Shown here in pieces: positions 1 through 35,659 of a stretch of 35,659 bases of DNA. The translations under genes and the position numbers were made by a program. The stretch is taken from contig JAFSMW010000155.1 of the NCBI GenBank assembly GCA_017447745.1, positions 1 through 35,659 of the forward strand, in the 5' to 3' direction. A model generated the notes under the pieces. The model saw only the letters and a program-made list of their open reading frames with translations. It was not told the DNA's origin and ran no database searches. The number at the start of each line of letters is the position of its first letter. Positions within the stretch are counted from its first letter, which is position 1. The DNA is from Thermoguttaceae bacterium (GTDB lineage: Bacteria > Planctomycetota > Planctomycetia > Pirellulales > Thermoguttaceae).

Positions 1-500
1 CAGCGGTTCTTTTCATCTTTCAATCGCCCTACTATGCACTATCGGTCATCAGAGAGTATTTAGCCTTGCGGGATGGGCCCCGCAGATTCAATCCAGGTTC
101 CACGTGACTGGACCTACTCAGGTACAGAGATTAAACGTTTCAGATTTCACTTACGGGACTGTCACCCTCTGTGGTCGGCCTTTCCATACCGTTCTGTTAT
201 CGTACTACGTTTAGTATTCCCTGCCCTACTACCCCAGAAGAGAAACTCCTCCGGTTTGGGCTGTTTCCCGTTCGCTCGCCGCTACTGAGGAAATCGATTT
301 TTCTTTCTTTTCCAGCAGGTACTTAGATGTTTCAGTTCCCTGCGTTTGCCTCATACAACCTATGTATTCAGTTGTAGATAATTCAGGAATCCCGGGGTCA
401 TAACTTGTTTGCCAGCTCACCCAGGCTTATCGCAGACTTCCACGCCCTTCATCGCCTTCTGATGCCAAGACATCCTCCATGCGCTCTTAGTAACTTGATC
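1..500 (-). rRNA. rrl: 23S ribosomal RNA, 5' part (gene runs off the left edge)
   Basis: The reverse complement reads as the start of bacterial 23S rRNA. Recognisable blocks are ACTAAGAGCGCATGGAGGAT near the 5' end, GGCGATGAAGG, AACTGAAACATCTAAGTACC, CAGTAGCGGCGAGCGAACGG, GGTGACAGTCCCGTA and GGCTAAATACTC. Alignment by eye to the E. coli 5' end puts the mature start near position 500. Only about the first 500 nt are in the window. No 16S gene, tRNA-Ile or tRNA-Ala is visible upstream between 501 and 800; a promoter is seen there instead, so this gene appears to be transcribed separately from 16S. Open reading frames in this stretch are spurious. Confidence 0.97.
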
Positions 501-690
501 ACATGAATTAAACTCTCTCTTATTGAGAACTTAATTCTTCTCGTCGCTCGTATCTCGAACTTGTCAGTTCGATTTACAAAATGTTATAAAATCAGCACAT
601 TTCTGATTCGTTGCATTTGCAACTATCTTGAAATTGTATCGTAGATTACCAAGCTTGCGCTTGATAAACTACAGATGCCTATCTACCTAA

Positions 691-707
691 CCAAATTTTC
701 AATGAAC
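691..707 (-). promoter_or_regulatory. boxA-like antitermination motif in the 23S leader
   Basis: On the minus strand this reads GTTCATTGAAAATTTGG, similar to the TGTTCTTTGAAAAC-type leader sequence common ahead of bacterial rRNA genes and bound by NusB/NusE. It lies about 190 nt upstream of the 23S start and about 45 nt downstream of the predicted transcription start. The resemblance is seen directly; the antitermination role is inferred. A hairpin with GTCGAA/TTCGAC arms lies just upstream (about 716-745). Confidence 0.45.
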
Positions 708-758
708 ATTTTTGCCGTCGAAGAAGGCGTTTGCCGTTCATTCGACTAACAAGGGGGA

Positions 759-786
759 AATATACCATAAAAAGAATTTAGGTCAA
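759..786 (-). promoter_or_regulatory. sigma-70-type promoter for the 23S rRNA gene
   Basis: On the minus strand: TTGACC (781-786), a 16-bp spacer, then TATATT (759-764), preceded by TGG, which fits an extended -10 (TGn). Each hexamer matches consensus at 5 of 6 positions. The predicted start is near 751, giving a leader of about 250 nt. The same TGG-TATATT arrangement with a 16-bp spacer recurs ahead of cysK (34439-34466). Confidence 0.7.
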
Positions 787-830
787 TGGGGCGCTAAGAC
801 TTTTTTGGGAAAATTTTAAAAATTTTTTGG

Positions 831-1190
831 GCGGCGAGGCGCCGCTCCCGACCCGCGCTGCCGCGCGCTTGCCAAAACCCGCTCCCGTTGGTCGCTTGAC
901 CCGCGAAAAGACTCGGTTGAGCCCGGTTCGCGGGCGTTTCGCCCGCCACACCAAAGCCCCGCGCTTCCGCACGGCGTACCCGGCACGCGGCAGTCTCTGC
1001 CGCACAGATAACGCCGGGAAGTGTATATACCAAAACAACGAAGCCGAAAAACTCCCTTGGATGTAGCCCGTCCCCGGGCTACAACTTGACAGCTCCGCTG
1101 TCAAGAAACCGCGGAAGCCTCCAAAAATCTTCTGAACGTGGAAAAGCCCCTCCGCCCTGCTGGTTCGCGGGCGTCTTCGCCCGCATCTGA
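831..1190 (+). repeat. GC-rich composite hairpin repeat, left copy
   Basis: The stretch is a chain of short inverted repeats: GCGGCG/CGCCGC at the left end, GCGGGCG/CGCCCGC (930-946), GCGGCAG/CTGCCGC (987-1003), GTAGCCCG/CGGGCTAC (1063-1082), CTTGACAGC/GCTGTCAAG (1085-1105) and GCGGGCG/CGCCCGC (1167-1184). The first 67 bp (831-897) are a version of a core unit also found at 14741 and 34135. The whole block aligns by eye, inverted, with 5845-6141 on the other side of the mod/res genes. Reading frames through it are unlikely to be genes, since they follow the repeat and not a protein pattern. Confidence 0.85.
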
Positions 1191-1551
1191 ACCTCTCTCC
1201 GCCTTCGGGGTCGCCCCTCCCCATTCCCTATTCACATAAAATGATTATAATAATTATAAACTGTCGCGGAGGTCGGGACGTCGGCGTCCGCATATAACAT
1301 ATACTTAACACAAAAGGAATTTTTATCGAAATACCTTTAACCAACAAAACAATTTGATATAAAAGCGACGATTAGCTTGATTCTTTCGAACTGAAAATTG
1401 GTCATTTGAAGTACTGAAAAGAATTAAGTTGAACGCCCTCGCCGTGTGCGTGGGCTTGTAGACTTATTCTGTCAGTACGGGTCGACCAATACCTCAGTTT
1501 GCGGGATATTTCTATCAAGTTCACGCTTTTTTATTGAAGTGAGGGCAGCCC
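1191..1551. other. intergenic region upstream of mod
   Basis: No gene is seen here. After the repeat ends the sequence becomes AT-rich. It holds an isolated TATAAT (1246-1251) without a convincing -35 box. A GAGGG motif about 9 nt before the mod start codon is a plausible ribosome binding site. The mod promoter could not be placed with confidence. Confidence 0.5.
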
Positions 1552-3174
1552 ATGAACCTTTCTCAACAGCGCCGCGAAGAGTCTATTCGAAAAATCAGGG
1601 AGATCCGGGAATTTATCAAGCATTCGGCTCAGGACGAAAACGCCGGACGGCTGCTGACCTATCTCAGCGAATTGGAAAAGGATATAAAGGGTAAAAAGTA
1701 CGGTCTGGTTTTTGAAGAACATCAGGAGAAAATCGACGAAATTCTGAAAGACAACGCTCCCGTTCTTACCGAACAGGAAGACCTGTTTATCGACAACGGC
1801 GGACAGATGAATTGTCTTTTAGAGGGCGACAATCTCGCCGCGCTGGAACTGCTTCTTAAAACGCACCGCGGAAAAATAGATTTGATATACATAGATCCGC
1901 CGTATAATACGGGCAACAAGGATTTTATATACGATGATGATTATGTAGACAAAAACGATACGTTTCGACACAGCAAATGGATTTCCTTTATGGAAAAGCG
2001 GCTGAAACTGGCTAAAAAATTGTTATCAAAAAGAGGTTGTATATTTGTATCAATAGCAGATCATGAGTTTTCTAATTTAAAATTATTGATGGATATTATC
2101 TTCGGGGAACAAAATTTTCTATGCGATATTCTTTGGAATTCAACAAAGTCTGTTACAAATACTGCGGTTGTTTCTGTTTCTCATACGTATAATTTTGTCT
2201 ATTTCAGAGATATAAACTACATTATTGAACACCGGACGAACTTTAGAATTGCAGAAACTGGCGAAGGTTTTTCAAATCCAGACAACGATCCTCGCGGATT
2301 GTGGAAAGCAGATCCTTTTCAAGTTGGAGGGTGGCGACCAAATCAACAATATGAAATAGTCAATCCAAATACAGGCGTAGTATACAGACCAAATAAAGGT
2401 TGTTCATGGAAAAACGATTATAAAAAGTATCAGGAACTATTAGCAGACAACCGTATTGTTTTTGGGAAAAACGGTACTAGCGGTCCTCAACGAAAACGTT
2501 TTATTTGGGAAGCAAAAGAACGAGGGAGGGTTGTAAAAACAATTTGGGATGATGTTGATACAACTACAAATGGAACTCAAGAATTAAAAATAATCTTTGA
2601 TGGAGAATCTCCTTTTTCAAATCCCAAACCCGTTAATTTTATTCAACGCATTCTTGAATTGGGTTCTAATCCCAATTCTACCGTTCTCGATTTCTTCGCT
2701 GGTTCCGGAACGACGGGACATGCGGTTTTGAAACTGAACGCTGAGGACGGCGGGTCGCGGCGATTTATTCTCTGTACGAATAACGAGAACGACATCTGCC
2801 GCGACATAACCTACGAACGCATAAGACGGGTTATTGACAAAGAAGGTTACGCCGCGTCTTTGAAATACTATAAAATCGATTTCGTTCCCATTTCTGAACG
2901 GTTGTATTACGAATACGCCGACGAGCTATTGCTTCATATTCGAGAACTGGTCGAACTGGAAAACGGCGTCAATTTCCGTAACAATTCTGAAATCGCAATT
3001 GTTCTGACGGACGAAGAACTCGACGCGTTTATGGAAAATCGCGATGCGTTGAAAGCCTGTAAAGCCCTGTATGTTGGTCATGACGTTCTGATTAACGGCA
3101 AACAGAGCGCGGCGCTTAAAAGACGTAAAATCACTGTCAACGTCATTCCACAATACTATTATGAAGAATCGTAG
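1552..3174 (+). CDS. mod: Type III restriction-modification DNA adenine methyltransferase (Mod)
   Basis: This 540-residue protein is a beta-class N6-adenine DNA methyltransferase. The catalytic motif DPPY is at residues 115-118 (within LIYIDPPYNTG). The S-adenosylmethionine-binding motif DFFAGSGTTG is at 380-389, so the catalytic motif precedes the AdoMet motif, as in type III Mod. The N-terminal 80 residues are helical and charged, also as in Mod proteins. Mod and Res form the type III complex, and Mod recognises the asymmetric site. The middle of the gene (about 2010-2680, residues ~155-375, the usual target-recognition region) is far more AT-rich than the two ends: one 60-bp stretch at 2041 is about 22% GC, against about 55% at 1621 and 63% at 2701. 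This suggests exchange of the specificity domain. The ATG at 1552 follows GAGGG. The res gene starts 442 bp downstream, beyond a hairpin array. Confidence 0.93.
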   Translation: MNLSQQRREESIRKIREIREFIKHSAQDENAGRLLTYLSELEKDIKGKKYGLVFEEHQEKIDEILKDNAPVLTEQEDLFIDNGGQMNCLLEGDNLAALELLLKTHRGKIDLIYIDPPYNTGNKDFIYDDDYVDKNDTFRHSKWISFMEKRLKLAKKLLSKRGCIFVSIADHEFSNLKLLMDIIFGEQNFLCDILWNSTKSVTNTAVVSVSHTYNFVYFRDINYIIEHRTNFRIAETGEGFSNPDNDPRGLWKADPFQVGGWRPNQQYEIVNPNTGVVYRPNKGCSWKNDYKKYQELLADNRIVFGKNGTSGPQRKRFIWEAKERGRVVKTIWDDVDTTTNGTQELKIIFDGESPFSNPKPVNFIQRILELGSNPNSTVLDFFAGSGTTGHAVLKLNAEDGGSRRFILCTNNENDICRDITYERIRRVIDKEGYAASLKYYKIDFVPISERLYYEYADELLLHIRELVELENGVNFRNNSEIAIVLTDEELDAFMENRDALKACKALYVGHDVLINGKQSAALKRRKITVNVIPQYYYEES

Positions 3175-3219
3175 GCGTTATTAATTTCGCCGTTCGAGGA
3201 AAGATCAGATGAGACATTC

Positions 3220-3571
3220 CTCACAGCTTTAGCTGTGAGATAAATAATAAATCATACCGCAGCCCACAGCTTTAGCTGTGGGGGCAATTAAACAACAAAA
3301 ATCGTAGCCCACGCCTTTAGGCGTGGATTCCGAATGACATAAATAGTATTATAACGCGCGAATTCCCCTCCCTTCCCCGCGCCTTTAGGTGCGGGGAAGG
3401 GAGGGGAAGGGAAGCGTTTGGGGAGTTGCGCCTTTAGTCCCCCAGATAAATCTGGGGGCTACGATTTGAATTGTTTTTATTACCCACGTCTAAAGACGTG
3501 GGAAATGGAACAGATAAATCTGGGGGCTACGATTTTGAATTGTTTTTGTTACCCACGTCTAAAGACGTGGG
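3220..3571 (+). repeat. Composite hairpin array, copy A (between mod and res)
   Basis: At least seven perfect or near-perfect hairpins fill the mod-res gap. They are CTCACAGC-TTTA-GCTGTGAG (3220-3239), CCCACAGC-TTTA-GCTGTGGG (3263-3282), CCCACGCC-TTTA-GGCGTGG (3308-3326), a 21-bp stem with TTTA loop and one G-U pair (3363-3408), CCCCCAGATAAATCTGGGGG (3439-3458), and CCCACGTC-TAAA-GACGTGGG twice (3483-3502 and 3552-3571). Copies B, C and D share the order short hairpin, TATAACGCGCGAATT-type spacer, long stem, AAGCGTTTGGGGAG, CCCCCAGA hairpin. The array starts 46 bp after the mod stop codon and may affect mod mRNA ends or transcription into res. That role is inferred. Confidence 0.9.
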
Positions 3572-3616
3572 GATAGAAACTGATATTTATCATTCCCTTC
3601 AGCCCGTTTATAAACC

Positions 3617-5821
3617 ATGAACCTGACTCTGGCGTCATTTCAAAATAAAGCGATAGCCCAACTTTTAGAAGCAATGGAAAGCCCGCGGCGAGACATTGTT
3701 CTCAAAAGCTGTACCGGAAGCGGAAAGACGATTATTCTGACGCATTTCATGGACGAGTACAATCGCGGTCATTCAAACCACGTTTTCGTTTGGCTTACGC
3801 CGGGAAAAGGCGATCTGGAAGAGCAAAGCAAGCAGAAGATGGATATCTATATTCACAACGCTCAGACGAAACTTCTGCCGGACGTCATGCTGACCGGGTT
3901 TGAATCTGGGGACGTCTGTTTTATCAACTGGGAAAAGCTGACGAAAAAGGGAAATAACGCTCTTAAAGACGGAGAGCGTACAAACTTTTACGAACACATC
4001 CAACGTGCGCTTGACGCCAATCTACGCTTTACGATTATCGTAGACGAAAGCCATCAAAACAACACCGTCAAGGCAGCGGATATTCTCAGTATGTTTCGTA
4101 CGGAAAAGATTATCCGCTCTTCCGCAACGCCCCAAGGGGTTGCCAACGCTTTGATAATTGACATCTTAGACGAAGACGTTATTGCAGAAGGTCTGATTAA
4201 AAAAGCGCTTGTCATTAATGAGAACTTTCCCAAACATGTTCAAGTCGAAAATCAGACGGAGTTTCTTCTTGAAAGAGCGTTAGCCAAACAGAGAGAACTG
4301 GCAGCGGCGTTCACCTGTCAGGAGTCGAAAGTTAATCCATTGATTATCGTTCAGCTTCCCAATAATTCAGACGTCCTTCAAGACGAGGTAGAACGCTGGT
4401 TTGATTCGCAGGGCGTGACTTACGAAGACGGCTTATTAGCCGTCTGGCTGGCGAATCAAAAACAAAATCTGGACGACATCGAACAGCCCGACGCCAAGCC
4501 AATCGCGGTTATTATCAAACAGGCAATCGCCACCGGCTGGGACTGTCCGCGAGCGCATATTTTGGTCAAACTGCGGCACAATATGGACGAAACGTTTGAG
4601 GTTCAAACAATCGGACGGATTCGCCGTATGCCGGAAGCAAAACATTACGGATCGCCGCTGCTGGACAACTGCTATTTGTACACGCTGGACGACAAATTCA
4701 CACAAGGCGTCAGGCAGTATCTGGGCAAAGACGCTCTGGACGCTCAGACGCTTAATCTTAAAGACGAGTTTCAATCGATTGTTCTAACCAGCGAACAAAA
4801 AACCATTCTCGCTCCAAAGCCAGACCCCAGAAGCGCTTTGATCGCTATATATGGATATTACCGAAACAAGTACAACATTGACGGCAGGACAATTGAAAAT
4901 AAAAATAAGTTTGAAGCGCATGGGTACGTCTTCAATTCCGATATTATCCGTTACACCCGTTCCGGTGAAATTCCCAACATGACACAGGCGGCGCTGGAAT
5001 CTCTCAATAGAATTGATTTTCGCGAAACGCTCAACACGCACCGACACGGACGAGAATTCCATCATCACGTTGCCGCTATTGCGTTAAAAATCGGCTTAAC
5101 ATACGCGGAATTGAACGCGATTGTCAGAAAGCTGTTTTGTATTCAAACCAAAAACGACGATTATAGAATATTATCGCTGTCAGTTCGCGAACTGTATTCT
5201 TTTGTAATCAACAATGCCGAACGGCTCAAAGAGGATATTTTGGAAATCATGGCGCAGAATACACATCAACCCATAGAGGACGCTCCCGTATATCAAGTTC
5301 CGTTTCGATTTCCCCCAACGTTGCTTTTTACGTATAACGCCGCCGCCAGAAATCAGGACGTGTTCGATAAAAACGTCTATGCGAATTACCTGTCGTCTGC
5401 GGAACCGCGTTCTGACCCGGAAAGGAAGTTTGAACGTTTTTGTCAGTCCTGCCCGGCGGTTAAATGGTTTTATAAAAACGGCGATAAAGGCGCGGAGTTC
5501 TTTTCAATTGCCTATTCGGATTCTTTGGGACATCAAAAGACGTTTTATCCGGATTACATTATCGGGACAGCAGGAGGAATTTGGATTATCGAAACGAAAG
5601 GCGGATTTAGCCGAATGGGCGCCAGCGAAGACATCGACAGATTTTCGCCAATCAAGTTTAATGCTTTAAAACATTACGTTGAAAAATACGGCTTGCGTGG
5701 GGGATTCGTCCGGGAAGACAAGGAGAGTTTAGAACTGTGTATTTGTACGGAGGAATACTCTGACGACATTCACTCCAGCGCGTGGCGGTCGCTGAGCGAG
5801 GTTTTAAAGGAGGACGCTTGA
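3617..5821 (+). CDS. res: Type III restriction endonuclease, helicase-nuclease subunit (Res)
   Basis: This 734-residue protein has a superfamily 2 helicase/translocase core followed by a nuclease domain. Visible motifs are Walker A CTGSGKT (residues 32-38), Walker B DESH (143-146), the SATP motif (169-172), an ATGWDCPRA motif-V-like segment, and IGRIRRMPE resembling motif VI. The C-terminal nuclease has the PD-(D/E)XK pattern, with D646 in YPDY and E659-T-K661 in WIIETKGG. It partners with Mod just upstream and cleaves after ATP-driven communication between two sites. The length is on the short side for Res subunits, which often exceed 850 residues, but all core motifs are present and it looks intact. 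No Shine-Dalgarno sequence is evident before the ATG. It may be co-transcribed with mod through the hairpin array, or have its own unseen promoter. Confidence 0.93.
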   Translation: MNLTLASFQNKAIAQLLEAMESPRRDIVLKSCTGSGKTIILTHFMDEYNRGHSNHVFVWLTPGKGDLEEQSKQKMDIYIHNAQTKLLPDVMLTGFESGDVCFINWEKLTKKGNNALKDGERTNFYEHIQRALDANLRFTIIVDESHQNNTVKAADILSMFRTEKIIRSSATPQGVANALIIDILDEDVIAEGLIKKALVINENFPKHVQVENQTEFLLERALAKQRELAAAFTCQESKVNPLIIVQLPNNSDVLQDEVERWFDSQGVTYEDGLLAVWLANQKQNLDDIEQPDAKPIAVIIKQAIATGWDCPRAHILVKLRHNMDETFEVQTIGRIRRMPEAKHYGSPLLDNCYLYTLDDKFTQGVRQYLGKDALDAQTLNLKDEFQSIVLTSEQKTILAPKPDPRSALIAIYGYYRNKYNIDGRTIENKNKFEAHGYVFNSDIIRYTRSGEIPNMTQAALESLNRIDFRETLNTHRHGREFHHHVAAIALKIGLTYAELNAIVRKLFCIQTKNDDYRILSLSVRELYSFVINNAERLKEDILEIMAQNTHQPIEDAPVYQVPFRFPPTLLFTYNAAARNQDVFDKNVYANYLSSAEPRSDPERKFERFCQSCPAVKWFYKNGDKGAEFFSIAYSDSLGHQKTFYPDYIIGTAGGIWIIETKGGFSRMGASEDIDRFSPIKFNALKHYVEKYGLRGGFVREDKESLELCICTEEYSDDIHSSAWRSLSEVLKEDA

Positions 5822-5844
5822 CGGCTTCGATCTGGGAGACTTCG

Positions 5845-6141
5845 GGGGGCGAAGACGCCCGCGAACCAGCGGGGCGAAGGGGCTTTCCACGTTCAAAAGA
5901 TTTCTGGAGGCTTCCGCTTTGCCTTGACGGCAAAGCCGTCAAGTTGTAGCCCGGGGACGGGCTACATCCAGGGGAGGTTTTCCGCTACGTCGATTTGGTA
6001 TGCACACATCGCGGCGGTTTTTGTTGCGGCAGGGGACTGCCGCGTGCCGGGCTCATCCAAGTGCAATAGACGAAACAAAGCGACCAACGGGAGCGGTTGT
6101 AATACGTCTCGCGCGGCAGCGCGGATTGGAAGCGGCGCCTT
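5845..6141 (-). repeat. GC-rich composite hairpin repeat, right copy (inverted)
   Basis: In inverse orientation this block matches the left copy at 831-1190 along most of its length. Shared modules are the GGGCG/CGCCC hairpin (5847-5860), the TTCCACGTTC and GGAGGCTTCCGC segments, CTTGACGGC/GCCGTCAAG (5923-5943), GTAGCCCG/CGGGCTAC (5946-5965), GCGGCAG/CTGCCGC (6026-6043) and the 69-bp-type core (6078-6141). The extra GCGGGCG hairpin module of the left copy (930-946) is missing here. The TTGAC palindrome has a different stem from the left copy (GGC/GCC instead of AGC/GCT) but still pairs. A small CCCCG/CGGGG hairpin (6169-6182) separates the repeat from the convergent lipoprotein gene. Confidence 0.85.
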
Positions 6142-6182
6142 CGCACCACGGCAGCGCGGATTGGCTACCCCGTCATCGGGGA

Positions 6183-8039
6183 CTACCAGAATTTATACCA
6201 CGGTTTCGGGTCCGATAGCTGACGATGGCGTTTGCTGTTTGACGATTCCGGTTCGAGATCGTCTTTGTCAATTTTCACCGCTGGGGTTTCTGACATCGGC
6301 GTTTCGCCAGCGATTTTCATGTCTTCATCTGAAACTGGAGGACTCTGTTCATCGTCAGCGTTTGAGTCTGCGTCAGGCGCGTCTGACGATTTTGAGGTTC
6401 CTTTACGCTGATAGAATCGTTCTCCCTTGGGAACTGCGTTGACCAATACTTTACAGGATATACACCCGGTAGAAACGCCGTTTTGAATCATTTCGACAAC
6501 GTCAGGATATGTAGCTCCCAAGTCGGCAACGGTCTTGATGACTTCTGCCATGTCGGTGGAAATGGTTCGTTTTTGATCCGGTTCGTCAATCGAGAATTTC
6601 GAGACTTCAATCTTGTCGTCGCCGTCGGATTTAAGCATGATATTTTTCCCGACGTCCAGCAGCAGAGGCGTGGTCATCTTGATGTCTCTGCCGAAGAGGG
6701 TGATTTCAGGTCTGGTGTCTTTGGTAATATGAATCAGATTTGGCGGATCGCTTTCGATGTAATGCAGCGTGAACTCGTCTTTTCCGAGCGTAATTCCCCG
6801 AGCGATGGGGTCGTTTGGACGCATATACCACAGCGCGCGGAAGGAACTGTACCTTGTTTCGAAACTGCCGGAACGCATCAGGTCAAGCAGGACTTCGTAC
6901 GAGTTTATGTCGTCCAGCGCTGCCAGCGCGCCCAAAGCGGGACCGCGCATGGCGTCTTCTTCTTTAGCGATTCTCGCCAGGACGGGAGCGCAGTCGCTTT
7001 GATCCAAAAAGGCGAGCGCTTCAGCAGCATAAAACTGGACTTGAACGTCTGAGGATTTCATGCCTTCGCGCAGGATTTCCAGCACGTCGTTTTGCGGTCC
7101 GAGCGCTTCCAGTTCCAGCGCAGCGTACGACGACGTAAACGGGTCTTTGAGGCGAATTCGCAGTTCTTCCAGGCGATTTAATCGAATCTGCGGCGAGTCG
7201 ATAAGAGCAATCGCGCGAACTACGGACATGTACCGATAGACGTTGTTTTTGTATCGCGGATGAACGTATAATTCGATATATCGATTGTCCTTTGCTTTTG
7301 CGACGCCTGCTGTCGCTCCGCCTCGTCCGGTAACGTGAAAACGTCGATTGATGGCTTTCTGAATCAGGTCGGCGTACTTGACCATAATGACTTTATCTTC
7401 GTTAGGAAGAATCAAGCCCAGATTACGGTTTTTTTGCACGGTTCCGCCGCCTAGAACGATTCCGCCCAGCTGCGATTGAGCGTCCTTTTTGGGATCGCCC
7501 GTTCGAGGAGGCGTCATGATCGAACCGTATGCGGTTGCCATAATGTCGCCTGAACGAATCGTGTCTTCAAAAACCGCCATTTTCTGGAGGTTTGTTTCCA
7601 TAAGCCAGCCGCCGCGCAGCGAGGTCGTTTCTGAACGTGTTGGCGTTTGGACTTCAATATCGATTCGCTGTCCTTTTTGCGCTCCGGGTGGAATCATGGC
7701 GCGAACCAATACAAGAGACGTTTTTTTAGACGCCAGCATAACGGTCGGTTCTTCAACGCCGCGCTTTTTCAGGTCGCGAAAGAGCATCTGACGGAATTTT
7801 GTCATGGGCGGATCAGACCCGGTGTCGTCCAGACCGGTTGCAATGGCAACGCCTTCAACGCGGACTGAGTCCAGACCCCACGGACGCGCAATATCGCCCA
7901 CCAGACGCGGTTTTTCTGGCGCAGTGTATCCGGATTTTTTATCCGGACTTTGCGAGCGAACGTTTGAATTCGTCCATAAACTGCAGCTGGCAAGCGCCAG
8001 CAGGGACGTAACGAATATGGTAAATATCGCTTGTTTCAT
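6183..8039 (-). CDS. FlgI (flagellar P-ring)-like lipoprotein with HEAT-like repeats
   Basis: The 618-residue product has a lipoprotein signal with lipobox LASC (Cys19). Residues about 45-260 resemble the P-ring protein FlgI: GDIARPWGLDSVRVEGVAIATGLDDTG corresponds to the FlgI start, and later there are IPPGAQKGQRIDIEV and SLRGGWLMET. Residues about 285-400 form alanine/leucine-rich helical repeats of HEAT type. The last 80 residues are acidic and low-complexity, and the protein ends DPKPWYKFW. True FlgI is shorter, about 350-370 residues, and is not a lipoprotein. No other flagellar gene is in the window, so a role other than a flagellar bushing is possible. The gene is divergent from the secreted-protein gene at 8211 and has a candidate promoter at 8098-8126. 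Confidence 0.8.
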   Translation of the reverse strand: MKQAIFTIFVTSLLALASCSLWTNSNVRSQSPDKKSGYTAPEKPRLVGDIARPWGLDSVRVEGVAIATGLDDTGSDPPMTKFRQMLFRDLKKRGVEEPTVMLASKKTSLVLVRAMIPPGAQKGQRIDIEVQTPTRSETTSLRGGWLMETNLQKMAVFEDTIRSGDIMATAYGSIMTPPRTGDPKKDAQSQLGGIVLGGGTVQKNRNLGLILPNEDKVIMVKYADLIQKAINRRFHVTGRGGATAGVAKAKDNRYIELYVHPRYKNNVYRYMSVVRAIALIDSPQIRLNRLEELRIRLKDPFTSSYAALELEALGPQNDVLEILREGMKSSDVQVQFYAAEALAFLDQSDCAPVLARIAKEEDAMRGPALGALAALDDINSYEVLLDLMRSGSFETRYSSFRALWYMRPNDPIARGITLGKDEFTLHYIESDPPNLIHITKDTRPEITLFGRDIKMTTPLLLDVGKNIMLKSDGDDKIEVSKFSIDEPDQKRTISTDMAEVIKTVADLGATYPDVVEMIQNGVSTGCISCKVLVNAVPKGERFYQRKGTSKSSDAPDADSNADDEQSPPVSDEDMKIAGETPMSETPAVKIDKDDLEPESSNSKRHRQLSDPKPWYKFW

Positions 8040-8097
8040 GTTCGATATTATGCTTTAAATATAGTTATATTGTAAGTGCGGATTATAACGTAAATGC

Positions 8098-8126
8098 AGA
8101 ATACTTTATTTATAATGATTTGTCAA
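8098..8126 (-). promoter_or_regulatory. candidate promoter for the FlgI-like lipoprotein gene
   Basis: On the minus strand: TTGACA (8121-8126), a 17-bp spacer and TATTCT (8098-8103). The -35 box is perfect; the -10 box is weak (4 of 6). The opposite strand holds a TATAAT (8111-8116) that could serve the divergent gene at 8211, but no -35 box for it was found. Confidence 0.5.
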
Positions 8127-8210
8127 GACTGCTTTTTCGCGTTAGGCAATCTGTATCGCGAGAAAGAAATCTTTTAAGAAAAACTGGTTTGATTTCCCGA
8201 AAAAGAGGAC

Positions 8211-9278
8211 ATGAAACCAAACCAAAACAGAATCATAGCCGTTATCTTGATGGCTGTGTTGGGAGCTCCGCTATGCGATCTCCCGGCGCAGGCGCAGACG
8301 CAGTATCGTCAAAGCGTTCGACGCGTGGAAAGCGAACCGTCTGCACAGTCAAAAGCATTTCAGGCGCCGCAAGCTCTTGCCGCCGCTACGTCTGACAGGG
8401 GAACTCGACAGTACGTCAGTTCAGAATTGCAAGCGTTGCAAGGCTTGTCTCAGGACGACGCTCTTCGTCTTCAAAGCGTTTTAAGAAACGTAACCGTCTT
8501 TCGTCGGTTGCCTGTCTATCAGGTGGAATCCGATAAAAGCATGGTCATGTTCATGGTCAATCACCCAGACGCGGTTGTCAACATTTGGGAAAAGCTGGGT
8601 ATAAGCCAGATTTCCGTCAGAGAACGGGGAGACGGGCTGTACGAAGTTTCCGACGTCGCAGGCACGACAGGCTGGATGAAACGGCTTTGGGTCGGCGAAA
8701 ACGGGATTTTGTACTATCTGGAAGGCAGCTATCACGGTTCGCTATTGAAAAACGACGTTCGAGGCAAAGTTCTGGTTTTAGCCAGATTCTCCACGACGCG
8801 CAATTCTGCCGGAACGGAGGCGGTTACCTGCTACGTCGATACTTTTTTGAGTCTGGAACAGAAGTCCGTTGACCTCGGCGTTCGGCTTTTGTTCCCTATG
8901 TTAGGGAAAGTTGCAGACAACAATCTGGAACAGACTCTGGCGTTTGTTCGCTGGTATTCAGACGGCTGTAAGAGTTCTCCGGTAACGCTGTCGTCATTTG
9001 CCATGGAGCTGAAAAATATTAGTATGGATACGCGACAGGAACTGGCGCGTCAGACGCAGCTGATGGCTGCCAGATACGGCTCTGCTCCCGAGTACGTTGT
9101 TCAGAATTCTGAACGGAAACCGGTCGGATACTCGACTTTTAATCAGGAATTGCCTTCACAATCGTATTACGTTCCGGAAAACAGGGTTTCGAAACCCACC
9201 CCCGTTCGAGTTGGCTATCCGCCTGTGGGAAACGAAACGTATAAATCTATGGAAATCTTTGACGACGAAGAGTATTGA
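8211..9278 (+). CDS. secreted protein of unknown function
   Basis: The 355-residue product has a clear signal peptide, with probable cleavage after AQA (residue 28), so it should be exported. The mature part begins with a polar linker (about 29-75). Then comes a predicted mixed alpha/beta domain (about 85-285) containing VTVFRRLPVYQVESDK, a Gly/Trp-rich segment (GTTGWMKRLWV) and LEQTLAFVRWYSDGC. The C-terminal tail (about 290-355) is Pro/Tyr/Asn-rich and ends in FDDEEY. I do not recognise the family. It lies 171 bp from the divergent FlgI-like lipoprotein gene, which suggests shared regulation but is not proof of a shared function. An AGAGGA motif sits just before the ATG. A period-7 repeat and hairpin array B follow the stop codon. 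Confidence 0.8.
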   Translation: MKPNQNRIIAVILMAVLGAPLCDLPAQAQTQYRQSVRRVESEPSAQSKAFQAPQALAAATSDRGTRQYVSSELQALQGLSQDDALRLQSVLRNVTVFRRLPVYQVESDKSMVMFMVNHPDAVVNIWEKLGISQISVRERGDGLYEVSDVAGTTGWMKRLWVGENGILYYLEGSYHGSLLKNDVRGKVLVLARFSTTRNSAGTEAVTCYVDTFLSLEQKSVDLGVRLLFPMLGKVADNNLEQTLAFVRWYSDGCKSSPVTLSSFAMELKNISMDTRQELARQTQLMAARYGSAPEYVVQNSERKPVGYSTFNQELPSQSYYVPENRVSKPTPVRVGYPPVGNETYKSMEIFDDEEY

Positions 9279-9284
9279 GAGAAA

Positions 9285-9319
9285 TTAGCAGTTAGCAATT
9301 TTCAATTAGCAATTGATGG
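9285..9319 (+). repeat. period-7 tandem repeat (TTAGCAA type)
   Basis: Five consecutive 7-bp units: TTAGCAG, TTAGCAA, TTTTCAA, TTAGCAA, TTGATGG. The array starts 6 bp after a stop codon. Similar arrays with different unit sequences occur at 16670, 25193, 32943, 34398, 34526 and 34558. The stretch from 9320 to 9438 holds nothing recognisable. Confidence 0.7.
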
Positions 9320-9438
9320 AAAGCGGCTGCGCCTGGTCGCCGCGTTCCAAATGCAGAAAAGTCTCCTGCTTGTCAATCTCATCGGGTGCGATAAATTTTG
9401 GGTTGCGAATATAGGTGAAATGAACGTCTAAATCGTAG

Positions 9439-9595
9439 CCCACACCTTTAGGTGTGGGGGACAGATACAACGCCAAATAATAATATAACGCACGAATTTC
9501 CCTTCCTTCCCCGCTCCGAACGGAGTGGGGAAGGAAGGGGAAGGGAAGTGTTTGGGGAGGGAAGCTTTGTTTAGTCCCCCAGATAAATCTGGGGG
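9439..9595 (+). repeat. Composite hairpin array, copy B
   Basis: The core order matches copies A and C: CCCACACC-TTTA-GGTGTGGG (9439-9458), a spacer with TATAACGCACGAATT, an 18-bp stem with GAAC loop and one G-U pair (9500-9539), AAGTGTTTGGGGAG, then CCCCCAGATAAATCTGGGGG (9576-9595). The long stem differs in sequence from those in A, C and D, yet both arms changed together. It sits downstream of the 8211-9278 gene in the same orientation and upstream of the RND operon promoter. Confidence 0.9.
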
Positions 9596-9685
9596 CTACG
9601 ATAAATGGTTAAGAACTTTCTCAACGTTCCATCGTGCAACCCAATTTTGAACGCAGCCATCTCATCAGTTTCTCTATTCTCCCTC

Positions 9686-9714
9686 TTTACAGATTGTTTC
9701 TATTCTGATATAAT
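9686..9714 (+). promoter_or_regulatory. promoter of the RND efflux operon
   Basis: TTTACA (9686-9691), a 17-bp spacer and TATAAT (9709-9714), with TGA before the -10 (extended -10). The predicted start is near 9721, leaving a leader of about 107 nt. A strong GGAGG ribosome binding site sits just before the ATG at 9828. No clear repressor palindrome was seen. Confidence 0.7.
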
Positions 9715-9827
9715 ACAATAAGCGTTATGGGGAATTGTAATTAGGAAGCAATCAAACAGCTTGTTCTAATTAACATTCCTAATTGTTATTTATTTCCTTT
9801 GAGTAGTTAAACGTCGTTGGAGGAATT

Positions 9828-11399
9828 ATGAAATTTCGACAGGCTTTTATCTGTTTGAGCATTGTATTTGTATTTTTGATCGCGGGCTGTGAGAATCAAT
9901 CAGCTGAAGCGCCGGTAAAAATGTCGGACATTAAAGTTAACGTTGTAACCGCCAAAGCGATTCAGCGCGACGTTCAGCTCACGGCGTCGTACACCGGTCA
10001 GATTGTTCCGGTTTCCAAGGTTGACATCGTTCCGCGAATTCGCGGGTATCTTGAAGCTGTCAAATATTTGGACGGCTCAATTGTTGAAAAAGGTCAGCTG
10101 TTGTTTACCATTCAGGAGTTTGATTATAAAATTGCAGTTGATAAAGCCAATGCTGAAATGGTAGCCGCCAAAGCTCGAGAAATCTCCGCCAGATCGACGT
10201 ACGAAAGCGCTGTCAAATCCAACGAAAGAGTCCATGGCACGGTTTCTGAAAACGATATTGTCAAATACAAATCCGCATGGCAGCAGGCTTATGCCGATTT
10301 CAATTATAGCGTAACGCAGTATCAGTATCAGGTTCGCCAGCTGTCGTATACCAAAATTTATTCTCCTATTAAAGGCAAGGTTTCCAAAACGAATTACACG
10401 CCTGGGGAACTGCTGGACGGCACCGGCGGAAATCCGCCTGTCCTTTGCACGGTTATGAGCATGGATCCGATTTACGTGGAATTCCAGATATCTGACCGCG
10501 ATTTTGACAAAGCTCTTAAAGAAGCTCAAGAATATTTCCAGGAACATCAGGGCGCCGCGAACGCTCAGCCGCAGGGGCAGCCTGTACAGCATTCGGCTAA
10601 CTATCCGCCAGAAGACGATGATGCGCCGGCAGCGGTTGCAGAAGAAGTCGCCGCCAGCGAAACGGAAGCTCATGCGCCAGCTCCGGCTGACAACGCATCT
10701 AACAGCGCTGGAGAGCCGATTTCCACCTCTCCTCAAGCGCCTGTCAACCCAGCGGCTGAACAAGCGGTCAATCCGGTAACAGAGCTTAATCAAGAGGTGT
10801 CAACGGTCGAGCAGTCCGTAGAGGATAAATTGTCTCAGCCGTTTATTCCCAAAGACGAAGACATTGCGCCCTCGGCAGTTCTTCAAGACAACGCCGCCTA
10901 CATGAAAGGCGATCAGAAAAGCGACGAAACGATTCCGTTTGAACTGGTTTTGTCTGACGAACCGGACGCAAAGGTTTATACTGGACAACTCAATTATAAC
11001 GACAACTCCATTGACGTCTCGACAGGTACAATGACCATTCGCGGCGTGCTGGCAAATCCGACTAACGAGCTGTACCCTGGTCACATCTGCACGGTTCGGC
11101 TTGAAGGCAAACTGAAGAAAGGCGCTGTCGTCGTTGAAGAACGCGCTCTTTGCGACGACCTGTCTGCAAAGTACGTTTGGGCGCTTGACGACAAGAACGT
11201 TGCCACTAAGCGATACGTAATCGTTGAAGAATCATTCGAACATGGAACATTGAGAATTCTGGCTCCCTACAGCGAGAAAGAAGTCATTTCTTCAACAGGA
11301 GAAAAAATCCTGAAGAAAACCGGGCTTCAGCCGGGTGAAATGTATATCGTGGAAGGATTCCAGAAAGTCCGCGATGGTATGACCGTTAATCCGAAATAA
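9828..11399 (+). CDS. RND efflux periplasmic adaptor subunit (AcrA/MexA family)
   Basis: The 523-residue lipoprotein (lipobox LIAGC, Cys21) is a membrane fusion protein linking an RND pump to an outer-membrane channel. The first lipoyl half is GYLEAVKYLDGSIVEKGQLL. It is followed by a coiled-coil segment with Ala/Lys/Glu-rich helices (about 100-165), the second lipoyl half (SPIKGKVSKTNYTPGE), a beta-barrel domain and a membrane-proximal C-terminus. An insertion of about 130 Ala/Pro/Glu/Gln-rich residues (about 238-369) interrupts the beta-barrel region, making the protein longer than the usual 370-400 residues. It starts at an ATG with a strong GGAGG site, and the pump gene follows after 36 bp. 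No outer-membrane factor (TolC type) gene is in the window. Confidence 0.92.
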   Translation: MKFRQAFICLSIVFVFLIAGCENQSAEAPVKMSDIKVNVVTAKAIQRDVQLTASYTGQIVPVSKVDIVPRIRGYLEAVKYLDGSIVEKGQLLFTIQEFDYKIAVDKANAEMVAAKAREISARSTYESAVKSNERVHGTVSENDIVKYKSAWQQAYADFNYSVTQYQYQVRQLSYTKIYSPIKGKVSKTNYTPGELLDGTGGNPPVLCTVMSMDPIYVEFQISDRDFDKALKEAQEYFQEHQGAANAQPQGQPVQHSANYPPEDDDAPAAVAEEVAASETEAHAPAPADNASNSAGEPISTSPQAPVNPAAEQAVNPVTELNQEVSTVEQSVEDKLSQPFIPKDEDIAPSAVLQDNAAYMKGDQKSDETIPFELVLSDEPDAKVYTGQLNYNDNSIDVSTGTMTIRGVLANPTNELYPGHICTVRLEGKLKKGAVVVEERALCDDLSAKYVWALDDKNVATKRYVIVEESFEHGTLRILAPYSEKEVISSTGEKILKKTGLQPGEMYIVEGFQKVRDGMTVNPK

Positions 11400-11435
11400 G
11401 AATCACATCGTACACTCATTACTTTCAATACTGCC

Positions 11436-14400
11436 ATGTTTTCGAAATTTTTTATCGACAGACCAATTTTTGCGACGGTAATTTCGTTGCTGATTTTCAT
11501 CGCGGGGATTGTAACAGCGTTACAGCTGCCCATTGAGCAGTTTCCTGACATTGTTCCCCCGTCGGTAAACGTGTCTTGCTACTATTTGGGAGCGGACGCT
11601 CTGACGCTGGCCGAGTCAATTGCCATTCCGATTGAGAAAGAGGTCAACGGAGTGGACAATATGCTCTATATGACGTCAACCAGTTCCAATACCGGACAGT
11701 ATTCGCTGACGGTTTATTTTGCTATCGGAACCAACCCGGACATCAACACGGTCAACGTCATGAACCGCGTCAATCTGGCGCAGCCGCGTTTACCCGCAGA
11801 CGTTCGTCAGACGGGCGTTACGGTCAGCAAAAGATCTCCTAATATTTTAGGTTTCTATTCGTTCCAGCTGAGCGATTCAGCCGCTGAAACAAAGGACAAA
11901 AACTATCTTTCCAACTACGTTTCGATTAACGTCAAAGACGCTCTGGCGCGAATTCACGGCGTCGGCAGCGCTGAGTTGATGGACGCGCGAGATTACAGTA
12001 TGCGAATCTGGCTCGATCCGGACATTTTAGCTCAGCGCAACATTTCGATTAACGAAATTGGCAGCATCCTGTCAGAACAAAACGTTCAGGTTGCGGCAGG
12101 AAGCGTTGGCGGCGAACCGGCTCCCAAAGGTCAGCTGATGACTCTGACCGTTTCTACAAAGGGACGTCTCCAGACGGTTGAGGAGTTTGAGAACCTGGTC
12201 GTCCGTACGACCAAAGACGGGCGCATGCTTAAACTCAAAGACGTTGCCCGGATTGAGCTGGACAGTCAAACGTATACAAACGGGTCGTTTAATATGGTCT
12301 TTGATCCTGGCGAAAGCGCAGGCAAAAAGGAAAGCGCCGAGAAGAAGGGCGAACCCGCAGAGGCAAACAAGCCTGCGTACCAGCCCAAACTTCGTGATTC
12401 AGCGACCATTGCCATTTACGCCGCGCCGGGCGCAAACGTAATGCAAGTGGCTCAAGACGTTAGACAAGAACTGGAAAATCGCAAGGCGGAATTTGAGAGC
12501 GCGGGCATTGAATATATCAACGCCTACGACTCGACAATGTTCATTTCAGAGTCGCTCAAAGAAGTTGGTTTTACACTCTATTTGACCATTGCGATTGTCG
12601 TTGCCGTTGTGTATATCTTCCTTCAGGACTGGCGCGCAGCCCTTATTCCGACGCTGACAATTCCGGTTTCTCTTGTCGGTACGTTCTTTATGATGGGGCT
12701 GTTCGGGTTTACGATTAACACGCTGACCCTGTTCGGGCTTTGCCTTGTCATTGGCATCGTTGTTGACGACGCCATTGTCGTGGTTGAAAACTGCCAGCGT
12801 TTGTTGGACGAAGAAGGTTTGAATCCTCACGACGCGGCTGTTAAATCCATGGAAGAAGTTACCGGACCGATTATTGCAACGACCTGCGTTTTGATGGCGG
12901 TCTTTCTTCCGACGCTGTTTATTTCCGGGCTTGTCGGGATTATGTATCAGCAGTTCGCTCTGACCATTGCCGGGTCGGTTTTGATTTCCGCTTTGTGCGC
13001 TTTGACAATCGCGCCGTCGTTATGCGCGATCCTGTTGAGAAAGTCCAAACCGGAAGAAGAGAAGTTCTTCGGGTTCCGCTGGTTTAACTATGGATTCAAC
13101 GGCTTTGCCCGCTGGTATGAACGCAACCTCAATTTCCTGACCGTCGCAACGCCGATTACCGTGATATTCTGGATTGCTCTTGTCGCGGCTTTGGTTTGGG
13201 GCGTTTCCGTCATGCCGCAGGGATTTATCCCGCAGGAAGACCAGGGAACGCTGTTTATCGACATACGTTTGCCGGACGGGCGTTCTTTGCAGCAAACTGA
13301 ACTTATTGCACATAAAGTCAACCAGATTCTTCTGGATCATTATGCAAAGGATATCGTCAATACGCACTTTGTTACCGGCTTTTCCATGCTGGACGGCACG
13401 TCTTCCAGCAACGTTGCTATCGGCATCATTTCTCTGAAAAACTGGGAAGATCGCAAAGGCGAAGGAGAAGACGCTGAAACGCTTTCCCAAAAAATCATGC
13501 TGGAATGTTACCAAAACGTTCCTGAAGCCCAGGTTATTGTCTTCTCTCCGCCGCCCATTTCCGGCATCGGCACGTCCGGCGGTTTGGAAGGTCAGCTGGT
13601 TGACAAAAACGAATCCGGTCTGGACGCTCTGTACAACGCGGCTCAGGAACTCAACCTTCAAGGACAAAACAGCGGGACGTTCTCGCAGATTACGTCAACG
13701 TTCAAGCCCACATATCCGCGTCTGTATTTGAATATCGACCGCGAAAAGTGCAAAAAGATGAACGTCAATCTCAACGAGTTGTTCGTTTCGCTGTCCGGCT
13801 ATTTGGGAAGTAAATACGTCAACGACTTTAATACATACGGTCGAGTTTTCCAGGTCATTCTGCAGGCGGAAGGCGAAAAGCGCGCTGACAAAGACGCGAT
13901 TCTTTCTCTCCCGGTTATGAACGCCGATGGGAAGAAGATGCCGCTGTCGACGGTGGCGACGCTGGAAGAAACCGTCGGTCCGCAGTTTGTTACTCGATAT
14001 AACATGTACACGTCAACCGCGGTGATGGGAGACCTCAACCCGGGTAAGAGTACAGGCGTTGGCATGAGCGAAATGAAACGCATCGCTCATACCGATTTGC
14101 CGGAAGGATTCGAGGTTTTCTGGACAGGCATGGCGTACCAGCAATCTCAGGCGGGAACGTCGATTGCGGTCGTCTTCGCGCTGTCGCTGGTTTTCGGATT
14201 CCTCGTGCTGGCAGCGCAGTACGAGTCGTGGTCAGCCCCGATTATTATCATCATGGCTGTCCCGCTGGGCGTCTCCGGAGCCGTTCTGGCGGTCTTCCTG
14301 CGAGGTCTTGACATCAACCTGTACACGCAAATTGGTTTGATCGTTATGGTCGGCTTGTCAGCGAAGAACGCGATTCTGATTACGGAATTCGCCCGCGACA

Positions 14401-14708
14401 AATGGCTCAAGGAAAAGCATACGATTCTGGAGTCCGCTCGTCTTTCCGGACGTCAGCGACTTCGTCCGATTATGATGACGTCGTACGCGTTTATTTTGGG
14501 CGTCGTCCCGTTGATGTTCGCCACCGGCGCCGGCGCTCACAGCCGCGTTGACATCGGCACTGCGGTTTTCGGCGGCATGCTTGAAGAAACCATGGTCGGC
14601 ATTCTCGTCTCCCCGGTTTTGTTTATCGTGATTACCTCTATCGCCGTTTCGATTATGAGCGTATTCCGCCGAGGACTGGGAACGGAAAACGAGTCGAGCG
14701 AAGCATAA
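11436..14708 (+). CDS. RND efflux transporter, inner-membrane pump (AcrB/HAE1 family)
   Basis: The 1090-residue protein starts FSKFFIDRPIFATVIS, as AcrB-family pumps do, and has the expected pattern of one transmembrane helix, a large periplasmic loop, six helices, a second loop and five helices. The paired acidic residues of the proton relay are visible as D444-D445 in GIVVDDAIVVVEN. It should export hydrophobic compounds using the proton motive force, together with the adaptor encoded just upstream. A Lys/Glu/Ala-rich stretch of about 25 residues near residues 291-317 (GESAGKKESAEKKGEPAE) looks like an insertion relative to AcrB, matching the low-complexity insertion in its partner. The C-terminus ends shortly after the last helix. 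A repeat cluster begins directly after the stop codon. Confidence 0.95.
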   Translation: MFSKFFIDRPIFATVISLLIFIAGIVTALQLPIEQFPDIVPPSVNVSCYYLGADALTLAESIAIPIEKEVNGVDNMLYMTSTSSNTGQYSLTVYFAIGTNPDINTVNVMNRVNLAQPRLPADVRQTGVTVSKRSPNILGFYSFQLSDSAAETKDKNYLSNYVSINVKDALARIHGVGSAELMDARDYSMRIWLDPDILAQRNISINEIGSILSEQNVQVAAGSVGGEPAPKGQLMTLTVSTKGRLQTVEEFENLVVRTTKDGRMLKLKDVARIELDSQTYTNGSFNMVFDPGESAGKKESAEKKGEPAEANKPAYQPKLRDSATIAIYAAPGANVMQVAQDVRQELENRKAEFESAGIEYINAYDSTMFISESLKEVGFTLYLTIAIVVAVVYIFLQDWRAALIPTLTIPVSLVGTFFMMGLFGFTINTLTLFGLCLVIGIVVDDAIVVVENCQRLLDEEGLNPHDAAVKSMEEVTGPIIATTCVLMAVFLPTLFISGLVGIMYQQFALTIAGSVLISALCALTIAPSLCAILLRKSKPEEEKFFGFRWFNYGFNGFARWYERNLNFLTVATPITVIFWIALVAALVWGVSVMPQGFIPQEDQGTLFIDIRLPDGRSLQQTELIAHKVNQILLDHYAKDIVNTHFVTGFSMLDGTSSSNVAIGIISLKNWEDRKGEGEDAETLSQKIMLECYQNVPEAQVIVFSPPPISGIGTSGGLEGQLVDKNESGLDALYNAAQELNLQGQNSGTFSQITSTFKPTYPRLYLNIDREKCKKMNVNLNELFVSLSGYLGSKYVNDFNTYGRVFQVILQAEGEKRADKDAILSLPVMNADGKKMPLSTVATLEETVGPQFVTRYNMYTSTAVMGDLNPGKSTGVGMSEMKRIAHTDLPEGFEVFWTGMAYQQSQAGTSIAVVFALSLVFGFLVLAAQYESWSAPIIIIMAVPLGVSGAVLAVFLRGLDINLYTQIGLIVMVGLSAKNAILITEFARDKWLKEKHTILESARLSGRQRLRPIMMTSYAFILGVVPLMFATGAGAHSRVDIGTAVFGGMLEETMVGILVSPVLFIVITSIAVSIMSVFRRGLGTENESSEA

Positions 14709-14709
14709 A

Positions 14710-15020
14710 TTTTTTTCGGAGTGCGAGAGCAAAGCTCTCGGCGGCGAGGCGCCGCTCCCGATCCGCGCTGCCGCGCGAGACGTATTATAATCGCTCCCGT
14801 TGGTCGCTTAGCGCCGCATTTTTTCGGAGTGCGGGAGCAAAGCTCCCGCTTTCGCATAACGTCGAGAACAACAAAAAACGTTTCTACGCCGAAAACGCCA
14901 GAACTTCCGGTTCGCGGGCGTATCGCCCGCTTAAATAAACGTAAAACGCGAGCTGTCGCTCGCTTAATAAAGCGAGAGTTCGTAACACACAGGTTAAGGC
15001 GGCGCGGCGCCGCTCCCTAA
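14710..15020 (+). repeat. GC-rich hairpin repeat cluster after the RND operon
   Basis: The stretch contains a 69-bp core unit (14741-14809) that differs from the copy at 34135-34203 at only 4 positions. It is flanked by two copies of TTTTTTCGGAGTGCG plus hairpin, namely GAGAG-CAAAG-CTCTC near 14724 and GGGAG-CAAAG-CTCCC near 14833, in which both arms changed together. Further on are GCGGGCG/CGCCCGC near 14915 and GCGAGCTGTCGCTCGC near 14948. A second GCGGCG/CGCCGC motif lies at 14999-15013. From 15021 to 15156 there is an isolated TATAAT (15042-15047) and, at 15144-15150, a GGGAGG ribosome binding site for the next gene. The open frame through this cluster is not considered a gene. Confidence 0.8.
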
Positions 15021-15156
15021 CCGCCTACATTAACGGTTGGATATAATCAGCCGTTTGATATAAACATTTTGAACGTCGTCCATGACTATAGGCATGGTGT
15101 CAAAAACATCATTAATCAATGGCTCTTTTTAATAATAGCCAGAAGGGAGGTCTTTT

Positions 15157-16257
15157 ATGAAATCACATTTCATTTTATTGGCTCTAAGCCTGACTTTCGC
15201 GCTGGCGTCTTTTGCGCCTGTCCGCGCGACGGCTGACGGCGTCATTCCACCAGTTCCGGAAAATGGAACTCCGAAGGACTATTTAAAGTATATTCAAACG
15301 GTTAATGACCTGCTCAATCAAAAAGTTCAGGACATTGAGTTTCAAGCTTACAAGAATGGCATAGATAAAAAATCGGAAGCATTTACCAAGTCGCTAAAAA
15401 GCTCTGCAAGGGAATACCTTGTTCCTCTTGAAAAAGCAACGGATAAGGCGCTGCTTCTAAAAGACGTTCCTGACGAAGATTTTGATAAACTGGTTGAATC
15501 TAAAATTGATAATATCGAAATGATGGTTTGGTTGAACGACGACGAAGACGCTGGCGATGCACAAATGGAAGCGTTCGTTAAACAGCTTCGCAAGATGAAC
15601 AAGTCGAAAGCGGCAGACGGCGTCGAATTTCTGTTATTAAGGGCGCATATTGAAAAACTCAAAAGCGAACTGCAGACAAAGGTTCAAGCAGGCTTAAATG
15701 AAGGGAAGACTTATTCCATCTTGATTAAAGAATTAGCAGGCGATTTTTCCCCCATTGAACAGGCAATCGATAGAGCTTTGCTTCTCAAAGGCATTTCAGA
15801 TGATGATTATAAAGAACTGATCGAAGACAAGAGTATATTTATTATGTCGTCAGCAGAGATTAACGGCGACAATGAAGACGCAATTATTGCCAAAATGAAA
15901 GCGTTTGCGGAACTGCTTCGTAAAATTGATAAATCAAAATTTGCTGATTTAATCGAAGCCAAGATTTTCCGTATAAAAGTTAGTAGTTACGTACATAAAG
16001 GCAATATTGAAGCATTTGCCAAAGCGGCAGCTGAAATTGACGATGAAATCGAAAAAGCGGGAAAAAACATTACACCCGCGCAGGCGGATAAAGCGTTTTT
16101 GATTGGCATTATGTCTGTTGATCAACCCGGTTACAAAGCTCCAGAAGGACGGATAGAGAAATACATTAAGGCTCTTTCGGAAGCTGACGACCCGGAAGTC
16201 AAAAGTTATGCCAATTCACTTGAATCGGTTATTGAGCAAATGAAAGACGATAAATAA
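15157..16257 (+). CDS. secreted helical protein of unknown function with internal duplication
   Basis: The 366-residue product has a signal peptide, probably cleaved near residue 26 (RATA-DG). The mature part is predicted to be almost all helical and rich in Lys, Glu, Asp and Ala. It holds two copies of a unit about 109 residues apart. Residues ~92-165 (EKATDKALLLKDVPDEDFDK...MEAFVKQLRKMNKSKAAD) match residues ~201-275 (EQAIDRALLLKGISDDDYKE...MKAFAELLRKIDKSKFAD). No cysteine-based or catalytic motif is visible and I do not recognise the family. It appears to be a single-gene unit with a strong GGGAGG ribosome binding site. Hairpin array C follows 87 bp after the stop codon. Confidence 0.82.
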   Translation: MKSHFILLALSLTFALASFAPVRATADGVIPPVPENGTPKDYLKYIQTVNDLLNQKVQDIEFQAYKNGIDKKSEAFTKSLKSSAREYLVPLEKATDKALLLKDVPDEDFDKLVESKIDNIEMMVWLNDDEDAGDAQMEAFVKQLRKMNKSKAADGVEFLLLRAHIEKLKSELQTKVQAGLNEGKTYSILIKELAGDFSPIEQAIDRALLLKGISDDDYKELIEDKSIFIMSSAEINGDNEDAIIAKMKAFAELLRKIDKSKFADLIEAKIFRIKVSSYVHKGNIEAFAKAAAEIDDEIEKAGKNITPAQADKAFLIGIMSVDQPGYKAPEGRIEKYIKALSEADDPEVKSYANSLESVIEQMKDDK

Positions 16258-16343
16258 ATATATCTGTTTTATAACCCTTTGCATCAACGTTTAGACGCGA
16301 GCAAGATAAGGCAAATCAATTACTGTTGTTAGCCCTCGGAATA

Positions 16344-16635
16344 GAACCGCGTTAGCGGTTCAATGTTTCTAGCCGTGGGTTTTAACCCACGGAATACATA
16401 GCGCGATAGCTGTGGAACAATTAAAAAATACCGTAGCCCACGCCTTTAGGCGTGGGATTCAAAACAACATACATAGTATTATAACGCGCGAATTCCACCC
16501 CCTTCCCCGCGCCTAAAGGCGCGGGGAAGGGGGTGGAGGGCAAGCGTTTGGGGAGAAGCGTCTTTTAGTCCCCCAGATAAATCTGGGGGCTACGATTTTT
16601 GAATTGTTTTTATTTCCCACGTCTAAAGACGTGGG
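16344..16635 (+). repeat. Composite hairpin array, copy C
   Basis: Hairpins in order: GAACCGC-GTTA-GCGGTTC (16344-16361), CCGTGGGTTTTAACCCACGG (16373-16392), CCCACGCC-TTTA-GGCGTGGG (16437-16456), a perfect 19-bp stem with TAAA loop (16495-16536), CCCCCAGATAAATCTGGGGG (16570-16589) and CCCACGTC-TAAA-GACGTGGG (16616-16635). The spacer TATAACGCGCGAATTCC and the CAAGCGTTTGGGGAG segment are shared with copy A. It lies downstream of, and in the same orientation as, the secreted-protein gene, and upstream of ribH. Confidence 0.9.
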
Positions 16636-16669
16636 GATAGAAGCAGAAAAATCTATGGGAAGAGCGTAG

Positions 16670-16704
16670 CTAACTCCTAACTCCTCATTCCTAATTCCTA
16701 ACTC
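16670..16704 (+). repeat. period-7 tandem repeat (CTAACTC type)
   Basis: Five 7-bp units: CTAACTC, CTAACTC, CTCATTC, CTAATTC, CTAACTC. It is preceded by a short GCGTAGC motif. The array lies 40 bp upstream of the ribH start codon, in the region where its promoter or leader would be expected; no clear promoter was found there. Confidence 0.75.
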
Positions 16705-16743
16705 AAAAACCCAATTTACTCACCCTAACCCCCTATTACCAAA

Positions 16744-17430
16744 ATGATTTACGAAGGAGATTTTCATAACGACGAACATCGTTATCAGTTTGCTATCGCG
16801 GTTGCGAAATTCAACAAGACAATTACCCAGCGTCTTTTAGACGGCGCGATTTGGCGATTGAAACAAGCCGGGGTAACGGAACGTCAGATTGACGTCTTCT
16901 GGGTTCCCGGCTCGTTCGAGCTGCCAACGATTGCCGAAAAACTCTGCTGCGTGCACATCGGCGGCGTCCATCTGTACAACGCGGTTATTTGTCTCGGCGC
17001 GGTTATCAAAGGCGAAACCTCGCACGACTTGCACATCAACCAGTCGATCAGCCGGCATTTTATCGACATCTCCCGTACTTTTGAAATCCCGGTTATGTTC
17101 GGCGTTCTGACCTGCAATAACGTCGAACAGGCAAACGCCCGATCAGTTGCGGTTGAAGAACTATACCCGACCGGAAAGCTGGAAGACGTTCAAAACGTTC
17201 CCGATAAAACCGTCGCCGCTCACCTGGGCAACAAGGGCGTCGACTGCGCTGAAGCTGCGCTGGAAATGGTCGATCTGATGGAGCAGATTGAAGAATTGGG
17301 CAACGTCGAAGATGAATTTGACGACGATGACATGTTCGATGACGACGATTATGACAAAGAAGAGTTTGACAGTGAAGATTTCGATGACGATGATATAGAA
17401 GACGACAGCGATGATAATTTGCCGTTCTAA
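16744..17430 (+). CDS. ribH: 6,7-dimethyl-8-ribityllumazine synthase with acidic C-terminal tail
   Basis: The enzyme condenses 5-amino-6-ribitylaminouracil with 3,4-dihydroxybutanone phosphate in the penultimate step of riboflavin synthesis. Family motifs are FWVPGSFELP, YNAVICLGAVIKGET with the conserved active-site His94 (SHD), PVMFGVLT, EQA and LGNKGVDCAEAALEMVDLM. The protein is 228 residues against about 155 for most homologues. A segment of about 20-25 residues is inserted before GNKG, and the C-terminal ~41 residues are very acidic, with 26 Asp/Glu and one Lys, ending DDSDDNLPF. This end resembles the DDDIPF/DDDLPF tip of single-stranded DNA-binding proteins. No other riboflavin genes and no nusB are adjacent. 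There is no Shine-Dalgarno sequence. A terminator hairpin follows the gene. Confidence 0.93.
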   Translation: MIYEGDFHNDEHRYQFAIAVAKFNKTITQRLLDGAIWRLKQAGVTERQIDVFWVPGSFELPTIAEKLCCVHIGGVHLYNAVICLGAVIKGETSHDLHINQSISRHFIDISRTFEIPVMFGVLTCNNVEQANARSVAVEELYPTGKLEDVQNVPDKTVAAHLGNKGVDCAEAALEMVDLMEQIEELGNVEDEFDDDDMFDDDDYDKEEFDSEDFDDDDIEDDSDDNLPF

Positions 17431-17473
17431 AACAGAGTCCTGATTCGAGTAAGAAGTCTTTTAATTAAACTGT

Positions 17474-17512
17474 CGTGGGGTTATTAGACCCCACGGCTTT
17501 TGTTTATTGTCT
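17474..17512 (+). terminator. Rho-independent terminator of ribH
   Basis: CGTGGGG (17474-17480), an 8-nt loop and CCCCACG (17489-17495), followed by a T-rich tract containing TTTTG and TTTATTG and ending in a run of T. A second hairpin, CCACGGG/CCCGTGG (17532-17552), lies between it and the convergent gene's 3' end and may serve that gene. Confidence 0.75.
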
Positions 17513-17565
17513 TTTTTCGCTTCGCTCGCATCCACGGGGTAACACCCGTGGCTTGCCTTAATATC

Positions 17566-18861
17566 CTACAGCGCGAATCTGTCCAGCTGAGCGTTGTTGT
17601 AAATCGGGTCAACGGAATTGTCAACTGACGGAAGACGTCTGACAGCAATCGGACCGATAATCGGAATTTTGAACCCGAACGGGTCGTACGGTTCCTTCTG
17701 ACAATCAACCGTATCGTTGACTCTCTGCGTAGCCGCTGGATCGTTGGCGGCAGAGTCGATGGGGAACGTTTCCAGAGGAATTGTTCCGGTATCCGGTCGG
17801 TTAGGGTTCTGAAAGTTGTTTTGCTGTTCGTTTATCGCCGGCTGTGTGAATGCTTCTTTATTGGGAGCCTTCGTTTCTCTGTTTCGCGGCGGTATTTCCT
17901 GCGCGTTCGGATCTGACTGAATTACAGGCGGTTCTGGCATGGCAGGCATTTGATCCGCTTCAGAGGTTGAAGTTGCGTCGATTGGAGAATTGTTGTTATT
18001 GGATTCTATGTTCTTTGAAGCCCCGTCTTCGGTTATATAGTTTTGCCATTTTTCCTTGACGGCTTGGGAATCGTCCTCCGGCAGATCCGGAACCTGAATC
18101 GGTTCCTCTTCCGGAATTGTCGGTTCCGTTATCGGCGCAACGTTTTGCTCTTCCAAGGAAAGGTTGTCGTCCACGATAATCGGCGGAATATTGGATTCCG
18201 TCGTATCAACCATCGGCGGCTGCGGATTGATATCAGATTCGATAGGCAACGATTCGTCTGGAATGAAATCGTCGTCGCCAGGCGCTTCGATGAAAAGCTG
18301 TGAATTGTCTTGCTCTTCAGTCTGATCATTCGGCTTGTTTTCCGGCGCTGGCTGAGCGCTTTCCGGAGCAGGCTGATCCGCTGCGTCAGATTCCGTCTTT
18401 TCAGCCTTTTCAGGCTTGGTTTCCTTGGCGGATTTCTTGTTTTCCTTGCCAGACTGTTTCGCCGAGTCTGATTTCGCCTTTTTCGACTTGCTTTCCGTTT
18501 TCGTCTTGGGGGACTTGGCAGCAGAACCGTTGTCGGCAGACTTCGGACTGTCTTTATCCTCGCTCGAAGCGTTATCCGAATTGGCGGAATCGCTCTTGGG
18601 CGTCGAGTCGGATTGAGTTTCAAACAGATTCTGGGAGGGAGTCTGCGTTTCCGGCAGCGCTGTCGTGAACGACGTTTCTTCAACCTGTATCGGCGTTCCG
18701 TCCGTAGTTTGTTTCAAGACTTGAACCATCTGAGAGCCTGGCGCTGAAGCAGACTCTTGAGCGGCGTCCAGAATTCCAGCTTCAGGAAAATGGAGAAGCC
18801 CATAACTGATGGTAAAACACATCAACGTCAAAACGATTATAGAGGGGATGCTACGTGTCAT
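17566..18861 (-). CDS. exported, largely disordered Ser/Lys/Glu/Pro-rich protein
   Basis: The 431-residue product starts with a hydrophobic segment (about residues 6-24) that is a signal peptide or membrane anchor. Most of the rest is low-complexity. A Ser/Lys/Ala/Asp-rich stretch (about 85-145) containing KSKKAKSDSAKQSGKENKKS is followed by Pro/Glu/Asp/Asn/Gln-rich sequence. The C-terminal ~45 residues look more ordered (EPYDPFGFKIPIIGPIAVRR...DRFAL) and include one Cys. No enzymatic motif is visible. It may be an envelope spacer or matrix protein, but this is a guess. The gene is convergent with ribH and lies downstream of the cyclophilin-dockerin gene on the same strand, with a TATAAT box (minus strand, 18895-18900) 34 bp before its start codon. 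Confidence 0.75.
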   Translation of the reverse strand: MTRSIPSIIVLTLMCFTISYGLLHFPEAGILDAAQESASAPGSQMVQVLKQTTDGTPIQVEETSFTTALPETQTPSQNLFETQSDSTPKSDSANSDNASSEDKDSPKSADNGSAAKSPKTKTESKSKKAKSDSAKQSGKENKKSAKETKPEKAEKTESDAADQPAPESAQPAPENKPNDQTEEQDNSQLFIEAPGDDDFIPDESLPIESDINPQPPMVDTTESNIPPIIVDDNLSLEEQNVAPITEPTIPEEEPIQVPDLPEDDSQAVKEKWQNYITEDGASKNIESNNNNSPIDATSTSEADQMPAMPEPPVIQSDPNAQEIPPRNRETKAPNKEAFTQPAINEQQNNFQNPNRPDTGTIPLETFPIDSAANDPAATQRVNDTVDCQKEPYDPFGFKIPIIGPIAVRRLPSVDNSVDPIYNNAQLDRFAL

Positions 18862-19165
18862 GGCGTTTATTATTCAGGCAAGCCGCGAATTCCGATTATA
18901 GGCGTTATTCGCTTCTTGACATTTATATCAAGTGGTTGGATTGAGCAGGGAATTTGTCGTTGTATTCCATACAAAAGCAAAATCCCTTTGCCTCAATAGA
19001 AGTAACACATTCCGAATAAAGTGAGGAAATCATTTATTCCTTACTGCTTCCCTCACCTTCTGAAATTATTGTAGGTTACTTGAGAAGATATTGCGGGATA
19101 ATTTTTTTATTCTCAGAAAAAAAAATGCCACGACTTGATGTGTTGTATCGATTAGATAAACTGCG
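18862..19165. other. intergenic region between two minus-strand genes
   Basis: This stretch holds a minus-strand TATAAT (18895-18900), a likely -10 box for the gene ending at 17566, without a good -35 box. It also has an imperfect hairpin AGTGAGGAA/TTCCTTACT (19020-19045) and A/T homopolymer runs near 19100-19130 that could take part in termination of the upstream giant gene. No gene or repeat family was recognised. Confidence 0.45.
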
Positions 19166-22100
19166 CTATATGGATAAGATGGGTAATAAATTGCCGTCCA
19201 AATCGGTTTCCAACTCGGAATTATCGTCGTCGATAAACAGTTCCAAATCGAAGAAAAGATCGACGTTTTCAGGGGTTAAAGCGTTTATTTCAGCGGATGA
19301 AGAAGCGCTGTTCTGTTCATCATGTACAAATGTATAGCTTCCTTCCAGGACGGAATAAGTTGCCTGATTATCCTGATTTGTCAGCGTATTTGTGGCGCTG
19401 GAAGACAGAATGACGTCTGCGAAATAAATGTCTGATGCGTTATTTGAACTGGACACGGGCGTTAAAACGCAGTCATGAATCGGATCGACAAGAATGGTTG
19501 TAACAACTGTTTGATTGGATTCTTTGCTTTGCGCTGGAACGGCGACAGGCTCTTCTGCAACGGGTGCTGCGCCCTGAGCGTTTACAGCGTCTGCGTTGGT
19601 TTGAGCTGCAATGGCGATGCCAGCGCCGTTTTTAGCGTACGATCGCCCGTAATACGTTGCAAAAAGAACGAAGTCGTTGGTATCTACCGTTCCAGACAGA
19701 TCGAAATCGCAGTAATACTTTGTATCTTTTACTGCTGGGTCGGGAGCGTATCCGTAATAAGTTGCAAAGGAAATAAAGTCTTGAACGTCTACTGCGCCGG
19801 AATCGTCCAGATCGTAGGGAACCGCCCAGACAGGCGTGTTGATAACGTTGGCGTCTGACGCGGTCTTGTCTTTATCAGTGAAGATGGTAATCCTCAAATC
19901 GCGGGATTCGTCTGCTACAGCAACGCCTGCTTGTCCTGGGAAGTCTGAAGGAGTGGCGGGAACCATTTTGATATTGGCAACCAATCCGTCGTAGACAGTC
20001 GTTGAATCCATAATCGCGGCGATGAAGGTAACTTCTCGCGTCGTTCCCAATTCGTCCAGCGGGACGTCGTGATAGGAATAAGCAAGATTGGCGAACTCGG
20101 AATTTGTCCAGTCCGGCTTGACGAGCGTTGCATCGTACTGGAAGACGATAGAAATCCCGCCCTGGTCAACGACGTCGTCTGTATTGGCAAACAGCTGAAT
20201 GTTCAGGAATTCCCATTCGTTTACACTTGTTGAAATTACCGAGTCATTGCGACCGTTCCAGGTCGTCAAAACGGCAGTCATCAAAGGCATATCGCCGGTG
20301 TTAGTCAGAACGACGGCAGCGTCTGAAGATTCGAAATCGGGATTTTCTGAAACCGCCATAACGGCGACTTCATACAGACTAGCGTCTTCTCCTTCGGCAA
20401 GGTTAAACTGACATGTCAGTGTGGCTATGTTTTCCTCGCCGACGTTCCACTGTTCCGTTCCCAGTTCTCGATAATAGACGCTGTACGCGGCAGCGTTGTC
20501 AACAGCGTCCCAAGACGCGGAAATCTGAGAGCCGTCAAAATCTGCCCAAAGGTTGGCTGGAGCGTCGAGTTTGCCAAGCGTTTGAACTTCAATAATTTCA
20601 GACGGCAACGATAGCGACGCGTCGTATCCCTGCAAATAGGCGGAAATGCGAACTTCATAAACGCTTGACGGATCAAGATTATTCATAGAGCAGGACGTTG
20701 GGGATTCCTCGTCGCTCCAAAGACCTCCGATCCATTCGTCCGCGCCTTTTTTGCGGAATTCAATATAGTAACTGTCAGCGTTGTCAACAGCCGACCAGCT
20801 TACATTGAACTCAGTAGCCGTAACTCCTGTAGCAGTTGGATTTTCTGGTGTGTCCAGAACGGTATGAAGTTCAAAAACCGATGTAGTATCGCTATGTTTG
20901 CTTGCCCACGCCCATTTGGAGCCGTTCCAGTACGGACAATACCAGGTGTTAACAGCTACAATATCAAAAGAACCGTAACCAAAGTACAGCGGCGAATACG
21001 TTTGAGTTGTCGAATCGTATTGTTGACTGACGACGTCTACGGTTGTAGCGCCTTCTTCGGCGATTCCTGAACCAAGATAATACTGCCCGGCATAGACCTC
21101 GGTTTCAAATTGAGAATTTCCGCCTTCTACAGTAAACGTGATTCCGGAATTAACGGATGTGTAGCCGTCTCCAATGACGCCGGTGTCGTCTGAAAGAGCA
21201 AGAGCAACGCTTGTAGGCGCGGGAATGCTGTTTGGGTCTGGTCCGATAACGATTGGAACGTTGAGGGACGCTAAAAGATCGCTATCATAATGTATTGTAT
21301 GATCAGAATAGTATTTTGTAGCATAAACGACCAGGTAATAGTCTCCCATAGAGAAGTCGGCGCAATTGACTGTAACTTCGCCAGTATTATAATTGGCGGA
21401 AGCTCCGTTGGGAATAAACGTAAACGTTCCCTTTCCCTCTTCGTCGTATTTGATATAGTACAGTTCAGAATAATAGCCAATTTGTTCTCCGGTTGCAAAT
21501 CCCGCTGCATAAGTTTGAGTATAGTCGTTTCCCTGTACAACGTATGCATAATCGTTTTCAATCGGGTAGAATACTGGAACCTGATTTTCTGAAGTGATGT
21601 TGAGAGTAATAACCTGAGACGTTCCAGCCTTGCCGTTTTGGTCGTACGGCGTAACGCGGATAGTCCCTGTTGACACAGTTCCAGCAGCGACGTTGGAAGC
21701 CGTGTTGGCGCGAACGGTCAGCGTAGAATTGGTGTAGTTGACAACTTGCTCAGCGTTGGTTATGATAACGTCCGGGTCAGGCGTGGAATTGGCGTTAGTT
21801 CCCTGTTTGTTGACTTCCGCCTGAACTTCCTGACCGTCAATAAGAAAGCCAAATACAGAATGCTTGAAGTTGAGCCAGTTGCAGCGATCAGAAGTTACAA
21901 AGAACTGGCTGGAACCGGTGTCTTTGTAACCGGTGTTTGCCATTGCCAAAACGCCTGAAGAGTTCATCTGCAAGTCGTTGTTGAATTCGTCTGCGACGTT
22001 GTCCGCCAGACTGCCGCGGAAGTTGCCGTAAGCGTCGTACCCGCCTCCTTGAGACATGAACCCTTCAATAACGCGATGAAAAATCGAATTCTGATAAAAT

Positions 22101-22606
22101 TTCTCCGTATGCCCCTGTCCAAAATCAATATCCGTATCAGTCAATGTGAGAATGTGTTCAACCGTGTTAGGGGCTTTGTCGGCAAACAGTTCAAACAGCA
22201 TAGTCGAGTCTTCGCCGTTGAGAATGCTGTTGCCCTCTTGAGCGATAGTCAATTCCCAGTAGGGGTTACGCGTGTTGAAATACGCCTGCTTTTGCGCCGT
22301 TGACATGCCGGTTTTCCAGGCGGTGCCGACAGACAGGTCGCAAGTCAGATCCCCGGTGAGAACTTCCACCTTATAATAAACAGCGTCGCCGTCCGCGTCG
22401 GTTGACGTCAGCGGAATGTACCACGGCGAGTTCGAAGTGATATCGTAAGTCGTAGAGTCAAGCGTCATAACTGGCGCGACGTTAAGCATGGCGCGTTCTT
22501 CCAAAAGCTCCATTCGAAGCGGCTGAGGCTTATAACCGGACTTTTTGGAGGAACTGCGAAACGGCTTGAACAATCGGGACAACCAGTTTTTTTTTGCGCT
22601 TTTCAT
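19166..22606 (-). CDS. large secreted cyclophilin / fibronectin-III / dockerin protein
   Basis: The 1146-residue product starts at the ATG at 22606, because the following N-terminus (basic region, then LEERAML at residues 35-41) is the typical planctomycete start of giant exported proteins. A longer frame to 22726 adds 40 unlikely residues and overlaps the promoter. A cyclophilin-type peptidyl-prolyl isomerase domain spans ~134-290 (FHRVIEGFMSQGG at 176-188, SSQFFVTSDRCNWLNFKHSVFG). Ig/cadherin-like segments follow (~300-580), then two fibronectin type III domains (~585-677, ~680-768) and a cohesin-like beta domain (~775-910). A dockerin pair comes next (931-988, with DLDDSGAVDVQDF and DFDLSGTVDTNDF calcium loops). 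The last ~150 residues are of unknown type. It is probably surface-exposed; the substrate is unknown. Confidence 0.88.
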   Translation of the reverse strand: MKSAKKNWLSRLFKPFRSSSKKSGYKPQPLRMELLEERAMLNVAPVMTLDSTTYDITSNSPWYIPLTSTDADGDAVYYKVEVLTGDLTCDLSVGTAWKTGMSTAQKQAYFNTRNPYWELTIAQEGNSILNGEDSTMLFELFADKAPNTVEHILTLTDTDIDFGQGHTEKFYQNSIFHRVIEGFMSQGGGYDAYGNFRGSLADNVADEFNNDLQMNSSGVLAMANTGYKDTGSSQFFVTSDRCNWLNFKHSVFGFLIDGQEVQAEVNKQGTNANSTPDPDVIITNAEQVVNYTNSTLTVRANTASNVAAGTVSTGTIRVTPYDQNGKAGTSQVITLNITSENQVPVFYPIENDYAYVVQGNDYTQTYAAGFATGEQIGYYSELYYIKYDEEGKGTFTFIPNGASANYNTGEVTVNCADFSMGDYYLVVYATKYYSDHTIHYDSDLLASLNVPIVIGPDPNSIPAPTSVALALSDDTGVIGDGYTSVNSGITFTVEGGNSQFETEVYAGQYYLGSGIAEEGATTVDVVSQQYDSTTQTYSPLYFGYGSFDIVAVNTWYCPYWNGSKWAWASKHSDTTSVFELHTVLDTPENPTATGVTATEFNVSWSAVDNADSYYIEFRKKGADEWIGGLWSDEESPTSCSMNNLDPSSVYEVRISAYLQGYDASLSLPSEIIEVQTLGKLDAPANLWADFDGSQISASWDAVDNAAAYSVYYRELGTEQWNVGEENIATLTCQFNLAEGEDASLYEVAVMAVSENPDFESSDAAVVLTNTGDMPLMTAVLTTWNGRNDSVISTSVNEWEFLNIQLFANTDDVVDQGGISIVFQYDATLVKPDWTNSEFANLAYSYHDVPLDELGTTREVTFIAAIMDSTTVYDGLVANIKMVPATPSDFPGQAGVAVADESRDLRITIFTDKDKTASDANVINTPVWAVPYDLDDSGAVDVQDFISFATYYGYAPDPAVKDTKYYCDFDLSGTVDTNDFVLFATYYGRSYAKNGAGIAIAAQTNADAVNAQGAAPVAEEPVAVPAQSKESNQTVVTTILVDPIHDCVLTPVSSSNNASDIYFADVILSSSATNTLTNQDNQATYSVLEGSYTFVHDEQNSASSSAEINALTPENVDLFFDLELFIDDDNSELETDLDGNLLPILSI

Positions 22607-22697
22607 AGTGAATGGAGTAAAATAGATTTTTTTGAGGAACTGCAAACGGCGAAATGCAGTCAATATAATATATAATCCTCTATCGTCTTTTTGATGT

Positions 22698-22726
22698 ATT
22701 ATACTACAAAAAGTTCCTTTAGGCAA
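22698..22726 (-). promoter_or_regulatory. promoter of the cyclophilin/dockerin gene
   Basis: On the minus strand: TTGCCT (22721-22726), a 17-bp spacer and TATAAT (22698-22703). The predicted start is near 22691, giving a leader of about 85 nt to the chosen ATG. Its position inside the longer open frame supports the downstream start codon. Confidence 0.6.
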
Positions 22727-22872
22727 TCAAATAACGGAAGTTATTAGCAGTTTTCATGAATAATTTGATTTAATTTGAGAAGATTTTCCGGTTTCGTAAA
22801 ATAGAAACGCTTTTAAATTCAAAAAAATATAGAAGTAAATAAAATAACCTCTAGCGTTTGTAAAAAAACGTG

Positions 22873-22886
22873 TATAATATTTTATT
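22873..22886 (+). promoter_or_regulatory. -10 box directly before the start codon (possible leaderless transcript)
   Basis: TATAAT at 22873-22878 is followed by only 8 nt before the ATG at 22887. A start 6-8 nt after the -10 box would fall at or within a few nt of the A of ATG. No ribosome binding site is present and no good -35 box is seen. The surrounding 22740-22886 stretch is AT-rich and otherwise featureless. Confidence 0.5.
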
Positions 22887-25166
22887 ATGGCAAAAGAGAT
22901 GTTGTTTTCTGTCGTCTGTCCAACCTGTGAAGCAAAAATAGGGGTTCACGACAAACGGCTGGTTGGTCAGCTGGTGCAATGTCCCAAGTGCGGCAGCATT
23001 GTTTTGCTAAGGCCTCCTAAAGATGACGCTAAAAGCCAGAATTCATCAGAATCTGAAAACACGTCTGTAGAAACAAAGGAAACCGCTCCCCCGCAGCATC
23101 CTGGGGCAAATACACAACCTCTTACTAAAAGAGAAGATAGAAATGCGCAGCCGCCGTTGCCCAACCATGCCCCGGCGCCTGTTCCGCCGCAGTCTGTTCC
23201 CGTTCCGCCTCCTGTTTCTATTCCCGTTCCGCCCCCGGCGACCATGCCAGAACCGATGTCGCCAGACGATCTCGTACCGGAACCGATGTCTCCGGGAGCG
23301 CTCAATTCAAATTCGTCTCAAGGCGGCAAGAGTATTTCTCAACGGTTGAGCGGTCTGACAGACAGATTGCCGTCATGGACGCCGTATCTTGTTATAGGAC
23401 TTAGCGTTATTGTTCTTTTGACCTTGCTGGTTCTTTTCCTTTTTAGAGGTTCAAACCAGAAGACGGGTAAGACTGAAAACAATACAGACAAGCCTGTCGT
23501 GGAAAATAAAAACAATAAAGGAGATGACTTGTTTGGAGAACTGACAAATGTGGCGACGGATGATAAAGATAAAAAGAATGGTGATAAAAAATTGAATGAA
23601 GAAAATAGTTTAAATGCTGAGGATAAAAAAGATAGTGTCAATGAAAATAATAATCTGAATGAAAAAGACAATGTAGATGTTAATGCTGTAGAGGATGCGG
23701 TGAATGGGCGAAATGATTCTGCGATTCCAGTAGATGATAGCCCGGTTGACGATACTCAATTACATGTCAATACAATTCAAGATGTTACTGATAACTCAGA
23801 CGTCAATGTCCCGTCTGAAGAGCCAGAAAAAACAGAAACTCTTGAAGAAAATCCTGCGCTGGATAATAGCAATCCATTTATAGAGGTTAAAGATAACGAT
23901 CATTCTGCGAAAGTAGAGGATAATAACGGAAATGAATCAGATTTAGAGAATGTGCTGGATAATGTAAATAATGAGATTGTAGAGAATGAAGGAAATGAAG
24001 GTGATAGCAAAAATGACGAGAATGAGGCATCTTCAGTTCCCGGTTTGGATATTAAACTAAAGTCTATTTCTATTCGGGAATTAAAGCTGTCTCAGTGTTT
24101 GCAGACGATTCGCGAATTGGGGGCGTTGCCGATTGAAGTCAACTGGGGATCTCTCCGTCGAAACGGCGTCAACGCAGACGATAAAATATCGTGGTCTGGA
24201 AATGACGTAACGCTCAAAACGGTTTTATCTGAAGTGTTGGCTCAACGCGGTTTGATGTTCAAAATTAGCGACGAGGAGAAAATCGTTTTTGTTCCGCGTG
24301 TTAGCGTCAACGCTCGTTCTGATTCAGGCGTTAACCCTGTTGCAGGCAGTGGCTCAACCATGGTTAAAACGCAGTACAGTGTCGCGGATCTCGTTGGGCG
24401 TTCGCCTGAAAAGACGGCAGAGTTGATCAAGTCCATTCGGGAGTTTCTTTGTCCTGGCGACTGGAAGGAAGTCGGCGGAACGGGTACGATTGCCGCCGCT
24501 GGCGGAGGCAGCATTGTGATAACCCAATCGCAGCAAAATCAATGGATTATCGCTGATTTTCTGGATCGTCTTCGTCTGGCGCGTCATTTGGCGCCTTTGC
24601 ACAATAGAGACGTATCGTTAGAACCCATGACCGTTCGCGCTCAAAGCGCATTGAAGCGAAACGTCGGCATCAACTTTCAGCCAGCGGCGGATTTGAAAAC
24701 CGCGCTGTCGGAAATTGGTCAGAGAATTGGCGTGAGCATTCTCTTGGACGAACCGTCTTTGAAAATCGCCGGAATATCGGCTCAATTTCCGATTTCTTTC
24801 GACGCTCGGGAACTGTCGTTGGAGGATACCTTCAATCGAATTAAAGAAGAAACCAGTCTGACGTATTTGGCGCAAACGCCTAATTCGTTTATAGTTACTA
24901 CTCCTGACGGCGTCAAGTCCATGATGTCGGTCGAATTCTTCCCGATTGCCGATTTGGTAGAAATGGGCTTGACTCCCGCGATTTTAATGGAACAGGTTGT
25001 CAAGTTTGAACCGAAGTCATGGAAGTCTCAGGACGCCGCCAGTTTCGGCTTGATTGATTTTGACAAGAATTCTGACTGTTTGATTGTCCGTCAGTCCCCG
25101 TCCGTTCTTTCTAAAATTAGCGAATTGCTGACCCAACTTCGAGCGCGCCTCAAAGCAAAGGAATGA
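22887..25166 (+). CDS. membrane protein: N-terminal zinc ribbon, TM helix, duplicated STN/secretin-N-like domains
   Basis: The 759-residue protein starts with an MJ0042-type zinc ribbon with C11-P-T-C14 and C32-P-K-C35. A Pro-rich linker (~75-135) and one transmembrane helix (~165-187, YLVIGLSVIVLLTLLVLFLF) follow. Next is an Asp/Asn/Glu/Lys-rich disordered linker (~190-380) with AT-rich codons. The C-terminal half carries two related modules (~385-570 and ~585-750). Each has an STN-like part (LKTVLSEVLAQRGL / LKTALSEIGQRIGV) followed by a segment (SVADLV.../PIADLV...) ending SIVITQSQ/CLIVRQSP and a helix. The predicted topology is zinc ribbon in the cytoplasm and modules in the periplasm. 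This organisation is familiar in planctomycetes, but the function is unknown. It is a single gene, possibly translated from a leaderless message. Confidence 0.8.
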   Translation: MAKEMLFSVVCPTCEAKIGVHDKRLVGQLVQCPKCGSIVLLRPPKDDAKSQNSSESENTSVETKETAPPQHPGANTQPLTKREDRNAQPPLPNHAPAPVPPQSVPVPPPVSIPVPPPATMPEPMSPDDLVPEPMSPGALNSNSSQGGKSISQRLSGLTDRLPSWTPYLVIGLSVIVLLTLLVLFLFRGSNQKTGKTENNTDKPVVENKNNKGDDLFGELTNVATDDKDKKNGDKKLNEENSLNAEDKKDSVNENNNLNEKDNVDVNAVEDAVNGRNDSAIPVDDSPVDDTQLHVNTIQDVTDNSDVNVPSEEPEKTETLEENPALDNSNPFIEVKDNDHSAKVEDNNGNESDLENVLDNVNNEIVENEGNEGDSKNDENEASSVPGLDIKLKSISIRELKLSQCLQTIRELGALPIEVNWGSLRRNGVNADDKISWSGNDVTLKTVLSEVLAQRGLMFKISDEEKIVFVPRVSVNARSDSGVNPVAGSGSTMVKTQYSVADLVGRSPEKTAELIKSIREFLCPGDWKEVGGTGTIAAAGGGSIVITQSQQNQWIIADFLDRLRLARHLAPLHNRDVSLEPMTVRAQSALKRNVGINFQPAADLKTALSEIGQRIGVSILLDEPSLKIAGISAQFPISFDARELSLEDTFNRIKEETSLTYLAQTPNSFIVTTPDGVKSMMSVEFFPIADLVEMGLTPAILMEQVVKFEPKSWKSQDAASFGLIDFDKNSDCLIVRQSPSVLSKISELLTQLRARLKAKE

Positions 25167-25192
25167 GCGTAATCTGCGAGCAGCGCTTGCGC

Positions 25193-25227
25193 AACTCCTC
25201 ACTCCTCATTCCTAACTCCTAACTTCT
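25193..25227 (+). repeat. period-7 tandem repeat (AACTCCT type)
   Basis: Five 7-bp units: AACTCCT, CACTCCT, CATTCCT, AACTCCT, AACTTCT. It directly follows a small GCGCTTGCGC palindrome and lies between the preceding gene's stop codon and a TATAAT (25264-25269) that is the best candidate -10 box for acnA. The unit is closely related to the array before ribH at 16670. Confidence 0.75.
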
Positions 25228-25348
25228 CAATCCCTCCCCTATTCCAGATTGGCGTTTTTTCTGTATAATATAAAAGTGTCGTTTAACAGGTAGTTTTAAG
25301 AAAAAAACAGAACGACGCAATCGGTACATTTTACCCTTTAATCCTGCC

Positions 25349-28024
25349 ATGCCTTATACTAACAGCAAATCCACCTTGACCGTTGGCAAGACAACGGCAA
25401 CAATTTATCGCCTTGACTCTCTAGACGTCAATATAGACGCTCTGCCGTATTCTATCCGCATTCTTCTGGAAAACGCGTTGAGAAACTGTGACAATTTCGA
25501 GGTTACGAAAAAAGACGTTCTCAATATCGCGTCGTGGAAACCCGGGTTTACGCCAATGGAAATTCCGTTCAAGCCGGCGCGGGTGATTCTTCAGGACTTT
25601 ACCGGCGTTCCGTGCGTTGTCGATCTTGCTGCGATGCGAAACGCGATGAACCGTTTGGGCGGGAATCCCGATAAAATCAACCCGCTCGTTCCTGTCGATC
25701 TGGTTATTGACCATTCCGTTCAGACGGACTATTTCGGAACGGATACCGCGTTGCAGGACAATTTGAAAATGGAGTTCCACCGCAACAAAGAGCGTTACGA
25801 ATTCCTCCGCTGGGGTCAGCAGGCGTTCCAGAATTTCCGCATCGTTCCGCCGTCGTCGGGAATCATTCATCAGGTCAATCTGGAATATCTCGCCAAGGGC
25901 GTGTTTGTCAAACCGATTGACGGGGAGAACGTCGCCGTTGTCGACACCGTCGTTGGAACGGACAGTCACACTGTTATGATTAACGGGTTGGGCGTTCTGG
26001 GCTGGGGCGTCGGCGGCATTGAAGCGGAAGCCGTTATGCTCGGTCAGCCGCTGTACATGCTCTTGCCGGAAGTTGTCGGCGTTGAACTGACAGGAACGCT
26101 GCGTCCGGAAATCACCGCGACGGACGTCGTTTTGACGATTACCAACCTGTTACGAAAAGTCGGCGTTGTCGGCAAGTTCGTTGAATTCTTCGGCGAAGGC
26201 GTTCAGTCCATGAAACTGGCTGACAGAGCCGTTATCGCCAACATGGGGCCGGAATACGGCGCGACGATGGGATTCTTCCCGACGGACGAAAAGACGATTG
26301 AATTCCTCCGTCAGACAGGGCGCAGCGAAGAAGAGGTCGCCTTTGTTGAAGCGTACACGAAAGAGCAAAAGCTCTTCCGCACGCCGGACGCGCCGACGCC
26401 GCAGTACACGAAAGTTGTAACGCTCGATTTGTCAACCGTCGAACCGTGTCTGGCGGGACCGAAACGACCGCAGGACAAAGTTCTTCTGTCCGACATGCAA
26501 ACGACTTTCAAAGCTGCGCTGACCGCTCCTGTTACAGAACGCGGATTTGGCTTGGACGAAGCGGAAGCCGCCAGAATCGATTCGAACGAAAATCAGCTTG
26601 GGCACGGCTGCGTTACCATCGCGGCGATTACATCCTGCACCAACACGTCCAGCCCGTCCGTCATGCTCGGCGCGGGATTGCTTGCAAAAAAGGCGGTGGA
26701 AAAAGGACTCAAAACCAAACCGTGGGTGAAGACTTCCATGGGCCCCGGTTCTCGCGCTGTTACAGATTATCTGAAAAAAGCCGGGCTGATGGACGCCTTT
26801 AACGCGCTGGGATTTCAAACTGTCGGGTACGGCTGTCTGACCTGTATCGGCAACTCCGGTCCTTTGCCTGAACCGGTTGCAAAACAAGTGACAGACAACA
26901 ACCTCGTCGCCGCCGCCGTCGTGTCCGCCAACCGCAACTTTGAAGGACGCGTCAATCCGCTTGTCAAAGCAAATTTCCTCGCCTCGCCGGCGCTGGTTGT
27001 CGCCTACGCGCTTGCAGGTACGGTTAACATCAATCTTGTAACAGACCCGCTGGGAACCGATAAAGATGGAAACCCGGTTTATCTCAAAGACCTTTGGCCG
27101 ACGCGAGAAGAAATTGACGCTCTGACCGCTCAAACCGTTCAGCCGGACATGTTCCTCAAAGCGTACTCCAACGTTTTTGAAGGCTCGGACGAATGGAAAG
27201 CCGTCCAGTCGCCGACGGGCAGCTTGTTCCCGTGGAATCCGGACAGCGTCTACATTCAGGAACCGCCGTTCCTGGCGGAGATGACCGCTGAACCGGAACC
27301 GCTCAAGCCGATTAACGGCGCGCGCGTTTTGCTGGCTCTGGGAGATTCGATTACGACCGACCATATCTCCCCCGCGGGAAACATCAAGGCGGATTCACCT
27401 GCAGGCAAATATCTGCAAGAACATGGCGTCGAGCCGAAAGAGTTCAACTCCTACGGCAGCCGCCGCGGCGCGGACAAGGTCATGACGCGCGGGACGTTTG
27501 CCAATATCCGCATTCGCAACTTTATCGCGCCCGGTACGGAAGGCGGATGGAGCCGATATCTGCCGGACGGCAAAGACGCTCCTGCAATTTCCGTTTACGA
27601 TGCGGCTGTCAAGTACAAACAGGCGGGAATTCCTCTGATTGTTTTGGCGGGCGCAGAATACGGAACCGGGTCCAGCCGGGACTGGGCGGCAAAGGGCACG
27701 TCGCTGCTGGGCGTTCGCGCTGTTATCGCTGCCAGCTTTGAACGAATTCACCGCTCGAACCTCGTCGGAATGGGAATTCTGCCGTTACAGTTCAAACCGG
27801 GGCAGACGTGGCAGTCTCTCGGCTTGACTGGCGAAGAAACCTTCGATCTGGGCGACGTCTCGAACCTGACGCCCCAATGCGACTTGACTGTAACAGCCAC
27901 ATCCGCAGACGGCAAACAGACGGCGTTCGATGTAACAGTCCGAATCGACACGCCGGTTGAAATCGTCTACTTCAAAAACGGCGGCATTCTCCAGACGGTT
28001 TTGAGAAAGCTCGCCAACAACTAA
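25349..28024 (+). CDS. acnA: aconitate hydratase A
   Basis: The enzyme interconverts citrate and isocitrate in the TCA cycle using a [4Fe-4S] cluster. The 891-residue length and all the expected motifs fit AcnA/IRP1-type aconitases. These are [23 protein letters not shown], the cluster ligands Cys430 (TSCTNTS), Cys496 and Cys499 ([10 protein letters not shown]), [35 protein letters not shown] and the active-site segment [14 protein letters not shown]. The gene stands alone. A TATAAT box at 25264-25269 implies an ~75-nt leader; no -35 box and no Shine-Dalgarno sequence are evident before the ATG. A strong hairpin follows the stop codon. Long open frames on the opposite strand inside it are codon-bias shadows. 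Confidence 0.97.
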
Positions 28025-28064
28025 AGTTTAGAGAGATTATTCTGATTTAGAATACTAACGAAAT

Positions 28065-28090
28065 AAGCGAGAGGAAAATTCCTCTCGCTT
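28065..28090. terminator. bidirectional hairpin between convergent acnA and SHD1-TPR gene
   Basis: AAGCGAGAGG (28065-28074), an AAAATT loop and CCTCTCGCTT (28081-28090) form a perfect 10-bp stem that can extend with A-T pairs into the loop. Downstream sequence on the plus strand (GTTATTAATT) is only moderately T-rich, so termination is likely but not of textbook form. Confidence 0.6.
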
Positions 28091-28108
28091 GTTATTAATT
28101 AATCATTT

Positions 28109-28298
28109 ACGAATTTCAGAAACGTCAAATTCTATTTGAATATCTTTGTCATATTCAATGTTCTCTCCAGGCAATATCAAAGTTAGTCTCTTAGCTTTGA
28201 CATACGAATTTCAGAAACGTCAAATTCTATTTGAATATCATGGTCATGTTCAATGTTCTCTCCAGGCAATATCAATGTTAGTTTCTTAGCTTTGATAA
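28109..28298 (-). repeat. 95-bp tandem duplication at the 3' end of the SHD1-TPR gene
   Basis: Copy 1 (28109-28203) and copy 2 (28204-28298) are about 95% identical, with 5 differences counted over the aligned part. Copy 2 codes the end of the gene at 28183. Copy 1 on the minus strand would code nearly the same peptide (AKRLTLILPGENIEYDKDIQ...EIRK, then TGA), but 95 is not a multiple of 3. The present frame therefore passes into copy 1 shifted, adds MSKLRD and stops. Copy 1 is thus a leftover of the original 3' end, with the original stop codon at 28103-28105. Confidence 0.88.
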
Positions 28299-29883
28299 TG
28301 GGCGTTTCAAAAACAAGTCTGTCCATAATAGCTTTGCCTGGATAAATGGAATCATTAGGTTTATTACCAGCAATTAAGGTTCCTGCTCCAAATACTATTC
28401 GCTTATAAGTATTATCATATTCATCTTTTAATCTGGCTTTTGAACCCATATTTAATCTATCGCCAGCCCACGATTCAAAGTTAATTTTCTTTGTTGTACT
28501 GTTATTAAAAACGGCTACATCTATGATCAGATAGTTGCCATTTTCGCTAACGCTAATTTCTCCTGAATAAGCGTTTTCCAAATAGACTTGAAATACGCGT
28601 TGTATTTTAGCTGCACAAATCATGGAATCATTAACTTTAACGCTTCTGTTTTTCAGTGCGTACTCATACTCTTTAAGATCTTTTTCATGTTCTTCTTTTC
28701 TTTCCTGCTCTTCTTTCTTTTTGGCTTCTTGTATTTTAGCTTCTTGTTCCTTAGCTAAGAGCTCTCTTTCCTTGGCATCGCGTTCCCATTTTTCTCTTCT
28801 TGCTTGTTCTTCACGTTTCCATTTTTCCTCATCTAATTGAGAAGCAACTTCATATTTTGATATTTCAAATCCAGAACCTTTACAAATGGGGCAAACACTA
28901 CCGGACTTGACATTGTTTTTTGAATTATTAGAAGATTTGTTTCTAGAATTAGAAGTTCCACCGGAACGATTATTATTTGACTGTGAAATTCTTCCCTCTC
29001 CCTCACAATACACACATATTGGAAACTCGTATGGTCTATAACCTTCAATTTCAAACCAAGAGGATTTCTGAGGTTCCTGAGATAATCCTTCAGAACATTT
29101 TTCGAAAACCCAACCGTATTTTGAATTGAATGGAGTATTAACTTTTTTAGAAACCTCATTCGTTAGATCAATAAATTTTTTCTGAGCGGTTTCAGGCATA
29201 TTAATTATATGCTCCTTTGTCAGATCAATAATCTTATTAAGATTATGAAAAAGCGTTTTGTTGGAATTATCCAGCATATATGCTTTTTGATAATATGTAA
29301 ACGCGTCTTGATATTTTTTCTGGATGATATATAATGTCCCCATATTAATCAGCGTTCCAATGTCGTTAGGTTTTTTATTATGACAATGGACAAAATGCTG
29401 TTTAGCTTGAAAGTAATCCCTCTTTTGAAAAATTAGCAAAAGAGCCGCCGTGTATTCGTGTTCAATCCTTGTTGGATAACGCTCTTGCAACTGAAGAATA
29501 GCTTTGAACGCTTCACGACTGCTAATATCCATATCTTGAACGACTGGATACACAATGCTTTCAGAGACTGATTCCGGGTCAGAATTATTGGGAGCGCTTG
29601 CTTGTGATGAACGCTTTTTATCCGAACCGGCGTCAGTCATGTTATTGCTGCCTAATTGTTTAATATAGTCCTGATCTTCTTTGGACAAGTTTCTTACCGG
29701 AACAACAATAAATTTTCCTGCAGGCGTTTTAAGTTTTACCTTTGGCTCATCCTCTTGCAATAGTTTTACGAAATCAGCGGTAACTTTTTTCCCTTTGGCA
29801 TCAGTCCAAGTACGACCTTGAACCATGCCAACAAACAGGACAGCAAACAAAACGACAGCGGTTAAAACTAAAATTCTTTTCAT
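28183..29883 (-). CDS. secreted SHD1-TPR protein with partial zinc-finger and C-terminal beta domain
   Basis: The start is placed at the ATG at 29883, giving 566 residues, because it opens with a signal peptide (MKRILVLTAVVLFAVLFVGM). An SHD1 domain follows at ~24-78 (RTWTDAKGKKVTADFVKLLQ...VPVRNLSKEDQDYI). The upstream extension to 29997 overlaps a perfect promoter. After SHD1 come tetratricopeptide-like helices (~115-230) and a DnaJ-like cysteine motif reduced to two CxxCxGxG units (CVYCEGEG and CPICKGSG) separated by Ser/Asn-rich sequence. A Lys/Glu-rich coiled coil (~350-410) and a beta-rich DUF4352-like domain complete the protein. It is a paralogue of the gene at 30037, which has four CxxC pairs. 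The function is unknown; SHD1 in yeast Sla1 binds short peptide signals. The 3' end has a frameshifting duplication. Confidence 0.82.
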   Translation of the reverse strand: MKRILVLTAVVLFAVLFVGMVQGRTWTDAKGKKVTADFVKLLQEDEPKVKLKTPAGKFIVVPVRNLSKEDQDYIKQLGSNNMTDAGSDKKRSSQASAPNNSDPESVSESIVYPVVQDMDISSREAFKAILQLQERYPTRIEHEYTAALLLIFQKRDYFQAKQHFVHCHNKKPNDIGTLINMGTLYIIQKKYQDAFTYYQKAYMLDNSNKTLFHNLNKIIDLTKEHIINMPETAQKKFIDLTNEVSKKVNTPFNSKYGWVFEKCSEGLSQEPQKSSWFEIEGYRPYEFPICVYCEGEGRISQSNNNRSGGTSNSRNKSSNNSKNNVKSGSVCPICKGSGFEISKYEVASQLDEEKWKREEQARREKWERDAKERELLAKEQEAKIQEAKKKEEQERKEEHEKDLKEYEYALKNRSVKVNDSMICAAKIQRVFQVYLENAYSGEISVSENGNYLIIDVAVFNNSTTKKINFESWAGDRLNMGSKARLKDEYDNTYKRIVFGAGTLIAGNKPNDSIYPGKAIMDRLVFETPIIKAKKLTLILPGENIEHDHDIQIEFDVSEIRMSKLRD

Positions 29884-29962
29884 CTTCACAGTCCTTAAAG
29901 TGTTGTAACAAACAGTTGTAACAGGATAACGCGCATGACAAAACGATTCATCATACATAATT

Positions 29963-29990
29963 ATTATAATTGACATGAAAATCATGTCAA
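29963..29990 (-). promoter_or_regulatory. consensus promoter with overlapping 9-bp inverted repeat
   Basis: On the minus strand: TTGACA (29985-29990), a 16-bp spacer and TATAAT (29963-29968); both boxes are perfect. A perfect inverted repeat, TTGACATGA-AAA-TCATGTCAA (29970-29990), covers the -35 box and the spacer. This is a typical place for a repressor site. The predicted leader to the ATG at 29883 is about 75 nt. Confidence 0.8.
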
Positions 29991-30036
29991 GGTGCAATCA
30001 GAATATTTTTGAATAATTTAGAAATAAATCCTGTTG

Positions 30037-31317
30037 TTACTTTTCGTCATCTTCCAGACCAAAGAAACGACGGCTTTCAGCAGCGTCTTCCTGTCGCGTT
30101 TCCAAGTCTTGAACGTCAACCCCCATTCGGGCTGGTCGATTGTCGGTTACAGGCGGCTGTTGCGGCGGGTTGTTTTCCAGTTTCGACGGCTGCGGTTTCG
30201 GAGCGTTTTGTTCCGGCTTTGCTTGACCGCCGGCGTTAGGTTTCTCCGACGTTTTGGAAGGCTGAGGATTATTCTTATCTGCCGATGTTTCGAGTTGATA
30301 CTCCAAACCGGTTCCGTTACATACAGGACACGGTACAAAGTTTTTCCCCTTGCAAACGTTGCATATAACAGTTTGGGGAACTTGCGCCGTAACTTTCCCG
30401 CCGTTGTGATGTCGTTGGGTTTTTGTTACATAAATCGTCGCTCTTCCGCCGGAACAGTTTTTATTGGGACAATCTACTTTTCCCGTGCCTTTGCATTTCA
30501 CGCAAATGGGGAATTCGTACGGCTGATAACCGTCGAATTGAAACCATGTGCATTTAAACATTTCCTGAGCCGCTCCCTCGGGACACTTCTCAAACATCCA
30601 GCCCTGTTTGGGGTTGAACGGCGTCTTGTCTTGCTGGGTAACTTTGCTTGCCAGTTCAGAAATTCTGCTTTGCACATTGGGAGGAATAAATATGTTGCGA
30701 GAATTGGACTCTATAATCAATTTATGAAGGTTGTGTTTAAGCGCTGGATTCGCGCCGCCCAAAACATAGGCTTTTTGATAATTCGCGAATGCCTCCGGAT
30801 ACTTCTCCTGTAAAACGTACAGCGTCCCCATATTCAGAAGAACGCTGGGATTGTCCGGACTGATTCTCTGACAGCGCATAAAATGCTGCTGAGCGTGCAA
30901 ATAGTCTTTATTCTTAAAGATAAACAACAGAGCCAGGGTGAAATCCGGCTCCAGCTTTGTCGGGTCGTGATCCCGAATCTCAATTATGGCGTCATACGCT
31001 TCGCGGCTGCCGAGATCCAAATTACTGACAGCGGAAAAGATCACGCTTTTGGTAACGCCTTGCGACGGCTGCGCGCCAGCTGGTTTGGCGTTAAGTCCCT
31101 GAATATATTCCTGATCCTCTTTCGAGAAGTTTCTCAAAGGAACAACGATAATCTTCCCGGACGGCGTTTGAAGTTTCACCTTTGTCTCGCCATCCTGCAA
31201 AAAACTTACGAAATCTGCTGTTACTTTTTTTCCCTTGGTGTCAGTCCACGTACGACCGCTGGCTATACTCATCATTGCGACAGCGATTATCACGGCAGAA
31301 ATAATATATTGCTTCAT
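30037..31317 (-). CDS. secreted SHD1-TPR protein with complete DnaJ-like zinc-finger
   Basis: The 426-residue product has a signal peptide (cleavage near residue 21, IASG-RTW). An SHD1 domain follows at 22-74 (RTWTDTKGKKVTADFVSFLQ...VPLRNFSKEDQEYI). TPR-like helices span about 105-220, ending in a segment with GWMFEKCPEGAAQEMFKCTWF. The cysteine-rich region has four pairs: CVKCKGTG, CPNKNC, CNVCKGKN and CPVCNGTG. This resembles the zinc-binding region of DnaJ. The tail is Pro/Gln/Asn-rich and ends in acidic residues. It is the closest relative in the window of the gene just downstream (28183), and the two seem to have arisen by tandem duplication, but each has its own promoter. The partner or substrate is unknown. 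Confidence 0.82.
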   Translation of the reverse strand: MKQYIISAVIIAVAMMSIASGRTWTDTKGKKVTADFVSFLQDGETKVKLQTPSGKIIVVPLRNFSKEDQEYIQGLNAKPAGAQPSQGVTKSVIFSAVSNLDLGSREAYDAIIEIRDHDPTKLEPDFTLALLFIFKNKDYLHAQQHFMRCQRISPDNPSVLLNMGTLYVLQEKYPEAFANYQKAYVLGGANPALKHNLHKLIIESNSRNIFIPPNVQSRISELASKVTQQDKTPFNPKQGWMFEKCPEGAAQEMFKCTWFQFDGYQPYEFPICVKCKGTGKVDCPNKNCSGGRATIYVTKTQRHHNGGKVTAQVPQTVICNVCKGKNFVPCPVCNGTGLEYQLETSADKNNPQPSKTSEKPNAGGQAKPEQNAPKPQPSKLENNPPQQPPVTDNRPARMGVDVQDLETRQEDAAESRRFFGLEDDEK

Positions 31318-31352
31318 ATAAATTCTTTAGCAAGATTTGTATGCTGATAAAT

Positions 31353-31365
31353 CGTCAAATTGACG
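31353..31365. promoter_or_regulatory. CGTCAA-A-TTGACG palindrome in the leader of the SHD1-TPR gene
   Basis: A perfect 13-bp palindrome lies 28-40 nt downstream of the predicted start of transcription (near 31393) and about 36 bp before the ATG at 31317. It could be a protein-binding site. The half-site TCAA/TTGA recalls the palindrome ahead of the paralogue (29970-29990). Confidence 0.4.
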
Positions 31366-31377
31366 AAAGCTCTATAT

Positions 31378-31427
31378 TTACATAAATCTATGTAATAAAA
31401 TTATAATCGCCCTTGAGAAATAGTCAA
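31378..31427 (-). promoter_or_regulatory. promoter of the 30037-31317 gene with inverted repeat at the start site
   Basis: On the minus strand: TTGACT (31422-31427), a 16-bp spacer and TATAAT (31400-31405). A perfect inverted repeat, TTACATA-AATC-TATGTAA (31378-31395), lies just downstream of the -10 box over the predicted start, a common operator position. Confidence 0.75.
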
Positions 31428-31451
31428 GAGGTGGACGAAGACTTTTCGTAG

Positions 31452-31726
31452 CCCCCAGATTTATCTGGTTCCTGTTCCCACGTCTTTAGACGTGGGGAGG
31501 GATAAAAACAATTTCAAAAACGTAGCCCCCAGATTTATCTGGGGGATTTGATGAACGCACACTCCCAAAACGCTTCCCCTCCCATTCCTTCCCCGCTCCT
31601 CCAGGAGCGGGGAAGGAATGGGAATTCGTGCGTTAAAATATTGCTTATATTCATTCCGAACCCACGCCTAAAGGCGTGGGCTACGTGATTTTGATTTTAT
31701 TCTGCCCCCACACCTAAAGGTGTGGG
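31452..31726 (-). repeat. Composite hairpin array, copy D (minus orientation)
   Basis: Read on the minus strand the order matches copies A-C. CCCACACC-TTTA-GGTGTGGG (31707-31726) and CCCACGCC-TTTA-GGCGTGGG (31661-31680) come first. A perfect 19-bp stem with a 4-nt loop follows (31581-31622), then the CCCCCAGA-TAAA hairpin (31526-31545), CCCACGTC-TAAA-GACGTGGG (31477-31496) and a partial CCAGATAAATCTGGGGG near 31452-31468. It starts 22 bp after the stop codon of the minus-strand rRNA methyltransferase gene, again downstream of and co-oriented with its neighbour. The 31318-31747 gap holds only this array and the promoter described above. Confidence 0.9.
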
Positions 31727-31747
31727 CTACGATATATTTTAGCTATC

Positions 31748-32932
31748 TTAAATCACCCGACACAGGAAGCATTTCAAATAGTCGGTTTCCGGGCAGGAGT
31801 CCAGGACGGGGTGATCGGGAGCGGCGCCGCGCTGCTGAAGGATTTGGATGCGTCTACCTGCCTGTGACGCCGCGCCGTGGAGCATGTCGAAAAAGTCTTC
31901 ACGACGAACGGAGCCGGTGCAGGAGCATGTTACAAGAAATCCGCCGGGAGCGACGCACGAGATTCCCAGCTTGTTGAGGTAATGGTATCCGCGGAGGGCT
32001 TCCTGAACAGAGTGTTTTCCCTGTGCGAATTTTGGAGGGTCGAGAACGACTCCACCGAATGTTCTCCCTTCGGACTTGAACCGTTCCAGAATCTGGAACG
32101 AGTCGCCTTGCAGCGTTTCGACGTTGTCGACCGCGTTGAGTTGAGCGTTCTTTTTGACCTGTTCGAGGGCTTTGGCGCTGGAGTCGCAAGCCAGACAGGA
32201 AACGGCGCCAGTCTGCGCCGCGGCAATCGAAAAGCCGCCGTGATAGCAGAACATATCCAAGACCGTTTTCCCTTTGAACAGTTCAGCCGCCGCCCGACGG
32301 TTTTCACGCTGGTCGAGATAGAACCCGGTTTTCTGTCCGCCTAAAAGCTGAATCTCGTATTTGATTCCGCCGGACTGAATTACCATCGCTTCCGGAACCG
32401 GAGCGCCGAAAACGCGGTCGGCTGTCAGTTCTTCCGGCGCGCCTTCCCGACGAGCCATAGCGGGTTCGGTTGTCGCGATAACGGTTTTCGCTCCCGTTAG
32501 ATTCTGGAGAATTTGGACAAACTGTTCCGCGCGTAACAAAATTCCTAAACTCGTCGCCTGCATGACAAGAACGTCTTCGTATTTGTCGACAATCAAGCCG
32601 GACAGAGCGTCCCCTTCGGAGTTAATCAGACGAGTCGCCTGAGAGAAATATCCCAGCTCTTTTCTCAAATCAATTGCAACAGAAATCCGTTTTGTCCAAA
32701 AGACGTCGTCTAAAGATTCGGATTCGTTCCACGTATACAACCGTACACGAATCTTGCTGTGAGAATTGTACAGTCCTCGGGCGAAGAATCGTCCTTTGTC
32801 GGAATAGACGTCAACGACGCTGCCATCTTTTGGGGCGTTGGATTTATCGAGTAATTCCAGAGACCCGTCGAGAATCCAGGGATGACCGCCCAGCAGGGCG
32901 CGGAGCTTGTTTGGTTTGAGAGTAACGCGCAT
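31748..32932 (-). CDS. rlmI: class I SAM-dependent rRNA methyltransferase, RlmI family (23S rRNA m5C)
   Basis: The 394-residue protein has an N-terminal PUA-like RNA-binding part (~1-75, with GGHPWILDGSLE), a middle RlmI-type domain and a C-terminal Rossmann methyltransferase domain. Visible motifs are QKTGFYLDQRENR (200-212), the AdoMet-binding TVLDMFCYHGGFS (223-235), VVLDPPKFA (295-303) and TCSCTG (335-340) with the likely catalytic cysteines. In E. coli, RlmI makes m5C1962 of 23S rRNA; the same target is inferred here. The start codon is 6 bp downstream of the T-run that ends a heptamer-repeat hairpin after the aldolase gene, and no Shine-Dalgarno sequence or promoter was found. Confidence 0.88.
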   Translation of the reverse strand: MRVTLKPNKLRALLGGHPWILDGSLELLDKSNAPKDGSVVDVYSDKGRFFARGLYNSHSKIRVRLYTWNESESLDDVFWTKRISVAIDLRKELGYFSQATRLINSEGDALSGLIVDKYEDVLVMQATSLGILLRAEQFVQILQNLTGAKTVIATTEPAMARREGAPEELTADRVFGAPVPEAMVIQSGGIKYEIQLLGGQKTGFYLDQRENRRAAAELFKGKTVLDMFCYHGGFSIAAAQTGAVSCLACDSSAKALEQVKKNAQLNAVDNVETLQGDSFQILERFKSEGRTFGGVVLDPPKFAQGKHSVQEALRGYHYLNKLGISCVAPGGFLVTCSCTGSVRREDFFDMLHGAASQAGRRIQILQQRGAAPDHPVLDSCPETDYLKCFLCRVI

Positions 32933-32937
32933 GGGAG

Positions 32938-33012
32938 AAAAAAGGCAATAGGCAATAGGCAGTAGGCAGTAGAGAAATTTACTACTGTCTCTTGCCTACT
33001 GCCTACTGCCTA
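32938..33012 (-). terminator. heptamer-repeat inverted repeat with T-run after fba (putative terminator)
   Basis: Four AGGCAAT/AGGCAGT units (32943-32970) face three TGCCTAC units (32993-33012), forming an imperfect stem of about 30 bp around a 9-nt loop. On the minus strand, the direction of fba, the stem is followed at once by a run of six T (32938-32943), as in a Rho-independent terminator. The array occupies nearly the entire gap between fba and the methyltransferase gene. Confidence 0.6.
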
Positions 33013-33016
33013 AAAA

Positions 33017-33994
33017 TTACTTCAGGAATTCGCGAACGCTTTCCAGCTGTCCGGCGGATCCGAGAACGGAGTTCTTGTGAATGATATATTCAGCGTAGGC
33101 AGCCATGAATTTCTTTCCTGGCGGGCGCAGGTCGAAGTTCTGCGGGTTGGCGAGGAATTCTTCACGGTGAATGGCGCACCATACCAAACGTCCGTCGGTG
33201 TCGATGTTGATCTTGCAGACGCCGAGCTTGGCGGCGGGCAGGTATTCGGCTTCGTTTACGCCGGAAGCGCCAGCGAGCTGTCCGCCAGCGTTGTTGATGC
33301 GCTGTACCCATTCCTGCGGAACGGAAGAAGATCCGTGCATAACCAACGGGAAGTTGGCGGGGATGGCTTTCTGGATTTCAGCCAGAACGTCAAAGTGCAG
33401 ACCCTGTTTGCCAGAGAACTTGAACGCGCCGTGGCTGGTTCCGATAGCAACCGCGAGGGAGTCGCAGCCGGAACGATCGATGAATTCAGCAGCGGTGCTG
33501 GGGTCGGTCAGTTTAACGGACGCGACGATGTCTTCTTCGACTCCGCCGAGCTGTCCGAGTTCAGCTTCAACGACGATGCCCTTGTCGTGGGCGCGATCGA
33601 CAACGCGGCGAGTGATTTCGATGTTCTTTTCGAATTCTTCAGCCGAGGCGTCAATCATAACGGAGGAATAGAAACCGCTGTCGATGCAGTCGTAGCAGGC
33701 TTCTTCGTTGCCGTGATCCAGGTGAACGGCGAAGATGGCTTCCGGGAATACCTGTTCAGCTGAACGAATCAGACCTTCCAGGAATCGCTTGTCGGTATAG
33801 GAACGAGCGCCTTTGGAAATCTGAATGATGAACGGAGCGCTTTTTGCTGAGTCGCTCGGATCTTCGTTCTTGGCGGACTTGCCAAGGTTGCCGCGGAACA
33901 GACCGACGATCTGTTCGAGGTTATTGATGTTGTAAGCGCCGATGGCGTATTTGCCGTAGGCATGCTTAAACAGTTCGGTGGTGGTTACGATCAT
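33017..33994 (-). CDS. fba: fructose-bisphosphate aldolase, class II
   Basis: The enzyme cleaves fructose 1,6-bisphosphate to dihydroxyacetone phosphate and glyceraldehyde 3-phosphate, or does the reverse, in glycolysis and gluconeogenesis. The 325-residue start at 33994 (MIVTTTELFKHAYGKYAIGAYN) is the family's usual beginning and is preceded by AAGGA at a good distance. A longer frame to 34225 adds repeat-derived residues and covers the promoter, so it is rejected. Zinc and active-site motifs are HLDHG (His91, Asp93, His94), GTSHGAFKF (His188) and VMHGSSSVP (His220). A short acidic/Ser segment (~38-52) near the N-terminus looks like a lineage-specific insertion. The promoter has perfect consensus boxes with a palindrome at the start site. 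Confidence 0.95.
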   Translation of the reverse strand: MIVTTTELFKHAYGKYAIGAYNINNLEQIVGLFRGNLGKSAKNEDPSDSAKSAPFIIQISKGARSYTDKRFLEGLIRSAEQVFPEAIFAVHLDHGNEEACYDCIDSGFYSSVMIDASAEEFEKNIEITRRVVDRAHDKGIVVEAELGQLGGVEEDIVASVKLTDPSTAAEFIDRSGCDSLAVAIGTSHGAFKFSGKQGLHFDVLAEIQKAIPANFPLVMHGSSSVPQEWVQRINNAGGQLAGASGVNEAEYLPAAKLGVCKINIDTDGRLVWCAIHREEFLANPQNFDLRPPGKKFMAAYAEYIIHKNSVLGSAGQLESVREFLK

Positions 33995-34083
33995 CTCGAT
34001 TAATCCTTCTGCGAGGTTGACTCGCAAATAAAGTAAGGAACAAGCCGCGGCGACAATACGCTTCGCCTGACCGCTCCTTGATA

Positions 34084-34131
34084 CAGTAAATTTACTGCTT
34101 CTTATTATATATTTTTTTACTGATTTGTCAA
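34084..34131 (-). promoter_or_regulatory. consensus fba promoter with 14-bp palindrome at the start site
   Basis: On the minus strand: TTGACA (34126-34131), a 16-bp spacer and TATAAT (34104-34109), both perfect. The predicted start is near 34097. The perfect palindrome CAGTAAATTTACTG (34084-34097) lies exactly at that point, an operator-like position. The GC-rich core repeat begins only 4 bp upstream of the -35 box. Confidence 0.8.
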
Positions 34132-34134
34132 GTA

Positions 34135-34203
34135 GCGGCGAGGCGCCGCTCCCAATCCGCGCTTCCGCGCGAAACGTATTATAACCGCTCCCGTTGGTCG
34201 CTT
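34135..34203 (+). repeat. 69-bp core of the GC-rich hairpin repeat
   Basis: It begins GCGGCGAGGCGCCGC and ends CGCTCCCGTTGGTCGCTT. It differs from 14741-14809 at only 4 of 69 positions and is related to 831-897 and, inverted, 6078-6141. It is followed by TCGCAACTCGCAACT, a TTCCAATTGGAA palindrome and an ACCGAC/GTCGGT hairpin (to about 34255). Confidence 0.85.
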
Positions 34204-34279
34204 TGTATTCTCTCGCAACTCGCAACTTCCAATTGGAAACCGACCCTGTCGGTGCGGTAAGACGTCCGTTAGATTTTTA

Positions 34280-34394
34280 ACACGAAATACACGAAATAAG
34301 CGAAAAAGACGAAAGAGTTTTTATATTTTAGATTTTAAAATTTTGTATTTTAGTCTGTGTATTTCGTCATTTTTGTGTTTTTCGTGTTTTAAAA
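34280..34394. repeat. period-9 repeat arranged as an inverted repeat
   Basis: The left arm is ACACGAAAT, ACACGAAAT, AAGCGAAAA, AGACGAAAG (34280-34315). After an AT-rich middle, a right arm reading TTTCGTC, TTTTTGTGTTT and TTCGTGTTTT (about 34353-34394) is largely complementary, again with a spacing of about 9. Confidence 0.65.
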
Positions 34395-34397
34395 ACT

Positions 34398-34425
34398 ACT
34401 GCCTACTGCCTATTGCCTACTGCCT
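34398..34425 (+). repeat. period-7 tandem repeat (ACTGCCT type)
   Basis: Four 7-bp units: ACTGCCT, ACTGCCT, ATTGCCT, ACTGCCT. The unit is the complement of the AGGCAGT unit seen at 32943 and 34558. Confidence 0.75.
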
Positions 34426-34438
34426 TCCCAAACCGCTC

Positions 34439-34466
34439 TTGCAATTCCGTTAAAAAATGGTATATT
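34439..34466 (+). promoter_or_regulatory. candidate promoter for cysK
   Basis: TTGCAA (34439-34444), a 16-bp spacer and TATATT (34461-34466), preceded by TGG (extended -10). The arrangement is the same as in the 23S promoter. The predicted leader to the ATG at 34736 is about 260 nt and would contain the heptamer-repeat hairpin. Confidence 0.5.
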
Positions 34467-34525
34467 ATTATGCGGTCGACTATGTTGTCGATCCTTTGAA
34501 AATGATTTGTGTTGCGCTTGCCTTT

Positions 34526-34690
34526 TTCGCAATTCGCAACTCGCAACTTTGGGGATGTAGGCAGTAGGCAATAGGCAGTAGGCAGTAGTTAGTGGTAAGT
34601 GATAAGTGGTAAGTGGTAAGTTAGAAGAACGCTTGCGTCCTAACCACTAACCACTAAAAACTTATTACTAACCACTGTCTACTTGCCACT
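34526..34690. repeat. large period-7 inverted repeat upstream of cysK
   Basis: The stretch holds TTCGCAA, TTCGCAA, CTCGCAA (34526-34546), then four TAGGCAG/TAGGCAA units (34558-34585) and four AGTGGTA/AGTGATA units (34591-34618). A short ACGCTTGCGT palindrome (34629-34638) is the centre. The right arm (34641-34690) carries ACCACTA units and CTACTTGCCACTAA, complementary to the left arm. The whole can fold into a long imperfect hairpin in the presumed cysK leader. The 34204-34735 gap contains this and the other repeats listed, and no gene. Confidence 0.7.
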
Positions 34691-34735
34691 AAACACCCTC
34701 AACTTCCTATTCCCTTACAAACACTTCATTTTATC

Positions 34736-35653
34736 ATGTTCTACAATTCTATTTTAGACGCAATCGGTAACACTCCGATTGTGCGAATCAACAAGCTCAA
34801 CGAGGGTCAGGCAGAAGTTCTGGCTAAGGTTGAGTACTTCAATCCTGCAAGTTCGGTCAAAGACCGTATTGCTTTCGCAATGATTGATGCGGCAGAGAAG
34901 TCTGGCGCGCTGAAGCCCGGCGGACTGATTATCGAACCGACCAGCGGCAACACCGGCGTTGGTCTGGCGCTGGTCGCAGCGGTAAAAGGATACCGCATTA
35001 TCATGACGATGCCGGAAACGATGTCGATTGAACGCCGCAAGCTCATGGCGGCTTACGGGGCGGAACTGGTTCTCACCCCCGGTCCGGCTGGCATGAAAGG
35101 CGCGATCGCCAAGGCGGAAGAACTCAAAGCCGCCAACCCCGGTTCCTTCATTCCGCAGCAGTTTGAAAACCCCGCCAACCCGGAAGCTCATCGTAAGACA
35201 ACCGCTCAGGAAATTCTCCGTGACACGGATTCCAAAGTCGACGTCTTTGTCGCTGGCGTGGGAACGGGCGGAACGATTACCGGTATTGGAGAAGTTCTCA
35301 AAGCCGCCAATCCGAACGTAAAAATTATCGCGGTCGAACCGAAAGACTCCCCGGTTCTTTCCGGCGGGAAACCTGGCCCTCACAAGATTCAGGGCATCGG
35401 CGCGGGATTCGTTCCCCAGGTTCTCAATACCGACATTCTCGACGAGATTATCCAGGTTGACTGGCAAGACGCTGGCGCCACATCTCGTCTGGCTGCCAAG
35501 AAGGAAGGACTGCTTATCGGCATTTCCTCCGGAGCCTCACTGTTTGCCGCTTTGGAACTGAGCAAACGACCCGAATTCGCCGGAAAGAGAATCGTCGTCT
35601 TGCTGCCCGACTGCGGAGAACGATACCTGTCCAGCTGGCTGTTTGAGAGCTGA
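34736..35653 (+). CDS. cysK: cysteine synthase (O-acetylserine sulfhydrylase)
   Basis: This PLP enzyme makes cysteine from O-acetylserine and sulfide. The 305-residue protein is complete and of normal length. Visible motifs are the PLP lysine K42 in SSVKDR, the substrate loop TSGNTG (69-74), the phosphate-binding GTGGTITG and the SSGAS motif. The C-terminus [14 protein letters not shown] is typical of CysK. No Shine-Dalgarno sequence precedes the ATG. The gene stands alone behind a long repeat-filled upstream region, and only 6 bp follow it in the window. Confidence 0.96.
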
Positions 35654-35659
35654 TAATTA

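Follow-up and report, generated by a model that had tools for sequence, protein, structure and literature searches.

The window (the whole stretch of 35,659 nucleotides of Thermoguttaceae DNA analysed here) contains a ribH gene whose product, lumazine synthase, ends in a long acidic tail capped by the residues NLPF. Comparison with sequences from about 120 relatives suggests, at roughly even odds (a probability of about 0.5), that this is mainly a lineage-specific, disordered polyanionic tail acting through its charge and carrying a short aromatic/proline cap. The features on which the argument turns, all on the forward strand, are these:

16744-17430 (+): ribH, lumazine synthase (6,7-dimethyl-8-ribityllumazine synthase), 228 amino acids with acidic C-terminal tail (PF00885, TIGR00114)
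17143-17220 (+): α4-α5 loop insertion, residues 134-159 (alignment to spinach lumazine synthase, 1c2y; loop lengths)
17305-17415 (+): acidic body of the tail (residues 188-224), rich in Asp with Phe and Tyr interspersed, variable in length among congeners (genus comparison, C-terminal counts)
17416-17427 (+): NLPF end (AAT TTG CCG TTC), resembling the tip of single-stranded DNA-binding protein (SSB), with identical residues in three tailed species (pattern search, genus comparison)
17428-17430 (+): ribH stop codon TAA (TAG in two congeners; genus comparison)
17472-17497 (+): intrinsic-terminator-like hairpin (11 pairs) with T-rich DNA after it; the congeners largely keep its sequence

The open reading frame at 16744-17430 (+) is a lumazine synthase, as the earlier note had it: residues 15-179 match the whole Pfam domain DMRL_synthase (PF00885) at 142.9 bits (cut-off 26.7), and the score against TIGR00114, 120.9 bits, is also over its curated cut-off (84.6). 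The protein shares with the lumazine synthases of spinach (1c2y), B. subtilis (1rvv) and A. aeolicus (1hqk) the whole catalytic domain, the conserved NKG and the LEM helix end; it differs from the solved chains (those matched are mostly 150-200 residues long) in having ~23 extra loop residues and the acidic tail of ~40 residues, the latter without a counterpart in the alignments shown. No Rfam match to an FMN riboswitch lies near ribH. The C-terminus reads ...VEDEFDDDDMFDDDDYDKEEFDSEDFDDDDIEDDSDDNLPF-stop, and the count of 26 Asp and Glu among the last 41 residues, together with the end DDSDDNLPF, could be reproduced. (A small correction: the span 17308-17430 previously assigned to these 41 residues covers 40 codons and a stop codon; the first of the 41 residues begins at 17305.) From the strong terminator-like hairpin at 17472-17497 it follows that the gene truly ends with the tail, which is no product of read-through into a neighbour.

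How unusual is such a tail in its own genome (4.35 Mb in 249 contigs)? Genes called on the window and on a further 261 kb (~6%) of the genome, 205 in all, have a median of 5 Asp and Glu in their last 41 residues, with a 99th percentile of 11; RibH has 26 and the runner-up 12. The RibH tail is thus a genuine outlier, beyond compositional chance, and a general tendency of the proteome toward acidic tails is rejected as its explanation. (A second, shorter acidic tail was noted in this genome: a ribosomal protein S6-like reading frame 5' of ssb, locus L001, 884-1327 (+), ends DSDSDSDDEE.) Nor is the tail an assembly artefact: two other metagenome-assembled genomes (MAGs), RUG11551 and RGIG2232 (goat duodenum), have one of like kind with an identical end.

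Four species of the genus, including the window's own, were compared, the named congeners being MAGs of rumen and gut Thermoguttaceae. Three are tailed; the fourth (G001) ends ...QQIDEMESDII and has no tail. The two tailed congeners end ...DKDFDDDGNLPF (G002) and ...DDDDDDSDDNLPF (G003), and the three tails extend 44, 42 and 27 residues past the core. That their bodies vary in length and sequence while remaining strongly acidic and in frame counts in favour of a tail acting through its charge. The tail-less G001 has the same AcrB-type gene 5' of ribH as the window and different DNA 3' of it; this is consistent with an alteration at the gene's 3' end and also speaks for the charge-tail reading. 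If charge is what counts, why are the last four residues identical in three species? Charge alone makes no such demand, and this is a point against the reading that we prefer, as is the a priori rarity of a hydrophobic-Pro-Phe end on an acidic tail.

The surrounding family offers a wider perspective. A RibH match was found in 103 of 119 genomes, and 103 tails (two of them from outside the family) were compared. An acidic block is present in 49: the three of the window's genus, all ending in NLPF; 45 that run on into a basic block; and one (L048) that stays acidic to its end (DNND). The hydrophobic-Pro-Phe end (xPF) occurs in none of the 46 acidic-tailed RibH outside the window's genus, and comparable charged RibH tails were absent from 22 order-level relatives. 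The gut Thermoguttaceae genera g9, g10, g21, g25, g29 and g32 have RibH tails of up to ~165 residues, laid out as an acidic block, an aromatic/proline cap and a Lys-rich (histone H1-like) or Gly/Lys-rich end. (Loci with such polyampholyte tails include L016, L022, L026, L031, L032, L034, L036, L038, L040, L041, L043-L045, L050 and L054-L057, as well as others of the family.) An aromatic/hydrophobic pair stands within 8 residues of the end of the acidic block in 34 of the 45, where shuffled tails predict 10.8, an excess that is descriptive and carries no formal test, these being related rather than independent sequences. Examples of the cap are FYLPP, FFLP, WFLPP and WFVHGG, with QLPF also found at the acidic/basic hinge, and KKTAKKAVKKSTKKKKK exemplifies the basic ends that follow. 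Like the window's tail, these begin past the RibH helix with an acidic block, in many cases ending in an aromatic/proline cap; they differ in continuing into basic ends, in lacking xPF at the terminus and in belonging to a separate clade of the RibH tree. Being internal, usually ahead of a basic end and accordingly devoid of a free C-terminal Phe, their caps cannot serve as SSB tips. The combination of acidic block and aromatic/proline cap thus turns up repeatedly on RibH with no SSB mimicry, which lessens the need to invoke mimicry here. In the literature search, neither lumazine synthases with acidic tails nor the polyampholyte RibH tails of gut Thermoguttaceae were found described.

A tree of the RibH core, made by a quick method, places the window's genus in one clade (support 100) and 51 rows from g9, g10, g32, g21, g25 and g29 in another (97), with the short-tailed genus g18 branching beside the latter. 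Since the window's genus lies outside the 51-row charged-tail clade, charged RibH tails in gut Thermoguttaceae look to have at least two separate origins. Two gains are the simplest reading of this tree; a possible alternative is a single gain followed by losses in g18 and in G001. Descent of NLPF from the acidic/basic hinge of the gut clade (FYLPP, FFLP, QLPF) is not favoured, the window's genus lying outside that clade. Two further sources were tried and set aside: copying of the 3' end of the SSB gene into ribH, for which DNA similarity offers nothing beyond CCGTTCTA, and a viral origin, for which no viral contig matched.

The number of tails that one assembly could display depends on its oligomeric state. 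Insertions in the α4-α5 loop of lumazine synthases go with pentamers rather than 60-mers; in cage-forming lumazine synthases the C-termini face outward (antigen fusions). In the window's RibH, aligned to the spinach enzyme, 32 residues separate the "QA" and "NKG" anchors, against 9 in most order-level relatives and 20-21 in most of the family; the excess is ~23 residues in the window's protein, ~11-12 in most of the family and nil in most order-level relatives (L029 is an exception). This loop corresponds to the 129-133 loop of A. aeolicus lumazine synthase (AaLS), which must move for pentamers to dock (PMC13376624). The short α4-α5 loop of the 60-mer cage-formers, which permits contact between pentamers, is thus absent from the window's RibH, and its ~23 extra residues make the display of tails on 60-mers doubtful. 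The earlier note had envisaged many tails on either pentamers or 60-mers; given the association of such insertions with pentamers, five tails per assembly rather than sixty would be the safer guess.

The preferred charge-tail reading can be put as a sequence of events and consequences. Most likely, once the lineage had split from the tail-less species, the tail would have appeared at the ribH 3' end, alongside the change in downstream neighbourhood; it would then have lengthened and shortened in frame as GAY-rich codons were gained and lost, with its acidity under selection. Each pentamer would be surrounded by a ring of polyanionic tails, probably with a mainly electrostatic effect: such a ring would limit higher assembly or aggregation and would bind polycations, metal ions or a basic partner. 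NLPF would be a short aromatic/proline cap, with no requirement for binding SSB partners. We infer gain of the tail rather than its loss, the pentameric state and the electrostatic function; disorder of the tail is suggested by its composition and by a poor AF2 model (from four sequences; mean pLDDT 53.5, tail below 50). Charge pairing with riboflavin synthase was considered and rejected: that protein has no Lys-rich or other basic tail in the window's genus, ending just after its second domain, and there is no obvious cage-localisation peptide. (Elsewhere in the window's genome, two loci, L181 at 12592-15318 (-) and L182 at 15320-15667 (+), encode Lys-rich C-terminal repeats (KKTTAKKTTAKK...), putative basic partners that may interact with acidic tails.)

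The likeness of the RibH end to an SSB tip is nevertheless real, as the earlier note had proposed: the pattern GAYRAYNTNCCNTTYTRR (D-[DN]-x-PF-stop) is matched twice in the whole 4.35 Mb, at the tips of RibH and of SSB, and nowhere in a reversed control. The sole SSB of this genome is the product of a separate gene and ends MSQDDVPF. What the two ends have in common with each other and with the usual SSB tips (DDDIPF or DDDLPF) is a run of acidic residues leading to hydrophobic-Pro-Phe with a free carboxylate, and in RibH this LPF-stop is found in three species. What sets RibH apart is Asn at position -4, a far longer acidic run and a metabolic enzyme without an OB fold as its carrier (the Pfam scan gives DMRL_synthase alone, with no match to the SSB family, PF00436); binding is putative. 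At -4 each of the three RibH tails has Asn, with acidic residues further upstream, whereas every complete SSB end read (16, drawn from 15 of the family's genomes) has Asp there. Nor do the two tips co-vary: G003 combines an SSB ending DDPPF with a RibH ending DNLPF. (In that SSB, L119, Pro replaces the usual hydrophobic residue before PF.)

Might RibH mimic SSB, NLPF and the Asp residues upstream docking into the SSB-tip pockets of PriA, RecO, RecG, DnaG and the like, and its multi-tailed oligomers recruiting or sequestering these proteins? We consider this unlikely. The rules of SSB-tip binding, under which the terminal Phe enters a hydrophobic pocket, the carboxylate meets a basic lip and Asp lies on a basic ridge, with deletion of the terminal Phe abolishing binding (PMC10164576), could be satisfied by the RibH end as far as its residues go. 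The pocket of PriA comprises Trp82, Tyr86, Lys370, Arg697 and Gln701 (PMC5531588), and a hand-read alignment of the window genome's PriA with that of Klebsiella (4nl4) finds four of the five kept (Trp82, Tyr86, Arg697, Gln701) and Glu in place of Lys370; each of the four genomes of the genus encodes both RecO and PriA. To these points, and to the genome-wide exclusiveness of the pattern, may be added the retention of NLPF in all three tailed species despite turnover of the tail body. Against them stand the Asn at -4, the lack of co-variation in G003, the tail-less congener and the 46 acidic RibH tails of the family without xPF, besides which riboflavin synthesis has no connection with the SSB partners that we are aware of. 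Relatives with acidic tails lacking hydrophobic-Pro-Phe, which the earlier note had named as the observation that would count against its idea, are thus plentiful across the family; within the genus the tip is nonetheless kept in three of four species, that is, in every one with a tail. The stronger proposition, that NLPF is a convergent working copy of the SSB docking tip through which RibH assemblies would bind replication-restart and repair proteins by multivalent xPF tails, strikes us as distinctly unlikely.

The conservation of the tip itself bears on both mimicry and chance. The three tailed species differ by 0.30 changes per site at fourfold sites of the core and by the same 0.30 in the 66 bases after the stop codon, and the flank therefore behaves as neutral. 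At this rate the four tip codons (~9.7 nonsynonymous sites) would escape all amino-acid change with P ~0.05, a borderline value, limited by the number of tailed species (three), that weakly favours selection on the tip and, as borderline conservation, is counted against mimicry. The tail might thus be functional through its charge, or functionless, with NLPF a chance product of its origin, retained because too little time has elapsed for its loss. That is possible, and we hold it tentatively, second to the preferred reading: the ~5% neutral chance is compatible with it, any four consecutive residues of the RibH core are likewise unchanged in 70% of cases, and NLPF lies outside the slippage-prone GAY stretch. 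It is weakened by the a priori rarity of an xPF end on an acidic tail (~6e-4, our estimate from rough amino-acid frequencies) and by the fact that the single codon difference among the three tips, TTG/CTG, is synonymous. A quite different proposal, by analogy, is that the acidic, aromatic tail folds back onto basic patches of its own pentamer, the phosphate-binding active site for example, tuning activity or assembly, much as the acidic C-terminal tips of Hfq bind that protein's own basic rim (PMC5606850). Both proteins would carry disordered acidic tails on oligomeric rings, and the RibH tail starts directly after the last core helix; Hfq, however, binds RNA, for which there is no support in RibH, and the AF2 model is too poor to reveal contacts. 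We rate self-docking as very improbable. Mimicry, a charge tail and chance had all been on offer from the outset: the charge tail fits the comparison better than mimicry does, and chance is an unlikely source of the acidic tail while being a possible one of its tip.

Lumazine synthases are model self-assembling proteins, and the repeated appearance of long charged tails within one bacterial family supplies natural variants of them. These variants (acidic alone here; acidic, aromatic and lysine-rich in the gut clade) should be useful for studying assembly, partner binding and condensation of a metabolic enzyme. Were the xPF end to bind SSB partners after all, an unrelated enzyme would have come by convergence to mimic a motif central to genome maintenance.

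Other features of the window can be noted briefly. The contig edge (1-500, -) holds the 5' part of a 23S rRNA gene (Rfam LSU_rRNA_bacteria). At 1552-5821 (+) a DNA methylase gene (N6_N4_Mtase) precedes one for a ResIII-type helicase/restriction subunit, and the two look like a type III restriction-modification pair. The product of 19166-22726 (-) is large and combines a cyclophilin-type peptidyl-prolyl isomerase domain with an Fn3 domain.
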